Below are positions 1-64,000 of a stretch of DNA of 64,000 nt, piece by piece (position 1 is the stretch's first letter; each line of letters begins with the position of its first letter). The notes under the pieces were generated by a model. It saw only the letters and a list, made by a program, of their open reading frames with translations. It made no database searches and was not told the DNA's origin. The DNA is taken from NCBI RefSeq assembly GCF_001610895.1, contig NZ_CP011273.1, positions 4,092,001 through 4,156,000 on the forward strand. Direction: 5' to 3'. A program made the position numbers and the translations under genes. This DNA comes from Planctomyces sp. SH-PL62. GTDB lineage: Bacteria; Planctomycetota; Planctomycetia; Isosphaerales; Isosphaeraceae.

Positions 1-2591
1 CCGCCCTGCTCCAGCGCCACGGGATCCGGGTGGAGGAGCTGCGCGAGGACCTCGACCTGGAGGTGGAGGTCTCTCGCATCGACGAGATCACCCGACCGGA
101 GTCGTCGGGATGGGATCGCCAGGACGTCCGCGAGCTGCGGGTCTCGCCGAGGACCGAGCCCCGCCGCGTGCTCGCCGGAACCCTCGTGGTGCGCGACGCG
201 CAGCCGCTCGGGGCGCTGGCCGCCTACTTGCTCGAACCGCGCTCGGAGGACGGGCTCGCGACCTGGAGGACGTTTCCCGGCCTCAGGGCGGGGGATGACT
301 TCCCCGTGCTGCGGCTGGCCGCGCCGGCCGAGCTTCTGACGACCCCCGCCCGGGATTACGCCGAGCCGAAGTCGGGCCTCCCGATCCGTTTCGACGCGGC
401 GGGACGAGTCGTCGACGGCTCTTTCGGCGGCTCGGCGATCGGCGTCGAATGGCTGGACGACGAGCACTGGCTGCGAGGGGGACGCGACGGCGTGCTGAAG
501 GTCGACGCCCTCACCGGCCGCGCCGAGCCGTTCGTCAAGTCGGATCAACTCTTGCAGGCGCTTCGGCTCATCCCCGGTCTCGAAGAGAAGGCCGCGGAGG
601 AACTCTCGCGACGGCTGGCGTCGGACGTCGTCGCGGGGGACCGTCCCCCGTCGTCGCGCCCCCGGCTCGATCCGACCCATAAGGCGCTCCTCTTCGAGCA
701 CGAGCACGACCTTTATTTCGTCGCCCTCGACGGCTCGAAAGGGGTACGACTCACGAACGCCCCCGGCGACGAGACCGACGCCCAGTTCAGCCCGGACGGG
801 CGACGGGTGAGCTTCGTCCGCGACTTCGACCTTCATGTCGTCGACGTGGACGCCCCGACCGAGCGGGCGCTGACCACCGGCGGGACGGACGCCCTGCGGC
901 GCGGTCGGGCCGACTGGGTCTACTTCGAGGAGATCTTCAATCGATCGTGGACGGCCCACTGGTGGAGCCCCGACTCGCAGCGGATCGCGTTCCTGGAGTT
1001 CGACGACGCCGAGGTCGGCACGCTGACGATGCTCCACGACGAGGAGTCCCCGCGCCGGGTGGAGGTGAATCGCTATCCGAGGGCCGGCGAGCCCAACCCC
1101 CGCGTCCGGCTGGGGATCGTTCCCGCGCAGGGAGGCCCGGTCCAGTGGGCCGACCTGTCGAGCTACTCGGCCGAGGCTTTCCTGATCAGCGGCGTGAGTT
1201 GGCGCCCCGACTCGCGTTCCGCGTTCGCGTTCGTGCAGGACCGAGTCCAGACCTGGCTCGACCTGCTGGAAGTCCCCGCGGACGGCGCCGCTCCCCACGT
1301 CCTCTTCCGCGACCGGACGAAGGCCTGGATCGCCGACCCGAGTCCCCCTTCGTTCCTGGACGACGGCTCGTTCCTCTGGCTGAGCGAGCGCGACGGCTGG
1401 AAGCACATCTACCATTACGCGACCGATGGTTCTCCGAAGGGGAGACTGACCGAGGGGGAATGGGAAGTTCGCTCGATCCAGCACGTCGATCGCGCGACCG
1501 GCGAGGTCGCGTTCCTCGGCACCAGGGACGCGCCGATGGCGACGCAGCTCTACAAGGTGCGGCCGGGGGGGGCCGTCGAGCGGATCACCTCGGGAGTCGG
1601 GAGTTACCAGACCGAGCACAGCCCTGACGGCCGCCGCTTCGTTGCGACCTGGTCCGACCTGTCCACGCCATCGCGCGTGAAACTCCACGCCGCCGACGGA
1701 TCGTTCGTGAGGACGGTCGACTCGAACCCCGTCCACAAGATCCAGAGCTACCGCTTCGGGCCTCGCGAGCGGTTCCAGATCCCGACGCGGGACGGGTTCC
1801 TGATGGAAGCCGAACTGATCCTGCCGCCGGACCTGGACCCGAACGTCAAGCATCCGGTCTGGTTCACGACTTACGGCGGTCCGCACACGCCTGTGGTCAA
1901 CGACGCCTGGGCGAACGGCCGTGTCTGGGACCAGGCTCTGGCCGCGGAGGGCTTCATCGTGTTCCGCGTCGACCCCCGCCCGGCCAGCGGCAAGGGGGCG
2001 GCCTCGGCGTGGACCGCCTACCGGAAACTGGGCGTGCAGGAGCTTGAAGACGTCAAGGACGCGATCGCCTGGCTCAGGCGAAAGCCCTTCGTCGACGGCG
2101 ACCGGATCGGCATGACCGGGCACAGCTTCGGCGGCTACCTGACCGCCTTCGCCATGACCCACTCCGACCTCTTCGCCTGCGGGATCGCCGGCGCGCCCGT
2201 CACCGATTGGCGCGACTACGACACCATCTACACCGAGCGGTTGATGGGGCTCCCCCAGGACAATCCCGAAGGCTACAAGGCGTCGTCGGTGGTGGCCGCC
2301 GCGAAGGACCTGCGCGGCAAGCTGCTCCTGGTGCACGGCTCGGTCGACGACAACGTCTCGGTCCGCAACACGATGCGACTGGTCGAGGCGCTTCAGGAGG
2401 CGGGGAAGGATTTCGAGCTGATGATCTATCCCGGCTCTCGGCACGGCATCGCCAGCGGCCACTACAGCAGGCTGATGCTCGACTTCATTCGTCGCAAGCT
2501 GGCGACGCCGAAGGCCGCCGCCCCCTGCCCCGATCCGATTCCGGCCTCGCCGCCCGCCCAGGCGGCGACGGCGGGCTTCGTCCATCCCTGA
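1..2591 (+). CDS. M14 carboxypeptidase (C-terminal part) fused to S9 dipeptidyl-peptidase IV-like protease; 5' end outside window
   Basis: The reading frame is open from the first bases, so the gene begins upstream and a GTG at 30 is only an internal codon. The first ~100 residues read like the tail of a planctomycete M14 zinc carboxypeptidase (AGTLVVRDAQPLG, then YLLEPRSEDGLATW). They run without a break into a DPP-IV/S9 protein: a beta-propeller region of roughly 450 residues with TD-x-FSPDG repeats, then an alpha/beta-hydrolase domain. Counting from base 30, the nucleophile is Ser699 in GHSFGG, the acid is in GSVDDNV (Asp773/774) and the histidine is His805 in SRHGI, so the S9 triad looks complete. 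The likely role is extracytoplasmic peptide degradation with two exopeptidase activities in one chain. A Pro/Ala-rich tail follows. Whether the M14 catalytic residues are present cannot be seen here. Confidence 0.85.
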   Translation, partial: ALLQRHGIRVEELREDLDLEVEVSRIDEITRPESSGWDRQDVRELRVSPRTEPRRVLAGTLVVRDAQPLGALAAYLLEPRSEDGLATWRTFPGLRAGDDFPVLRLAAPAELLTTPARDYAEPKSGLPIRFDAAGRVVDGSFGGSAIGVEWLDDEHWLRGGRDGVLKVDALTGRAEPFVKSDQLLQALRLIPGLEEKAAEELSRRLASDVVAGDRPPSSRPRLDPTHKALLFEHEHDLYFVALDGSKGVRLTNAPGDETDAQFSPDGRRVSFVRDFDLHVVDVDAPTERALTTGGTDALRRGRADWVYFEEIFNRSWTAHWWSPDSQRIAFLEFDDAEVGTLTMLHDEESPRRVEVNRYPRAGEPNPRVRLGIVPAQGGPVQWADLSSYSAEAFLISGVSWRPDSRSAFAFVQDRVQTWLDLLEVPADGAAPHVLFRDRTKAWIADPSPPSFLDDGSFLWLSERDGWKHIYHYATDGSPKGRLTEGEWEVRSIQHVDRATGEVAFLGTRDAPMATQLYKVRPGGAVERITSGVGSYQTEHSPDGRRFVATWSDLSTPSRVKLHAADGSFVRTVDSNPVHKIQSYRFGPRERFQIPTRDGFLMEAELILPPDLDPNVKHPVWFTTYGGPHTPVVNDAWANGRVWDQALAAEGFIVFRVDPRPASGKGAASAWTAYRKLGVQELEDVKDAIAWLRRKPFVDGDRIGMTGHSFGGYLTAFAMTHSDLFACGIAGAPVTDWRDYDTIYTERLMGLPQDNPEGYKASSVVAAAKDLRGKLLLVHGSVDDNVSVRNTMRLVEALQEAGKDFELMIYPGSRHGIASGHYSRLMLDFIRRKLATPKAAAPCPDPIPASPPAQAATAGFVHP

Positions 2592-2607
2592 TCGGCGCAA
2601 CGACGAA

Positions 2608-2636
2608 CGGCCGGTCGGGGCGAGCCCGACCGGCCG
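2608..2636. terminator. Hairpin between convergent genes
   Basis: A 12-bp perfect inverted repeat (CGGCCGGTCGGG, loop GCGAG, then its complement) lies 17 bases after the peptidase stop and 35 bases before the stop of the convergent BON gene. Neither side has a long T-run. It probably serves both directions as a hairpin terminator. Confidence 0.6.
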
Positions 2637-2670
2637 TCGATGTCGCATACGTTTCGTCGGTCAGGCCGAC

Positions 2671-3420
2671 TCAGTAAGCGAAGATGCCGAAAGGATAGGG
2701 GGTGAAGAACGGCCGGGTGTAGTTCTTCTTGAAGTCGAGCCACCAGATGCCGTCATCCCAGCGGAGGGTGACCGCACGCCAGTCGAGGGGGACTTCCGGG
2801 TAGGGGTAGAAGGGGCCGATGTTCGGCCAGGCCTGCCAGGGGTAGGCGGTGGGGTAGCCGACCGCCGAGAAGTTGCCCGGAGGGGCGTAGCTGGGCCAGG
2901 CGTAGTTCGGCTGGTTCTGGACCGCGCCGCCCGCGGCGCCGCCGGCCGGGCCTTCGGGGAGCGGGCCGCCGTCATTGACGAAGCCGCCGGGGCCGGCGCC
3001 GGGGCCGCTCACGACGCCTTCGCCCATGCCGACGGGGCCGCCGCCGACCACGCCGCCGTGGCCGAAGTGGCCGCCGCCGTGGCCGCCCATCGCGACCTGC
3101 TGGGGAACGTACTGGGCCGGGCGGACCGCCTGGTCGCCGACCTGAATGTGATCGACCACGCCCGTCACCCCGGCGACCCGCTGGGCGCGAGACAGGGCTT
3201 CAGACTTGATCTCGGGGCTGGCGGCGACGCCGGAGAGCGTCACCAGGCCGCCCTGGGCTTCAATCTCGATCCGGGTGGAGGCCAGCGTCCGGCTGGTCCG
3301 CAGGGCTCCCGCGACCGAGTCGGCGACCACCTGGTTCGGATTGGTCGCCTGGCCCATCGCCATCGGAGCCGTCACGGCCATGAGACCGAGCACGGCTGAA
3401 ATCCGTTTCAGTCCAACCAT
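2671..3420 (-). CDS. Secreted BON-domain protein
   Basis: A 249-residue protein. The ATG at 3420 is preferred because GGAGAAGGA lies about 10 bases upstream; an in-frame ATG at 3444 is possible. It opens with a signal peptide (MVGLKRISAVLGLMAVTAPMAMG). The next ~75 residues fit a single BON domain: an alternating pattern ending in GGLVTLSGVAASPEIKSEA and GVTGVVDHIQV. BON domains are thought to bind phospholipid or envelope surfaces. The second half is rich in Gly, His and Pro (for example GGHGGGHFGHGG), then becomes aromatic-rich with many Trp, Tyr and Pro. I recognise no enzyme domain there. An envelope-associated role is inferred from the signal peptide and the BON domain. Confidence 0.75.
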   Translation of the reverse strand: MVGLKRISAVLGLMAVTAPMAMGQATNPNQVVADSVAGALRTSRTLASTRIEIEAQGGLVTLSGVAASPEIKSEALSRAQRVAGVTGVVDHIQVGDQAVRPAQYVPQQVAMGGHGGGHFGHGGVVGGGPVGMGEGVVSGPGAGPGGFVNDGGPLPEGPAGGAAGGAVQNQPNYAWPSYAPPGNFSAVGYPTAYPWQAWPNIGPFYPYPEVPLDWRAVTLRWDDGIWWLDFKKNYTRPFFTPYPFGIFAY

Positions 3421-3804
3421 TTTGGGCAAGTCCTTCTCCCGCATGGATCCGACTCGACCTGGGGGCGAACGGCGAGCGGGGCGTCGTTCGGGTCGGTGAA
3501 CAATCCTTCGTGAAGGTCGTCGTCCAGCTCGCGAAAGCCAGCGGCGATCCAGGGGCGAGCCCCGATCATCGCGGACGTGTCGCCGAGAGGGACGGATCGA
3601 AGGACGGGCGGACCAATGATGGGAGTCAGTGAGGTGGGAGTCGCAATGCGCCAGTCCGACGATTCAGAACCTGATTCGCCGGAACTATGACGCACGGTTT
3701 GGGGGCGGTCAAACGGCGGGCGAAAAAAAAACGGGGCCGTGTGGCCCCGGGAGTGTCAAGTTGTTGGTGTCGTGAAACTTACGTTGCGGAAAAAAGCCCC
3801 GGAA
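3421..3804. other. Intergenic region, 384 bp
   Basis: This lies upstream of the BON gene and downstream of the small membrane protein gene. It contains the minus-strand terminator at 3723-3749. Overlapping short reading frames here have no recognisable protein character. The BON gene promoter should lie in this stretch, but I see no convincing -35/-10 pair. Confidence 0.5.
3723..3749 (-). terminator. Rho-independent terminator of the small membrane protein gene
   Basis: On the minus strand a 7-bp stem (CGGGGCC, loop ACAC, GGCCCCG) is followed directly by nine T residues (the A-run at 3723-3731 on the plus strand). It sits about 55 bases after the stop codon at 3805. This is the most canonical intrinsic terminator in the window. 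Confidence 0.85.
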
Positions 3805-4122
3805 TCAGGCCGCCTTGGGCTCGACGAGGTTGCGCGTCGGGCTGACGGCATCGATATTGCTGTTTCCCATGGTCATGCCGATCAGGATGAGCGTCATGGT
3901 TCCACCGGCGAAGATGGCGAACTCGGAGTGGTGACGACCGCAGAGGGCCCCGGAGATCCCAAGGCCGAAGAGGGACAGGATCACGCCGATCCGCCCCAGC
4001 CCATACCAGGCGGAGCGATAGGGGGTGAGGCGGTGGAGACAGAGCGAGAGGGCTCCACAAGTCTGAAAGAACATGACCAGCATCTCGAACACGCCGCTAA
4101 AATTGAGATGAGAGACGGACAT
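3805..4122 (-). CDS. Small three-helix membrane protein of unknown function
   Basis: A 105-residue protein starting at ATG 4122, with AAGGAAGGAG about 11 bases upstream. Three hydrophobic stretches, at roughly residues 12-32, 42-62 and 67-86, suggest three transmembrane helices. A polar C-terminal tail ends in EPKAA. I do not recognise the family. Support for a real gene comes from the Shine-Dalgarno sequence, the consistent hydrophobic pattern, and a textbook terminator just downstream that isolates it as a single-gene transcript. Reading frames in the other two minus-strand phases give arginine-rich sequence typical of out-of-frame GC-rich DNA. Confidence 0.65.
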   Translation of the reverse strand: MSVSHLNFSGVFEMLVMFFQTCGALSLCLHRLTPYRSAWYGLGRIGVILSLFGLGISGALCGRHHSEFAIFAGGTMTLILIGMTMGNSNIDAVSPTRNLVEPKAA

Positions 4123-4425
4123 GGCCTGACAGGCTCCTTCCTTGGTTCCTGTTTCGGGTCGTCAGTGAGTTGGCGGATTCTGTCGGATGTGAGGGCTCGG
4201 CGAAGTATGCGTCCTGCTCCTAGAGCACTCGCCGTACCAAACGGCCCGGACCGTCGATTCAGGTGGAGATGGGGCGGGTGCAAGTCGGAAACTTGAGGAA
4301 AAATCGGCCCGTCGCCGAAAATTTCGGCGCGGGCCTTGGTGTTTTTACACGAACCGTCTCAAAATTCTTGCAGAAAGCTCCAGTCGGCCGCCTCGCGTGA
4401 CGAAGCGACCGACGGGAGGCGGCGG
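4123..4425. other. Intergenic region, 303 bp
   Basis: This lies between the lipoprotein gene (stop at 4426) and the small membrane protein gene, both on the minus strand. It includes a slightly AT-richer stretch around 4320-4380. I see no clear terminator or promoter. Confidence 0.4.
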
Positions 4426-5415
4426 TCAGCGTCGTCGTCCCCCGCGGGCGGGCGCGTTCTTGAATTCGGTGGGACCCGAGACGTCCAGAACCCCCCAACC
4501 CTTCTTCTCCCTTCGGACGGTGACGGTCCGCTGGAGCCAGCCGCCGTCCTTGAGCGTCTTCCGGATGGTGACGCCCTGCCGTCCGGTGCTCTTGACCTGG
4601 TTGTCCCCGGCGTCGACGAAGCCTTCGAGCTTGGTCGCGAGGTCGTCGAGTTCGGCGTCGGAGATGCTCTGGTCGATGATCCGGGAGAAGAACTCGCGGT
4701 ACTTGCCCCCCTCATCGGTGCTGGCGCGAAGCGCCGTGGCCTCGGAGAGACGCTCGCGATCCTTCTGCTTGAGAGCATAAAGAAAGGCTTTCACGGCGCC
4801 GTGGGCCGAGGTGGTGTCGCCGGGGTCGTTCGCCCCGGGGCCGCCGCTGCCGCCCAGGCCGAGCGCGCCGGGGATTCCCGACGAACCCTCCTCACCCCCG
4901 AGAAACCCCGGCCCTCGCTCGCCGCCACGTCCGCCCAGTCCGCCTGGAGGCGTCATCAGGTCGCCGGCGCCGGGTTGGGGCCCGAGCTCGGCGCCCGGGA
5001 AAGCTCCCGGCGTCGAGCCGGGTGCGGAGTCCGTTTCGGCGGGGGCCGACGGGGGAGACGCCGCGCCGGTCGCGAGGGCCAGCAAGTCGGCGGTGTCCGA
5101 TTTGGTCGCGGCGGCCTGGACGTCGGCAGGCGGCGTCGTCTCGACGGCCGCCGAGGGCTGACCGGCCGCCGGGGGCTGACCCGCCGGCGGCGGGGCGGCG
5201 GGTTCGGCGATCGCCTCGCCTGCCGGCGGCGGCGGCGCTTCGGCCGCGATGGGCTCGGGCGCGGTCGGCTCGGCCGGTCCGTCCCCGGCGTCTTCGGTCG
5301 CGGCCAGTTCGTCGGAGCCGGGATCGGGGACGTCTCCCCCGCCGCACCCCGCAAGGCCGAAGGCCAGAATCCCCGATAGTCCGAGGCCGTACAGCCAGGT
5401 GTTCGAAGGTCTCAT
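4426..5415 (-). CDS. Lipoprotein with long Pro/Ala/Gly-rich linker and C-terminal globular domain
   Basis: A 329-residue protein. The start at ATG 5415 is chosen because GGAGGG lies just upstream and the first 25 residues form a lipoprotein signal with lipobox LAGC; the longer frame upstream is polar and implausible. About 200 residues of Pro/Ala/Gly/Glu-rich low-complexity linker follow. The last ~125 residues look folded, from HGAVKAFLYALKQKDRERLS to a beta-rich part ending GWGVLDVSGPTEF. That layout resembles NTF2-like or DUF4878-type domains, in which a helical start and a beta-sheet form a small pocket. The function is unknown. The protein should be anchored in the envelope with the C-terminal domain held away from the membrane. 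Confidence 0.75.
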   Translation of the reverse strand: MRPSNTWLYGLGLSGILAFGLAGCGGGDVPDPGSDELAATEDAGDGPAEPTAPEPIAAEAPPPPAGEAIAEPAAPPPAGQPPAAGQPSAAVETTPPADVQAAATKSDTADLLALATGAASPPSAPAETDSAPGSTPGAFPGAELGPQPGAGDLMTPPGGLGGRGGERGPGFLGGEEGSSGIPGALGLGGSGGPGANDPGDTTSAHGAVKAFLYALKQKDRERLSEATALRASTDEGGKYREFFSRIIDQSISDAELDDLATKLEGFVDAGDNQVKSTGRQGVTIRKTLKDGGWLQRTVTVRREKKGWGVLDVSGPTEFKNAPARGGRRR

Positions 5416-5739
5416 CGAGTCCCGCCCTCCCCACTCGCGTCGACGAACCCGACCGGACGTCGCGTCGCGGCCCGGCCGCGCGCCCCGCCCGTTCCCGTGA
5501 TTTGAAGATCCGACTAATGCCACCCTCGATTATGATCTCCTCCACGGCCGCCGAAAAGGGGGCGATCCCCTTTCCCCCGCGGGGGCGGATTCGTGGCGGA
5601 TTTTCGACATGTTTTCATGCCGAAACTATTTGACGCGTCGCCCGGACCCCGCCCCTTGCCTGGCCGCCGGGCGCGGGATAGACTGGAGTTGCGCCTTCAT
5701 CAGACATCGCGCGCCGCCTCGACCCGAGACCCAATCGCC
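5416..5739. other. Divergent intergenic region, 324 bp
   Basis: This lies between the divergent lipoprotein and response-regulator genes and must hold both promoters. A short hairpin (AAAGGGG at 5555-5561 pairing with CCCCTTT at 5567-5573) is followed by a C/G-rich palindromic run near 5574-5588. I cannot assign -35/-10 elements. Confidence 0.35.
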
Positions 5740-6150
5740 ATGCACCCACAACAACGCACCATCCTGCTGGTCGACGACGACCATGAGATCGTCGAATCGA
5801 TGCGCACGATCCTGGAGAACCGGGGTTATCGCATCCTCGTCGCCCGCGACGGCAACTCCGGCCTGATGGTGGCCGAGCGCGAGAACCCGGACCTGCTGAT
5901 CCTCGACATGATGATGCCCAAGAAGAGCGGCTTCCTCGTGCTGGAGAAGCTCCGCAGCCGTCCCGGCGGGCTCATCCCCACGATCATGATCACGGGCAAC
6001 GAGGGGAGCCGGCACCGGGCTTACGCCGAGATGCTGGGGGTCCGCGACTACATCCGCAAGCCGTTCGCGATGGAGAAGCTCGTCCGATCCATCGACAAGG
6101 TCCTGGGGGTCGTCCCGCGGACCGCCGGCGGCTTCGACGACGAAGCCTGA
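5740..6150 (+). CDS. Single-domain response regulator (REC only)
   Basis: The protein has 136 residues from ATG 5740. The longer upstream frame is Arg/Pro-rich and unlikely to be translated. The sequence is almost entirely a receiver domain. The acidic pocket is in LLVDDDHE, the phospho-acceptor Asp is in LLILDMMMPKKSG, the conserved Thr is in IMITGNE and the Lys is in YIRKPFA. No output domain follows, only a short tail ending GGFDDEA. It probably acts as a CheY- or DivK-like phosphorylated relay to a partner protein. No histidine kinase is adjacent, so the partner is unknown. Confidence 0.88.
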   Translation: MHPQQRTILLVDDDHEIVESMRTILENRGYRILVARDGNSGLMVAERENPDLLILDMMMPKKSGFLVLEKLRSRPGGLIPTIMITGNEGSRHRAYAEMLGVRDYIRKPFAMEKLVRSIDKVLGVVPRTAGGFDDEA

Positions 6151-6169
6151 CCCCGGCGGTCGAGACGAC

Positions 6170-6763
6170 TCAGGGGATCTCGTACCCCAACTCCGCGAGC
6201 ACGCGGGCCAGCGCCAGCAACGGCAGGCCCGTGATCGCGGAGTGGTCGTCCGACTCGATCCGGTCGAAGAGGGCGACGCCCCCCTGCTCCAACTTGTAAC
6301 TCCCCGCGCAGTCGAGCGGGCGATCGCGCGCGACGTAGCGCTCGATCGCGTTGCGGTCCAGCCTGCGCATCGTCAGCCGGGTGACGTCGGTATGCGCGAA
6401 GCGGCGGCCGGGGGCCAGCACCACCATTGCCGTGATTAATTCGTGGGTCCGGCCGGACATCGCCGAGAGCTGTTCGGCCGCCGTCGCGGCGTCGCCCGGC
6501 TTGCCGAACACGAGGCCGTCCAGCGAAACGAGCTGGTCGCAGCCGATGATTACGGCGTCGGGCGCACTCGCCCGGACGCTCTCCGCCTTGCACGCGGCGA
6601 GCGCCTCCGCCAGGCCGCGGGGGGCGAGGCCCGCGCTCGCAAGGGTCGCCTCGTCGAACGGCGGGGCGACCCCTCGGAATGGGACGCCCAGCCGTTCCAG
6701 GAGCGCCCTGCGGTAGGGTGACGTGCTGGCCAGGATCAGGTCGGGCGTCCGGTCTTCACTCAT
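6170..6763 (-). CDS. maf: Maf-like nucleoside triphosphate pyrophosphatase (YceF type)
   Basis: A 197-residue protein, the usual Maf length. Landmarks are the N-terminal LASTSPYRRALLERLG motif, the catalytic region IIGCDQL, the central SGRTHEL and the DCAGSYKLE and AITGLPLL motifs. Maf proteins hydrolyse non-canonical or modified NTPs to NMP and PPi. The DCAGSY and GLPL signatures fit the YceF/m7GTP-preferring branch better than the dTTP/UTP-preferring one, but substrate choice from motifs is an inference. The gene runs opposite to the response regulator and ends 19 bases from it. HemQ (stop at 6801) lies just upstream on the same strand, so they may be co-transcribed. Confidence 0.9.
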   Translation of the reverse strand: MSEDRTPDLILASTSPYRRALLERLGVPFRGVAPPFDEATLASAGLAPRGLAEALAACKAESVRASAPDAVIIGCDQLVSLDGLVFGKPGDAATAAEQLSAMSGRTHELITAMVVLAPGRRFAHTDVTRLTMRRLDRNAIERYVARDRPLDCAGSYKLEQGGVALFDRIESDDHSAITGLPLLALARVLAELGYEIP

Positions 6764-6800
6764 GTCGCGCCCCTCGCCCCGCGCGGGGGCTTGCTTCGGA

Positions 6801-7703
6801 TCAGATTCGGAGGGTGGCGAGCAATTCCTCCGGCGGGAGGAAGTAGCCGAAGTAGAAGTCGCCGAAGAGGGCGTACTTCGCGGAGCTTACGTCGAACCGC
6901 ATGGTGTAGACGATGTCCTTGAGGAAGAGCGGATTCCGCGCCCAGAGGGTGACGCCCCATTCCCAATCGTCCAGGCCGGTCGACGCAGTAATGACCTGGC
7001 TGACCTTCCCCGCGTAGGCCATGCCCGATCGGCCATGCTGGGCCATCAGCTCCGACCGTTCCTCGAATGGGAGGAGATACCAGTTCTGGTCTCCCTGGCG
7101 CATCTTGCTCATCGGGTAGAAGCAGAAGCAGGGCCAGTCGGGGAACTCGGGATACAGGCGGTGCTGGTTCATCGGCCCGAGCCGCTCGGCGTACGAGGAG
7201 ACCTTGGCCTGGAACATCGGGCTTTCGGGGTCGAGCTTCTCGCGATCGCGGAGGATCGCGGCGTACTGCTCGGCGTCGGGGACGTACTCGGAGACCTCGG
7301 TGATCGAGTAGAACGAGTACGACGGCGTCAGCGCGGGACCCAGGGGGGAAGCGGCGAGGGCCGTCTCGACGCTATGGACCGCTTTCAGGTCGGGCCCCGC
7401 CAGCATGATCCCGAAGTCCGCCTTGTGGCCGGGGACGGCGAAGGTCTGGAGTTGCGCGACCCCCTCCGGCTTGGTCCCGAGGATCTCCACGAACGCCTCG
7501 CGGCCGAGGCGGAGGTCTTCCCGATCCAGGTCCAGCATCAGGTTGCGGTCGACGTGGTAGAACAGGTGGAGGAAGTGCCAGCCGCTCTCTGGGACGAGCG
7601 AAGCCGGGACCTGCTGGGGCGACGGCCTTCGGGCGGGGCGGGCGGCCCCGGGCTTCGCCTCTTCGGTCTCGGGAGTGGTGGTCGCGGGCGTCTCCTGATT
7701 CAT
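6801..7703 (-). CDS. hemQ: HemQ, coproheme decarboxylase (chlorite dismutase family)
   Basis: A 300-residue protein starting at ATG 7703, with AAGGGA upstream. It has a ~35-residue Pro/Ala/Glu-rich N-terminal extension, then the family fold from GWHFLHLFYHVDRN onward. HemQ-type landmarks are CFYPMSKMR (the PMSK-R motif near the active-site Tyr region), ERSELMAQHGRSG with the expected proximal His, and a C-terminal YFGYFLPPEEL. The family includes chlorite dismutases and HemQ. The PMSK-R and E-R-x(5)-H pattern points to HemQ, which oxidatively decarboxylates coproheme III to haem b in the coproporphyrin-dependent pathway. The kinase gene lies 89 bases upstream and Maf 37 bases downstream on the same strand. 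Confidence 0.9.
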   Translation of the reverse strand: MNQETPATTTPETEEAKPGAARPARRPSPQQVPASLVPESGWHFLHLFYHVDRNLMLDLDREDLRLGREAFVEILGTKPEGVAQLQTFAVPGHKADFGIMLAGPDLKAVHSVETALAASPLGPALTPSYSFYSITEVSEYVPDAEQYAAILRDREKLDPESPMFQAKVSSYAERLGPMNQHRLYPEFPDWPCFCFYPMSKMRQGDQNWYLLPFEERSELMAQHGRSGMAYAGKVSQVITASTGLDDWEWGVTLWARNPLFLKDIVYTMRFDVSSAKYALFGDFYFGYFLPPEELLATLRI

Positions 7704-7792
7704 GGCCGGTCCCTTGCAGTTCGCGTCTTCGTCGGGGTCAGACGCCGATTGTAGGCCGCGTCCGCCCCGGCGAGCAAGGCACGCCCCTCGCC

Positions 7793-9301
7793 TCAAGGCC
7801 TTGGCTCGGCCCCGGCGGACGCCTTTCTCGGGTCGGTGGGGTGGCAGTGCTTGCAAGGGGTCAGCCCCCCGGCTTCGGCGGCTTCCGGCGTCCCGATCTC
7901 GATGCGGTTCTCCTCGGAGATCTGACGGACGGCCGGGCAGGCGGCCTTGTGATACATCGCGCTGTTGCGGTTTCCGATGAGTACGGCCTTGCCGTCGATC
8001 GCGGGGCGGAGCAGCGATTTCAACTTCAAGGCGACTGGTCCGACCGGGGCCGGGGCCTCGCTCCTGGAATCGGTCGAGGCGTCGAGGAGGCGGCTCGGCG
8101 AGGCCGGCGGTTGGGACCGTGAGCCGTTGACCCGCATTCCCGCGAAATAGCCCAGGAAGAGGGCGGCGGTCAGCACGGCCGCCCCGGCGACGAGCGCGAG
8201 GCCCATCGACTTGCGTCGCGTCGGGCTGCTCGGCCGGTCGCCTTCCTGGAGCCAGGCGTTGAGTTCGTCGGCGAGGGCTCGGGCGGTCGGGAAGCGGTCT
8301 TCGGGCCGGTCTGCGGTCGCCCGCCGGCAGATGCGGACGAGGCCCGGGGGGACGGTTGCATCGACGTCGTTCCAGTCCTCGGCGGGGGGCGGGGCGTCCA
8401 TCCTGGAGGAGCCGTTGGGGGGAGTCCGGATGGTGGTGGTGGTGCGAGGTCGGCGGCCGGCCAGGGCTTCGAAGAGGACCACGCCCAGGCTGAACACGTC
8501 GCTGCGCTCGTCGACCTGCCGGCTGAACCCCAGGGCTTGCTCGGGGCTCATGTAGGCCGGGGTGCCTAGGACGGCCCCGTCGTGGGTGAGGCTGGAATCG
8601 AGGTCGGCGCGGCGGGCCAGGCCGAAGTCGATGAGTCGGGGCCGCATCGAGGCGTCGACGAGGATGTTGGCCGGCTTGATGTCGCGATGGACCACCCCGT
8701 GCTTGTGGGCGTAGTCGACCGCCTCGGCGAGGTCGCGGATCAGCCGGGCGGCGACGGCGGGGGCGATGGGCTGATGATCGAAGAACCACCAGAGCGGCTT
8801 GCCGCTGACCTGCTGGTAGGCCACCCAGCATCGGCCCCGGTCGAACCCGGAGTCGTAGACCGCCACGATGTTGGGGTGGTCGAGTCGGGCGGCGGCGCGG
8901 GCCTCGCGGAAGAACCGCTCCATCACGCGGTCGCTGGGGTTGGGCTGACGGAGGACCTTGAGCGCGACGTCGCGGTCGAGCCGGGGGTCGTAGGCCAGGA
9001 AGACCTCGCCGAAGCCCCCGTCGCCCAGGCGGTCGCGGAGCTGGAACCGGTTCAGCACCCCCAGCGAGCCTCGGGTCCAGGTCGCGATCCACTCGGAGGT
9101 CGACTCCCGGTCCATCCGGGCGGTCTCGCCGACGGAGGTGAGGGAGTCGGGATCGACCGACGGCCCGCTGCTGAGGCCTTGCCGACTATCCATCGCCTGA
9201 CCGCAGTAGGGGCAGGATCCGCTCGGCGGAGGCTGGACGTCGTCGTCGATCTCGACGCTCCGCAAGCAACCCCGGCAGACGATCCGAACCGGAGGCTTCA
9301 T
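7793..9301 (-). CDS. Zinc-ribbon Ser/Thr protein kinase with transmembrane helix and Ada-like C-terminal domain
   Basis: A 502-residue protein; the start at ATG 9301 is supported by AAGGAG 8 bases upstream. Residues 9-33 hold a four-cysteine zinc ribbon (CRGC and CPYC). The Hanks-type kinase domain runs from about residue 87 to 340, with GDGGFGEV, VALKVL, HRDIKPANIL, DFGLAR and GTPAYMSPEQ, so the catalytic residues are intact. A hydrophobic helix (LVAGAAVLTAALFLGYFAG) follows at about 365-387. Past the membrane lies a small domain reading IGNRNSAMYHKAACPAV, then GLTPCKHC. This resembles the metal-binding domain of Ada and related surface domains. The likely role is a transmembrane sensor kinase, with the C-terminal domain as sensor. 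Ligand and substrates are unknown. Confidence 0.9.
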   Translation of the reverse strand: MKPPVRIVCRGCLRSVEIDDDVQPPPSGSCPYCGQAMDSRQGLSSGPSVDPDSLTSVGETARMDRESTSEWIATWTRGSLGVLNRFQLRDRLGDGGFGEVFLAYDPRLDRDVALKVLRQPNPSDRVMERFFREARAAARLDHPNIVAVYDSGFDRGRCWVAYQQVSGKPLWWFFDHQPIAPAVAARLIRDLAEAVDYAHKHGVVHRDIKPANILVDASMRPRLIDFGLARRADLDSSLTHDGAVLGTPAYMSPEQALGFSRQVDERSDVFSLGVVLFEALAGRRPRTTTTIRTPPNGSSRMDAPPPAEDWNDVDATVPPGLVRICRRATADRPEDRFPTARALADELNAWLQEGDRPSSPTRRKSMGLALVAGAAVLTAALFLGYFAGMRVNGSRSQPPASPSRLLDASTDSRSEAPAPVGPVALKLKSLLRPAIDGKAVLIGNRNSAMYHKAACPAVRQISEENRIEIGTPEAAEAGGLTPCKHCHPTDPRKASAGAEPRP

Positions 9302-9782
9302 ATCCCGGACTCCTTGGAACTCGGCTCGATCTCGCTCGATGAACCTTCGCTGAGGCATCCCACCTGCGACGGATACGGGAAGTGGGTTTGGCCGCCACTT
9401 TCCTGAAGATAACCTAAGCGATCGCCGTCGGGGGGCGAACTCAGGGGTCGCAAACGCCTGGCTGGGGTCACTGCGATGATTCCGAACACGAATCGAGCTA
9501 GGGGGTTGAGTCAAGAATCGACGGTATGGGAGGTCTCTCGTCGCGAGAGCCTCGCCCGCCGTGAGTTCGAGTCGAACGGCTCGCAACGGCGTGGTCGAGG
9601 TTCCACATCGACGTCGATCTTAGACCACGCAATCTAGATTCGTGGCTACCAGGCATCATGTGACTCTGATTTCTAATAAAACGTGAGCCGTTGCTCGAGC
9701 GAAGCAACGAAAAGAGCCGGCGCCCTGGGCGGGAAGCCCGGGACGCCGGCTCGTTAGTGGGACGCGGTCGCGTCGGATACGA
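9302..9782. other. Intergenic region, 481 bp
   Basis: This lies upstream of the kinase gene and downstream of the lipoprotein gene at 9783, both on the minus strand. It contains the terminator at 9714-9752 and a second small hairpin at 9689-9708. Short frames here lack protein character. The kinase promoter is probably within 9302-9500 but I cannot pinpoint it. Confidence 0.45.
9714..9752 (-). terminator. Strong hairpin terminator after the lipoprotein gene
   Basis: The outer stem GAGCCGGCG/CGCCGGCTC is perfect and an inner seven-pair stem with one G-U continues it. On the minus strand it is followed by TTTTCG and then a second hairpin (CGTTGCT with AGCAACG). It lies 31 bases past the stop at 9783. 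Confidence 0.75.
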
Positions 9783-10439
9783 TCAGTGGGTCATCGAAGC
9801 CCCGGTCGCCGGGTTGACCGGGAGCACGGCCGGGGGGGCGTCGACGGCCGGGGGGCCGGCGCACCGTCGGAGGTGGTCCTTGTCGATGTAGACGACCTCG
9901 ACCTTGTGGTCGACGTGGTTGAACGGGATCGGGTAGTCGGCCCAGTAGAGTTCGTCGTAGTACACCGTGCACTTGTAGTGGCAGTGGACGAGCTGGCAGG
10001 GCCCGGCGAGGGGGTAGACCTTGCAGGGGTCGACCTTCTCGCCGATCTTCTCGATCAGGAACCGGACGTTGTTCCGCTGGGTCTCATAGAAGACCGGCGA
10101 GCCGTTCTTGAATTTGGGCACCTTGTCCCAGACCTCCTCCTCGCTCGGGGGGTCCAGGCAGGCTGCGGGGGCGAAGTCGCCCGGGATCGGGTCGAGGATG
10201 GGGACGCGTCCCTGGGTCTCCTCGCGGGCCATGTCGGCCTCGAGCCGTTGCGACTGCGACGCGAAGATCGGCCAGGCGAACGACCAACCGGTCGGATGCA
10301 GAGGCGCGATGTTGCGGAAGACGTACGATAGGCCGCAGCCGACGTGGGTGGTGCACAGTGCGGCTGTAAGGACACCCATCGCAAGGCCGCGAACCCAGCG
10401 CGGGGTCTTATGGCTCAGGTGCCGCGCGGATCGGAACAT
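9783..10439 (-). CDS. Cysteine-containing lipoprotein of unknown function
   Basis: A 218-residue protein with AAGGAGG 9-10 bases upstream of ATG 10439. The signal region ends in lipobox HVGC near residue 35. The mature part has a central segment DPIPGDFAPAACLDPPSEEEVWDKVPK and a Cys/His-rich region (CKVYPLAGPCQLVHCHYKC), followed by aromatic-rich strands (YYDELYWADYPIPF). Four cysteines in the central region could form disulfides or bind metal. I do not recognise a named family. Its own terminator and a long upstream gap suggest a single-gene transcript. Confidence 0.75.
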   Translation of the reverse strand: MFRSARHLSHKTPRWVRGLAMGVLTAALCTTHVGCGLSYVFRNIAPLHPTGWSFAWPIFASQSQRLEADMAREETQGRVPILDPIPGDFAPAACLDPPSEEEVWDKVPKFKNGSPVFYETQRNNVRFLIEKIGEKVDPCKVYPLAGPCQLVHCHYKCTVYYDELYWADYPIPFNHVDHKVEVVYIDKDHLRRCAGPPAVDAPPAVLPVNPATGASMTH

Positions 10440-10760
10440 GGTCTTATCCCCTCCTTGGGAACGTGCGCGAACACGCCGACGGGCGTTCCAGCCTCGTCGA
10501 CCTCGTGGCGCCGGGATCGCTATCCTGTTCGAGTGGAGACGACCGATCGTTCCGGCGACTTCCTGAACGCGACCGGTCCATGTGATCTAGTTATCGTTCG
10601 CGGGCTGCATGGTCTGTTAGGAATTTCCGGTTTCCCCGGTTGGAATCCCCCGACCCTCGGCCGCCCGCAAGCGATCGACCATCTCACGCCTTACAACCCG
10701 GATCATCGGCCGTTTCGCCCCCAAACTTGGATCGTTCCACCTCCGCGGCGGCAGATCCCG
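10440..10760. other. Intergenic region, 321 bp
   Basis: This lies upstream of the lipoprotein gene and downstream of the dehydratase stop. Composition is mixed, with a locally AT-richer part at 10575-10640. I see no clear hairpin with a T-run and no convincing promoter. Confidence 0.35.
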
Positions 10761-12752
10761 TCACGCGGTCCCGCGCCGGAGGGCCTCCACGATCGCGTCG
10801 ACGTCGTACACGCAGCCCCCCCAGACGCCTCCCGAGGCCGTCTGGAGGGCGGCCCAGAGCCGGACGTCGTCGGGGAGGTCGGGATCGGGAGAGAGCATGG
10901 GATGCGGCGACCGGCCGGCGAGGATCCGGCCCCCCTGCTCCGCGCCGACCTCGATCCCCTCGGCGCCGACCATGTCGACCGTCCCTTCGAGCCGGACGCG
11001 ATCGACCACGATCCGGATCAGGTCGCCGTCGCGGACCTTGCCGAGCGGCCCCCCCGCGAGGGCTTCCGGGCTGATGTGGCCGATGCAGGCGCCGGTCGAC
11101 ACGCCCGAGAACCGGGCGTCGGTCAGGACCGCGACCTCCTTCCCGAACGGCAGGTGCTTCAGGGCCGACGTCACCTGGTAGATTTCCTCCATCCCGGCCC
11201 CGACCGGCCCCCGGCCGATGAGGACGATCACGTCGCCGGCGCGGATCGGGACCTCGGCCTGGCCCTTGATCGCCGCCACGGCGTCGTGCTCGCGGGTGAA
11301 GACCCGCGCCGGGCCGAGCTTCCGGTAGACGCCGTCGGCATCGACCACGCTCGGGTCGATGGCCGTGCTCTTGATGACCGACCCGTGCGGGGCGAGGTTG
11401 CCGCGCGGGAAGGTCACGGTGCTGGTGAGCCCGCGCTCGCGGGCCCGCGACGGGCTCATCACCACGTCCTCGGGATCGACTCCGTCTTCCTGGTAGAGCC
11501 GATCTCGCGAGCGCTTCCGGCGCTCGCTGGTCTCCCACCAGTTGAGCAGCCGCCCCAGGGTGGTCCCCGAGGCGGTGAAGACCGACTCGTCGAGCAGGGC
11601 GAGTTCGCGAAGGTGAAGCATCACCTCCGGGACTCCCCCCGCCAGGAAGGCGCGGACGGTTGGGTGCGGGGTCGGCCCGTTGGGGAGCACGCTCACCAGC
11701 CGGGGGACGCGGATGTTGATCTCGTGCCAGTCGACGACGTCGGGGCGTCGCAGGCCCGCCGCGTGGGCGATGGCGGGGATGTGCAGCAGCAGGTTCGTCG
11801 ATCCGCCGAACGCCGCGTGGACGATCATGGCGTTGCGGATCGCCGCGTCGGTCAGGATCCGGCGGGACGCCAGCCCGTGGCGGGCGAGCCCCACCAGGGC
11901 GCGGGCCGACCGCCGGGCCATGTCGCTCCAGACCGGCTGGCCCGACGGCGCGAGGGCCGAGTGCGGCAGCGACATCCCGAGCGCCTCGCCGACGACCTGG
12001 GCCGTCGCCGCCGTCCCCAGGAACTGGCAGCCCCCGCCGGGGCTCGCGCAGGCCCGACACCCCATGTCGGCGGCGGTCTGCAGGTCGATCTCGCCGTGGG
12101 CGTACCGCGCCCCGATCGTCTGGATCTTGCCGGCGTCCTCGCCCTCGCGAGGCGGGAGCGTGACCCCGCCGGGGACCAGCACAGACGGCAGCCGAGGCAC
12201 GCCCGCCAGCGCCAGCATCATCGCCGGCAACCCCTTGTCGCAGGTGGCGACCCCGAGCACCCCCTTGCGCAAGGGGAGCGACCGGATCAGCCGGCGGAAG
12301 ACGATCGCCGCGTCGTTGCGATAGGGGAGACTGTCCATCATCCCCGTGGTCCCCTGCGAGCGGCCGTCGCAAGGGTCCGAGACCATCGCCGCGAACGGGA
12401 CCGCCCCCAGCCGCTTCAGCTCCTCGGCCGCCGCCTTGACCAGCAGGCCGATCTCCCAGTGCCCGGTGTGATACCCCAGCGCGATCGGCGAGCCGTCCTC
12501 GGCGCGGAGTCCCCCCTGCGTGCTCAGGATCAGGTATGGGTCGCGCGTGGTTTCCGAGGGCGTCCAGCCCATGCCGGCGTTCTGGGAGAGGCCGAAGAGG
12601 TCGCCGGAAGGCCAGAGCCGGAGCATCTCGTCGGTCAAGGGGAGCGAACCGGTCGGCCCCTCGGACTTCGTGGCCACGCCGTCCCAGTCGACGTCCGGCG
12701 ACTCGACCACGTCCCGCCAATCCCGATTTTCCGAGCCCACTTCGATCGACAT
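10761..12752 (-). CDS. IlvD/Edd-family dehydratase, YjhG/YagF (aldonate/xylonate) type
   Basis: A 663-residue protein, close to the ~655 residues of E. coli YjhG. ATG 12752 is chosen because GAGAGGA lies 6 bases upstream. Iron-sulfur/Mg site motifs of the family are present: [26 protein letters not shown] and [15 protein letters not shown]. Further family sequence includes [20 protein letters not shown] and the C-terminal swivel segment [17 protein letters not shown]. The YjhG branch dehydrates sugar acids such as D-xylonate to 2-keto-3-deoxy acids. The match to the YjhG layout, rather than IlvD, is my reading from motif wording and length. No aldolase or sugar dehydrogenase lies nearby, so the substrate remains open. 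Confidence 0.88.
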
Positions 12753-12954
12753 GCCACGTCCTCTCGCGGGAGAATTCCGGCGCACCGCTGCGCCCGGATT
12801 CATCATGGCCGACCGGTCGAGGTCGTCACAACCCCGCCGATTCGTCGGCTTCGGCCCCGCCTTTGCTGCCTTCCGTGGCGCGGGGCCGTCGAGATCGGCC
12901 GCCCCATCCTCGCGATCGGACCCCTAGCTTCCCCACCACTGAGGAGGACGGATC

Positions 12955-13419
12955 ATGGAACGTCGGGAACTTCTGGCGCTGCTGGGCGTCGGCGCGGCCG
13001 GACTGCTGACGACCGGCTCGGCGAGGGCAGGCGACGACGACAAGGATGAAAAGCACAAGGAGCATCACGCCCACATGAAGACGATGGGCGAATGCGCGCT
13101 GATCTGCAACATGACCTCAGCCCACTGCCTGGCCGAAGCGGCCAAGGAGGACTGCAAGCATCGCGACGTCCACATCAAAGCCGCCGCGATGACCAACGAC
13201 TGCCAGACGTTCTGCGTCCAGGCCGTCACCCTGATGGCCCGTCACAGCCCGCTGGCCGCCTACGCCCACAAGGCCTGCGCCGACGCCTGCCGCGACTGCG
13301 CCGAGGCGTGCGCCAAGGGGGGCGACGACGAGATGATGAAGAAATGCGCCGAGATCTGCCGCGAGTGCGAGAAGGCGTGCCGCGCCTGTTGCGAGAAGCC
13401 CGCAGCCGCGACCACTTGA
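12955..13419 (+). CDS. Cys-rich four-helix copper-storage-like protein (Csp/DUF326) with Tat-type signal
   Basis: A 154-residue protein with GAGGAGG just upstream of ATG 12955. The N-terminus (MERRELLALLGVGAAGLLTTGSARA) looks like a twin-arginine signal peptide. The mature part has 16 cysteines, mostly in C-x3-C or C-x2-C spacing along predicted helices (GECALIC, ACADACRDCAEAC, CAEICRECEKACRACC), plus a His-rich start (KHKEHHAHMK). This matches the copper storage proteins, whose four-helix bundle is lined by thiols that bind many Cu(I) ions. A Tat signal occurs in exported Csp1-type members, so periplasmic copper storage or buffering is the likely role. The gene is divergent from the dehydratase and convergent with the DUF1501 gene. 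Confidence 0.85.
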   Translation: MERRELLALLGVGAAGLLTTGSARAGDDDKDEKHKEHHAHMKTMGECALICNMTSAHCLAEAAKEDCKHRDVHIKAAAMTNDCQTFCVQAVTLMARHSPLAAYAHKACADACRDCAEACAKGGDDEMMKKCAEICRECEKACRACCEKPAAATT

Positions 13420-13458
13420 CGCCCCACGCCTCGCCGCGCCCCCTCGCTTCGGATCACA

Positions 13459-14784
13459 TCAAAGCAGTTCCCGAGGGGGCGCGGCCGCTTCGACGAGCCG
13501 GAGCGGACGGCCGTCGGGGGTCTGGTACTTGTGCTCAGGGTCGATCCCGAGCTTCGTGTAGATGACGTGCGCCAGATCGGACGGCGTGACGGGGCTTTCG
13601 ACGGGGGAGTCCCCCTTGGCGTCGGTGCGTCCCAGGACCAGCCCGGCGGGGGTCCCGGCGCCGGCGAGGAGGATGCTGTTGGCCCGGCCGTGGTGGTCGC
13701 GGCCGGCGTTGGCGTTGATCTTCGGCGTGCGGCCGAACTCGCCCATCATCACGACGAGGGTGTCGTCGAGGAGCCCGCGCTCCGCCAGGTCGACGATCAG
13801 GGCGGCGAGCCCTTGATCGAGGGCCGGGGCCAGCGTGTCCCGGATCGTCGGGAAGTTCTGCGCGTGGGTGTCCCAGCCCAGGGGACCGGGGCCTCGGTCG
13901 TTGACCGTGACGAACGCCACGCCGGCCTCGATCAGCCGTCGGGCGAGGAGGCACGACTGGCCGAAGGGGTTTCGCCCGTAGCGTTCCCGGACCTCGGGCG
14001 TCTCGTCCGCCAGCCGGAACGCGGCCTGGGCGGCGTTGGAGGTCATCAGCGAATACGCCTGGTCCGCGAACTGGTCCCGGCTCGACGTGAGGGGCGTCGG
14101 CGGCACGTCGCGCGCGAAGTCGTCGAGGCTCTTGACCATCGCGCGGCGTCGGAGCAGCCGATCGAGCGTCAGCCGATCCGGCGGCGCCAGGTTGCTGACG
14201 CGAAACCCCTCCTGGTTGGGATCGCCGCCGACGGCGAAGGGGTCGTGGGCGGGGGAGAGGTAGCCGCTCAGGGACGACGACGGCGGGTCCGGGACGGCGA
14301 CGTAGGGCGGCATGAGCCCCCGGCTGGATTCGCGCCACTTCGAGACGACGCTGCCGTAGCTCGGGTAGACTTGCGCCGGCGTGGGCCGGTAGCCCGTCAG
14401 CAGGTGATGCGAGGCCCGATCGTGGTCGGCCTCGGGCGAGGTCATGCTGCGGATCAGGGTGACCCGGTCGAGGATCTTCGCGAGGTTGGGCAGGACCTCG
14501 CTGACCTGGACGCCGGGGATCGGCGTCGCGATCGGCTTGAATTCGCCCCGGACGTCGGCGGGCGCGTCGGGCTTGGGGTCGAACGTGTCGAGATGCGACG
14601 CCCCCCCCGCCAGCCAGATCAGGATGCAGTTCCCGGCCGCCGCTCCGGGCGCGGCCTGCGCGCCGAGGGCGCGGAGGCGGAGGCCCTCGCCGAGTCCCAG
14701 CCCCAGGAAGCCGAGCACGCCGGCTTTCAGGACCGCACGCCGCGAGGGACCCGGGCAGGCGATGAGTCGCGTCTGGGACGGCAT
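13459..14784 (-). CDS. DUF1501 family protein with Tat signal
   Basis: A 441-residue protein, typical for the family, with GGGGAG upstream of ATG 14784. The N-terminal PSRRAVLKAGVLGFLGLGLGEG is a twin-arginine signal. Family features follow: ILIWLAGGASHLDTFDPKPDAPADVRG, then EVLPNLAKILDRVTLIRSM and DHDRASHHLLTGY. The C-terminal half has a sulfatase/alkaline-phosphatase-like metal region (MMGEFGRTPKIN, GRDHHG). DUF1501 proteins are very abundant in planctomycetes, where they sit beside DUF1549/DUF1553 cytochrome proteins exactly as here. The biochemical function is not established. The stop of the upstream partner gene is 30 bases from this start, so the two form an operon. Confidence 0.92.
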   Translation of the reverse strand: MPSQTRLIACPGPSRRAVLKAGVLGFLGLGLGEGLRLRALGAQAAPGAAAGNCILIWLAGGASHLDTFDPKPDAPADVRGEFKPIATPIPGVQVSEVLPNLAKILDRVTLIRSMTSPEADHDRASHHLLTGYRPTPAQVYPSYGSVVSKWRESSRGLMPPYVAVPDPPSSSLSGYLSPAHDPFAVGGDPNQEGFRVSNLAPPDRLTLDRLLRRRAMVKSLDDFARDVPPTPLTSSRDQFADQAYSLMTSNAAQAAFRLADETPEVRERYGRNPFGQSCLLARRLIEAGVAFVTVNDRGPGPLGWDTHAQNFPTIRDTLAPALDQGLAALIVDLAERGLLDDTLVVMMGEFGRTPKINANAGRDHHGRANSILLAGAGTPAGLVLGRTDAKGDSPVESPVTPSDLAHVIYTKLGIDPEHKYQTPDGRPLRLVEAAAPPRELL

Positions 14785-14814
14785 GGCGGGGCTCCCCGAT
14801 CGACGGTCGAAGGA

Positions 14815-17328
14815 TCAATGGTTGAACGCGAATTCACGCGAGTTGAGCAACGCCCAGAACAGGTCCTCGGCCGCCTCCCGGAGCGTCCCGGCCTGCTTCA
14901 GCTCGGCCGACCACCGCGAGGACTCCTCGGGGGTCGGCGGCCGGCAGAGGGTGCGGAAGTAGAGGTTCTCCACCAGCTCCTCCGGCTCCAGATCCAACGC
15001 CAGGGCTGCGGCGAGGTAGCCGTTGAGGTTCGCCACCTTGCTGTCGACCACGTCGCCGCCGATCAGCAGGAGCGACTGCCTGAGGCTGAGCGGCGGCGTC
15101 TGGACCGAGGCGCAGGCGGTGGTCCGGGGGCATCGCCCGAAGGCGTCGAGGATCGCGCTCGCCACGCCGGGGTCGGTCACGCGGATGGCCCGACGGGTCG
15201 GCGAGGCGCCCGGAAATCGGTTGGGGACGTCGGTCGCCTGGGCCAGCGCGTCGGCCATCTGGTGCGCGGAAAGAGGCCGGGGCGACTGGTGCGAGAACCA
15301 GCGGGCGTCCTTCTCGTTGCCGGTTACCGGCGCCGACGAAAGTCCGTACGCTTGCGAGGCGGCCACCGTGCGGATCAGTTCGCGGAGGTCGAACTTCGTC
15401 GCCACGAACCGCGCGGCCAGGGCGTCGAGCAACTCCGGATGGACCGGCGGGTTCGACCGGCTCATGTCGTCCGGCGGGTCGACCAGCCCCTTGCCGAAAA
15501 GCTGGGCCCAGACCCAGTTCGCCGTCGCACGAGCGAAGTAGGGGTTCTCGGGCGAGGTGATCCAGGCCGCGAGCGCGACCCGAGGATCGGCGTCCTCGGC
15601 GATCGTCGTCGCGCGGCCGTCGAGCAGCCGCGGGGGGACCGGTTCGCCGGTTCGAAGGTGCTTCACCTCGCCCTGAGGGTCGACGCCGATCTCGACCCGG
15701 CTCGACATCATCCCCCCCATCCCGCGCCCCGTCTGCTTGACCTTGGCGAAGAAGGCGGCGAATCCGTAGTAGTCGTCCTGGGTCCAGACGTCGAACGGAT
15801 GGTCGTGGCACTGGGCGCATCGCAGCCGCAGCCCGAGGAATCGCTGGGCCGTCTGCTCGGCGGCGACGGTCGGCTCCAGGGCGTCGATCGCGTAATTGAC
15901 CGGGCCGCCGGCTTCGAGGTCGTTCGGGTTCCCCAGGGCGGTCAAAAGCGTCCGAACGACGCCGTCCCAGGGCGCGTTCTCGGCCAGCCGGGCGTCGAGC
16001 CACTCCTGATAGCGGTAGGCGCCGTTCCCCTGCCTCGCCGCGCTGATCTGGAGCAGGTCGCCCAGCTTGATCCGCCAGAACTGGACGAACTCCGGGCGTT
16101 CGAGCAGCCGATCCACGAGCTTCCCCCGCTTCTCCGGGTCGGGATCGGCCAGGAATCGTCGGATCTCCTCGGGCGAAGGCGGTCCCCCCGTCAGGTCGAG
16201 CGTCAGCCGTCGCAGGAACGCGGCGTCCGAGGCCGGCGGGCTGGGGGGGACCTTCAGGGTCTCCAGCCGTCGGAAGAGCGCGTCGTCGATCAGGTTCGAC
16301 CTCGGCAAGCTCGCGAAGTCGAAGGCCAGGTCCGGGTTCAACGGGGAGGAGAGTCGGACGGTCTCGACCAGGGTTCCGAGACGGACGACCAGGTCGGCCT
16401 CGCCGCGACGGAGCAATTCGGCCCGACCCTGGGGGTCGACGACCGCCGTGGAGTCGTCGAGCGATTTGAACACGGCCTGCCGGGTCGCGTCGCGACGGCG
16501 GCCGTCGGCGTATTCGGCGACGACCCGAAGCTGACGGACGCCGGGCCCGGACATCGCGGAGGCGGGGGGCTCGATGGTCAGTTTCACGAGCGCCGCGGCG
16601 GGCTCGCCGAGCGAGCGGGGCGCCCCGGCCCGGATCCAGGCGACGAGCGTCTCGTAGTCGGACGAACCGACGCTCAGGCGACGACCGCCGCCGTGGGGGG
16701 CCTCGCCGGTCGCCTTCAGGACGACGAGGCTCCGCTCGGGGGCGATGGGGGCGATCCGCCGCTGAGCGGCTCCGCGAGTGATGGCCAGGAAATCGGCGTC
16801 GGGGTCGTAGCCGTAGAGGGAGAGGGGGAAGCCGCTCTGGCCTTCGGCCCGACCGTGGCAATTTCCCGTGTTGCAGCCGCCCTTCGTGAGGATCGGCTCC
16901 ACGTCTCGGGCGAAGTCCCAGGAACGACCAGCCCGGGGCTCGACGACGACGCGGGCGCGGGACTCGACCCCGTCCGCCGAGGCGACGACCTCGACCGTTC
17001 CGGCGACGAGCGGCCGGACGTAGCCCCCGGCGTCGACCGTCGCGATTCCGGCGGGTTCGACGCGCCAGGAAAGGCCGGACGGGGCGTCTCGGGCGGTGGA
17101 ATCGGCCCGGAACTCGGTCGCCAGTAGTTGCAGGCCCGGGGCGTCGCCCGCTATCGTGAAGGTGGTCGGGTCGATCTGGATCGTCCGCGACGCCGGTGCG
17201 GCGACCGTTTCAGCGGGCCGAGACGGCGGTCGGCCGGTCTCGACGACCGGCGGCGCTGATCGTCCGCAACCGACGTGGGCGGCCAGCACGCAGGTCGCTA
17301 TCATGGAACCGACCCGTCGGCGGGGCAT
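14815..17328 (-). CDS. Planctomycete cytochrome/DUF1549/DUF1553 lipoprotein with bacterial Ig-like domains
   Basis: An 837-residue protein. ATG 17328 is used because AAGGAG lies ~10 bases upstream; an ATG at 17304 is an alternative. A lipobox (HVGC) follows the signal sequence. Domains in order: a Big_2-like Ig domain (~residues 35-115), a PSCyt1 domain with the unusual haem motif CNTGNCH, a second Ig-like stretch (VVAEYADGRRRDATRQAVF), the DUF1549/PSCyt2 domain with CAQCHDHPFD, and the DUF1553/PSD1 domain to the C-terminus. The presumed role is extracytoplasmic redox or substrate handling with the DUF1501 partner encoded directly downstream. The Arg/Leu-rich 91 codons upstream of the chosen start belong to no recognisable protein. 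Confidence 0.9.
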   Translation of the reverse strand: MPRRRVGSMIATCVLAAHVGCGRSAPPVVETGRPPSRPAETVAAPASRTIQIDPTTFTIAGDAPGLQLLATEFRADSTARDAPSGLSWRVEPAGIATVDAGGYVRPLVAGTVEVVASADGVESRARVVVEPRAGRSWDFARDVEPILTKGGCNTGNCHGRAEGQSGFPLSLYGYDPDADFLAITRGAAQRRIAPIAPERSLVVLKATGEAPHGGGRRLSVGSSDYETLVAWIRAGAPRSLGEPAAALVKLTIEPPASAMSGPGVRQLRVVAEYADGRRRDATRQAVFKSLDDSTAVVDPQGRAELLRRGEADLVVRLGTLVETVRLSSPLNPDLAFDFASLPRSNLIDDALFRRLETLKVPPSPPASDAAFLRRLTLDLTGGPPSPEEIRRFLADPDPEKRGKLVDRLLERPEFVQFWRIKLGDLLQISAARQGNGAYRYQEWLDARLAENAPWDGVVRTLLTALGNPNDLEAGGPVNYAIDALEPTVAAEQTAQRFLGLRLRCAQCHDHPFDVWTQDDYYGFAAFFAKVKQTGRGMGGMMSSRVEIGVDPQGEVKHLRTGEPVPPRLLDGRATTIAEDADPRVALAAWITSPENPYFARATANWVWAQLFGKGLVDPPDDMSRSNPPVHPELLDALAARFVATKFDLRELIRTVAASQAYGLSSAPVTGNEKDARWFSHQSPRPLSAHQMADALAQATDVPNRFPGASPTRRAIRVTDPGVASAILDAFGRCPRTTACASVQTPPLSLRQSLLLIGGDVVDSKVANLNGYLAAALALDLEPEELVENLYFRTLCRPPTPEESSRWSAELKQAGTLREAAEDLFWALLNSREFAFNH

Positions 17329-17374
17329 GGGGCTCGTCTCCTTCTCCCGTCGCGAACCGACGTTGGACGTCCTT

Positions 17375-17402
17375 TTGACAAACGTCGGATGTATTGTATC
17401 GT
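17375..17402 (+). promoter_or_regulatory. Sigma70-type promoter for bTHX
   Basis: A perfect TTGACA (17375-17380) is followed after 16 bases by TATCGT (17397-17402), about 78 bases before the bTHX start codon. On the opposite strand TTGCCG and TACAAT, also 16 bases apart, overlap the same region and could drive the divergent cytochrome gene. Confidence 0.6.
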
Positions 17403-17479
17403 ACGCAAACGCAACGGCAAACGGAAAAACCGAAGACGTCGGCCCGCACGACCAGCGGGAGGCGAGGGGAACACCGACC

Positions 17480-17629
17480 ATGGGCAAGGGCGACAGGCGG
17501 AGCAAGCGGGGCAAGGTTTTCCGGGGCACTTTCGGCAAGAAGCGGCCCAAGGCGGAGACGCTGAGGAAGGCCAAGGCGGCGGCGGTGGCCGCCGACGCCA
17601 CGACCGCGGCGGCCCCGGCTCAGGGCTGA
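17480..17629 (+). CDS. thx: 30S ribosomal protein bTHX with Ala-rich tail
   Basis: A 49-residue basic protein. The start at ATG 17480 is fixed by homology: MGKGDRRSKRGKVFRGTFGKKRP is nearly the canonical bTHX sequence known from Thermus and Bacteroidetes/planctomycete ribosomes. GAGGGG lies about 10 bases upstream. bTHX sits in a cavity at the top of the 30S head and stabilises rRNA. Compared with the ~26-residue Thermus protein, this one carries an extra ~25 residues, rich in Ala and Lys (KAKAAAVAADATTAAAP). A strong promoter lies upstream. The frame continues open far upstream of 17480, but that part is out-of-frame sequence over the divergent gene. Confidence 0.9.
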   Translation: MGKGDRRSKRGKVFRGTFGKKRPKAETLRKAKAAAVAADATTAAAPAQG

Positions 17630-17800
17630 ACCGATTCGGATCGATCGCGTGCGTCCGGTCGCGGGGCCGATCCTCGCCGCCGGACGCACGCGCGTCCATC
17701 CGTTCGTTCGTCGCGGTTCGGGTTGCGTGCCGCCTTCGATTTTGTTCCAGTCGAAGGGGACAGGGACGGCAACCAGGACGATGATCGAGGATCATGAGCC

Positions 17801-18028
17801 ATGGCCAAATTGCGCTTGCTCAAGACCGGACACGGCGACCTGACGCTCGCCGAATGGGACAAGCAGCGGCCCGAGACCGTCGAGGCCGCCGCCGCGCAGT
17901 TCGCGGAACACGTCACTCCCGGCCGCATGGCCTTCCGGCTCGACGGGCCGGGCCAGACCCGCCTCATCCGCCAGTTCGACGCCACGGCTCCCGAGATCCT
18001 CATCGTCCCCGCCGTGCAGGGAGGCTGA
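17801..18028 (+). CDS. Small conserved-looking protein, first gene of a two-gene unit
   Basis: A 75-residue soluble protein starting at ATG 17801, with GAGGATC about 10 bases upstream. It begins MAKLRLLKTGHGDLTLAEWD and ends in DATAPEILIVPAVQGG. It has no signal or membrane segment. I recall similar short planctomycete proteins with a GHGD...AEW start and a FD-x-A-x-EI-x-x-VP-x-GG ending, but cannot name a family. The next gene begins 12 bases after its stop. The compact acidic/hydrophobic alternation suggests a small beta-rich fold that may partner the downstream protein. Confidence 0.7.
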   Translation: MAKLRLLKTGHGDLTLAEWDKQRPETVEAAAAQFAEHVTPGRMAFRLDGPGQTRLIRQFDATAPEILIVPAVQGG

Positions 18029-18040
18029 GAAGCTCTCGCG

Positions 18041-18901
18041 ATGATTCGCACCGGATACCTGCGCTGGGAGATCGACGTCGACGACGTCCGTTGCCCCACC
18101 GATCCCTACGCCCGCGAGGTGGTTTTCCTCGCCCGGCCCACGCATCGGGTCGTCCGCGTCCGGACCACCAACCACGCCGACGCCGCCGCACGCTTCGTCC
18201 GCGGCGAGGCCGCCTATGACAGCGTGCTCAAGACGTTCGACGCCAAGCGGGGTGAGGTCGACCTGACCATCCCCGACGTCGGCCCCCGTCGATTCCGATA
18301 CTCCGAGTCCGACCGGCTGAAGCTGCTGCGGTACTGGATGGAGAAGGTCCAGCGCGAGGCCGCCTCGTTCGCCCACGAGGTCGTCGCCACGGCCTCCTCG
18401 TTCACGCAACTCGTCATCGCCAGCCAGGCGCTCCGTTCCGGCTACGCCAAGCTCGTCGAGAACGAGGTTTTTCGGGTCATCGAAGGCAAGAGCCAGGGCC
18501 AGCCGACCTCGGACGAGCCGATTCGGATCGACGCCGCCGATTATCAGCAAGGGGTGCCCGAACTGGTCGCCGCCGAGCTGGTGCGCGACGTGGTCGAGCC
18601 CAAGGAATTCCACGAGTTCTGCCAGTTCGACTGCCTGACCGTCCGCAACGGCGACAAGTATTACCGAATACCGCGCCGGCCTCACGGGCTCATCGAGGTC
18701 TGGGACGCCACGACCAAGGCCGCCATCTGCCGCCTCTGCGTCGTGTTCCAGGACCCCGGCATGCCCCCCTCCGACGAGGTGGTCATGAAATACCTCCTCG
18801 CCAAGCATCAGCCCGACCAACTCTGGCAGACCGGCGTCCGCTTCGCCCCTCCCAAGGGCCGGTTCGAGGTCACGCCCCCCCGGCGCTGGTCCACCGACTG
18901 A
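18041..18901 (+). CDS. Protein of unknown function, second gene of a two-gene unit
   Basis: A 286-residue soluble protein starting at ATG 18041, 12 bases after the upstream stop. The first ~90 residues look beta-rich (GYLRWEIDVDDVRCPTDPYAREVVFLARP). A helical middle includes LLRYWMEKVQREAASFAHEVVA. The C-terminal half has a distinctive stretch (CLTVRNGDKYYRIPRRPHGLIEVWD, given here only as landmarks CLTVRNG, KYYRIP and LIEVWD) and then CRLCVVF. Cysteines in CQFDC and CRLC spacing could bind metal. I recognise no domain. The pairing and spacing strongly suggest that both proteins function together. A hairpin follows at 18932-18961. Confidence 0.75.
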   Translation: MIRTGYLRWEIDVDDVRCPTDPYAREVVFLARPTHRVVRVRTTNHADAAARFVRGEAAYDSVLKTFDAKRGEVDLTIPDVGPRRFRYSESDRLKLLRYWMEKVQREAASFAHEVVATASSFTQLVIASQALRSGYAKLVENEVFRVIEGKSQGQPTSDEPIRIDAADYQQGVPELVAAELVRDVVEPKEFHEFCQFDCLTVRNGDKYYRIPRRPHGLIEVWDATTKAAICRLCVVFQDPGMPPSDEVVMKYLLAKHQPDQLWQTGVRFAPPKGRFEVTPPRRWSTD

Positions 18902-18931
18902 TCGCGACGTCCGGATGTCTTCGAAATGAAG

Positions 18932-18961
18932 AGGCGTGGGGGATTTCGCCCCCACACGCCT
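18932..18961. terminator. Hairpin between convergent unknown pair and YTV gene
   Basis: The stem AGGCGTGGGGG pairs with CCCCCACACGCCT with one bulged base and loop ATTTCG. It lies 30 bases after the stop of the plus-strand unit and 30 bases before the stop of the convergent YTV gene. No T-run follows. Confidence 0.55.
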
Positions 18962-18991
18962 GGGATCGGGTCGGTCGACGAGGGTCAGGGC

Positions 18992-20980
18992 TCAGCGAAC
19001 GGTCTTCTGGGCGTCCCGCGAGGCCTGCGGGGACGGCGCCGGTGCCGGCGCCGCCGGGGCGACGGGAGCGGGCGCAGGGACCGTCACCGGGACGAGCACC
19101 TGCCGACAGACGGGGACCTGGCGGGCGACCCGCCGCTGCTGAATCTGGTAGGTCGTCACCGGGACGGTCTCTGGCACTTGCACCGCGACCTGGCGAGTGA
19201 GGTTCTCGGTCACCTGCTTCGTCCGTTGCTGGTACGTGGTGACGGGGACGGTCTCCGGGACCTGGACGGCGACCTGCCGGGTGACGTTTTCGGTCACCTG
19301 CTTCGACTTCTGCTGATAAGTGGTGACGGGGACGGTCTCCGGGACCTGGACGGCGACCTGGCGGGTGACGTTCTCGGTCACCTGCCGGGACTGCTGGCGA
19401 TAGGACGTCACGGGGACGGTCTCGGGGATCTGGACGGCGACCTGCCGGGTCACGTTCTCGGTGACGAACCGCCGCTGCTGCTGGTAGACCGTGACGGGGA
19501 CGGTGACCGGCACCTTGACGCCGACCTGCTGGGTCGTGTTCTCGGTGACCTGCTTGTAATGGGTCGTGGGGACGGTCTGGGTCCGCTGCTCGGTCGTGTA
19601 GACGGTCCTGGTGACGGGGACGGTCTCGCTGACCTGCGAGGCCTGCATGGTGGTCACCGGAACCTCGATCGTGCGGACCTCCTGGCTCGGCGCGTCCTCG
19701 GTGACGCTGACCGGCACCATCTCGGTCGTCGTCCTGGGGACCTGGACGACGTTCTGGACTGGGACCGTCCTGGTACGCGTCTGGGGGATGTAGGTCGTCT
19801 CCGGGATGAGACGGACGATGGGCCGGGAGACGTAGACCTGCTGGGTTGTATAGGAGACCTGGCAGCCGTCGACCGTCGCGGCGGACGCGTTGTTCAGGAC
19901 GCCGGCGAAAAGTCCCGCGCCGCCGTGGCCGCCGCAGTGGCCGCAGCCCCCGCCCCGACTCAGCCGATGGCCGCACTTGTGGCCGCAGCCGTGACCGCCG
20001 CCGAGGACCGTTCCGATCGAGTTGCCGCAGGGATCGACGGCCGGGGCCGAGGTGTAGACCGGGACCGTCCGGCACTCATAGCCCCCCTGCTCCTCGACCA
20101 CCCGCCGGTTGGTCGTGACCGGGACGTTCTCGGTGTAGCACTGGTTGACGTAGCTCGTCATGACCTCCTGGGTCATCACCGTCTTCGTCTGCGGCTGCAT
20201 GATCGTCCTGGTGACGGGCTTCATGACCGTCACGAACTGCTGCTGCTTCTGCATCGTCGTGACCGGGTTGTAGACGGTCCGGGTCACAGTCTCGTTGACG
20301 GTCTCCTGCTTGGGCGTGCTCACTGTGTAAGTCTGCTGGATGTTGACGGTCTCCGGGACCGTCCGGACGACGGGGACGGTCTGGGTGCGAAGCTCGGTGC
20401 GGTACTGGGTCTGGTTGACCGTGACCGGCACGTTCTCGACGACCATCCGAGTGTTGGGGACGGTCTCGGTCCGGTACTCGGTACGGAACTGGGTCTGGTT
20501 GACCGTGACGGGGACGCTCTCGACGATCGTTCGGGTGGTTGGGACGGTCTCGGAGCGGTACTCGGTCTTGTACCGGGTCTCGTTGGTCGTGACCGGCACG
20601 CTCTCGACGATCGTCCGTGTGACCGGGACGGTCTCGGTGCGATACTCGGTTTTATACCGGGTCTGATTGGTCGTGACCGGGACGGTCTCGCACTCAATCC
20701 GTGTGACGGGGACGGTCTCGGTGCGGTACTCAGTTCGGTAGCGGGTCTGGTTGGTCGTGACCGGTACCTGGACGCACTCGACGTCGTAGACGGTCTCGTA
20801 GGTCACCTGGGTCTGGGGTGCCAGGATCGTGGTGGTCGCGGCGGCCGCCTGGCTGGTTGGGGAAGGTCCCTGGGCGGAGGCGGTCGGCTCATCGGCGGCC
20901 GTCGCCGCTCGGGCCAGGAAAAGCCCGTAGATCAAGCCCGCCACGGCGGCGCGGCGGAAAGAGGCCCGCTCGACTCTCAT
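18992..20980 (-). CDS. YTV-type repeat envelope protein with two blocks of 28-residue repeats
   Basis: A 662-residue exported protein. ATG 20980 starts a signal peptide (ERASFRRAAVAGLIYGLFLARAATAA); a TTG at 21001 is less likely. Nearly all of the mature chain is Val/Thr/Gln/Tyr/Pro repeats with ETVPVT as the recurrent core. The N-terminal block has five 28-residue units of the form VPVTTNQTRYRTEYRTET plus 10 residues. The C-terminal block has five 28-residue units with QVTENVTRQVAVQVPETVP. Between them lies a Gly/Cys/His-rich segment (GGGHGCGHKCGH, GGGCGHCGGHGG) that could bind metal or cross-link. This fits the planctomycete YTV family, which as I recall is linked to cell-wall fractions. 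A structural envelope role is therefore likely. Confidence 0.85.
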   Translation of the reverse strand: MRVERASFRRAAVAGLIYGLFLARAATAADEPTASAQGPSPTSQAAAATTTILAPQTQVTYETVYDVECVQVPVTTNQTRYRTEYRTETVPVTRIECETVPVTTNQTRYKTEYRTETVPVTRTIVESVPVTTNETRYKTEYRSETVPTTRTIVESVPVTVNQTQFRTEYRTETVPNTRMVVENVPVTVNQTQYRTELRTQTVPVVRTVPETVNIQQTYTVSTPKQETVNETVTRTVYNPVTTMQKQQQFVTVMKPVTRTIMQPQTKTVMTQEVMTSYVNQCYTENVPVTTNRRVVEEQGGYECRTVPVYTSAPAVDPCGNSIGTVLGGGHGCGHKCGHRLSRGGGCGHCGGHGGAGLFAGVLNNASAATVDGCQVSYTTQQVYVSRPIVRLIPETTYIPQTRTRTVPVQNVVQVPRTTTEMVPVSVTEDAPSQEVRTIEVPVTTMQASQVSETVPVTRTVYTTEQRTQTVPTTHYKQVTENTTQQVGVKVPVTVPVTVYQQQRRFVTENVTRQVAVQIPETVPVTSYRQQSRQVTENVTRQVAVQVPETVPVTTYQQKSKQVTENVTRQVAVQVPETVPVTTYQQRTKQVTENLTRQVAVQVPETVPVTTYQIQQRRVARQVPVCRQVLVPVTVPAPAPVAPAAPAPAPSPQASRDAQKTVR
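19136..19555 (-). repeat. Five tandem 84-bp units (C-terminal YTV block)
   Basis: Five consecutive 28-codon units share a VTEN-x-TRQVAVQ-x-PETVPVT core. The last three are nearly identical at both protein and DNA level, suggesting recent expansion by recombination or replication slippage. Confidence 0.85.
20348..20767 (-). repeat. Five tandem 84-bp units (N-terminal YTV block)
   Basis: Five consecutive 28-codon units have the pattern VPVT-x-NQT-x-Y-x-TE-x-R-x-x-TVP. The period is the same as in the C-terminal block but the motif differs, so the two blocks probably descend from one ancestral 28-residue unit. Confidence 0.8.
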
Positions 20981-21454
20981 GCTCGTCGTCCCCCGATGCA
21001 AATTTTGGAGTGGTCGCGACTCCCTTCCATAGGCTTCAGGTCGGGAAGCTCTCCATAGTTTGCCCGAACGGCCTCAAGGCCCTGGGTCGCACGCAATTCT
21101 CATTTCGCCCAGGCCGCCTAATGATAAGCAATCCCTGAACCACGTTGTCTCTTTTCCCCAATCTAGGTCGAAAAATGGGAGGGGGGTCGGCCCGGGCGAC
21201 TCATCGGATCCGGCGTCGGCGGGCGCACCCTCGGCGGGGGATGGGCTCGACCGGAGAGAACGGCCACATGCCTATGGGGTACATAACTGGATTTGCTGAT
21301 CTTTGATCGTCGGGTTGAGGCGGCGGGGGAATTGCCGTAACATGAGCCGGTCTAGGCGGGTCGGACGGTACTCGGGCGGCCGTTGGGCCGGGGAGGCCGC
21401 GTGAAGCCCGCCGGTTCCGATCCCATTCGTCGAAGCTCGCGAGCGTCGTCATCC
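20981..21454. other. Divergent intergenic region, 474 bp
   Basis: This lies between the YTV gene and the NYN gene. It holds the candidate promoter at 21315-21343 for the rightward gene. The part at 21055-21170 is AT-richer and may contain the YTV promoter, but I cannot assign it. There are no convincing genes. Confidence 0.4.
21315..21343 (+). promoter_or_regulatory. Candidate promoter for the NYN-LOTUS gene
   Basis: TTGAGG (21315-21320), a 17-base spacer, then TAACAT (21338-21343). Each hexamer matches four of six consensus positions. It lies 58 bases before the GTG at 21401 and 112 before the ATG at 21455. Confidence 0.4.
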
Positions 21455-22345
21455 ATGTCTAAAACCGAGCATGAGCGAGAGCGCAACCTGGCCGTCTTCA
21501 TCGACCTGGAAAACCTGGCGATGGGGTTTCAGAGCCAGCGGAAGGTCAAGTTCGACATCCAGAAGGTGCTCGAACGGCTGGTCGAGAAGGGTAAGCTGAT
21601 CGTCAAGAAGTCGTACGCCGACTGGAGCCGGTATCCGAACTACACGGCCCCGTTCCACGAGTCGGCGATCGAGCTGATCGAGATCCCCAAGCGCTCCCAG
21701 ACGGGGAAGAACTCGGCCGACATCCGCCTGGTCGTCGACGCGATGGACCTCGCCTGGAGCAAGCCGCACGTCGACACGTTCGTGATCGTCTCCGGCGATT
21801 CCGACTTCTCGCCGCTGGTCTCCAAGCTGAAGGAGAACGGCAAGCACGTCATCGGCCTGGGGATGAAGGGGTCAACATCGGAGCTGCTCCGCGACAACTG
21901 CGACGAGTTCATCTACTATGAGGACCTCGAACGCCAGGAGCAGAACGAGCAGCAGCTGGCCATCGACCTGAAGGCCTATCTCCCGACCAACCTGGACGAG
22001 AAGCAGCGCGAGGTCTTCAGCCTGCTGGTCGAGGCCTGCTCGGCCCTCCGTCGCGAGAATCACGAGGTCCTCTACGCCTCGATGATCAAGGACACCATGA
22101 AGCGGAAGATGCCGTCGTTCGACGAGAGCTACTTCGGCTACCGCAGCTTCACCCATCTGCTCGAAGACGCCGACAACCTGGAGCTGGTGGATATCGAGCG
22201 CAACCCCAAGAGCGGAACCTACATGGTGACTCGCGTCAGCGGTGAGGGAGCCGACGCGGCCCGCCCGCCCTCGGCGCCTGGTGACCGGCCGTCCCCCTCC
22301 ACCGCTCCCCATCGCGGTCGAGGCCGCCAGGGCTCGCATCGCTGA
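21455..22345 (+). CDS. NYN-domain (LabA/DUF88) protein with C-terminal LOTUS/OST-HTH domain
   Basis: A 296-residue protein. ATG 21455 gives MSKTEHERERNLAVFIDLENL, typical of the family start. A GTG at 21401, with GGGGAGG 4-5 bases upstream, would add 18 Ser/Arg-rich residues and is a real alternative. The NYN (PIN-like) domain spans about residues 10-150, with the acidic metal-site residues in AVFIDLENLA, SADIRLVVDAMD and IVSGDSDFSPLV. A winged-helix LOTUS domain follows at about 170-265 (LDEKQREVFSLLVEACSAL, FGYRSFTHLLEDA). The tail is Arg/Pro-rich. NYN proteins are predicted RNases and LOTUS domains bind RNA, including G-quadruplex RNA, so a role in RNA processing is likely. Confidence 0.88.
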   Translation: MSKTEHERERNLAVFIDLENLAMGFQSQRKVKFDIQKVLERLVEKGKLIVKKSYADWSRYPNYTAPFHESAIELIEIPKRSQTGKNSADIRLVVDAMDLAWSKPHVDTFVIVSGDSDFSPLVSKLKENGKHVIGLGMKGSTSELLRDNCDEFIYYEDLERQEQNEQQLAIDLKAYLPTNLDEKQREVFSLLVEACSALRRENHEVLYASMIKDTMKRKMPSFDESYFGYRSFTHLLEDADNLELVDIERNPKSGTYMVTRVSGEGADAARPPSAPGDRPSPSTAPHRGRGRQGSHR

Positions 22346-22515
22346 GACCTCGCGGCGATTTCGGGCTCCGATCCGAAGTGATTCTGGAAAGCGTCGGGGA
22401 TCGATCGTCGTACTCCCCAGTGGTGATCCGCGCCGGGCGATTCGTGTCGTCGGGCGCGGTCCCTTTCCGAATTTCCGGCGTGGAAACCGCGTTGAAATCG
22501 CCAGCGAGGATCAAC

Positions 22516-23763
22516 ATGACCAGGATTCGATCGGGGGCCGTAGCGGTGATCGTCGCCGTCGCGGCCGGCGCATTCGATGTCGCCCAGGGCTCGGAAGAGA
22601 AGCCGTCGGTGGAGGCGGTGTCGGCGGTGTCGCGGTTCACGGTCGACCTGTACAGGACGCTGGCCGGAGGCGGGGACGGTGGCAACATCTTCTGCTCGCC
22701 GCTGAACGTCGCCACGGCGGTCGAGATGACGGCCGCCGGGGCCAAAGGCGAGACCGCCGAGCAGATCGCCCGGACCCTCCATCTCGACGGCCTCGGCGAC
22801 GCCGCGCACGACGGCCTGGGCGGCCTGGTCGACGCCGTTCGTGGGTCGTCGAAGCCACGGCCCGAGGGTGAGGCGGAAGACCGCTCGACCGGGCTCTGGA
22901 CGGCCAACGCGGGCTGGTTCGACGGGAGCGAGAAGATCCTTCCGGACTTCACGGCGCGGCTCGAACGCTCCTACCGGGCCGAGCCCCACCTCGTCGATTT
23001 CGCCCATTCCCCCGACGCCGCTCGCGAGACCATCAACCGCTGGGTCGCCGAACAGACCCGCGACAAGATCCGCGACCTGCTCAAGCCCGAACACGTCCGG
23101 CCCGGCACATCGTTCATCCTCACGAGCGCTATTTATTTCAAGGGCCTCTGGGCCTTCCCGTTCGCGGCCAAGGCCACGACCGACGACGAATTCCGGGCGG
23201 CAGGCGGCTCCGTCCCGATCAAGATGATGCACCAGACGGCGACCCGCCTCGCCTACTTCGAGGACGACGCCGTGCAGGTGGTGGCGCTGCCTTACCGGGA
23301 CAGCTCGCTCGACATGCTCGTCGTCCTCCCGCGCAAGGTCGACGGCCTCGGCGAGCTGGAAGCCGCGCTGACCGCGGAGAAGATCGACGCCTGGTCCTCG
23401 GGCCTGCGCCCCGGCCGCGTGAGAATGAGCCTCCCCCGGTTCAAGTCGACGGCCGAGTTCGACCTCAAGGAGGTCCTTTCGAAACTCGGCATGCCGTCGG
23501 CCTTCGACCCGGCCCGCGCCGACTTCTCGGGGATCACCGGCGATCGGGGCGTGTACCTTTCGGCGGTCGTCCACAAGGCGTTCGTCGAGGTTGAGGAGAC
23601 CGGCACGGAGGCCGCAGCCGCGACGGCCGTCGTCGGCGTACGGAGCGCGGCGATCAGCCCCCAGCGCGAGTATCAGTTCCGCGCCGACCGTCCGTTCCTC
23701 TACCTGATCCGCGATAGGCAGGCGGGCGCGGTCCTTTTCATGGGCCGGCTCAGCCGCCCCTGA
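22516..23763 (+). CDS. Secreted serpin (inhibitory-type hinge)
   Basis: A 415-residue protein, the normal serpin length plus a signal peptide. ATG 22516 has GAGG 6-8 bases upstream, and MTRIRSGAVAVIVAVAAGAFDVAQG is the export signal. Serpin landmarks include NIFCSPLNVATAVEM, FILTSAIYFKGLWAFPF, VVALPYRDSSLDMLVVLP and the C-terminal RPFLYLIRD and VLFMGRL. The reactive-loop hinge EETGTEAAAATAVV has the small side chains required of inhibitory members. The scissile region is GVRSAA, with Arg376 at P1 or P2 depending on loop length, which suggests a trypsin-like target. It probably protects the cell or its secretions against serine proteases. Its last 14 bases overlap the convergent deacetylase gene. 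Confidence 0.92.
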   Translation: MTRIRSGAVAVIVAVAAGAFDVAQGSEEKPSVEAVSAVSRFTVDLYRTLAGGGDGGNIFCSPLNVATAVEMTAAGAKGETAEQIARTLHLDGLGDAAHDGLGGLVDAVRGSSKPRPEGEAEDRSTGLWTANAGWFDGSEKILPDFTARLERSYRAEPHLVDFAHSPDAARETINRWVAEQTRDKIRDLLKPEHVRPGTSFILTSAIYFKGLWAFPFAAKATTDDEFRAAGGSVPIKMMHQTATRLAYFEDDAVQVVALPYRDSSLDMLVVLPRKVDGLGELEAALTAEKIDAWSSGLRPGRVRMSLPRFKSTAEFDLKEVLSKLGMPSAFDPARADFSGITGDRGVYLSAVVHKAFVEVEETGTEAAAATAVVGVRSAAISPQREYQFRADRPFLYLIRDRQAGAVLFMGRLSRP

Positions 23764-24700
23764 GTTCCATCGTGCTCATCGACGCGGCGATGCGCACCGT
23801 CTCCGCCTGGATCGAGACCGTGTCTTCAATGTCGCGGGCGTAGCCCCCGGCCATGGCCGTCGCCACCGGCAGCCCGGCCTCCCGGCAGGCCTCGAACACC
23901 AGGCGGTCGCGCGCGGCCAGCCCCGCGCGGCTCAGCTTCATCCGGCCCAGGCGGTCTCCGGCGAAGGGATCGGAGCCCGCCAGATAGATCGCCAGCTCGG
24001 CCTCGGACTCCTCGATGGCGGTCTCCAGGGCCGGCTCCAACGCGGCGAGATAGGCGTCGTCCTCGGTCCCGTCGTCCAGCTCGACGTCGAGGCGGCTTCT
24101 CTGCTTGCGGAGCGGATAGTTCCTCGCGCCGTGGATCGAGAACGTGTAGACCTCGGGGTCGTCGGCGAAGATCGAGGCGGTGCCATCCCCCTGGTGGACG
24201 TCGCAGTCGATGACGAGGACCCGGCGACAGAGCCCTTCGGCTTGCATCGCGCGGGCCGCGACGGCTGCGTCGTTGAACACGCAGTAGCCCGCGCCGTGGT
24301 CGCGGAAGGCGTGGTGCGTCCCCCCCGCCAGATTGACGGCGACGCAAAGGCCGCCGCGCTCGGGTCCGCATCGCGAGGCGTCCGCCAGCACGGAGCGAAC
24401 CGCCGCGAGCGTCGCTCCGCAGGATCGGAGCGAACGCTCCACCAGCTCGGGCGACCACGGCAGCCCCAGCTCGCGGACCTCCGACTCGGAGAGCCGACCT
24501 GCGACGACCCGTTCGTAGTACGAGGCGTCGTGGGCGCGGAGGATTTCTTGGGGGGTGGCCGCGTCGGGGATGTGGAGCCACTCCGGCGGGACGATCCGCT
24601 CATCGAGCAGTCGCCGCCGCAGGAGGGCGTATTTGGCCAGGGGGAACGTGTGGCTGGCGGGGAGCGGGAGCGCGAACTGATCCGTGTAGAAGACGTCCAT
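23750..24700 (-). CDS. Histone deacetylase-superfamily protein (acetoin-utilisation/acetylpolyamine amidohydrolase type)
   Basis: A 316-residue protein with the full zinc-dependent deacetylase signature: NLAGGTHHAF (the active-site His pair), GYCVFNDAAVAA, VIDCDVHQGDGTASIF (zinc ligands Asp and His), GSDPFAGDRLGRM (third zinc ligand Asp) and AMAGGYARD. There is no signal peptide, so it acts in the cytoplasm. Bacterial members deacetylate acetyl-CoA synthetase, polyamines or other small molecules; the substrate here is unknown. The gene begins 29 bases after the transketolase stop on the same strand, so co-transcription is likely. The start at ATG 24700 lacks a strong Shine-Dalgarno, which is consistent with a downstream operon position. 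Confidence 0.9.
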   Translation of the reverse strand: MDVFYTDQFALPLPASHTFPLAKYALLRRRLLDERIVPPEWLHIPDAATPQEILRAHDASYYERVVAGRLSESEVRELGLPWSPELVERSLRSCGATLAAVRSVLADASRCGPERGGLCVAVNLAGGTHHAFRDHGAGYCVFNDAAVAARAMQAEGLCRRVLVIDCDVHQGDGTASIFADDPEVYTFSIHGARNYPLRKQRSRLDVELDDGTEDDAYLAALEPALETAIEESEAELAIYLAGSDPFAGDRLGRMKLSRAGLAARDRLVFEACREAGLPVATAMAGGYARDIEDTVSIQAETVRIAASMSTMELRGG

Positions 24701-24729
24701 TTCGGCCCCCGCCGGATCGATCGTCCCGA

Positions 24730-26826
<2,097 letters not shown>

Positions 26827-27052
26827 GCCTCGGGAAACTCCTACAGACTCCGCGGCCGACGCACGACGGAGACGCTTCTCGGATCGATTCGCACGGTCCT
26901 CCCTAGACTAAGGTCCCCGGGCGGGTGACACAATGGACGTTCGCGACGGCCGGCGGACGTCCGATCGACCCTGCCCGCAATAGTGGCGCGAATCCGACGA
27001 ACTTCCTCCCGACGGTCGAGATTCCCGGCCACGAAACAGACCGGAGGCGAGC

Positions 27053-27982
27053 ATGAGCGCGGCGATCGCGATTCGAGGGGCCACGAAACGGTTCGGCAGC
27101 GTCACGGCGGTCGACCGCCTCGATCTGACCGTGCCTCGGGGCTCGCTCTACGGCTTCATCGGCCCCAACGGATCGGGCAAGACCACGACCCTGCGGATGA
27201 TCATGCGCATCCTCCTCCCCGACGACGGGGAGATCGAGGTCCTGGGCGACCGCGACACCCGCGCCGCGCACGACGGGGTCAGTTATCTACCCGAGGAGCG
27301 AGGGCTCTACAAACGGATGACCGTCCGGCGGCTGCTCCGCTACTTCGGCGCCCTGAAAGGAGCCCGCCAGCCCGATCTGGATCGGGACATCGCCCACTGG
27401 CTGGAAGTGATGCGGCTTTCCGAATGGATCGACAAGCGGGTCGACGCGCTCTCCAAGGGCATGGCGCAGAAGATCCAGTTCGTCGCGACGGTCCTCAACC
27501 GGCCCGAACTCCTGATCCTCGACGAGCCGTTCTCCGGGCTCGACCCGGTGAACGCCGAGGTCCTCACCGACGCCGTGCTCAACCTTCGCCGGGCGGGGAC
27601 CACGATCGTCTTCTCGACCCACGACATGGCCGTCGCCGAGCGGCTGTGCGACCGGATCTTCATGATCTACCGGGGAAAGAAAGTGCTCGACGGCACCCTC
27701 GACGAGATCCAGGCGAAGTACGGCTTCGACACGATCCGGGTCGCGTCCGACGCCGGCGTCGACGCCTTCGACGGCCTGTCCGGCGTCCGCGAGGTCCGCG
27801 ACCGGGGGAATTTCCAGGAACTCCGCTACCAGGGGGACCCACAGGAGCTGCTCCGGTCCCTGATCGATCGGACGCGGATCACCCGGTTCGAGGTCGCGCG
27901 GCCCTCGCTGCAAGACGTGTTCGTCCGCATCGCCGACCCCCAAGAGGCCGCCATCCGGGAGACGCCGATCCATGCCGCTTGA
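27053..27982 (+). CDS. ABC transporter ATP-binding protein (NatA-like)
   Basis: A 309-residue protein with one ABC domain: Walker A GPNGSGKTTT, a Q-loop region SYLPEERGLYKRMTV, the variant signature SKGMAQKIQ, Walker B LLILDEPFSGLDP and the switch histidine in STHDMAVAE. The C-terminal ~90 residues form the DUF4162-like extension common in NatA-type exporters. The permease gene overlaps its end by 11 bases, so the two are translationally coupled. The usual role is energising export of Na+, drugs or other compounds through the partner; the substrate cannot be told. Confidence 0.93.
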   Translation: MSAAIAIRGATKRFGSVTAVDRLDLTVPRGSLYGFIGPNGSGKTTTLRMIMRILLPDDGEIEVLGDRDTRAAHDGVSYLPEERGLYKRMTVRRLLRYFGALKGARQPDLDRDIAHWLEVMRLSEWIDKRVDALSKGMAQKIQFVATVLNRPELLILDEPFSGLDPVNAEVLTDAVLNLRRAGTTIVFSTHDMAVAERLCDRIFMIYRGKKVLDGTLDEIQAKYGFDTIRVASDAGVDAFDGLSGVREVRDRGNFQELRYQGDPQELLRSLIDRTRITRFEVARPSLQDVFVRIADPQEAAIRETPIHAA

Positions 27983-29273
27983 CCTCCGCAAAATCCAGGT
28001 GGTCGCGGGCGCCGAGTTCTCCTCGTCGGTCCGCACCAAGTCGTTTTTGATCAGCCTTTTGGCGCTCCCCCTTATCATGGGGGGCTCGGTGCTGCTCCAA
28101 CTCTTCGTGGGCTCGCAGGTCGACGCCAAGCCCCGGCGGTTCGTCGTCGTGGACGACGCCCAGGCCTTCGCCCCGACGATCGCGAAGGCGGTCGAGAGTT
28201 ACAACGCGCAGATCGACGCCGCCGGCGGCAAGATCGCCCAGCCTCGTTTCGTGCTGGAGCCGACTCCCGCCCTCGAGGCCGGCGGCGACGCCGCGCGGGC
28301 GCTCGCCCTCTCCGACCGGGTCCGTCGCGGGGAGCTGGACGCCTACGTCGAGATCGTCCCCGGCGACGGGCCCGAGGGCTCCCCCACGATCCAGTACCAC
28401 TCCAACAATCCCAACGACGACCTCTTGCGCCGCTGGGTGACGGAGACGGTCAACGCCGAGGTCCGCGCGCGGCGGTTCCGAGTCGCGGGGATCGACCAGG
28501 CGCTGGCCGAGCGGCTGAGTCGCCCGGTCGCGGCCGAGAACCTCCAACTCGCCGATCGGAACGACGCCGGCGTGGCGCGGAAGGTCGACCCGGTTCGTAC
28601 GATGGCGGTCCCGGCGATCCTCCTGTTCACCGTGTTCCTGGTGGTCATGACGAGCGGGCCGCAGCTCCTCAACAGCGTCATCGAGGAGAAGATGAGCCGG
28701 ATCAGCGAGGTCCTCCTGGGCTCGGTCTCGCCGTTCGACCTGATGATGGGCAAGCTGCTGGGGAACGCGGGCGTGGCGATGCTGCTGGCGAGCCTGTACC
28801 TGGGCGCGGGGTACGGCGTCGCGGCGTATCACGGCTACGCCGACGTGATCTCGCCCGGCCTGCTGGCGGCCCTGGTCGGCTTCCTGTTCGTGGCGGTGCT
28901 GCTCTACGGCTCGCTGTACATGGCGGTGGGGGCGGCCTGCAACGACCTCAAGGACGCGCAATCGCTGATGTGGCCGGTGATGGTCCTCTCGATGCTCCCC
29001 GTCTTCACCTGGACGGCCGTGCTCAAGAACCCCGCGAGCGCGCTGTCGGTCGGGATGTCGCTGTTCCCGCCGGCCACCCCTTTTCTGATGCTCATGCGGA
29101 TGGCGATGCAGCCCTCGCCCCCGGCCTGGCAGGTCGTCCTCTCCGTCGTCCTGGCGACCGCCACCGCCCTCGCCTGCGTCTGGGCCGGCGGGCGGATCTT
29201 CCGGACGGGACTCCTGATGCAGGGCAAGACGCCCAGCCTGGCCGAGCTGGCGAAGTGGGCGTTGAAGGGGTGA
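27972..29273 (+). CDS. ABC-2 type permease (NatB-like)
   Basis: A 433-residue membrane protein overlapping the ATPase gene by 11 bases. One N-terminal helix (SFLISLLALPLIMGGSVLLQLF) is followed by a ~150-residue extracytoplasmic domain, then five or six hydrophobic segments from IPAILLFTVFLVVMTSG onward. The conserved VIEEKMSRISEVLLGSVSPFDLMMGKLLG segment is the hallmark of the ABC-2/NatB permease family. With the upstream ATPase it should form a homodimeric exporter. No regulatory gene is attached to the pair. The hairpin at 29293-29328 ends the operon. Confidence 0.92.
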   Translation: MPLDLRKIQVVAGAEFSSSVRTKSFLISLLALPLIMGGSVLLQLFVGSQVDAKPRRFVVVDDAQAFAPTIAKAVESYNAQIDAAGGKIAQPRFVLEPTPALEAGGDAARALALSDRVRRGELDAYVEIVPGDGPEGSPTIQYHSNNPNDDLLRRWVTETVNAEVRARRFRVAGIDQALAERLSRPVAAENLQLADRNDAGVARKVDPVRTMAVPAILLFTVFLVVMTSGPQLLNSVIEEKMSRISEVLLGSVSPFDLMMGKLLGNAGVAMLLASLYLGAGYGVAAYHGYADVISPGLLAALVGFLFVAVLLYGSLYMAVGAACNDLKDAQSLMWPVMVLSMLPVFTWTAVLKNPASALSVGMSLFPPATPFLMLMRMAMQPSPPAWQVVLSVVLATATALACVWAGGRIFRTGLLMQGKTPSLAELAKWALKG

Positions 29274-29292
29274 TCACAGCCGCGAAACGACG

Positions 29293-29328
29293 CCGGCCGC
29301 GCCTCCGGGTCGGGAGAGGCGCGGCCGG
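29293..29328. terminator. Hairpin between ABC operon and phosphofructokinase
   Basis: A 12-bp perfect stem (CCGGCCGCGCCT with AGGCGCGGCCGG) and a 12-base loop lie 20 bases after the permease stop and 38 bases before the stop of the convergent gene. Confidence 0.65.
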
Positions 29329-29365
29329 TCCGGTCGTTGGGCTCGATACGGTTCGTCCGTCGGGC

Positions 29366-30691
<1,326 letters not shown>

Positions 30692-30867
30692 TCAGGACTC
30701 CGTCCAGTTTCTCTGGATTTTCAAGACGCGTCGGATGGGGGGCGTGGGACGGCCGTCGGGCGCGGCGGGCCCGGGCGCTCGCGAACCGGCCCCGGAGGGC
30801 CGGGCGGCCGCCGTCCGCTCTGGTGCAGTCACCAAAGTTCGGGGAGAGGTCTTCTCACCGATCCAGG

Positions 30868-31584
30868 TTAACTTCGGGGGGGGCTCGCCGACAAGATTCT
30901 GATCCCCCCCGACGTCGGCGCCCCGGCGTCGGCGCGGGTCAGGGAGAACCGCGCGTCGGAGGCCGGATCCAGGCCGTCGAGCCAGGCGGTCGCCATCTTC
31001 GCGAGGCGGTCTACGGTGTCCCCGCCGGAGCCTCTCGCCAGCGCGGCGACCCGGCCGTGGGGGTCGACCAGGAAGTGCCAGGGGGCCCCGGTCGGCTCGA
31101 TCCCGAACGACTGCGGGGCGTCTCGGCCGGCTAAATAGAGCGGGAGCTTCCCCCGGTAGGCTTCCAGGGCCGCGCGGGGACGGTCGGGGCCGGTCCGGTC
31201 GACGGCCGCGATCGCCATCCCGAATCGGCGGTCGGGCCCGAGCCGCTTCCAGACCGCCTCCAGCTCCGGCAGGACCGGCGTCGCCTCGGCGGACTCGGTC
31301 GACACGAAGACCAGCCAGAGCACCTCCCCCTGCACCCCCAGCAGCAGTCGCGACCCCGGGTCGTGGAGGTCGGCGAGCCGCGTCGGCGGCATCGGCTCGC
31401 CGATTTGGATGGGCCTCGGAAACAACCCCGGGCCGAACCGCAGCCAGGCGGTGGCCGCCACCAGGAGGATCGTCGCGACGGCCAGGGCGAGGCTCGCTCG
31501 ATCGGGCTTCCGGCCCGCGGCCTCGTCCTGGTTCCGGTCCTCGTCCTCGTGTTCGTCGTCCGCCCACTGGGGATCGCTCGTCAT
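30868..31584 (-). CDS. Membrane-anchored thioredoxin-fold protein lacking cysteines
   Basis: A 238-residue protein starting at ATG 31584 with GAGGAG 8 bases upstream. An acidic cytoplasmic N-terminus is followed by one transmembrane helix (LALAVATILLVAATAWLRF), then a redoxin/TlpA-like domain: GEPMPPTRLADL, VLWLVFVSTESAEATPVLPELEAVW, and the conserved cis-Pro region FGIEPTGAPWHFLVDPHGRV. The position of the CxxC active site reads VSTESAEA, and the whole protein contains no cysteine, so it cannot act as a thiol oxidoreductase. It may be a binding or scaffold domain. The alpha-L-fucosidase gene ends 34 bases upstream, so they share a transcript. Confidence 0.75.
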   Translation of the reverse strand: MTSDPQWADDEHEDEDRNQDEAAGRKPDRASLALAVATILLVAATAWLRFGPGLFPRPIQIGEPMPPTRLADLHDPGSRLLLGVQGEVLWLVFVSTESAEATPVLPELEAVWKRLGPDRRFGMAIAAVDRTGPDRPRAALEAYRGKLPLYLAGRDAPQSFGIEPTGAPWHFLVDPHGRVAALARGSGGDTVDRLAKMATAWLDGLDPASDARFSLTRADAGAPTSGGIRILSASPPRS

Positions 31585-31618
31585 GGCCGGACTCCTCGGG
31601 CCTGGGACGGCCTCGTCG

Positions 31619-32989
31619 TCAGCGCGGCATCGGGACGGGGAACGTCACCGAGATGATCGTATCGTAGGGGTCGCGGTCGTCGTCGGGGAGGGTGAATTTC
31701 ACCCCGCCGCCCGCCATCTCTTTCTTCAAGGGGACCATGCCGCCGAGTGGGAACGCGACGGCTTCGACCAGCATCTCGGGGAGCGTCACCTCGTTCACGT
31801 CGGGCTTGAGGATGTGGAGATAGATCGTCGGCACCTGGCCCTCCGAGCCGTCCCGGTCCGTGGTCACGCCCCAGGGTTGGGGCGGGATCGGCCCTTTGCG
31901 CGTGCCGTAGATCGCCTTGCCGTTGCCCTCGAGCCAGCGACCTACGGCCAGCAGACGTTCGGCGAATTCCGGGCCGATGGTTCCGTCGGGCTTCGGCCCG
32001 ACGTTGAGGAGGAGGTTCGCGCCCCGGCCCGCCGCCCCCGCCAGGGCCCGGACGATCTGCTCGGCGGACTTGAAGTGGTCGTCCCTGGAATTGTACCCCC
32101 ACGACTCGTTCATCGTCAGGCAGGTTTCCAGCGGGAGGGCCGTCGTCGCCTCGGCCTTGTTGAAGCCGGCCGAGTTCTCGCCGGGGAGGTCCTGCTCGAA
32201 CATCTGGAAGTCCTCGCCGGGGAACGGGGCCACGTGGTGGTTGTTGCCCACCAGCGCGCCGGGCTGGAGGTCGTGGATCAGCTTGTACGTCCCTTCCAGG
32301 TCCCAGGCGGCTTCGGGGGCGTCCCACCAGCCGTCGAACCAGAGGCCGCCGATCTCGCCGTAGTTGGTGCAGAGCTCGCGCACCTGGCCCTGGTAGTAGG
32401 CCACGTACTTCGACCAGTCCCCCTTCTCTTCGCGGCCCGCGTCATGGCCGGTCTTCCCCAGGGGGAAGTAGTCGGGGTGATGCCAGTCCAGCAGGGAGTA
32501 ATAGAAGAAAAGCTTGATGCGATGCTTCCGACAGGCGTCGGCCAGGGCCTTGATCGGGTCCTTGGCGTAGGGGGAGCCGTCGACGACGTCGTAGTCGGTC
32601 AACTTGCTGTCGTACATGCAGAAGCCGTCGTGGTGCTTCGTGGTGACGGTGATGTAGCGCACGCCGGCCGATTTGGCGAGCTTGACCCACTCCTCGGCGT
32701 CGAACTTGGTCGGGTTGAACTGGGGCGGGAGCTTGCGGTACTCGGCGATGGGGATCTTGTCGTTGTTCATGACCCATTCGCCCTTGCCCAGCAGCGAATA
32801 GACGCCCCAGTGGACGAACAGGCCGAACTTGGCGTCCTCGAACCAGCGGCGGGCGAGGGCGTTGGGCGTCTCCTCCGGCCGCGCGGGGGGCTCCTCGGCG
32901 CGGGCCTCCGGGGCGAGGAGCAGGCCCGCGAGCGCCCCCCCGATCACGAGCGCCCGCCGGAAGCCGCCGATCCCGAATCGATTCGTCAT
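31619..32989 (-). CDS. Secreted alpha-L-fucosidase (GH29)
   Basis: A 456-residue protein. ATG 32989 is chosen for its GGGAGGAAGGG ribosome site and the signal peptide that follows (FRRALVIGGALAGLLLAPEARA). GH29 landmarks: WFEDAKFGLFVHWGVYSL, YITVTTKHHDGFCMYDSKLTDY, KLFFYYSLLDWHHPDYFP, GGLWFDGWW with the probable nucleophile Asp, and NLLLNVGPKPDGTI. It removes terminal alpha-L-fucose from glycans, such as algal or host polysaccharides, a common substrate class for planctomycetes. No sulfatase lies nearby. The downstream partner is a redoxin-fold membrane protein. Confidence 0.93.
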   Translation of the reverse strand: MTNRFGIGGFRRALVIGGALAGLLLAPEARAEEPPARPEETPNALARRWFEDAKFGLFVHWGVYSLLGKGEWVMNNDKIPIAEYRKLPPQFNPTKFDAEEWVKLAKSAGVRYITVTTKHHDGFCMYDSKLTDYDVVDGSPYAKDPIKALADACRKHRIKLFFYYSLLDWHHPDYFPLGKTGHDAGREEKGDWSKYVAYYQGQVRELCTNYGEIGGLWFDGWWDAPEAAWDLEGTYKLIHDLQPGALVGNNHHVAPFPGEDFQMFEQDLPGENSAGFNKAEATTALPLETCLTMNESWGYNSRDDHFKSAEQIVRALAGAAGRGANLLLNVGPKPDGTIGPEFAERLLAVGRWLEGNGKAIYGTRKGPIPPQPWGVTTDRDGSEGQVPTIYLHILKPDVNEVTLPEMLVEAVAFPLGGMVPLKKEMAGGGVKFTLPDDDRDPYDTIISVTFPVPMPR

Positions 32990-33152
32990 GGCCCTTCCTC
33001 CCAAGAAAGGGTCGGGCCCCGCCCGCTCGAAAGACCGGACCGGGACGTCCCCGACGCGCCCATGATAACCCGCGCCGGGGGGCGAGTCCCCCAGTCGACG
33101 ATTCCCGCGAATCCGCCGCCCCGGTTTTCCGGCCGTCGCGGCTGGTTCCAGC

Positions 33153-33181
33153 TTGACCTGTTCAGGCGTGCAAACTATGTT
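33153..33181 (+). promoter_or_regulatory. Promoter of the Y-family polymerase gene (possibly leaderless)
   Basis: TTGACC (33153-33158), a 17-base spacer, then TATGTT (33176-33181). The expected start of transcription, about 7-8 bases downstream, coincides with the ATG at 33189. No Shine-Dalgarno is present before that ATG. Confidence 0.55.
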
Positions 33182-33188
33182 TTTGTCC

Positions 33189-34430
33189 ATGGGTACGGAC
33201 GGGCGAGCGACGGCGATCGGACATCTCGACGCGGACTGCTTCTACGTGTCCGCGGAGCGGGTGCGCGACGCGTTCCTGATGGACAAGCCGGTGGGCGTGC
33301 TGGGGAACCAGGGGGCGTGCGTCATCGCCAAGAGCTACGAGATGAAGGGGCGTGGGGTGAGGACCGGCGAGCCGATCTGGGAGGCGATGGAGAAATGCCC
33401 GGACGGGATCTACATCAAGCGCGATTTCCGCTGGTACGAGGTCCTGAGCCGGATGATGCTCGACCTGATGCGCGACACCTCGCGGCAGGTGGAGTATTAC
33501 TCGATCGACGAGTTCTTCTTCCGGGCGGAGGTGGGCCGGGGGGAGACGTTCGAGGGGCTGGCGGCCTCGCTCCGCGATCGGATCAAGAAGTGCGTGGGCG
33601 TTCCGGTGACGGTGGGGATCGCGCGGACGCGGACGCTGGCGAAGCTGATCTCGGACGCGTCCAAGCCGTACGGGGCCCGCGCGGTGCTCGGCGCGGCCGA
33701 GGAGGAGCGGCTGCTGGCCGACCTGCCGGTGACCGAGATCGCCGGGATCGCCGGCCGCCGGGCGGAGCGGCTGTCGGCCTGGGGGATCACGACCTGCCTC
33801 CACCTGGCCCGCGCCGACCGGGCCCTGGTGCGACGGCTGCTGACGGCCTCCGGCGAGGCGCTCTGGTGGGAGATCAACGGCGACCCGGTGCAGGCGATCC
33901 ACTGCCGGCGGCCCGTCCACAAGACCCTCTCGCGGGGGGGGAGCCTGGGGGAGTCGACCGACGAGCCGGTGCTCCTCTACGCCTGGCTGGTGCGGAACGT
34001 CGAACGGCTGATCGAGGAGTTGCGGTACCACGAGGTCGCCGCGGGGCGGCTGAAGGTGATCGTCATGTACAAGACCGGCCACACCGGGCTCGGTCAGAGG
34101 GCGCTGGTGGTCCCCAGCGACCGCTTCGACCTGTTGCTGGAGGCGGCCCGCCCCTGCCTCCGCCAGGCCTGGGCGCGAGGGGCGACGGCCACGCACATGC
34201 ACGTGATCGCCGACGAACTCACCCCTCGGGGGCAGTCCGCGCTGGCCTATTTCGACCCCCCCGAACGTCGGATCCGCGCCGAGGCCGTCGCGCGGGTGAA
34301 GGAGCGGATCAACGGCAAGGTCGGCCGGTTCGCGATCCGCAGCGGCGCGACGCTTCACCTCCCCGCGATCTACGCCGACGTGGCCAACTCCTACGACATC
34401 TGCGACATCCGCGACAAGACGTGTTTCTGA
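33189..34430 (+). CDS. Y-family DNA polymerase (UmuC/DinB-like)
   Basis: A 413-residue protein. ATG 33189 is chosen because upstream in-frame codons lie inside the promoter. Polymerase landmarks: IGHLDADCFYVSAERVRDAF with the first catalytic Asp, VIAKSYEMKGRGVRTGEP, YYSIDEFFFRAE with the second catalytic Asp-Glu, and VTVGIARTRTLAKLISDASKPYG. A helix-hairpin-helix thumb (IAGIAGRRAERLSAWGITTC) and a little-finger domain follow, and the chain ends SYDICDIRDKTCF. It should carry out translesion synthesis. The IAKSYEMK and Y-S-I-D-E context is closer to UmuC/PolV-type than DinB. No UmuD or LexA is nearby. The SRAP-like gene begins 42 bases downstream. Confidence 0.92.
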   Translation: MGTDGRATAIGHLDADCFYVSAERVRDAFLMDKPVGVLGNQGACVIAKSYEMKGRGVRTGEPIWEAMEKCPDGIYIKRDFRWYEVLSRMMLDLMRDTSRQVEYYSIDEFFFRAEVGRGETFEGLAASLRDRIKKCVGVPVTVGIARTRTLAKLISDASKPYGARAVLGAAEEERLLADLPVTEIAGIAGRRAERLSAWGITTCLHLARADRALVRRLLTASGEALWWEINGDPVQAIHCRRPVHKTLSRGGSLGESTDEPVLLYAWLVRNVERLIEELRYHEVAAGRLKVIVMYKTGHTGLGQRALVVPSDRFDLLLEAARPCLRQAWARGATATHMHVIADELTPRGQSALAYFDPPERRIRAEAVARVKERINGKVGRFAIRSGATLHLPAIYADVANSYDICDIRDKTCF

Positions 34431-34472
34431 CGTCGATCCCCGAGGCCCTTTGTCGATCGGTCGTGTCGTCCC

Positions 34473-34940
34473 GTGTGCGTCGGAATTTCCCTGGCATGGA
34501 GCGAACTGCCCACGGAGTTGATCGGGCGATACGAGCTGGAACGCCGCCTCCACGAGCGCGGAGGCGAGCGCGAGGTCCGCTTCCTGTACCGCGACCGTCG
34601 GCCCCGGCTGCCGGTCTGGCGCGACGGCCGGCTCCAGGTCGTGCGGTGGGGCAACGGCCGCCGCCAGAGTCGGCTCCTGCCGCCGACCGGCTGGACCTGG
34701 CAGGCGACCGTCGAGCAGGGCTACTGGCGGGAGATCGGCGCCGTCCGGGTCGAGATCCCCGCCACCCTCGGCTGCGACCGCGGGGTCTGGTTCCGCATCC
34801 GTCAGGGGGTCCGGGGGATCCTGGTCCCTGATGAGCGGGGGATCGCCGTGGCCTACATGATCTGCGTGCCGTCCACCCATTACTATCAGGTCATGACGCG
34901 ATCCGCGCGGATGCCCCTGCTGATCGACGAGCACATCTGA
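34473..34940 (+). CDS. Divergent, short SRAP/YedK-like protein (tentative)
   Basis: A 155-residue protein starting at GTG 34473, with no clear Shine-Dalgarno. Its N-terminus is Met-Cys (MCVGISL), as in SRAP/HMCES/YedK proteins, where Met removal exposes the catalytic Cys2. Other weak echoes of that family are RLQVVRWGNGRR (compare the WG-x-x-P region) and the C-terminal VMTRSARMPLLID (compare the HDRMP-VI segment). The expected Asn, Glu and His of the SRAP active site cannot be placed confidently, and the protein is ~70 residues shorter than YedK. SRAP proteins crosslink to abasic sites in single-stranded DNA and are often encoded with translesion polymerases, which matches the location here. 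The assignment is inference. Confidence 0.5.
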   Translation: MCVGISLAWSELPTELIGRYELERRLHERGGEREVRFLYRDRRPRLPVWRDGRLQVVRWGNGRRQSRLLPPTGWTWQATVEQGYWREIGAVRVEIPATLGCDRGVWFRIRQGVRGILVPDERGIAVAYMICVPSTHYYQVMTRSARMPLLIDEHI

Positions 34941-35035
34941 GGCGGGGGGCGTATCGCGCGCGGGGGCCGGCGGATATGATGGCGGTCGAACCGCTCACCA
35001 AAACGGGCCGAGCGAAGTCCACCGAGGGGCCGGAC

Positions 35036-35677
35036 ATGGCGGAATCAGCGGCGGATCGAGAAGGGGGCCGACCAGGCCCGACGCGGGGAGCCCCGGTCGG
35101 GGTGTCGATCGCGGCCACCCCCGGCGCGGGAGGGCTGGTCACGGCCCGGAAGGCCGGCGAGCTGCGCGACATGGGCCTGGACGTCGACCCCCGCAAGGTC
35201 GGCGTCCGCGCGGCGCTGCAGCATCTCGCCAAGGCGGTGAACATCGCCTTCCAGACCGATTACGGCGAGAACTACCTGGAATCGGTCTATCAGGCGGCCA
35301 TCGTCCGGCGGGGCGAGGTCCAGATCATCCACCGCGAGTATTTCGGGTTCGGCGACTCGTGGTTCGGCCAGTTCGGCCGACTGATCCGGTCGATGGGCCT
35401 GACCATGGAAGGGCCCGATCCGGCCTCGCCGGAGGGCCAGGCGTGGATCCGCGAGAAGGGCCCCTCGTCGATCCGAGGGATCTTCAACCTCATCAATCGC
35501 AAGCTCGACCTCACGGCCGAGTACGAGGATCGCGTCCCCGCCTACGTCGAGCAGATGTTCGACCGCCTCGAAGGCTCGGGAATCATCGTGGGCTGGAATC
35601 GCGACGACTGGGAGATCGCGACGACCCGCATCGGCCTCGACATCCGCATCACGCCCCGATCGGCCGAGGCCGGCTGA
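35036..35677 (+). CDS. Protein of unknown function
   Basis: A 213-residue soluble protein. ATG 35036 has GAGGGG 7 bases upstream; an in-frame ATG at 34976 is the alternative. After ~45 disordered residues rich in Gly, Pro and Arg, the chain appears folded from ARKAGELRDMGLDVDPRKVGV onward. It contains YLESVYQAAIVRRGEV, EYFGFGDSWFGQFGRLI and a C-terminal region GIIVGWNRDDWEIATTRIGL. It has no membrane segment and no metal motif. I do not recognise the family. It follows the SRAP-like gene by 95 bases on the same strand, and its stop lies 19 bases from the convergent YHS gene. Confidence 0.7.
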   Translation: MAESAADREGGRPGPTRGAPVGVSIAATPGAGGLVTARKAGELRDMGLDVDPRKVGVRAALQHLAKAVNIAFQTDYGENYLESVYQAAIVRRGEVQIIHREYFGFGDSWFGQFGRLIRSMGLTMEGPDPASPEGQAWIREKGPSSIRGIFNLINRKLDLTAEYEDRVPAYVEQMFDRLEGSGIIVGWNRDDWEIATTRIGLDIRITPRSAEAG

Positions 35678-35696
35678 TCGGGGCGGCGGTCGCCGC

Positions 35697-36527
35697 TCAG
35701 GGGTTCGCCTTCGGCTCATCGACGTCGCCGGCGAAAGCGTCGTCGCCGCGAGGCCGGCGAGCGGGGGGGGCGGCTTTCTTCTTCGCGCCCGGCGAGGGGG
35801 CGGCGAGCTTCTTGAGGTACTTGTCGGGCGTCTCCAGGAACTCGTCGCGGCAGCCGGAGCAGCAGATCGGGAAGGTGCGGCCCTGGTACGACACGGTCTG
35901 GGTCGCCGCACCGCCGGTCACGACGCACTTCGGGGCTTCCGTGGCGGTCGAGCCCGCGGCGAACGTCTCCCCCTCCTTCGTCAGGCCGACCTCGATCGAG
36001 CGCGCGAATGAGCCCCCCTTGGACGCCCGCCGCTCGAAGCCCAGCGTGTAGCGGACGTAGTTGCTGTTGGCGCGGAGGGTCAGCCGCTCGGCGGGGCGGC
36101 CGGGCGCGACCCCGACGCGATCCAGCGTCAGGAGCTTGCCCGAGCCGTCGAGCGTCCCCTCATAAGCGATGGTCCCGGTCGCCGGCGCGAGGGGCTCCAC
36201 TTTCAGAACGTATTTCTCGCGGGCCTCGTCGTAGGCGAGGGCGCCGGATTTGAGAGACTTGGAACCTTTGAGTTCGACGGTCATCCCGGCCGGCTTGCCG
36301 TCGACGAAGCTCCAGGCCCAGGCGTGGGTCTCGGTCCATCCCCGGACCCGGAGCGCCGGATCGTCGAGCGACACCCCCTGCCCTTTCCAGCTCCCGACGA
36401 GATATTCCAATGGGGCGTAAGCGGGCGGGATCTCCCGGTCGCCGTCGCCTCGCGCCGGGGGCGCGAGGGCGACGATCGCGGGGAGGTGGGCGAAGATGAG
36501 GACGAGGGGTGAGAGCGGTCGTCGCAT
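35697..36527 (-). CDS. Secreted DUF1579-like protein with C-terminal YHS/TRASH-type metal motif
   Basis: A 276-residue protein with AGAGGAG ~10 bases upstream of ATG 36527 and a signal peptide (LSPLVLIFAHLPAIVALAPPARG). Residues ~35-180 resemble the DUF1579/lipocalin-like family: LEYLVGSWKGQG, GWTETHAWAWSFVDGKPAGM and repeated beta-strands. Residues ~198-245 form a YHS/TRASH-like element, with PKCVVTGGAA and FPICCSGCRDEFLETPDKYLKKL, whose cysteines typically bind Cu, Zn or other soft metals. The tail is Pro/Arg/Lys-rich. It follows the frameshifted redoxin/copper-monooxygenase-like gene by 21 bases on the same strand, so a shared role in copper handling is plausible. Confidence 0.8.
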   Translation of the reverse strand: MRRPLSPLVLIFAHLPAIVALAPPARGDGDREIPPAYAPLEYLVGSWKGQGVSLDDPALRVRGWTETHAWAWSFVDGKPAGMTVELKGSKSLKSGALAYDEAREKYVLKVEPLAPATGTIAYEGTLDGSGKLLTLDRVGVAPGRPAERLTLRANSNYVRYTLGFERRASKGGSFARSIEVGLTKEGETFAAGSTATEAPKCVVTGGAATQTVSYQGRTFPICCSGCRDEFLETPDKYLKKLAAPSPGAKKKAAPPARRPRGDDAFAGDVDEPKANP

Positions 36528-36548
36528 CGTCGTCGGGCTCCTCTCAGC

Positions 36549-38512
36549 TCAGCGTGACGGCGTCCCCTCCGGGGCCTTCCCGCGCGGGGCTCCGCCCAGG
36601 AGGGCCTGGACGATCCCCGCACCGGGGGGCTTCTCCCTCCGGAAGGCGCGGCGGTCGAGGGGCTCGCCCACGGGGACGTCGACGTCGATATAACCGATCA
36701 TCATCTCTTCAAAGGTCTGGTCGCCCCAGCGCACGGTCTTGCTCGGGTCGGGGTTGCTGGGGTTGTCCGACGAATTGTCGAAGTGGGCCAGGCAGTCGAT
36801 CCGGGTCCCCTTGGGGAGCGTGATCGGCTCCTTGAGGATGTAGTAGCTCTGCCATCCGAAATCATAGGCCGGGACGGAGAGCGCGACCTCGGGCTCGCCG
36901 TCGGGCCTGGTGATCGTGTATTGGAAGTCCTTGCCCCGAACGTGCATGTGGGGCATGAAGCTGAGCAGCCGCATCTCCCTGGGCAGGGTCATCGAGGCCG
37001 AGACGGGGACGGCGGGCTCGTTCGGCGGGATGATGAAGCCGCCTTCGGCGATCGGCAGGGTGAACGCCTCGCGGACCACGGGTTCCTTGGCGAACGACAG
37101 GCCGAGCTTCGAACGATCCTGACGGACTCGGCCGTTGGGGGTGTAGTGCAACTCAAAGAGCAGGTCGGAGCCGGCGGGGATCTTCTTCGCGGTCCCCGGC
37201 GGGAAGATCGACGGCATGTCTCCCGGCGCGTAGCCGCAGAGGTGCGATCCGCCCAGCCCCGGCCGCGTCCCCTTCTTGTGGTCGTCGACGTAGACGATGA
37301 TGTGGTGGACGACCGAACGGTCGCCCGGCATGGCCTCGCCGGCTCGGATCCAGACGTCTTCCTTGAAATTGGTGGGGACGCGGAAGCGGACGTAGTCCAG
37401 GACCCCTTGGGCGGGGACGGTGTAGGTCTCGGGGATCTCGAAGACGACGTCGGGCTCGCCGATCGACCAGCCTTCGGGGAAGGTTCGGGGGCCGGGACGT
37501 CCTTGGGGTCGCCCAGCGGGGTCCCCTGGTCGATCCAGGCCAACAGCGTGGCGCGTTCACTGGCGGAGAGGCTGCGGTCGTTGGCGAACGAGCCGTGGCG
37601 GGGGTCGGCGTGCCAGGGGGGCATGCGGCGGTCGTCGACGACCTCGCGGATCATCGCCGAGTGCTTGCGGGCCTCGTCGTAGGTCAGGAGCGGGAACGGC
37701 GCCGCCTGCTTGGGGCGGTGGCAGGACTGGCACTTCTCCTGGATGATCGCGGCGGCGGCCGAGGCGTAGGTGACCGGGCCGAGGTCTTCGACCTTCGGCT
37801 CCATCGCCTCGCGTGCGTGGCGGATCTCCTCCGAGGGGGCGCGGACGCGGGCGACGTCCGCCTGCGGGGCGGTCCGGGGAGCCGTCTTCTCGATAAGGCA
37901 GCCGGCGACCGTCGTGGAGGCGACCTCGATCGGCCGACGGGCGACGAGGGCGTCGAGCGCCTCGCGAAGATGTTGCCGCTCCGGGGCCGGCTTGCGCGAG
38001 CCGACGCTGTACTGGTCGTCGATCGCGCCTCGGTAGCGGATCGTGGCCCTGCCGTCGAGCACGAGGACCTCGGGGGTGCGCTCGGCCAGGGCGGAATCGG
38101 CCACCACGTTGTCGCGATCCTTCAAAACGGGGAAGTCGACCTCGAACTCGCGGGCGTGGGCGGCGACCTCCTCGACGGAGTCGCCGGAGTTGGAATTGAC
38201 GCCGAGGAACACGATCCCCTTGGGCCCGAACTCCTTGTTCAGCTCGACGAGGCGGGGGAGGTACAGGTCGCCGACCGGGCACTCCGTGCCCATGAAGACG
38301 AGGACCGCCCCGGTCTTGCCCGCGAATCCGAAGAGGCGGTAGTCGCGCCCGGACAGGACGTCCTTCAGTGTGAAGTCGGCCATCCTCTGCCCGACGAGGC
38401 GGTCGACGGCCAGCGCCGCGGCGGGCTCGTCGAAGGCGGCGGCGGGGGCCGCCGCGAGGGCGGCGGTGATCGCGAGGAAGGCCCCCGCCTTGACCCATAC
38501 GGAACACAACAT
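36549..38512 (-). pseudogene. Frameshifted redoxin - cytochrome - copper type II monooxygenase-like protein
   Basis: Two frames together make one ~650-residue secreted protein. The first part, from ATG 38512 (GGGGAG upstream), has a signal peptide and an AhpC/TSA-like redoxin domain (VLVFMGTECPVGDLYLPRLVEL). It continues with a haem-type CQSCH motif and a region with RMPPWHADPRHGSF. After a run of five G at 37487-37491 on the plus strand, the frame is lost. Sequence continuing the family resumes in the next phase (RTFPEGWSIGEPDVVFE), through VHHIIVYVDDH, LLFELHYTPNG and SFMPHMHVRGKDF, the His/Met copper motifs of ascorbate-dependent type II monooxygenases, to the stop at 36549. Adding one base to the run restores a single frame. 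It may be a real mutation or a homopolymer sequencing error. Confidence 0.8.
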
Positions 38513-38682
38513 GGAAGACTCCCCAGGTACGTCGAGTCGGGGCCCCGGCCGGGGAAGATGCGATCCAGGATAGCCGGAAACGCCCTTGTGCGAAATCGTA
38601 ATTCCCTATAGATGCTTTGGAGTGCGCCCCCCGAAGGGGAGGCCGAGGGGCCCGTCGTCGCGGTCGAACCGAGTCGAGCCGG

Positions 38683-40410
38683 ATGGAACCGAACAGGACT
38701 TTCCGACACCCCGATCTCCACAACCCGGCGGACGCTTCCAGTCCGCCCGGACTTCGCCCGCGCCGCTTCAACGGCGAACCCCGGCGCGGCGCCTGCGTCG
38801 CGTGGACCCTGGATTCGGTCGGCACCGGGGGGACGAGCCGCGGCGTCTGGGTGCTGGTGGCGATGGGACTGGTCGTCCGCCTGCTCCGCTATGCTCAGGG
38901 TCTACCCTTCTGGTCTGATGAATGTTTCCTGGCGGTGAATTTCATCCAGAGGGGCTACCTGGAACTGACGAAGCCCCTGGATAACGGCCAGATCTGTCCG
39001 CTGCTCTTTCTCTGGATCGAGCGGACGGCCGTGGCCTGTCTAGGCTTCTCGGAGTGGTCGCTCCGGCTCTTCCCGCTCCTGTGCGGGCTGGCGTCGGTCG
39101 TCCTCTTTGAGCGAGTGGCGCGTCTCTTCGTGCGCGGGCTCCCCTTGCTGGCGGCCGTGGGGATTTTCGCGGTGAGCGTCCACCCGATCCGGCACGCCGC
39201 GGAGGCCAAGCCCTACGCGTCCGACCTGCTCGCGGCCCTGGTGTTGCTGGGGCCGGCCGCGGCCTGGCTGGCCGAAAGAGACCGATCGTGGTGGCTCTGG
39301 GTCTTGCTGATGATACTGCCCCCCGCGCTGGCGTTGTCGAATCCGGCGGTCTTCGCGGCGGGGGGCCTGCTGATCGCCCTGGCGTGGCCGGTCTGGCGAT
39401 CGGGGCGATGGGCGGACCGCACGGCGTTCGTCTGCTGCGCGCTGATGCTCGGCGGCCTCTTCCTGACGTTCCACGTCGGCTTCGGCGGCATCCAGGGAGC
39501 GGCGGCGATGGATGGGCTCCGGCGCTACTGGGAGCCGGGCTTCCCGCCTTTCGACGCCCCAACAAGCCTCCCCGGCTGGCTCCTCTCGGCCATGACCGGG
39601 AGTCTATTCGCCTATCCCGGCGGCGGCGCCCGGGGGGCGAGCGCGGCGACGTTCCTGGCCTGCCTTGTGGGGGCGGCGACGCTCTGGCGACGAGGGCGGG
39701 GGGCGGCGGTGATCGCCCTGACGGCCCCGCTCGGCCTGAACCTGATCGCGGCGGCCCTGGAGCGTTACCCGTTCGGCCCGGAGGCCAGGCTGGCGCAGTT
39801 CGCGGCGCCGGGGATCTGCATCCTCGCCGGGGCCGGCTTCAGCAGGCTCGTCGCGGCCGTCCGTCGGCCGACGCCTCGGGCGATCCTGCTGTACGCCGGG
39901 CTCGTCGGCCTCGTCGCCTGCGCCTTCGCTCCCCAGGTGGTGAGCTGGCGACGTCCATATCGTATGCCCCACGACCGCGAGGCCCGAGAGTTCGCTCGAC
40001 GATTCTGGCCCGACCTGGGCCAGGACGCAGTGGCCGCTTGCGCCCACCTCGACTACCGCATCGACAGGCCGGGCTCCTGGCAGGGGCGGCGGGCGTGGTA
40101 TCTGTGCAACCAGGCCGTGTATTCGCCGGAGCGCCGGGATTTCGGAGGCCCTCGGCTGGAAGAAGTCTCGGAAGATCGCCCGCTCCGTTGCGTCGTCTTC
40201 GACGAGGAGCCCTCGGACCCCAAGGTCGCCGCCTGGCTAGCCCGGATGCGATCCGACTACCACCTGCGCTCGGCCAGGTCGGTCCAGGCCCATTCCACGT
40301 TCGGCGACGCTCCGAGGCCTCTGGTCGAGACTTACTGGATTTATGAGTTCACGCCGCTCCCCTCGCGGACCGCTAGCCCCCCCACGATGAACGGAGACCT
40401 TTCAGGATGA
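38683..40410 (+). CDS. GT39/ArnT-like membrane glycosyltransferase
   Basis: A 575-residue polytopic protein with about ten hydrophobic helices. ATG 38683 gives MEPNRTFRHPDLHNP; the frame is open further upstream but polar. The first extracytoplasmic loop contains LPFWSDECFLAVNFIQRG, with the Asp-Glu pair typical of GT-C enzymes that use polyprenyl-phosphate sugars, followed by WSLRLFPLLCGLASVVLF and HAAEAKPYASDLLAAL. The C-terminal ~150 residues form a soluble periplasmic domain (CNQAVYSPERRDF, LRCVVFDEE). It probably transfers a sugar from a lipid carrier to an envelope acceptor. The next gene is a paralogue and overlaps its stop by four bases. Confidence 0.85.
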   Translation: MEPNRTFRHPDLHNPADASSPPGLRPRRFNGEPRRGACVAWTLDSVGTGGTSRGVWVLVAMGLVVRLLRYAQGLPFWSDECFLAVNFIQRGYLELTKPLDNGQICPLLFLWIERTAVACLGFSEWSLRLFPLLCGLASVVLFERVARLFVRGLPLLAAVGIFAVSVHPIRHAAEAKPYASDLLAALVLLGPAAAWLAERDRSWWLWVLLMILPPALALSNPAVFAAGGLLIALAWPVWRSGRWADRTAFVCCALMLGGLFLTFHVGFGGIQGAAAMDGLRRYWEPGFPPFDAPTSLPGWLLSAMTGSLFAYPGGGARGASAATFLACLVGAATLWRRGRGAAVIALTAPLGLNLIAAALERYPFGPEARLAQFAAPGICILAGAGFSRLVAAVRRPTPRAILLYAGLVGLVACAFAPQVVSWRRPYRMPHDREAREFARRFWPDLGQDAVAACAHLDYRIDRPGSWQGRRAWYLCNQAVYSPERRDFGGPRLEEVSEDRPLRCVVFDEEPSDPKVAAWLARMRSDYHLRSARSVQAHSTFGDAPRPLVETYWIYEFTPLPSRTASPPTMNGDLSG

Positions 40411-42091
40411 GCACGGAAGCTCGACGCCCCGCCTATGACGCGCCTCTGAGCCCCCTGCGAGTCGGCGAGGTTTCGGAGGCCGACGACCGCTGGTTCGAAC
40501 GGGTCAGCTGGATGCTGGTCGGGCTCGGGGTTCTGGTCCGACTCGTCCGCTATCTGGTCGACTATCCTATCTGGCACGACGAGGCGTTTCTTGCGGCCAG
40601 CCTGTGGGATCGCGGATTCCGCGAGTTGGCTCAGCCGTTGGAGTACGGCCAGGTCGCCCCCTGGCTGTTCCTGACGATCGAGCGGGTGTTCGTGCTGGCC
40701 CTGGGATATTCCGAGCTCACGCTCCGGCTGTTCCCGACGCTTTGCAGCATGGCGAGCGTGGTCGTGTTCCGCCACCTGGCATCGCGAGTCGTCCGGGGCT
40801 GGGGGCTGGTGCTGGCGACGGGCGTAATGGCCTGCGCCTTCTACCCGATCCGCCACGGGAACGAGATCAAGCCTTACGCGTCCGACTTGCTGGCGGCGCT
40901 TTTGATCCTGACCTTCGCGGTCGAGTACCTGCGGAGGCCGGAATCGAGCCGATGGTGGTGGATCGGGGCGGCGGCCTTGCCGTTCTTGCTGGGGGTCTCG
41001 TATCCGGCCGTGTTCGTCGCCGGGGGCGTCTGCGCCGCGGCCGCGTTGCCGATACTCCTTCGAGGGGCCCCTCGGGTCCGTGCGGGCTTCGTGGTTTACG
41101 GCCTAGTGATGACGGCGTCGTTCCTGACGATCTATCTGGCCGCGACGGTCTCCCAGCAGCGGGCGATGGGGGAGCACTACCGCGTGGGCTACTGGCGGGA
41201 ATCGTTCCCCCCGCTCGACCAGCCCGCCTGGATCCCCGTCTGGCTGCTCGACCAGCATGCGGGGAACATGATGGCCTATCCGGTGGGCGAGCGTCGGGGG
41301 GGAGCGCGGCGACCCTGATCTGCGCGATCGCGGGGGCCGTCGCCCTGTGGCGGAGCGGGCGTCGGACCCTGGCGGCGACGCTCGCGGCCCCGTTCGCCCT
41401 GGGCCTGGTCGCCGCGTTCCTGGGACGGTATCCCTATGGCGGGGAGGCGCGGATCATGCAGTACGTGGCCCCCTCGGTCTGCCTGACGGCCGGTCTGGGG
41501 ATGGCCGTGCTGGCGTCTCGGATGCGGCGGCCAGGGCTGGCCCCCCGGATCCCCCGACTCCTGCTGACGGCCCTGGTGCTGCTGGGCGTCGGCCTGATCG
41601 CCAAGGACCTGGTCATGCCCTACCGGGTCTTCAAGGACGTCCGCACCCGCGAGTTCGCGCGGACGTTCTGGACGGAGGAAGGGCGCGACGCCGAGCTGGC
41701 CTGCGTCAAGGCGGACCTCGGCGTGGAGATCGAGCCCCATACCTGGGAGGCGGGGATGTCGGCCGTCTACCTGTTCCACCAGCGGCTTTACTCGCCCCGA
41801 CATCGGGCGAAGGGACCGTTCCGCCTGGAGCCGGATCGCTACACGGGCGACCACCCGCTGCGGATCGTCCTGTTCCGCGACTACGAGGCCGACGCGCCCG
41901 CCGTGCAGGGCTGGCTGGCCGAGATGGGCCGAGAGTACACGCTCCGCGACACCCGGTCGTTCGTGGTCGACCCGGCCCCATCGAAGGAGTCCTGGCTTCG
42001 GGACGCCTACGGCGTGTTCGACTTCCTCCCCCACGCCGTCGCGACGGCGACCGACCGGGACGTCGCCGGGGCCGAGGCGGGGAGGTTCTGA
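40407..42091 (+). pseudogene. Second GT39/ArnT-like glycosyltransferase, frameshifted
   Basis: ATG 40407 overlaps the upstream stop (ATGA), with a GGAGA site before it. The first 300 codons parallel the upstream paralogue: YPIWHDEAFLAASLWDRG, LTLRLFPTLCSMASVVVF and HGNEIKPYASDLLAAL. In the run of seven G at 41296-41302 the frame is lost and ends in TGA at 41316. The expected continuation (GGSAATLICAIAGAVALW) is in the -1 phase and runs to the stop at 42091, including the C-terminal soluble domain (YLFHQRLYSPRHRAKG, LRIVLFRDYEAD). One extra G restores a full ~560-residue protein. Sequencing error, true pseudogene and -1 slippage are all possible. Confidence 0.8.
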
Positions 42092-42232
42092 TTTGTGAAC
42101 GAAACGCTCTGGCCAACCGCCGGGCGCAAAGATAAGCTAGAGGATGAAGTGAGCGTGAAGCCCGAATCCGCGAGGGGAAGGCTTTGCGACTCGAGGCCGA
42201 CGATATTAAAATTCGACGTGACGGGGTTCGCC

Positions 42233-42550
42233 ATGCGTTTGGCGGCAGTGATCCTGCCCGAGCTGGGGACCGATCCGGACATGCCGATCATCGTCAGCCA
42301 CTGGTACGCCGGACGTGGGGACGACGTGTGGGAGGGGGACCGGCTGGTCGAGATTTCGGCCGGCCCGCTGACCTTCGACGTGGCCGCGCCCGCGACCGGG
42401 CGCCTCGTGGAGATTCGCGGCCGAGAGGACGACCTGGTGAAACCAGGCTCGATCCTCGGCTACGTCGCTCCGATTGAGGAGCAGGACGGTGGCGGCGACG
42501 AATCGGACCGTAACGGGGGGACCGGCGGTCAGGGCGATGTCACGCGCTAG
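42233..42550 (+). CDS. Lipoyl/biotinyl-like domain protein without attachment lysine
   Basis: A 105-residue protein. The start at ATG 42233 precedes the domain; an in-frame GTG at 42218 is possible. Residues ~1-85 follow the lipoyl/biotinyl hammerhead pattern: RLAAVILPELG, IVSHWYAGRGDDVWEGDRLVEI, then TFDVAAPATGRLVEIRG and DDLVKPGSILGYVAPIEE. At the beta-turn where DKA normally carries the lipoylated lysine the sequence reads SAGP, so there is no attachment residue. The C-terminus is Asp/Gly-rich. It may act as a structural or binding module. A Nudix gene follows 17 bases downstream. Confidence 0.75.
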   Translation: MRLAAVILPELGTDPDMPIIVSHWYAGRGDDVWEGDRLVEISAGPLTFDVAAPATGRLVEIRGREDDLVKPGSILGYVAPIEEQDGGGDESDRNGGTGGQGDVTR

Positions 42551-42567
42551 TCAGGTCGCCGCCGGTC

Positions 42568-43077
42568 ATGACCACGTTTCACGAACGATCCGCTGGAGTC
42601 ATCCCTTACCATCGCGATGGAGATGGGAACTATACGTTCCTGGTCCTCCATTCGGCGACGGTGCGGAATCCCCGCGCCAAGTGGGAATTCCCCAAGGGGG
42701 GGGTCGAGGCCGGCGAGACGCCCCGGCAGGCCGCCGGTCGGGAATTCCAGGAAGAGACCAGCCTCCCCGAATGGAGCTTCCGAGACGGCTTCGAGCGGAG
42801 CCTGTCGTATACGTACATCCGTCGCGGCCGCAAAGTCGTGAAGACGGTCACGTACTACGTCGTGGAAGTCCGCGAGCCCATCCTCCCCACCCGTTCGGAA
42901 GAGCATGTGGCGGACCCCCACGGCCACTGGTTCCACTGGGGGAGCCTGGAAGCGATCAACCGCCTGCTCTACCACACGAAGATTCGCCAGGCCTTCGCCG
43001 AGGCCGAAGCCTGGCTTCAGGAGGTCGACCAGCCTGCGGAATCCCCTGCGGTCGAACCGGCCCCGCCCCCTTCCTGA
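42568..43077 (+). CDS. Nudix hydrolase (Ap4A/MutT-like)
   Basis: A 169-residue protein with the Nudix box at about residues 43-65: GGVEAGETPRQAAGREFQEET. The metal-binding REF-x-EE core is intact, and the box Gly after EE-T is Ser. The sequence before the box (AGVIPYHRDGDGNYTFLVLHS, KWEFPKG) resembles the diadenosine tetraphosphate hydrolase branch. It hydrolyses nucleoside diphosphates linked to another moiety, and Ap4A is a reasonable guess. The C-terminal tail is Pro/Glu-rich. It follows the lipoyl-like gene closely. A small hairpin (CCCGGGG with CCCCGGG at 43080-43099) separates it from tmk. Confidence 0.9.
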   Translation: MTTFHERSAGVIPYHRDGDGNYTFLVLHSATVRNPRAKWEFPKGGVEAGETPRQAAGREFQEETSLPEWSFRDGFERSLSYTYIRRGRKVVKTVTYYVVEVREPILPTRSEEHVADPHGHWFHWGSLEAINRLLYHTKIRQAFAEAEAWLQEVDQPAESPAVEPAPPPS

Positions 43078-43166
43078 ACCCCGGGGGCGTCGCCCCGGGC
43101 CGGCGGCGGCGGAACCTCGCCTTCCGGTCTTCGGGGCGTTAGGATCCTGTCAGGAGGACTCCCGAC

Positions 43167-43859
43167 GTGACGACCCAGGAACCCGGAAACCCGACGCCGC
43201 CACGACCCCATCCCGGCTTCTTCCTCGTCTTCGAGGGGCCGGACGGCGGCGGCAAATCGACCCAGGCGGCCCGCGCCGCCGACTGGCTCCGCGACCAGGG
43301 GCTCGACGTCGTCGCCTGCCGAGACCCCGGCGGGACTCCGTTCGGGGAACGGCTCCGCTCGATGATCCTCCGCGACGAGAGCGTCCACCCGACGATGTAC
43401 GCCGAGATGCTGCTTTACATGGCAAGTCGTGCCCAGCTCGTCGAGGAAGTCGTCCGCCCCTCCTTGCTCGCGGGACGAGTGGTGGTCTGCGATCGATTCT
43501 TGCTCTCCAACCTGGTTTATCAGGGGATCGCGGGAGGGCTGTCGGTCGAGGAGATCGCCCGCGTCGGGGAGGTGGCGACCGGCGGGCTGCTCCCGGACCT
43601 GACGCTGATTCTCGACGTCCCCCAGGAAGTCGCGAGGCGGCGGACCGGGCCGGCCCGCGACCGGATCGAGAAGCGGCCGGCGGGCTATCAGGAGAAGGTC
43701 CGCGCGGGGTTCCTCGACGCCGCGCGAGGCGGGCTGGACTCCCGGACGTCCCTGGGCGGGCCCGTCGCCTTGATCGATGCGGGGGGCGAGCCCGACGCGG
43801 TTTTCGCCCGGATCCAGAAGGAGGTTGAGGATGCCCTGGCGCTCGGTCCGAGGACATGA
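43167..43859 (+). CDS. tmk: Thymidylate kinase
   Basis: A 230-residue protein starting at GTG 43167 with AGGAGG 10 bases upstream. The P-loop is FEGPDGGGKSTQA; DPGGTPFGERLRSMIL follows, then the Asp-Arg motif VVVCDRFLLSNLVYQG and the LID region. It phosphorylates dTMP to dTDP for DNA synthesis. Its final 29 bases overlap the start of holB, and an AAGGAGG for that gene is embedded in its coding sequence, so the two are coupled, as in many bacteria where tmk and holB are adjacent. Confidence 0.95.
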   Translation: MTTQEPGNPTPPRPHPGFFLVFEGPDGGGKSTQAARAADWLRDQGLDVVACRDPGGTPFGERLRSMILRDESVHPTMYAEMLLYMASRAQLVEEVVRPSLLAGRVVVCDRFLLSNLVYQGIAGGLSVEEIARVGEVATGGLLPDLTLILDVPQEVARRRTGPARDRIEKRPAGYQEKVRAGFLDAARGGLDSRTSLGGPVALIDAGGEPDAVFARIQKEVEDALALGPRT

Positions 43860-44868
43860 CCGCGTCGTCGAGTCGCTGCGGTCGGCCGTCCGCTCGGGAC
43901 GCCTGCCGCACGCCTTGCTCTTCGTCGGACCCGAGGGCGTGGGCAAGAAGACCTTCGCCCTGACTCTCGCCCAGGCGCTGCTCTGCGAGGAGCGGCCCGA
44001 GTCCGATCTCGAACCGTGCGGCGCCTGCGCCGGATGCGTGCAGGTCGAGGCCGGCACCCACCCCGACCTCATCGTCGCGGGGAGGCCGGAAGACAAGCAG
44101 GAACTCCCCATCAAGGTCATCCGCGACCTGTGCGACGAGTTCGGCCTCAAGCCGGCGCGAGGCCTCCGCAAGGTGGCCGTGGTCGACGACGTCGATTCGA
44201 TGAACGACGAGGCCGCCAACGCGTTCCTGAAGACCCTGGAAGAGCCCCCGCCGGGCGCGGTGCTGATCCTGATCGGGACCGCCGCCGAGCAGCAGTTGGA
44301 GACCGTGGTCTCGCGGTGCCAGGTCGTCCGCTTCGATCCCCTCGCCCCGGACGAGCTGGCGACGCTGCTTCTGGAGAAAGGGGTCGCCTCGGACATGGCC
44401 GAGGCCCTGAACCTGGCGTCGCTGGCCGACGGCAGCGTCGGCCGCGCGGTGGGGCTGGCGGACCCGGACCTGGGACGCTACCGCCGCGACCTCATCGACG
44501 GCCTGTGCGGCGACCGTGGGTTCGACCCGGCTGAGCAGGTCAAGCGGCTCGACGCCTTCGCGAAACAGGCCGGCAAGGAGGCGTCCGCCCAGAGGAGGCG
44601 AGTCCGCCTGATGGTCTGGGAGATGGCTCGGCTGTTCCGCGGCGTGCTCTGGCAGACCGCCGGTTTGGAGCCCCCCTCGCCCGACCCCGACGACCGTCGC
44701 GCGATCGCCCGGCTCGCCGAGCGGCTCGAACCGGAGGACGTCTTCATCCTGGCCGATCGGGCGATGGAGGCCGACTTCCATCTCCAGCGCAACCTGTACA
44801 TGGCCCTGGTGCTGGAATCGCTGTTCCACGACCTGGCCAAGGTCATCAATCCCCGATCCCGAGGCTGA
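43831..44868 (+). CDS. holB: DNA polymerase III delta-prime subunit
   Basis: A 345-residue protein; ATG 43831 is set by GAAGGAGG 6 bases upstream, within tmk. AAA+ clamp-loader features: GHDRVVESLRSAVRSGRLPHALLF, a variant P-loop GPEGVGKKTFA, the zinc-binding CGACAGC region, VVDDVDSMNDEAANAFLKTLEEPP, and the SRC motif in TVVSRCQVV. The P-loop GKKT form is typical of delta-prime. It is part of the clamp loader at the replication fork. The C-terminal ~100 residues are helical, as expected for the collar domain. Confidence 0.93.
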   Translation: MPWRSVRGHDRVVESLRSAVRSGRLPHALLFVGPEGVGKKTFALTLAQALLCEERPESDLEPCGACAGCVQVEAGTHPDLIVAGRPEDKQELPIKVIRDLCDEFGLKPARGLRKVAVVDDVDSMNDEAANAFLKTLEEPPPGAVLILIGTAAEQQLETVVSRCQVVRFDPLAPDELATLLLEKGVASDMAEALNLASLADGSVGRAVGLADPDLGRYRRDLIDGLCGDRGFDPAEQVKRLDAFAKQAGKEASAQRRRVRLMVWEMARLFRGVLWQTAGLEPPSPDPDDRRAIARLAERLEPEDVFILADRAMEADFHLQRNLYMALVLESLFHDLAKVINPRSRG

Positions 44869-45025
44869 GCGTCGGCGCGAGCCGTCGGATTTTCGGACTC
44901 GTCTCGGGCTCGAAGGGGGCGGGCGGCGTATCTCTAGAAGAAGGCGAGAAGGAACACCGTCCCGGGTCGGCCGCGCCGAACGCGGCCCCGACAACCGCCC
45001 CGAATCCGGGGAGAGGAGACTCGAC

Positions 45026-46702
45026 ATGGCCGAGACGACCCCCACGTCCCCCTCCGTCGGCCGTTACCTCATCGACCGGCTCGTCGGCCTTGGCGTCGAG
45101 CACGTCTTCGGCATCCCCGGCGACTATGTCCTGGGCTTGTACAAGATGCTCGACGAGAGCCCTCTGAAGTTGGTCGGGACCACGAGGGAGGATAACGCCG
45201 GGTTCGCGGCCGACGCCTACGCGCGGGTCCGGGGTCTGGGCTGCGTCTGCGTCACCTACTGCGTCGGCGGCCTCTCGACCGCCAACAGCATCGCCGGGGC
45301 CTTCGCCGAGAAGTCGCCCGTGATCGTGCTCAGCGGCTCCCCCGGGCTGGGCGAACGCGAGCGGAACCCGCTCCTGCACCACAAGGTCAAGACGTTCGAG
45401 ACCCAGTTCGACGTCTTCCAGCACCTGACCGTCGCCTCGGCCGTGCTCGACCGCCCCGAGGTCGCCTTCGCCGAGATCGATCGCGTGCTGGACGCCGCGG
45501 TGCGGTACAAGCGGCCGGTCTACCTGGAACTCCCCCGCGACCAGATCCACGTGGTCCCGGAGAGGGTCCACCATCGCCGCGAGAGCGTCCCGACGAGCGA
45601 TCCCGAAGCGCTCCGCGAGGCGCTCGACGAGGCCGAGGCGATGCTCACCTCGGCGCGGCGGCCGGTGATCCTCGCCGACGTCGAGATCCACCGCTTCCAC
45701 CTCCAGGCCGAGTTGATGGAGCTCGCCGAGGCCGCCGGCATGCCGATCGCGACGACGATCCTGGGAAAGAGCGTGGTCGCCGAGACTCACCCGCTGTTCG
45801 CGGGGATCTACGAGGGGGCGATGGGCCGCCCCGAGATCACCGAGTTGGTCGAGTCGTCCGACTGCCTGCTGATGCTGGGATGCTTCCTCACCGACATCAA
45901 TCTGGGGATCTTCACCGCCAAACTCGACCCTTCGCGGTGCATCGACGCGACCAGCGAGGACCTGCGGATCCGCCGCCACCATTACCGCGACGTCCGGCTG
46001 GACGACTTCATCCGAGGGCTCATCGCCCGTCGCCTGAAGGTGCATCGCGTGCCGGTCCCGGCGCGGACCAACCCGTTCGGGGGGGTGGAGATTGGCCCCG
46101 GCGACTCGCCTACGACTTCGGCGAAGGTCTTCGCCCGGCTCAATCGGCTCCTTACCGAGACCTCGGGGACGACGGTCGTCGCCGACGTCGGCGACTCGCT
46201 GTTCGGCGCGACCGACCTGGAGATGGAGCGGCACACCGAGTTCCTCTGTCCGGCGTACTACACGTCGATGGGGTTCGGCTTGCCCGCGGCCCTGGGGGCG
46301 AACGTCGCCAACCCTGCGTCCCGGGTGCTGGTGATCGTGGGGGACGGGGCGTTCCAGATGACCGGCATGGAGCTGTCGACGATCGCGCGGAACGGCTTCA
46401 ACCCGATCGTCGTGGTCCTTAACAACCACGGCTATACGACCGAGCGGTTCATGCTCGACGGCCCCTTCAACGACGTCTTCGGCTGGGCCTACCACCGCAT
46501 CCCCGACGTGCTGGGGACCGGCCTGGGGATCGAGGTGCGGACCGTCGCCGAACTCGACGACGCGATCGCGCGGGCCTGGGCGAACACGGAGAGCTTCAGC
46601 CTGCTCAACATCCACCTGGATCCCTACGACCACAGTCCCGCGCTGGAGCGGCTCGCCAGCCGGATGGCGACGCTGGTGGATCGGAAGCCCCAGGCCCCGT
46701 AA
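45026..46702 (+). CDS. Thiamine-diphosphate-dependent 2-oxo-acid decarboxylase (pyruvate/indolepyruvate type)
   Basis: A 558-residue protein with GAGAGGAG about 6 bases upstream of ATG 45026. Landmarks match pyruvate/indolepyruvate decarboxylases: VEHVFGIPGDYVLGLY, the catalytic Glu in TTREDNAGFAADAYAR, the His pair in LLHHKVKTFETQ, VYLELPRDQ, and the ThDP/Mg motif VGDGAFQMTGMELSTIARN with LNNHGYTTERFMLDGPFND. It converts a 2-oxo acid to an aldehyde and CO2. The substrate (pyruvate, indolepyruvate or branched keto acids) cannot be read from the sequence. It stands alone between holB and a terminator. Confidence 0.92.
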   Translation: MAETTPTSPSVGRYLIDRLVGLGVEHVFGIPGDYVLGLYKMLDESPLKLVGTTREDNAGFAADAYARVRGLGCVCVTYCVGGLSTANSIAGAFAEKSPVIVLSGSPGLGERERNPLLHHKVKTFETQFDVFQHLTVASAVLDRPEVAFAEIDRVLDAAVRYKRPVYLELPRDQIHVVPERVHHRRESVPTSDPEALREALDEAEAMLTSARRPVILADVEIHRFHLQAELMELAEAAGMPIATTILGKSVVAETHPLFAGIYEGAMGRPEITELVESSDCLLMLGCFLTDINLGIFTAKLDPSRCIDATSEDLRIRRHHYRDVRLDDFIRGLIARRLKVHRVPVPARTNPFGGVEIGPGDSPTTSAKVFARLNRLLTETSGTTVVADVGDSLFGATDLEMERHTEFLCPAYYTSMGFGLPAALGANVANPASRVLVIVGDGAFQMTGMELSTIARNGFNPIVVVLNNHGYTTERFMLDGPFNDVFGWAYHRIPDVLGTGLGIEVRTVAELDDAIARAWANTESFSLLNIHLDPYDHSPALERLASRMATLVDRKPQAP

Positions 46703-46733
46703 GGCCGCCGCGGCGCGACCTTCGAAACGCCGA

Positions 46734-46771
46734 CGGGCCGGCCCCTTCCCGCAAAGGAAGAGGTCGGCCCG
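46734..46771. terminator. Hairpin between decarboxylase and FG-GAP gene
   Basis: The stem CGGGCCGGCC/GGTCGGCCCG (one G-U pair) continues inward with CTTCC/GGAAG and a short loop. It lies 31 bases after the decarboxylase stop and 37 before the stop of the convergent gene. Confidence 0.6.
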
Positions 46772-46808
46772 AGGTGACGTTCCGGAGCGCGACTCCGGTG
46801 GACCACGC

Positions 46809-49451
<2,643 letters not shown>

Positions 49452-49890
49452 CTGGAGACTCCCTTCTCCCAGGCCTCATTCCGCGTTCCGCCACGAGACA
49501 TCTCGCCACGGCGCCTCGCGGCGGGCGACCCTCGTAAGACTCGTTCGCACCGAACGGCTCCAGCCGTCGTTTCGGACGGGTACGGCGCGAATCCGCCGCC
49601 AAGGGTCCCTTATTACCACTGGAATTTCGGCCTGGACACGCATCCGACTCCACCCAAAGCCATCCGCGCAAAACCCGCGGAGATCGAGCGGCACGCACTT
49701 TCGGTTCAACTCGGACAATCCTCAAACCCGATACCAACGGCATAAGAGTCGTCGAGTACGCCCCGTCGTGGTGCGCCGATCGCCCTCGCCTCGCAGGCGG
49801 GACGGCGGCCGACCGCGTCGGGTCGCCGGCGAAGCGATGGTGCGCCCCTCCGGGGCGGTCCGATGGGATGCCAGTCGTCGAGGCAAAAGC
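49452..49890. other. Divergent intergenic region, 439 bp
   Basis: This lies between the divergent FG-GAP and tolC genes and should contain both promoters. The plus strand frame of tolC is open across it but gives Arg/Ser/Thr-rich sequence with no protein character. I see no convincing promoter hexamers. Confidence 0.4.
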
Positions 49891-52626
49891 ATGGCCGAAA
49901 ACACGCTCAGGACCCCTGGAACGCCCCTCGCGCGGTACGGCGCCCTGCCGGCCTTGCTCGCGGCGGTGTTGGGCACCCAGCCGGGCTGTACCCGGGAATT
50001 CTTCCGCGAGTGGGCGAACCAGGACGTCTCGGAGGCGATCTTCGAAAAGAGCCGCGACCCGCGATGGCGGCTGGACACCTTCACGGTGGAGCCGCCGGCG
50101 ATGGCTCGCTTCGCCGACCCCTACGACCAGGACTTCCCGCCGGCGCCGCCGGACGATCCGGCCGCCGAGGCGCTCTCGCCGGTCCCCCAGTCGCCGAACA
50201 ACCGGCTCCTGGTTCCGGCCGAGGGCAACGGCTACCTGGAGTTGCTTGAGCGCTGGGAGCAGGAGCGCGACGCGCTGCCCAAGAAGCCCAAGAAAGTCCT
50301 GGCGCGCCCCCGAGCCGAGGTGGCCCCGGAGCCGCCGGCGGTCCCCCCGGGCCCTTCCGGAGCCCCTTCGCCGTTCTCCGCGCCGACCGCGACGGAAGTT
50401 CCGACGACCCTCAAGCTCGACCGCCCAGGCACCGGCCGTGATCCCAAGGCGGCCCCGGTGCTGCTGGCGGACGCTCGCCCCGCCGCCGTGAAGGGGAAGA
50501 TCCCCCCGCCCCGCTCGGCCGAGAGCTTCAAGCTCGACAAGGACGCTCCGGCCGGCGACCTCGCCGTCCGTCGCGCGAGATTCCAGGAGGTCGACCCCGA
50601 CCGTCCCCTCCCGCAGGCTCCGCCGGCGCCCCTGGATCCCAACCCTGAGGGGAGGGACCTGGCCGACCCGAACCTTCCCAGGCCCGATCAGATGGTCCCC
50701 GAGCGCGACGACGGAGCCTTCAGCGAGGCGCAGGCCGCGGAGCTCTCCGGCATCCTCGTTCCCGCCATCGCCGACCTGGACGAGGCCGCCGCGGCGGGCC
50801 TGCGGCCGGGAGACCGCTACTATAAAGTGAACATGCAGCAGGCGTTCACCCTGGCCCTCATCAACAGCCGGTTCTACCAGAGCCAGCTGGAGAACCTCTA
50901 CGCCTCCGCCCTGTCGGTGACGCTCCAGCGGTTCTCCTTCCAGCCGCAGTTTTATGCGGGCTTCTCGCCTTCGACCTCGCCCCTGGGGGCGGGCTTCCCG
51001 GCGCTCAACCCGGCGAACTCCTTCAACTATCGGACCCGATACGCGCCCGGCGGCCAGATCTCGGCGCTCCAGCTCAGCGAGGTGGCGGGCGTCGGCAAGC
51101 TCCTCAACTCGGGCGGTCGGCTCCTGATGGGGTTCGCCAACCAGGTCGTCTTCAATTTCGTGGGGAACAAGCCGTTCCAACCGACCGTGCAGTCGTCGCT
51201 GCCATTGACGTTCGTCCAGCCGCTCCTGCGGGGGGGCGGCCGGGCCGTGGTGCTCGAACAGCTGACGCTGGTGGAACGCTCGCTCCTTTACCAGGTCCGG
51301 TCGTTCGCCAAGTTCCGTCAGGAATTCATCGTCTCGGTGCTGATCGGCGGCACGGTGCAGAATCTGGGTTCGACCTTCGCCCTCGCCGGATTCTCCTCGG
51401 GAGGCAACGTCGACCCGACCGACGGCTTCATCCCGGTGGTCCTCAACGCGGCCCAGATCGAGATCGACAAGCGGAACGTCGCGACCCTGGAGCAGGTCGT
51501 CAGCTTGTACAAGCAGCTCATCGACGGCGAGGCGTCCGGCCTCACCCAGCTCCAGGTCGACCAGGCCGAGAGCTCGCTGATCAGGGGCCGGCAGACCCTG
51601 GCCCAGGACATCCTCACCTACCGGAACACCCTCGACCGGTTCAAGATGCAGATGGGCCTGCCGACCGACACCCCCTTGACCGTCGACCTGAGCCTCTACC
51701 AGCCGTTCCAAGACGTCTTCCTTGAGATCGACGAGTGGCAGCGCAACCCCAAGCGGGACCTGAAGGACCTCCCCAAGATCGTCGCCAAGGTCCCCCAGCT
51801 CGAGGACGTCGTCATCGACGGCCGCTCGGTCCTGGGCCCCTACCGGGAAAGCCTGGGCGAGTCCGACGAGAGCGGGCTTGAGGACATCCTCCAGGCCGGG
51901 GTGCGGACGGCCCTGGAATACCGGCTCGACATGATGAACAATCGGGCCCAGCTCTACGACGCCTGGCGACAAATTCGATTTCGGGCGAACGCCCTCAAGG
52001 GTATACTCAACGTGGGCCTCACCAATCAGGTGCTGACTCCCCCCACGACGACCAACCCGTTCGGCTTCATGTCCCAGGCCACCCAGCTCAGCCTGGTCCT
52101 GAACGCCGAGCTCCCCTTGATCCGACTCTCCGAACGGAACAGCTTCCGTCAGGCCATCATCGACTACCAGCGCCAGCGACGATCGCTCCAGGCCCAGGAA
52201 GACGCCCTGAAATTAAATCTTCGTCAAGACATCCGGCAGATGCAAATCGCCTACTTCCAGTATGCGATCGCCAAGCAGCAGCTCACCCTGCAAGCCCGGT
52301 TGAAGGATCAGGCCTTCGAGCAGCTCGTGGCGCCCCCCGCGGCGACCTCGGGTCAGAGCCTGGGCCAGTCGGCCAACGCCGCGACCCAGACCAACAACCT
52401 GCTCCAGGCCCAGGGCAACCTGATCGGCAGCCAGTCCTCGATCCTCAGCACCTGGCAGGCGTTCCAGCTGGCTCGTTTGACCCTGTACCGTGACATCGGC
52501 ACCTTGCCTTACGACGAATGGGAGGCGTTCAGTGAACTTTTCCCTGCAGAATACCGAGGCCCCAGCCTCGGCCCCGGCACCAGCGACACGCGACCTGCCG
52601 ACGCTGCAGCGACCGAAGCGCCGTAA
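49891..52626 (+). CDS. TolC-family outer membrane efflux lipoprotein
   Basis: A 911-residue protein from ATG 49891, with GAGG 7-8 bases upstream. An N-terminal signal ends in QPGC (lipobox). An unusually long ~270-residue extracytoplasmic extension rich in Pro/Asp follows (for example REFFREWANQDVSEAIF and DPYDQDFPPAPP). Then comes the TolC fold from YYKVNMQQAFTLALINSRFYQ onward, with long helices (IEIDKRNVATLEQVVSLYKQL, IRQMQIAYFQYAIAKQQLTLQAR). The C-terminus is Ala/Thr-rich. It forms the outer membrane channel for the adaptor and ABC genes that follow. Its last 95 bases overlap the hlyD-like gene in a different frame. Confidence 0.9.
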   Translation: MAENTLRTPGTPLARYGALPALLAAVLGTQPGCTREFFREWANQDVSEAIFEKSRDPRWRLDTFTVEPPAMARFADPYDQDFPPAPPDDPAAEALSPVPQSPNNRLLVPAEGNGYLELLERWEQERDALPKKPKKVLARPRAEVAPEPPAVPPGPSGAPSPFSAPTATEVPTTLKLDRPGTGRDPKAAPVLLADARPAAVKGKIPPPRSAESFKLDKDAPAGDLAVRRARFQEVDPDRPLPQAPPAPLDPNPEGRDLADPNLPRPDQMVPERDDGAFSEAQAAELSGILVPAIADLDEAAAAGLRPGDRYYKVNMQQAFTLALINSRFYQSQLENLYASALSVTLQRFSFQPQFYAGFSPSTSPLGAGFPALNPANSFNYRTRYAPGGQISALQLSEVAGVGKLLNSGGRLLMGFANQVVFNFVGNKPFQPTVQSSLPLTFVQPLLRGGGRAVVLEQLTLVERSLLYQVRSFAKFRQEFIVSVLIGGTVQNLGSTFALAGFSSGGNVDPTDGFIPVVLNAAQIEIDKRNVATLEQVVSLYKQLIDGEASGLTQLQVDQAESSLIRGRQTLAQDILTYRNTLDRFKMQMGLPTDTPLTVDLSLYQPFQDVFLEIDEWQRNPKRDLKDLPKIVAKVPQLEDVVIDGRSVLGPYRESLGESDESGLEDILQAGVRTALEYRLDMMNNRAQLYDAWRQIRFRANALKGILNVGLTNQVLTPPTTTNPFGFMSQATQLSLVLNAELPLIRLSERNSFRQAIIDYQRQRRSLQAQEDALKLNLRQDIRQMQIAYFQYAIAKQQLTLQARLKDQAFEQLVAPPAATSGQSLGQSANAATQTNNLLQAQGNLIGSQSSILSTWQAFQLARLTLYRDIGTLPYDEWEAFSELFPAEYRGPSLGPGTSDTRPADAAATEAP

Positions 52627-54478
52627 AGCTTCTTTCGGCAAGATGCTGGCCCTCGGCCTCGTCTCCCTCCTCGCGGTGGGGGGCGTGGCCCTGGTCAGCA
52701 TCCCCGGCATGAGCAAGCCGATCCGCGGATTCTTCGCCCCGACGGCGCTCGACATCATCCCATTCGAGATCAAGCGTGGGCCCCTGCCGATCACCGTCAG
52801 CGAGAAGGGCTCGCTGGAAAGCGCCAAGAACGAAGACGTGTACTGCCAGGTGGAAGGTCAGACCACCATCATCTTCATCCTCCCCGAGGGAACCCGGGTG
52901 AAGAAGGGGGAGCTGGTCTGCGAGCTCGACTCGGCCGCGCTTCGCGAGTCGCTCATCAACCAGAAGATCTCCACCCAGGGGGCCGACGCCGCCTACCAGC
53001 AGGCCAAGCTGACCCGCGAGGTCGCCGAGATCGCCGTCAAGGAATATGAAGAGGGCATCTACCAGCAGGACAAGGCGACCATCAACGGCGAGATCAAGCT
53101 CGCCGAATCCGACCTCGCCCGCGCCGCCGACCGCGTCGACTGGGCCAACCGGATGTTCGACAAGGGCTACGTCTCCCGCGCCCAGAAGGTCTCCGAGGAA
53201 CTGAACCACCAGAAGGCCCAGTTCTCCCTCGAACAGGCCATGAGCAAGTTGACGGTGCTCGAGAATTTCACCAAGGCCAAGACCATCAAGGAGTTGAAGA
53301 GCGACGTCGAGAAGGCGCTCTCCGACGAACTGGCCAAGAAGCAGACCTTCGAGCTGGAACGCGAGAAGGAAGCGAAATTCGAAAAGCAGATCGTCAACTG
53401 CAAGCTCTTCGCCCCCGGCGAAGGGCTCGTCGTCTACGCCAACGATCCGGGCCGCAACTTCGGCAGCAACACCCCGCAAGTCGAGGAAGGGGCGACGGTC
53501 CGCGAACGTCAGAAGATCTTCAGCCTGCCTGACATCGGCAACATGCAGGTCAACGCCAAGATCCACGAGTCGCAGATCGACAAGATCGTCCCCAAGATGA
53601 AGGCCAGGATCCGGGTCGACGCCTTCGCCGACATGGAGCTTGAAGGGAGCGTCGTCGACGTGGCCCCCCTGCCCGACCCGTCCAGCTTCTTCAGCTCGGA
53701 CATCAAGGTCTACACGTCGCACATCCGGATCGACAACCCGCTCCCCGGACTCCGCCCCGGCATGAACGCCGAGGTCGTCATCCTCGTCGACCGCAAGGAG
53801 GACGTCCTCACGGTCCCGGTGCAGGCGATCCTGGAATACAAGGGGAAGGACCACCTGGCGGTCCGCACCCCGAACGGCTTCGATCGCAAGGAAGTCGCCA
53901 TCGGGGCCACCAACGACAAGTACGTCGAGATCGTCGAGGGCGTCTCCGAAGGTCAGATCGTCGCCCTCAACCCGATCACCTTGCTGAGCGACGAGGAGAA
54001 GCGCGAGCTGTTCGCTGTCGGCCGCGGTGCGGCCAAGAAGGATTTCGCCAAGGGCGAAGAGGGCGCCGAAGGTTCGGCCGAAGCCGGAGGCCCAGGTGTT
54101 CCGGGCGGACCGGGCGGGCCCGATGCGGCCAAGGCTAAAGGCAAGGCGGGTCGTCGCGGCGGTGCCGGAGGCGGTGCGGCTGGAGGCATGGGCGCCTTCA
54201 TGGAGAAGATGAAGAACGTCCCCGCCGAGGACCGCGCCAAGCTCAAGTCGGCCTCCGACGAAGAGCGGGCCGAGATTCTCAAGAAGGCCGGATTCAGCGA
54301 CTCCGAACTCGATCAGATGCGGCAGATGCGCGCTGGCGGCGGCGGCGGCCCCGGCGGCCCCGGCGGCGGCGGCCCCGGCGGTCCCGGCGGCGGCGGCCCT
54401 GGCGGTCCCGGCGGCGGCGGCCCTGGCGGTCCCGGCGGCGGCGGTCGTGGTCCGGGCGGTCCCGGGGGAGGCAACTGA
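52532..54478 (+). CDS. HlyD/MacA-like membrane fusion (adaptor) protein with Gly-Pro repeat tail
   Basis: A 648-residue protein. GTG 52532 is chosen because GGGAGG lies about 8 bases upstream inside tolC. The N-terminal anchor is KMLALGLVSLLAVGGVALVS. The barrel/lipoyl region contains PITVSEKGSLESAKNEDVYCQVEGQ and IFILPEGTRVKKGELVCELDS. A long coiled coil follows (~residues 140-270), then the beta-barrel (MQVNAKIHESQIDKIVPKMKA) and LRPGMNAEVVILVDRK. Beyond ~residue 520 the chain is low complexity: an EGAEGSAEAGG linker, a charged helix (VPAEDRAKLKSASDEERAEIL), and four 8-residue GGGGPGGP repeats. It links the TolC channel to the inner-membrane ABC pair. Confidence 0.9.
   Translation: MNFSLQNTEAPASAPAPATRDLPTLQRPKRRKASFGKMLALGLVSLLAVGGVALVSIPGMSKPIRGFFAPTALDIIPFEIKRGPLPITVSEKGSLESAKNEDVYCQVEGQTTIIFILPEGTRVKKGELVCELDSAALRESLINQKISTQGADAAYQQAKLTREVAEIAVKEYEEGIYQQDKATINGEIKLAESDLARAADRVDWANRMFDKGYVSRAQKVSEELNHQKAQFSLEQAMSKLTVLENFTKAKTIKELKSDVEKALSDELAKKQTFELEREKEAKFEKQIVNCKLFAPGEGLVVYANDPGRNFGSNTPQVEEGATVRERQKIFSLPDIGNMQVNAKIHESQIDKIVPKMKARIRVDAFADMELEGSVVDVAPLPDPSSFFSSDIKVYTSHIRIDNPLPGLRPGMNAEVVILVDRKEDVLTVPVQAILEYKGKDHLAVRTPNGFDRKEVAIGATNDKYVEIVEGVSEGQIVALNPITLLSDEEKRELFAVGRGAAKKDFAKGEEGAEGSAEAGGPGVPGGPGGPDAAKAKGKAGRRGGAGGGAAGGMGAFMEKMKNVPAEDRAKLKSASDEERAEILKKAGFSDSELDQMRQMRAGGGGGPGGPGGGGPGGPGGGGPGGPGGGGPGGPGGGGRGPGGPGGGN
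54334..54472 (+). repeat. Gly-Gly-Pro coding tandem repeat (24-bp unit)
   Basis: About four units encoding GGGGPGGP, followed by a degenerate GGGGRGPGGPGGGN, form the C-terminus of the adaptor protein. Such GC-only repeats are prone to slippage and unit-number variation. Confidence 0.8.
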
Positions 54479-54480
54479 TC

Positions 54481-55311
54481 GTGGATTTCCGATCTGAAAC
54501 CGCCCCGAAGGCCGACAAGCCGCTCGTCTCGATCGTGGACGTGCGCAAGACTTACGTCATGGGGCACGCCCCCTCCGGCGGCGGAATCTTCCGCCGCCGG
54601 GGGCCCAGCAACACGGTGACCGTACACGCCCTCCAGGGCGTGTCGGTCGATTTCTACCCCGGCGAATACGTGGCCATCATGGGCGCGTCAGGCTCGGGCA
54701 AGAGCACCATGCTCAACCTGCTCGGTTGTCTGGATCGGCCCACCAGCGGCCAGTACATGCTCGGCGACCGAGACGTCTCCCGGCTGGACGACGACGAGCT
54801 TTCCGAGGTGCGCAGCCGCTATCTCGGCTTCATCTTCCAGTCGTACAACCTCATCCAGCAGTACACGGTGCTGGAGAACATCCAGCTCCCCCTGACGTAT
54901 CAGGGAGGAGGCGAACTCAGCGCCGAGGCCGTGGAACGCTCGGTCGAGCTGGCCAGCATGGTCGGCCTGGCCGAGCGTCTGGACCACCGCCCGACGCAGC
55001 TCTCCGGCGGCCAGCAGCAGCGCGTGGCGATCGCCCGCTCGCTGATCAACGACCCCTACATCATCCTCGCCGACGAGGCGACCGGCAACCTGGACACCAA
55101 GACCAGCCACGAGATCATGGAAATGCTCCAGCGCCTCAACGACGCGGGCAAGACCATCATCATGGTGACCCACGAAGACGACATCGCGGAGCACGCCAAG
55201 CGAATCATCCGGATGCGGGACGGTCAGATCATCGAAGACGGTCCCAGCCCCCGGATGCTCGCCGCGGCCAAGGCCGCCGAGGACTCGGTCGCCGCCGGCG
55301 TCGAGGCCTGA
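54481..55311 (+). CDS. MacB/LolD-type ABC ATPase
   Basis: A 276-residue protein starting at GTG 54481 two bases after the adaptor stop, with GGGGGAGG upstream. ABC motifs: Walker [18 protein letters not shown]-loop [18 protein letters not shown], signature [16 protein letters not shown], Walker [14 protein letters not shown] and switch His in [11 protein letters not shown]. An insertion at residues 24-45 ([18 protein letters not shown]) after the first strand is typical of the MacB/LolD class. It powers the MacB-like permease downstream and, with the TolC and adaptor proteins, a tripartite export system for drugs, peptides or lipids. Confidence 0.93.
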
Positions 55312-55387
55312 TCCGCCCGTGCGTCCCCCTCTTTGACGAACACCCTCTCCATTCGCCCCCACCTCCGTCGGTCAAGGAATCGAGCCC

Positions 55388-56665
55388 ATGCGACGCATCT
55401 GGCGCGGCCTGAAACTCGGCATGAAGAGCCTGTTGCTGCACAAGTTGCGGTCGGGCCTCACCGTCCTCGGCATCGTCTTCGGCGTGGCCGCGGTGATTTC
55501 GATGCTCGCCATCGCCGAGGGCTCCAGCCGCGACGCCCAGGAGCGCATCCGGGCCCTGGGGGCGACCAACATCATCGTCCGCTCGGTCAAGCCCAGCGAA
55601 GAGGCCCAGGCCACCGGAGGACGCCCCGCGCGAATCCTCAACTACGGCATCAAATATGACGACTTCGACCGGATCATGGCCACCGTGCCGACGATCCGCA
55701 AGGCCTTGCCCATCCGAGAGATCCGCAAGCAGATCCGGCGACTGCAGTACTACCTCGACGGCCGCGTCGTGGGGACGACCCAGGACTACGCCGAGTTCAA
55801 TATGCTCCAGATCGAGCGGGGACGGTTCCTGACCGCCGCCGACAACGAGAAGTACCAGAACTACGCCGTGCTCGCCTCGACCACCGCCAAGACCCTCTTC
55901 CCCTATGAGGATCCGGTCGGCCAGTCGGTCAAGCTGGGCTCCGACTACTACACGGTCGTCGGCGTCACCAGGGAGCGCGAAAGTTCGGCGGGCGTCGGCG
56001 GCAGCCTGGCGGCGCAGGACTTCAACAAGGACGTCTACATCCCCTTGAACACCTGCCGGGTCCGATTCGGCGAGAAGATCATCAACAACCGTTCGGGATC
56101 GATGGAGGCGGAGGAGACCCAGCTCTCGCAGGTCACGCTCCAGGTCTCCGCGATCGACCAGGTCCAGCCCACCGTCCCCGTCATCAAGGCGGCCTACGAA
56201 CGCTTCCACCCCAAGAAGGACGTCGAGATGACCGTCCCCTACGACCTGCTGCTGGAGGCCCAGCGGGCCGCTCGCCAGTTCAGCATCATCCTGGGGACGA
56301 TCGCGGCGATCTCGCTGCTCGTCGGCGGCATCGGCATCATGAACATCATGCTGGCGACCGTCACCGAACGCACCCGCGAGATCGGCATCCGGCGGGCGCT
56401 GGGGGCCAAGCGGAAGGACATCACCCAGCAGTTCCTGATCGAGACCGTCGTCCTCTCCGGGGTCGGCGGCCTGCTCGGCGTCTCGATGGGAATCGCCATC
56501 CCGCGACTCATCGTCTACTTCATCCCCGACCAGAAGGCCTTCGTCACGGGAATGTCGGTCCTCCTGGCGTTCGGAATCTCGGTCGCGGTCGGTATTCTCT
56601 TCGGGCTTTACCCGGCTCGACGCGCGGCCATGATGGACCCCATCGAGGCGCTCCGTCACGAATGA
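55388..56665 (+). CDS. MacB-like ABC permease
   Basis: A 425-residue protein with AAGGA 9 bases upstream of ATG 55388. It has the MacB/FtsX topology: one N-terminal helix (SGLTVLGIVFGVAAVISMLA), a ~230-residue periplasmic domain, then three helices (SIILGTIAAISLLVGGIGIM, VVLSGVGGLLGVSMGIAIP, SVLLAFGISVAVGILFGLYP). The hallmark segments are TERTREIGIRRALGAKRKDI and ARRAAMMDPIEALRHE at the C-terminus. It transmits ATP-driven motion to the periplasm to push substrate into the TolC channel. A hairpin at 56681-56704 closes the four-gene operon. Confidence 0.93.
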   Translation: MRRIWRGLKLGMKSLLLHKLRSGLTVLGIVFGVAAVISMLAIAEGSSRDAQERIRALGATNIIVRSVKPSEEAQATGGRPARILNYGIKYDDFDRIMATVPTIRKALPIREIRKQIRRLQYYLDGRVVGTTQDYAEFNMLQIERGRFLTAADNEKYQNYAVLASTTAKTLFPYEDPVGQSVKLGSDYYTVVGVTRERESSAGVGGSLAAQDFNKDVYIPLNTCRVRFGEKIINNRSGSMEAEETQLSQVTLQVSAIDQVQPTVPVIKAAYERFHPKKDVEMTVPYDLLLEAQRAARQFSIILGTIAAISLLVGGIGIMNIMLATVTERTREIGIRRALGAKRKDITQQFLIETVVLSGVGGLLGVSMGIAIPRLIVYFIPDQKAFVTGMSVLLAFGISVAVGILFGLYPARRAAMMDPIEALRHE

Positions 56666-56680
56666 TTCAAACGGCATGCA

Positions 56681-56704
56681 GCGGCCTCTCGCAAGGGAGG
56701 CCGC
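56681..56704 (+). terminator. Hairpin after the tolC-macB operon
   Basis: The stem GCGGCCTC/GAGGCCGC has loop TCGCAAGG, 15 bases after the permease stop. No T-run follows. Confidence 0.55.
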
Positions 56705-56794
56705 ATGAACCGCCCCGGGGCCCCTGCGTTCCCGAGGGTTGGGCTTGCATCGCCACTCCGGGATTACTAGGCTTGAATGCTGATGGACGCCATC

Positions 56795-56830
56795 GGATGC
56801 GGCTTACGCATCCGGACGTCTCATTTTTTT
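56795..56830 (+). terminator. Second hairpin with T-run
   Basis: The 7-bp stem GGATGCG/CGCATCC has loop GCTTA. Ten bases later comes a run of eight T (56823-56830). It may be the true end of the operon transcript or an attenuator ahead of greA. Confidence 0.5.
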
Positions 56831-57044
56831 TGCCCGGGACCAAACTCCCGGCGAAATCCCAGGATCTGAACTTCGTTCTCGTCGTTCCCGAATTCGCCCA
56901 CGAGAGGGCCTGGACGACGCGCAACCCGAATCGAGCGATGGCGACCAAGGCCCCGGCACGCGCCGCGGACCTCGGAGGCCAAGGCGCCACCGGCGGCGCG
57001 AATCGTGCAATCCGCACCAGTGTTGAGAATGGGAGCAGTTCGGC

Positions 57045-57524
57045 ATGTCCACTGACCGTATTCCGATGTCGAAGGAAGGCTACGAGAAGCTCAAGGCCCA
57101 GCTCGACCAGATGAAAAATGAGGACATGTCCAATATCGCCGAGCAGATCGCCCAGGCCCGGGGATATGGTGACCTTTCCGAGAACGCCGAGTTCGACGCC
57201 GCCGTCGAAGCCCAGGGAATGCTCCAGGCCCGGATCAACGACCTTCAAGATAAGTTGAGCCGCGCCTACCTGGTTGAGAGGTCGAACGTCCCGACCGATC
57301 GCGTCGTCTTCGGCTCCAAGGTTCGCGTCCTCGACGTCGACATGGCCGAGGAAGAGGACTTCATCCTCGTCGGTCCCGGCGAGGAAGACTACGACAACAA
57401 TCGGATCCTCCTCACCAGCCCCATCGGTCAGGGGCTCGTGGGCAAGAAGGTCGGCGACGAGGTCGAAGTCCCGATCCCCAAGGGGACCCTCAAGCTCAAG
57501 ATCGTCGAGATCGGCTGCGAGTGA
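57045..57524 (+). CDS. greA: Transcription elongation factor GreA
   Basis: A 159-residue protein, the usual GreA size, with GGGAG about 9 bases upstream of ATG 57045. The coiled-coil N-domain has the acidic tip in QARGYGDLSENAEFDAAVEAQG. The C-terminal FKBP-like domain runs from VVFGSKVRVLDVD to TSPIGQGLVGKKVGDEVEVPIPKG. It rescues backtracked RNA polymerase by stimulating transcript cleavage. It stands alone and is convergent with the pseudouridine synthase gene 50 bases away. Confidence 0.96.
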   Translation: MSTDRIPMSKEGYEKLKAQLDQMKNEDMSNIAEQIAQARGYGDLSENAEFDAAVEAQGMLQARINDLQDKLSRAYLVERSNVPTDRVVFGSKVRVLDVDMAEEEDFILVGPGEEDYDNNRILLTSPIGQGLVGKKVGDEVEVPIPKGTLKLKIVEIGCE

Positions 57525-57574
57525 TCCGGCCATGCGTCGGGCCCCCGCCGGCGCATCCCACCTCCGGGGCGCTG

Positions 57575-58315
57575 TCACGTCGACGCCGGTCCCGGATCAA
57601 TCCCCCTCCCCCGCCATGACTCGGGCAATGCCGCTACCAGAATCAGCGGGACCGCCGACATCGGGTGGCGCACTTGCAATGAGCGCGCATGGAGCGCGAT
57701 CCCGGGACTGAACGTCTCTCGCGCGCCATAGAGGGAGTCGCCGAGGATCGGCAAGCCGCGGGTCGCCGACTGGACGCGAAGCTGATGGGTGCGTCCCGTC
57801 TCCGGCCAGAGTCGGAGGCGGCGCAACCCGGCCGCCATCCCCGCAGAGGCGTCGATCATGACTCGGGTCTGGGCCCGGCGCGCCCCGAGGGTCCCTTCCG
57901 CCACGGAGTGGACCACTCCCGACTTGTCGGCTGAAGTCAGCCAGTCGACCCAGAGCTCTCCCAGCGGCGGGAGGAGGGCCGTGGAAGGCTCCGCCTGCAC
58001 GTCCGTCGCGTCGGAGGCCTCCACGACCGCCCAGTATTCCTTGACCGCCTGCCGCTTCTCGAACTGCCCCGCCAGCCGCCGCGCCGCCTTGGAGGTCTTC
58101 GCCCAGAGCAAGACGCCCGAGACCGGGCGATCGAGGCGATGGACGATGCCAAGGTAAGCCGTTTCGGGCGACTCGGGGGCGAGGTGACGGCGCACGTCCT
58201 GTTCGAGGGTCGTCTCGCCCGGAGGCGCCCAGGTCCCCTGCGTGAGTTGGCCGGCGGGCTTCAGGACGCCCAGGCAGTGTTCGTCCTCAAAGAGGATCTG
58301 GAGCCCTGGGGTCAT
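57575..58315 (-). CDS. RluA-family pseudouridine synthase
   Basis: A 246-residue protein with the catalytic HRLDRPVSGVLLWAKT motif (Asp nucleophile), EYWAVVEA, and the late RLWPETGRTHQLRVQSATRGLPILGDSLYG signature of RluA enzymes. No S4 domain is visible, as in the short RluA/TruC-like branch. It isomerises uridine to pseudouridine in rRNA or tRNA; the target cannot be told. Its ATG overlaps the stop of the upstream lipoprotein gene by four bases (58312-58315), an unexpected pairing of an RNA enzyme with an envelope lipoprotein. Confidence 0.92.
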   Translation of the reverse strand: MTPGLQILFEDEHCLGVLKPAGQLTQGTWAPPGETTLEQDVRRHLAPESPETAYLGIVHRLDRPVSGVLLWAKTSKAARRLAGQFEKRQAVKEYWAVVEASDATDVQAEPSTALLPPLGELWVDWLTSADKSGVVHSVAEGTLGARRAQTRVMIDASAGMAAGLRRLRLWPETGRTHQLRVQSATRGLPILGDSLYGARETFSPGIALHARSLQVRHPMSAVPLILVAALPESWRGRGIDPGPAST

Positions 58316-58776
58316 TGCGGTCCCGATGCAGGGCTCACCTTCAGGTCGCGGGTGAGCGACTTGGCCGTGGATTCGCCCGTGTCGAGCATCTCGTCGGCGA
58401 GATCCCCCGGGCTGGGGCCGGCGGTCGGATCAAGGCCCGAGGTCCCCGGCGGTCCGTAGCTGTTCGTCGTCGGCCGCGAGATCTTCTCGCCGGCGGTGGG
58501 GGTGCCATAGACCGGGGGCTTCGGCTTGACTCCGGCGAGTCGGTCGTCGGCCGAGCCCCCCGGACCGATGTTGTACGAGTTCGACGCTGCGTTCGCGGTC
58601 GCGGGATGGGGCTCGGAGCTGAAGCCGACCGATGGCGGCTCAGCCCCCGTACGGGCGTAGGGACGGCTGGGCGGGACTTCGCTCTTCGTGCTCCGGCAGC
58701 CGAGGAACGCGGCCAGGGAAAGCGCCAGGGCCCCCCCGACGAGGAGACGCGGCCAGGGAGCGCAGGGTCGATCCAT
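58312..58776 (-). CDS. Small Pro/Gly/Ser-rich lipoprotein
   Basis: A 154-residue protein. ATG 58776 is preferred because GGAGG lies 7-8 bases upstream; ATG 58791 is in frame five codons earlier. The signal region LLVGGALALSLAAFLGC ends in lipobox FLGC. The mature chain is low complexity (Pro, Gly, Ser, Thr) with no clear domain. I do not recognise a family. It shares an ATGA overlap with the pseudouridine synthase gene downstream. Confidence 0.7.
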   Translation of the reverse strand: MDRPCAPWPRLLVGGALALSLAAFLGCRSTKSEVPPSRPYARTGAEPPSVGFSSEPHPATANAASNSYNIGPGGSADDRLAGVKPKPPVYGTPTAGEKISRPTTNSYGPPGTSGLDPTAGPSPGDLADEMLDTGESTAKSLTRDLKVSPASGPQ

Positions 58777-58896
58777 CGACGAAACCTCCATCCACTCTCG
58801 AAATGCAAACGGACGCGACGGACGCGAGCGCCCGTGCGTCCGGATGATATCGATCCGCGGTGACCGGTCAAGCAGAGTGTCGGGGCCGACGCCCGA

Positions 58897-59517
58897 TCAC
58901 TTCCCCTTGGCGGCCTCGTAGCGACGGCCCACCTCGTCCCAGTTGATGACGTTCCAGAAGGCCGCGATGTATTCCGGGCGGCGGTTCTGGTACTTGAGGT
59001 AGTAGGCGTGCTCCCAGACGTCGAGGCCCAGGACCGGGGTGGCGCCGTCGGAGATCGGGTTGTCCTGGTTGGCGGTCGAGGTGACGGCGAGCTTGCCGTC
59101 CTTGCCGACCGTCAGCCACGCCCAGCCCGACCCGAAACGAGTGGTCGCGGCCTTGTTGAACGCCTCCTTGAACGCGGCGAACCCGCCCAGCTCCGAGGCG
59201 ATGGCGTCGGCAAGGGCGCCTTTCGGCTCTCCGCCGCCGCCCGGGCCGATGATCTGCCAGAAGAAGGAATGGTTGGCGTGCCCGCCGCCGTTGTTCCGCA
59301 CGGCCGTCCGGATCCCCTCGGGGATCGCGTTCAGGTCGGCGATCAACTCCTCGATCGGCTTGCCCTGAAGCTGCGGGTGATCCTTCAAAGCCGCATTGAG
59401 GTTGTTGACGTAGGCGGCGTGGTGCTTGTCGTGATGGATCTCCATCGTCTTGGCGTCGATGTTCGGCTCGAGGGCGCCGAAATCGTACGACAGCGGGGGC
59501 ACGGTGTATTCAGCCAT
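58897..59517 (-). CDS. Fe/Mn superoxide dismutase
   Basis: A 206-residue protein with AGGAG 8 bases upstream of ATG 59517. The fold is clear: [37 protein letters not shown] (landmarks [10 protein letters not shown]), [19 protein letters not shown], and [21 protein letters not shown]. The four metal ligands are the first His in HHDKHH, the His in HANHSFFW, and the Asp and His in DVWEHAY. It dismutates superoxide in the cytoplasm. Fe versus Mn preference is not decided by these motifs. The gene is transcribed alone; its start lies 194 bases from the matrixin stop. Confidence 0.96.
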
Positions 59518-59710
59518 TCCTATAGCTCCTGATTCCCTGAGTCTGTTTGGTGCGCGGTCACGTCGATCGCCCCGGTCTGGGAGAGCTCGGGACGACCGCA
59601 TGACGATTCGGGTGGGTCGCGCTCCCACGTCTCGCACAAGCTACCACAGCCCGAACTTTCACTCAAACGAATGCACGCAAGTCCTGGGCCGGTGAGGGGA
59701 CGGTGATCAA

Positions 59711-61438
59711 TCAGCCCGCGGTCGTCCGCAGGGCCCAGCCCCAGTTCGGAGTCGTGGCCGTGGCGAGGAGGGCCGGAGGTGCCGCGGCCCCCTGGCGTGC
59801 CAGGTTGCGCCCGAATATGGGACGCCGAGGGAGCGCCGGACCCCGCCGAACGGGCGCGGCCTGGCCGATGGACAGCGTGTAATCGGCGACTCCCACCGGG
59901 GCCGCGGCCTGAACGCGGACCACGAACGAGGCGTTGCGGGTGGCCGAAACGTTGACCGAGTTCGTGCCCTGAGCGACGACTCGTCCCCGATTATTGAGGA
60001 TCTGGATGTTCGCGCCACCGGCCGAGACCTGATAGACGCCCATTCCCCCCGACTGGAACGAGAAGAAATCGACGTCGGCCGCGGGAAGCGTCAATCCGCC
60101 GATCTTCGCCTGCACGACCCGTCCCAGCCTCGTGGCGGTGCCGATCGAGTTGTTCAGCTCGAATCGATCCGGCGCGACCACGACCGACGTCGAATAGATC
60201 GGCCCGGTCGACGGCGGGATGGGGGTTACAGGGGTGGTGGGCGGGATGACGACGGGGGGGGGCGGGATGACGACCGGCGGCGTTGTCCGAGGGGCCGACG
60301 AGAGCGAGACGGTCAGGTTGTACGAGCCGATGGAGAAGACGTCGCCGGTGGCTCCCGTCACGGCCGCGAAATAGCGCTGGCCCGGCACGATCGAGGAGGA
60401 CGAAGCGCTGACGTCGGTGCTCCAACTCCCCGGCTTGGAGGCCTGGCCGAGTTGTCTCCCGTTGGCGTCGTAGAGGACCACCTTGGGGCTGAGCATGCTG
60501 GAATTCGAGGCCGAGGCCGTCACCTGCCATGAGCCGCTCGCGTAGCTCGGGGCGACGAAACTGAACCACTCCACGTCGCCGACCCGGTTGAGCGACGCGG
60601 CGGAGGCGGTGAAGGTCTGTGAGGTCGCCAGGGGCGCGGTCAGGTCGATGGGGCGATGGATGTCGACGCCGTAGCCCTGGCTCTGGTACATGTCGCGCTG
60701 ACGGGCGCCGTAGATCGACTGGATGCCTTCGATGTCGCCCGCCGCCAGGGTGGTCACGACGCCGCCGTAGATGGGCCGCATCACCACCTTATCGCTCGTC
60801 GGATGGTCCAGCCCCAGAGAATGGCCGGTCTCGTGCAGGACGACGCTGAAAACGTCGTAGTCCCCGCCGATCGCATACGCCATGTTGAGGTTGATCTCGA
60901 CGTCGCCGCCGGCCGTCGAGCCCTGCGGAGGCGGGAAGTACGTCTGGGCGAGGGTCTGGTGGTTGCTGGGGATCGCGTCGCCGCCGATCCGGATGTCGCC
61001 GAACCGCGCGTCTCCCTGGGGGGCGCCAAGGGCGTTGACGCGGTAGGGCCCGTCTTTGATGGGCACGATGTTGATGTTCGCGACGGACTGCCATGTCGCG
61101 AGCGCCCGGGCGATCTCGCGCTCCCAGACGCCTCGGCCGAACTTGGCGTCGAAGGCCGAGTTCATCCCGTTGACTCCGCTGATCCACTGCACACCGTCGG
61201 GCGCGATGCTGTAGGTGATCCGCGACGGGTTCGACCAACTGAACCCATTCTTGACGACGTAATCCACGCCTGACGTCGCCATCAGCGTGCGGTCTTCGAG
61301 CGCCTCCAAAAGCGATGGACGTTTGCGACGAGGGGCTCGCCCCGCCGCGCTGCTCCTGAATAATCCCAGACGCCGACCGACTTCCTTGCACCCCATCCAG
61401 GAACGCTCTCCGAGCGATCCCTTGGGAAGCCCAAGCAT
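59711..61438 (-). CDS. Secreted matrixin-type zinc metalloprotease with PPC-like domains
   Basis: A 575-residue protein with GGAG 7-8 bases upstream of ATG 61438. As in the FG-GAP protein, the N-terminus has no normal signal peptide but a basic leader followed by SLLEALEDRTLMATSG, the planctomycete LE-x-R motif. The catalytic domain spans ~residues 60-260: ALATWQSVANINIV, DVEINLNMAYAIGG and the zinc motif VVLHETGHSLGLDH. Two beta-rich domains of pre-peptidase C-terminal type follow (VGDVEWFSFVAPSYASGSW; AADVDFFSFQSGGMGVYQV), separated by a Pro/Thr linker. It is probably an extracellular protease. An inverted repeat lies ~50 bases upstream of its start. Confidence 0.88.
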   Translation of the reverse strand: MLGLPKGSLGERSWMGCKEVGRRLGLFRSSAAGRAPRRKRPSLLEALEDRTLMATSGVDYVVKNGFSWSNPSRITYSIAPDGVQWISGVNGMNSAFDAKFGRGVWEREIARALATWQSVANINIVPIKDGPYRVNALGAPQGDARFGDIRIGGDAIPSNHQTLAQTYFPPPQGSTAGGDVEINLNMAYAIGGDYDVFSVVLHETGHSLGLDHPTSDKVVMRPIYGGVVTTLAAGDIEGIQSIYGARQRDMYQSQGYGVDIHRPIDLTAPLATSQTFTASAASLNRVGDVEWFSFVAPSYASGSWQVTASASNSSMLSPKVVLYDANGRQLGQASKPGSWSTDVSASSSSIVPGQRYFAAVTGATGDVFSIGSYNLTVSLSSAPRTTPPVVIPPPPVVIPPTTPVTPIPPSTGPIYSTSVVVAPDRFELNNSIGTATRLGRVVQAKIGGLTLPAADVDFFSFQSGGMGVYQVSAGGANIQILNNRGRVVAQGTNSVNVSATRNASFVVRVQAAAPVGVADYTLSIGQAAPVRRGPALPRRPIFGRNLARQGAAAPPALLATATTPNWGWALRTTAG

Positions 61439-62094
61439 GGTGCACTCCGCTGATCTTTGGGCGGGGCGGGGACGCCTCGGCGCGGGGAACGATCGGGCAC
61501 GATCGTCATCCACGCCGGAAGGAGCCCTGGAGCTGTTTTCCGGCGTCTCGACGTCTCGTGCTGTCGCACCCGACCGTTGGGCCCTTCGCTAGCTCTCGCC
61601 TCTGCCGCCTTCGTCCATCCCTCCCTGATCCAAACCCCTCTTCCTTGGCGAAGCCCGCCACCGTCGCCGGCATTGGTCCGCCGCGTCGCCGCGGCGCTTC
61701 TCCCCAGGGGATTCCGAGATCGCCGAGATGCTTTCGACGAGCGTAGAGTTTGCCAGCTCTGACGGCATGCATCAAAGTGACGCTTGCCGCGAACGTGCTG
61801 GATGATTCAAGAAATCCTTCGATACCTGAAAGCTAGCTCGCGATTCCAGAGATTTCCTCAAGAAGTGCGGAAGACCTGTCGGCACAAGTCGGACGACCCG
61901 CTCCGCTGGTGGCGATTCCTTCGATTCTCCGGGTTGTGCGGGCTGGAGTGGCTCCGCGAGGGGCCTGAATCACGGATGCATGGATTCGCAGGCTGTCGGT
62001 CGCGCCTCTATCTCCTTGTGGGCGCTCACCGCGCCCGATACCCTCGTGGAGATCGCGGGCCGCGAAATCGACGGTGAACCTGTGAGGACTCGGG
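61439..62094. other. Divergent intergenic region, 656 bp
   Basis: The longest gap in the window. It lies between the divergent matrixin and hydrolase genes. It holds the inverted repeat at 61489-61506. A 97-codon plus-strand frame at 61784-62077 is Arg-rich and I do not accept it. There is a somewhat AT-richer stretch at 61790-61880. I see no RNA gene. Confidence 0.45.
61489..61506. promoter_or_regulatory. Inverted repeat upstream of matrixin gene (possible operator)
   Basis: ACGATCG, four bases, CGATCGT: a perfect 7-bp inverted repeat lying 51-68 bases upstream of the matrixin start codon. The spacing suits a dimeric regulator, but GATC-rich chance palindromes occur in such DNA. Confidence 0.3.
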
Positions 62095-64000
62095 ATGCGA
62101 GCGACGAACGACCCCGGTAGCCCGGGCGCGGCCTATGGAGCCTTCATCCGCCGATCCGCCCCATCGGCCCGTCGACCGTCGGGCTCGCCCTCGACGCCCG
62201 AGGGTTGGGAGGAGCGTCTCCGAAGCGTCAAGGACGGCCTTCGGAGTTCGTTCTCACTGGCGATCATCCCCTCCTGCGACCTTGCGCCCGAGGTGCTGGG
62301 CGTCGTCGAGCGGGCGGATTACGTCATCGAGCGGCTGACGTTCCAGAGCCGACCCGGGGTCCGGGTGACGGCGAATCTCTACCGCCCGCGAAACCTCGAG
62401 GCCCCGGCTCCCGCCGTCCTCTGCGTGCATGGGCACTGGGCCTGGGCCCGGATCGATCCCGTCGTCCAGACTCGCTGCATCGCCCTGGCGCGGCTCGGTT
62501 ACGTCTGCCTCTGCGTGGACGCCTTCGGCGCAGGCGAGCGGGCCGTGGTCCCCGGACCGGGGACCTACCACGGCGGCCTCATGGGGGCATCGCTTTGGGC
62601 GGCCGGCGTCCCCCTGGTCGGGCTTCAAGTGCATGACAACCGGCGGGCCGTCGACTACCTCGTGTCCCGGCCGGAAGTCGACCCGACCCGGCTGGCGATC
62701 ACCGGAGCCTCCGGGGGGGGGAATCAGACCCTCTACGCCGGGGCCCTCGACGATCGTCTCAAGGCCGTCGTCCCGGTCTGCGGGGTCGGGACGCTCGAAG
62801 CCTATCTGGAGACGGCCTGCTGCGTCTGCGAGGTCAACCCTGCGGGCCTGAGCTACGCCACGACGGGAGACCTGCTGGCGATGGTCGCTCCTCGCGCCTT
62901 GCTCGTCGTCAGCGCCAGCCGGGACGCCCCCCAGTTCAGCGCGAAAGAGGCCGCCAAAAGTCTCGACTACGCGCGTCCGAGGTTCGAGCGTCTCGGCGTC
63001 GGCGACCGGGTTCGCCACGTCACCGTCGATTCCGGTCACGACTACAACCAGCCGATGCGCGAGGCGCTATACGGCTGGCTGGACCGCTGGCTCCGGGAAC
63101 GGGGCGACGGCGGCCCGGTACCGGAACCCGAGGCTCGGCCCGAAGACCCCGCCCTGCTCCGCTGCTTCGCCGACGCCGAGTCCCGACCGGCGTCGGTCGT
63201 CACCATCCCCGAGTTCGTGCACCGAGAGAGCCTCGCTCGGCTCGCCGCGCTTCCCGACCCTCCCGACCATCGTCAGGCGTGGGAGGCCGAGGCGGTCACG
63301 ATCAAGGCTGGGCTCGCCGCGGAGGTCCTCGGCGGTCTCCCCAGGTCCAGTCCCCCACGACCTCGAATCGGATTCGACGCGGCCGGAGGTTGTTGGACGA
63401 TCGCGATGGAGCCCGAGCCGGGGCTTTCTTTGGCGGGCTACTTTCGCCCGCCCGACCTCGGGACCGTCGCCGGGACGCCTCGTGGAGTCGTCATCCAGAC
63501 GGCGGAACAGGGAGTCGACGCCGAGGCCGCTCGGGAGTGGGGAAGCTCCTGGACTCGCAGCGGTTACGCGACCTGCGCCGTGGAGTTGCGCGCGCTGGGG
63601 AGACTCAAGCCGGAGACCCCGGCGATCGCCGGGGTGCTTGATCACAATGAGGCCGAATGGGGAGTCTGGATCGGCCGCCCTCTGCTTGGTCAGTGGGTCT
63701 TCGACTTTCTCCAGTGGGTCGAGGCCCTTGCCGGGCTGATCGCGGCCCCCCCGGCTTCGTTCCTGGCGATCCCGGCCAACGTGCCTCTGCTCCTGCACGG
63801 TCGAGGTGCGACGGGGACGGCCGCGATCCTAGCGTCTGCGTATGCTCCACGCATCGACGCCGTGATCGCCGAGGGGGCTCCCGTCCGACTCGTCGCCGAG
63901 CCACCGGTCGCGTGGACCCAATCCCGCATGGGACTGATCGCGCCGAATCTTTTGAAGTATGGCGATTTGGGTCGGCTGGTAAGCCTGATAGCGCCACGTC
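62095..64000 (+). CDS. Two-domain alpha/beta-hydrolase (esterase-like); 3' end outside window
   Basis: The gene starts at ATG 62095 with GAGGA about 7 bases upstream and remains open to the last base, giving at least 635 residues. Residues ~75-320 form an alpha/beta-hydrolase of acetylxylan-esterase/dienelactone type: PAVLCVHGHWAWAR, LCVDAFGAGER, the nucleophile Ser in ITGASGGGNQT, an Asp in LLVVSASRDAPQ and His in VDSGHDYNQPM. There is no signal peptide. The second part, from ~residue 430, resembles a degenerate repeat of the same fold (GLSLAGYFRPPDLG, PLLLHGRGATGTAAIL). A carbohydrate or ester substrate is a guess from the family. Confidence 0.82.
   Translation, partial: MRATNDPGSPGAAYGAFIRRSAPSARRPSGSPSTPEGWEERLRSVKDGLRSSFSLAIIPSCDLAPEVLGVVERADYVIERLTFQSRPGVRVTANLYRPRNLEAPAPAVLCVHGHWAWARIDPVVQTRCIALARLGYVCLCVDAFGAGERAVVPGPGTYHGGLMGASLWAAGVPLVGLQVHDNRRAVDYLVSRPEVDPTRLAITGASGGGNQTLYAGALDDRLKAVVPVCGVGTLEAYLETACCVCEVNPAGLSYATTGDLLAMVAPRALLVVSASRDAPQFSAKEAAKSLDYARPRFERLGVGDRVRHVTVDSGHDYNQPMREALYGWLDRWLRERGDGGPVPEPEARPEDPALLRCFADAESRPASVVTIPEFVHRESLARLAALPDPPDHRQAWEAEAVTIKAGLAAEVLGGLPRSSPPRPRIGFDAAGGCWTIAMEPEPGLSLAGYFRPPDLGTVAGTPRGVVIQTAEQGVDAEAAREWGSSWTRSGYATCAVELRALGRLKPETPAIAGVLDHNEAEWGVWIGRPLLGQWVFDFLQWVEALAGLIAAPPASFLAIPANVPLLLHGRGATGTAAILASAYAPRIDAVIAEGAPVRLVAEPPVAWTQSRMGLIAPNLLKYGDLGRLVSLIAPR

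Follow-up and report, generated by a model that had tools for sequence, protein, structure and literature searches.

A cysteine-poor relative of planctomycete YTV-type wall proteins, proposed to fold as a giant antiparallel β-hairpin

YTV-type wall proteins and the window protein

The YTV proteins (Pfam PF07639) of planctomycete cell walls are the closest described relatives of the protein treated here. They are reported to be major wall constituents in Gemmata (PMC5287468), and in a wall preparation of Tuwongella two Cys-rich members were top-scoring and were recovered solely from the Tris/SDS-soluble fraction S3 (PMC8567305). The accessible portions of these wall papers give no fold or assembly principle for the proteins. 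YTV is also included in a table of modelled repeat families, with a predicted TM-score of 0.59 and no template; a published model that bears on the fold may exist, to judge from the accessible part of that source, in the text of which the word “hairpin” is absent (PMC8078820). No hairpin description of YTV-type proteins was found in searches of the open-access literature, nor any earlier description of a giant length-matched hairpin as a structural principle in bacterial envelopes.

The window is a stretch of 64,000 nucleotides from Planctomyces sp. SH-PL62 (NZ_CP011273.1, positions 4,092,001 to 4,156,000 of the forward strand). It contains the gene of a two-arm repeat protein (Table 1). This is probably a secreted structural envelope protein from a Cys-poor YTV-type branch, in which the arms would form the two strands of one giant antiparallel β-hairpin and the hub its loop. 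If true, a giant hairpin with length-matched arms explains the two different repeat blocks and the hub, and predicts which residues touch. It also suggests how the unusual protein walls of planctomycetes may be built.

Kinship with YTV proteins was approached through profiles. The Pfam model PF07639 (cut-off 21 bits) has no match to the window protein at E<=10, and a search of the source genome gave 12 matches in three other genes, none of them in the window gene. Other Pfam models at E<=10 gave sub-threshold matches only (DUF4469 at E=0.006, PilN, SCIMP) and NCBIfam gave none. The three PF07639-positive paralogs lie at about 5179.8-5182.2, 1899.8-1901.4 and 2190.6-2191.5 kb (G000:C1), and their ORFs are very unequal, with 806, 534 and 309 residues. 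The 534-residue paralog matches the window protein at E=1.7e-10. When an alignment of the window clade (A1, 13 sequences) was compared by hhalign with one of the YTV clade (A2, 10 sequences), the result was E=1.2e-49. Because repeats can inflate a full-length profile score, a second comparison was confined to the hub with its flanks; this gave E=1.8e-17 and a score of 99.3, whereas 100 column shuffles reached at most 18.0 and a reversed A2 gave 21.3. The two alignments have single-copy landmarks in common, namely VTTxRxVVE.xGY before the hub and V(Y/F)VSRPVxRxxxETxYVxxTxxRxVPV after it, and several members have VDxCGNPV-like starts.

The window protein resembles the PF07639 proteins in its order of a signal-like start, N arm, hub and C arm, and the motifs that flank the hub align. 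It differs in having 28-residue instead of 16-residue units, arms that are nearly free of Cys and no PF07639 match. Homology to PF07639-positive proteins is colinear and extends outside the repeats, as in the YTV-type superfamily broadly defined; with 11 Cys in 662 residues, the protein lacks the high cysteine content of that superfamily. The name “YTV protein” given in the first-pass annotation therefore fails by the Pfam definition, but holds by profile homology with the hub included. This comparison supports placing the window protein among the YTV-type wall proteins of planctomycetes, as part of a Cys-poor branch. The YTV-type family is thus wider than PF07639 and includes Cys-poor members.

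The A1 profile at E<=1e-20 has a match in 41 of 45 Isosphaeraceae genomes and in all 26 of the more complete ones, counts in which window-type and YTV-type genes are mixed. In a sample of 199 genomes from the phylum, 14 had a PF07639 match. The source genome belongs to the Isosphaeraceae genus that includes Paludisphaera soli. The relatives in Paludisphaera, Aquisphaera and Singulisphaera (Isosphaeraceae) have the 28-residue units of both arms and the anchors of the window protein; they differ in unit number and, in some, in a hub motif that is lost or replaced. At one locus (L051), two relatives stand head-to-tail on the plus strand, about 40 bp apart (2174-3379 and 3423-5051). The first, of about 400 residues, is Cys-rich (18 Cys) with the hub CGHKCGGGCGLCGG; the second, kin of the window protein, is 544 residues long, contains 7 Cys and has a reduced hub. 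L061:4118-5113 (+), in a MAG labelled Neomegalonema, encodes a Val/Thr-rich repeat protein of comparable style, by way of either a mis-binned contig or transfer.

Table 1. Positions in the window of the repeat gene, its parts and the neighbouring NYN gene
Feature	Residues	Coordinates	Strand	Basis
Two-arm repeat protein gene	662 aa	18992..20980	-	ORF list and translation; stop at 18992-18994
Signal-peptide-like start (MRVERASFRRAAVAGLIYGLFLARAATA)	1-28	20897..20980	-	Read from sequence; AF2 helix 4-21
Ser/Ala/Pro/Gln linker	29-48	20837..20896	-	Sequence and AF2 model
N arm, first strand of predicted hairpin	49-310	20051..20836	-	AF2 strands; arm-length and register tests
Five N-block 28-residue units	72-211	20348..20767	-	TRF, lag identity, unit comparison
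Hub, predicted hairpin loop	311-373	19862..20050	-	Strand-free in AF2 model; between pre-hub and post-hub anchors
Cys/His/Gly cluster (CGHKCGH...CGHCGGH)	328-354	19919..19999	-	Sequence; not kept in all relatives
C arm, second strand of predicted hairpin	374-635	19076..19861	-	AF2 strands mirror N-arm strands about i+j=684
Five C-block 28-residue units, last one degenerate	490-629	19094..19513	-	TRF, lag identity, unit comparison
Pro/Ala-rich C-terminal tail	636-662	18995..19075	-	Sequence and AF2 model
Divergent NYN-domain gene, upstream of repeat gene; synteny marker		21383..22345	+	Pfam NYN E=1.5e-35

Repeat blocks and hub

Translation of the repeat gene starts at the ATG at 20980, and an in-frame TTG is present at 21001. 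An RBS-like GGGGGA, read by eye, lies at 20989-20994, 8 nt ahead of the ATG. The start of the protein is Sec-like as judged by eye and the protein is presumably secreted; its composition is rich in Val, Thr, Gln and Pro. An antisense ORF of 710 codons (18926-21058, plus strand) spans the whole gene; it is regarded not as a gene but as the mirror frame of a repeat gene rich in G+C.

The two 28-residue blocks with an exact 84-bp period, as initially described, were borne out. TRF reports 84-bp arrays at 20369-20764 (4.7 copies, 81% matches) and 19145-19555 (4.9 copies, 80% matches), both with 0% indels. Residue identity at lag 28 is 0.71 for residues 61-215 and 0.70 for residues 471-630, whereas 2000 residue shuffles gave no value above 0.38 at the lags tried. 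The blocks differ in unit sequence, VPVTTNQTRYKTEYRTETVPVTRTIVES in the N block and QVAVQVPETVPVTTYQQKSKQVTENVTR in the C block, and a Cys/His/Gly segment stands between them, again as first read. A shorter rhythm is also present: in 44 of the 45 Val/Thr-rich ORFs compared, the window's included, Thr autocorrelation is higher at lags 4, 8 and 12 than at the lags beside them.

The last three C-terminal units had been regarded as almost identical and as a sign of ongoing repeat expansion. Adjacent regular late units do share 82-89% of their residues, but the DNA is only 83-85% identical, and only 64-74% of the codons for shared residues are the same. The late units are for this reason not fresh copies; the divergence of their synonymous codons rules out a fresh duplication and leaves the expansion claim unsupported for the window gene. 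Near-perfect DNA copies are found in relatives, with most units of G002 at 96-100% and one N-block pair each in G001 and G040. Repeat homogenisation thus happens in the clade, and not recently in the window gene. Counted by regular expression, clade members have 4-7 units in the N block and about 3-7 in the C block. Loss of the period or of the unit count in relatives had been named as grounds for refuting the first reading. The comparison did not refute it: clade members retain the 28-residue period, and the unit numbers vary, with the arms often, not always, in step.

The stretch CGNSIGTVLGGGHGCGHKCGHRLSRGGGCGHCGGHGG contains 5 of the 11 Cys of the protein and 5 of its 6 His; delimited by the anchors, the hub has 6 Cys. 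A cross-linking or metal site had been proposed for this segment. Of 20 relatives inspected, 11 have the CGH...CG motif (the window protein, P. soli, G005, G004, G001, G011, G016, Aquisphaera insulae, G040 and two others). The hub of G002 is of a His/Gly type that keeps 6 His with only 2 Cys. The hub is a Ser/Gln/Ala/Pro linker in both Singulisphaera proteins and also in L027 and L031. Since both Singulisphaera hubs are such linkers, the Cys/His hub is not essential to the fold. Its constant role would be that of a loop, of which metal binding or cross-linking would be an optional property. The plan of two blocks around a hub is common to related proteins of several families and not specific to the window protein.

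The distribution of cysteine differs between groups. In the YTV-type group there are 9.1 Cys per 100 residues at the N tip, 7.4 in the hub and 15.3 at the C tip, with 0.9 and 5.6 in the arms; this density at the tips and hub would put many cross-links at the two ends of a rod. In family f2 the arms are Cys-rich as well (5.7 and 10.1 per 100 residues). The arms of the window clade (11 members) have 1.1 and 0.7. The existence of Cys-poor members makes disulphide lacing of the arms unlikely as a basic building principle.

Arm lengths and register between the arms

An AlphaFold2 (AF2) model of the window protein was computed from an alignment of 14 sequences with one chain as input. Nearly all of the model except the termini and hub is strand, in long strands and not coils, and residue i pairs with 684-i. 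All five pairs of strands mirror each other exactly about i+j=684 (49-118/566-635, 121-124/560-563, 127-160/524-557, 167-169/515-517 and 175-310/374-509). Confidence in the model is low: the mean pLDDT is 51.5 and the pTM 0.20, with 356 of 662 residues, most of the repeats among them, below 50. Blocks with a pLDDT of 70-79 lie at residues 241-300 and 381-440. The YTV relative L057, modelled as a single sequence without an alignment, gave no hairpin (pLDDT 40); its N arm was helical and its C arm solenoid-like, with 7-residue strands every 16 residues. A Foldseek search with the low-confidence window model gave generic long-hairpin matches with TM <=0.14 among the best 50 of 73, and kinship was rejected. 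The stem hairpins of pore-forming toxins, which emerged from Foldseek only, are likewise long and two-stranded; the likeness is one of generic geometry, and hmmsearch of PDB sequences with A1 gave 0 matches at E<=0.1.

The mirrored strands of the model predict arms of equal length. Four short anchor profiles (N cap, pre-hub, post-hub and C cap) were placed in 73 of 129 ORFs from 184 loci. The other 56 were left out, with no anchor above threshold; twelve dropped ORFs passed a motif filter and were scanned later, any of the loci L095-L184 that lacked an anchored protein was scanned again, and the rest, with probable antisense frames among them, stayed out. In 56 of the 73 anchored proteins, the window protein included (N 247, C 255 residues), the C arm exceeds the N arm by exactly 8 residues, and in 60 the difference is within 4 of this value. 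The exact matches have N arms of 151-299 residues and loops of 14-80 residues. Anchor placement failed or was doubtful in some proteins, and the loop length of 113 in L113 seems to reflect a misplaced anchor. Among the 17 proteins that are not exactly matched, L021, L022, L023 and L156 are off by one or more whole units.

Because many of the proteins are close relatives, the 25 distinct (N,C) length pairs were permuted; 9 of the 25 are exact against 1.6 expected (p=2e-5). Phylogenetic contrasts of arm lengths on the anchor tree (42 nonzero of 72) gave r=0.53 with a permutation p=0.0001. By parsimony, joint changes of both arms fall on 6 branches where 2.5 are expected, only 3 of them with changes equal to within 4 residues; the N arm alone and the C arm alone change on 13 branches each. 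Support from the tree for co-change of the arms is only moderate. The arms are matched in length as a giant hairpin requires.

Register was scanned by counting residue pairs at each offset from the AF2 register in the 56 length-matched proteins, which form four groups (window-type 8, YTV-type 22, family f2 21, other 28-residue 5). With residue classes that were picked after the first scan had been viewed, pairs of Thr/Ser/Asn/Gln peak at offset 0 in all four groups, and the excess of opposite over like charges is highest at 0 or +2 in every group. The window-type group has 141 opposite-charge pairs at +2 where 30 are expected, and no like-charge pairs where 31 are expected. The YTV-type group has a single like-charge pair at offset 0 (142 expected), the fewest of the offsets; its opposite-charge pairs at -3 and +13 exceed those at 0 (2.86 and 2.97 against 1.71 times expectation). 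The window protein has, among 254 pairs, 13 of opposite charge at offset 0 and 21 at +2, and no like-charge pair at either. Its best sum is 698 in the numbering of the L013 ORF, equal to 684 in that of the 662-residue protein, with z=8.3 and none of 200 shuffles as high. Residue complementarity falls on one i+j sum and is absent for parallel pairing, which has no register common to the four groups and was rejected.

Facing cross-strand disulphides within the hairpin are not supported, as Cys-Cys pairs of family f2 are depleted at offset 0 (1 seen, 18 expected). These pairs are enriched at other offsets, among them -9 (64, 17 expected) and +3 (56, 19 expected).

A scan free of anchors, with about 690 sums per protein, counted a register as found when the best sum lay within 4 of the predicted one. 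This was so for 47 of the 56 length-matched proteins and not for 9. Controls with the C arm reversed, rotated or block-shuffled gave 2, 2, 2; 2, 1, 2; and 3, 0, 2 of 56. The 17 length-mismatched proteins had the hub register in 5 cases. Among these mismatched proteins, L031, L092 and L156 have a register moved by the length excess, L021 and L023 keep theirs in place, L022, L038, L093 and L180 show shifts of other sizes, and in L103 and L111 the best sum lies far away.

Proteins outside the discovery set were also scanned. The 12 further ORFs gave z>3 in 11, made up of 10 of the 11 sense-strand proteins and one antisense ORF; L030 had z=1.9. The antisense ORF (L034) had z=7.0, so that the statistic reads correlation at a register, not β pairing as such, and is not frame-specific. 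The centres of the 11 sense proteins, including L063 (from a MAG labelled Limnoglobus) and the 806-residue paralog of the source genome, fall in the Cys/Gly hub as seen by eye. A further 37 ORFs were tried, of which 35 were evaluable (a fragment had been picked for L145 and L153), with 14 other loci left out as duplicates or ORF-less; z exceeded 3 in 34 of the 35. Family f5 has a different hub, and 21 of its 27 evaluable proteins have the centre at one point of this hub, between ...WDPC and CCRCVY... and variants thereof; in L127, L133, L139, L141, L143 and L152 it is shifted. The sole miss, L175 (the YTV-type gene of G045; z=-1.1), has a stop just after the hub and has lost nearly all of its C arm, and it served as a natural negative for the register signal. 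Seven neighbouring window proteins scanned for register gave z from -1.1 to 0.8.

The proposed hairpin, its alternatives and the gene neighbourhood

Homology to YTV proteins, matched arm lengths and a conserved antiparallel register are supported by these computations. In the proposed structure, the two repeat arms, of about 255-262 residues each, would be the strands of the hairpin, one end of which would be closed by the Cys/His/Gly hub; the N- and C-terminal linkers would meet at the open end. Each N-arm residue i would face the C-arm residue 684-i, in a register held by a Thr/Gln ladder with four-residue spacing and by complementary Lys/Arg-Glu pairs. A β strand extends by about 0.33-0.35 nm per residue, which would give the window hairpin a length of about 85-90 nm. 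Such hairpins may stack sideways into the wall, and hubs with Cys/His may cross-link or bind metal at the loop end. A structural role in the envelope or wall is plausible, the wall location being suggested by the published relatives.

The arms might instead pair antiparallel between two molecules, as a swapped dimer or staggered polymer. Length matching and register would be equally expected of this arrangement, repeats allow a staggered assembly, and the arms of some relatives differ by whole units. It is nevertheless unlikely: the 14-20-residue loops of L053, L025, L032 and L031 would join the arms easily in cis, and the AF2 monomer pairs in cis, though it was given one chain only. Pairing within one chain is accordingly what the short loops suggest.

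Improbable, too, is an arrangement in which each arm would be its own β-solenoid or stack, each unit of 16 or 28 residues making one coil, with the stacks of the two arms side by side. Curli, ice-nucleation and other β-solenoids stack one unit on the next and are, like the window protein, extracellular or surface repeat proteins rich in β structure. The regular units would suit such stacks, equal coil counts would also match the arm lengths, and the L057 model has the corresponding strands in its C arm; the residue-level antiparallel matching of charge and Thr/Gln at one conserved register is not predicted by stacks, however, and the signal in the window protein lies between two arms of the chain, not unit on unit. 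A low-complexity and largely disordered surface or matrix protein, with repeats for spacing or elasticity, is very improbable. The Val/Thr/Gln/Pro-rich composition and the low AF2 confidence would fit it, as would the faster divergence of the protein from its P. soli counterpart (77-79% identity) than of the two immediate neighbours (95% and 93%). This divergence is not above that of the serpin (75%) and little above that of other nearby genes (DUF1549 protein 81%, histone-deacetylase-like protein 86%), and the strict period, matched arm lengths and conservation of register across several families speak against disorder.

Whether the single-chain hairpin can be extended to YTV-type wall proteins of the class Planctomycetia in general is about an even call. 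These proteins would then be giant two-stranded β-hairpins of roughly 35-120 nm, the arms of which gain and lose units together and so stay in register. They would be tiled into the wall, with cross-links in those that are Cys-rich at hub and ends. As several hairpin lengths are encoded in one genome, they would act as rods or rulers.

The neighbours of the repeat gene in the window are, by Pfam, DUF1501 and DUF1549/1553 proteins, one protein without a Pfam match, the NYN protein, a serpin, a histone-deacetylase-like protein and a transketolase. No operon is evident, because the nearest upstream gene is divergent and the nearest downstream gene convergent. An NYN gene stands beside the repeat gene in 5 of 18 loci searched (L047, L048, L049, L055 and L060), several of the loci being cut by contig ends; this neighbour is present in P. 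soli and A. insulae. The serpin gene (22378-23763, plus strand) adjoins the NYN gene and is matched in the flanks of L047 and L048. Elsewhere in the window, a 24-bp tandem array at 54337-54444 (plus strand, 97% matches) encodes, as read by eye, the Gly/Pro tail of a membrane-fusion-like protein, the gene of which directly precedes an ABC-transporter-like ATPase ORF.
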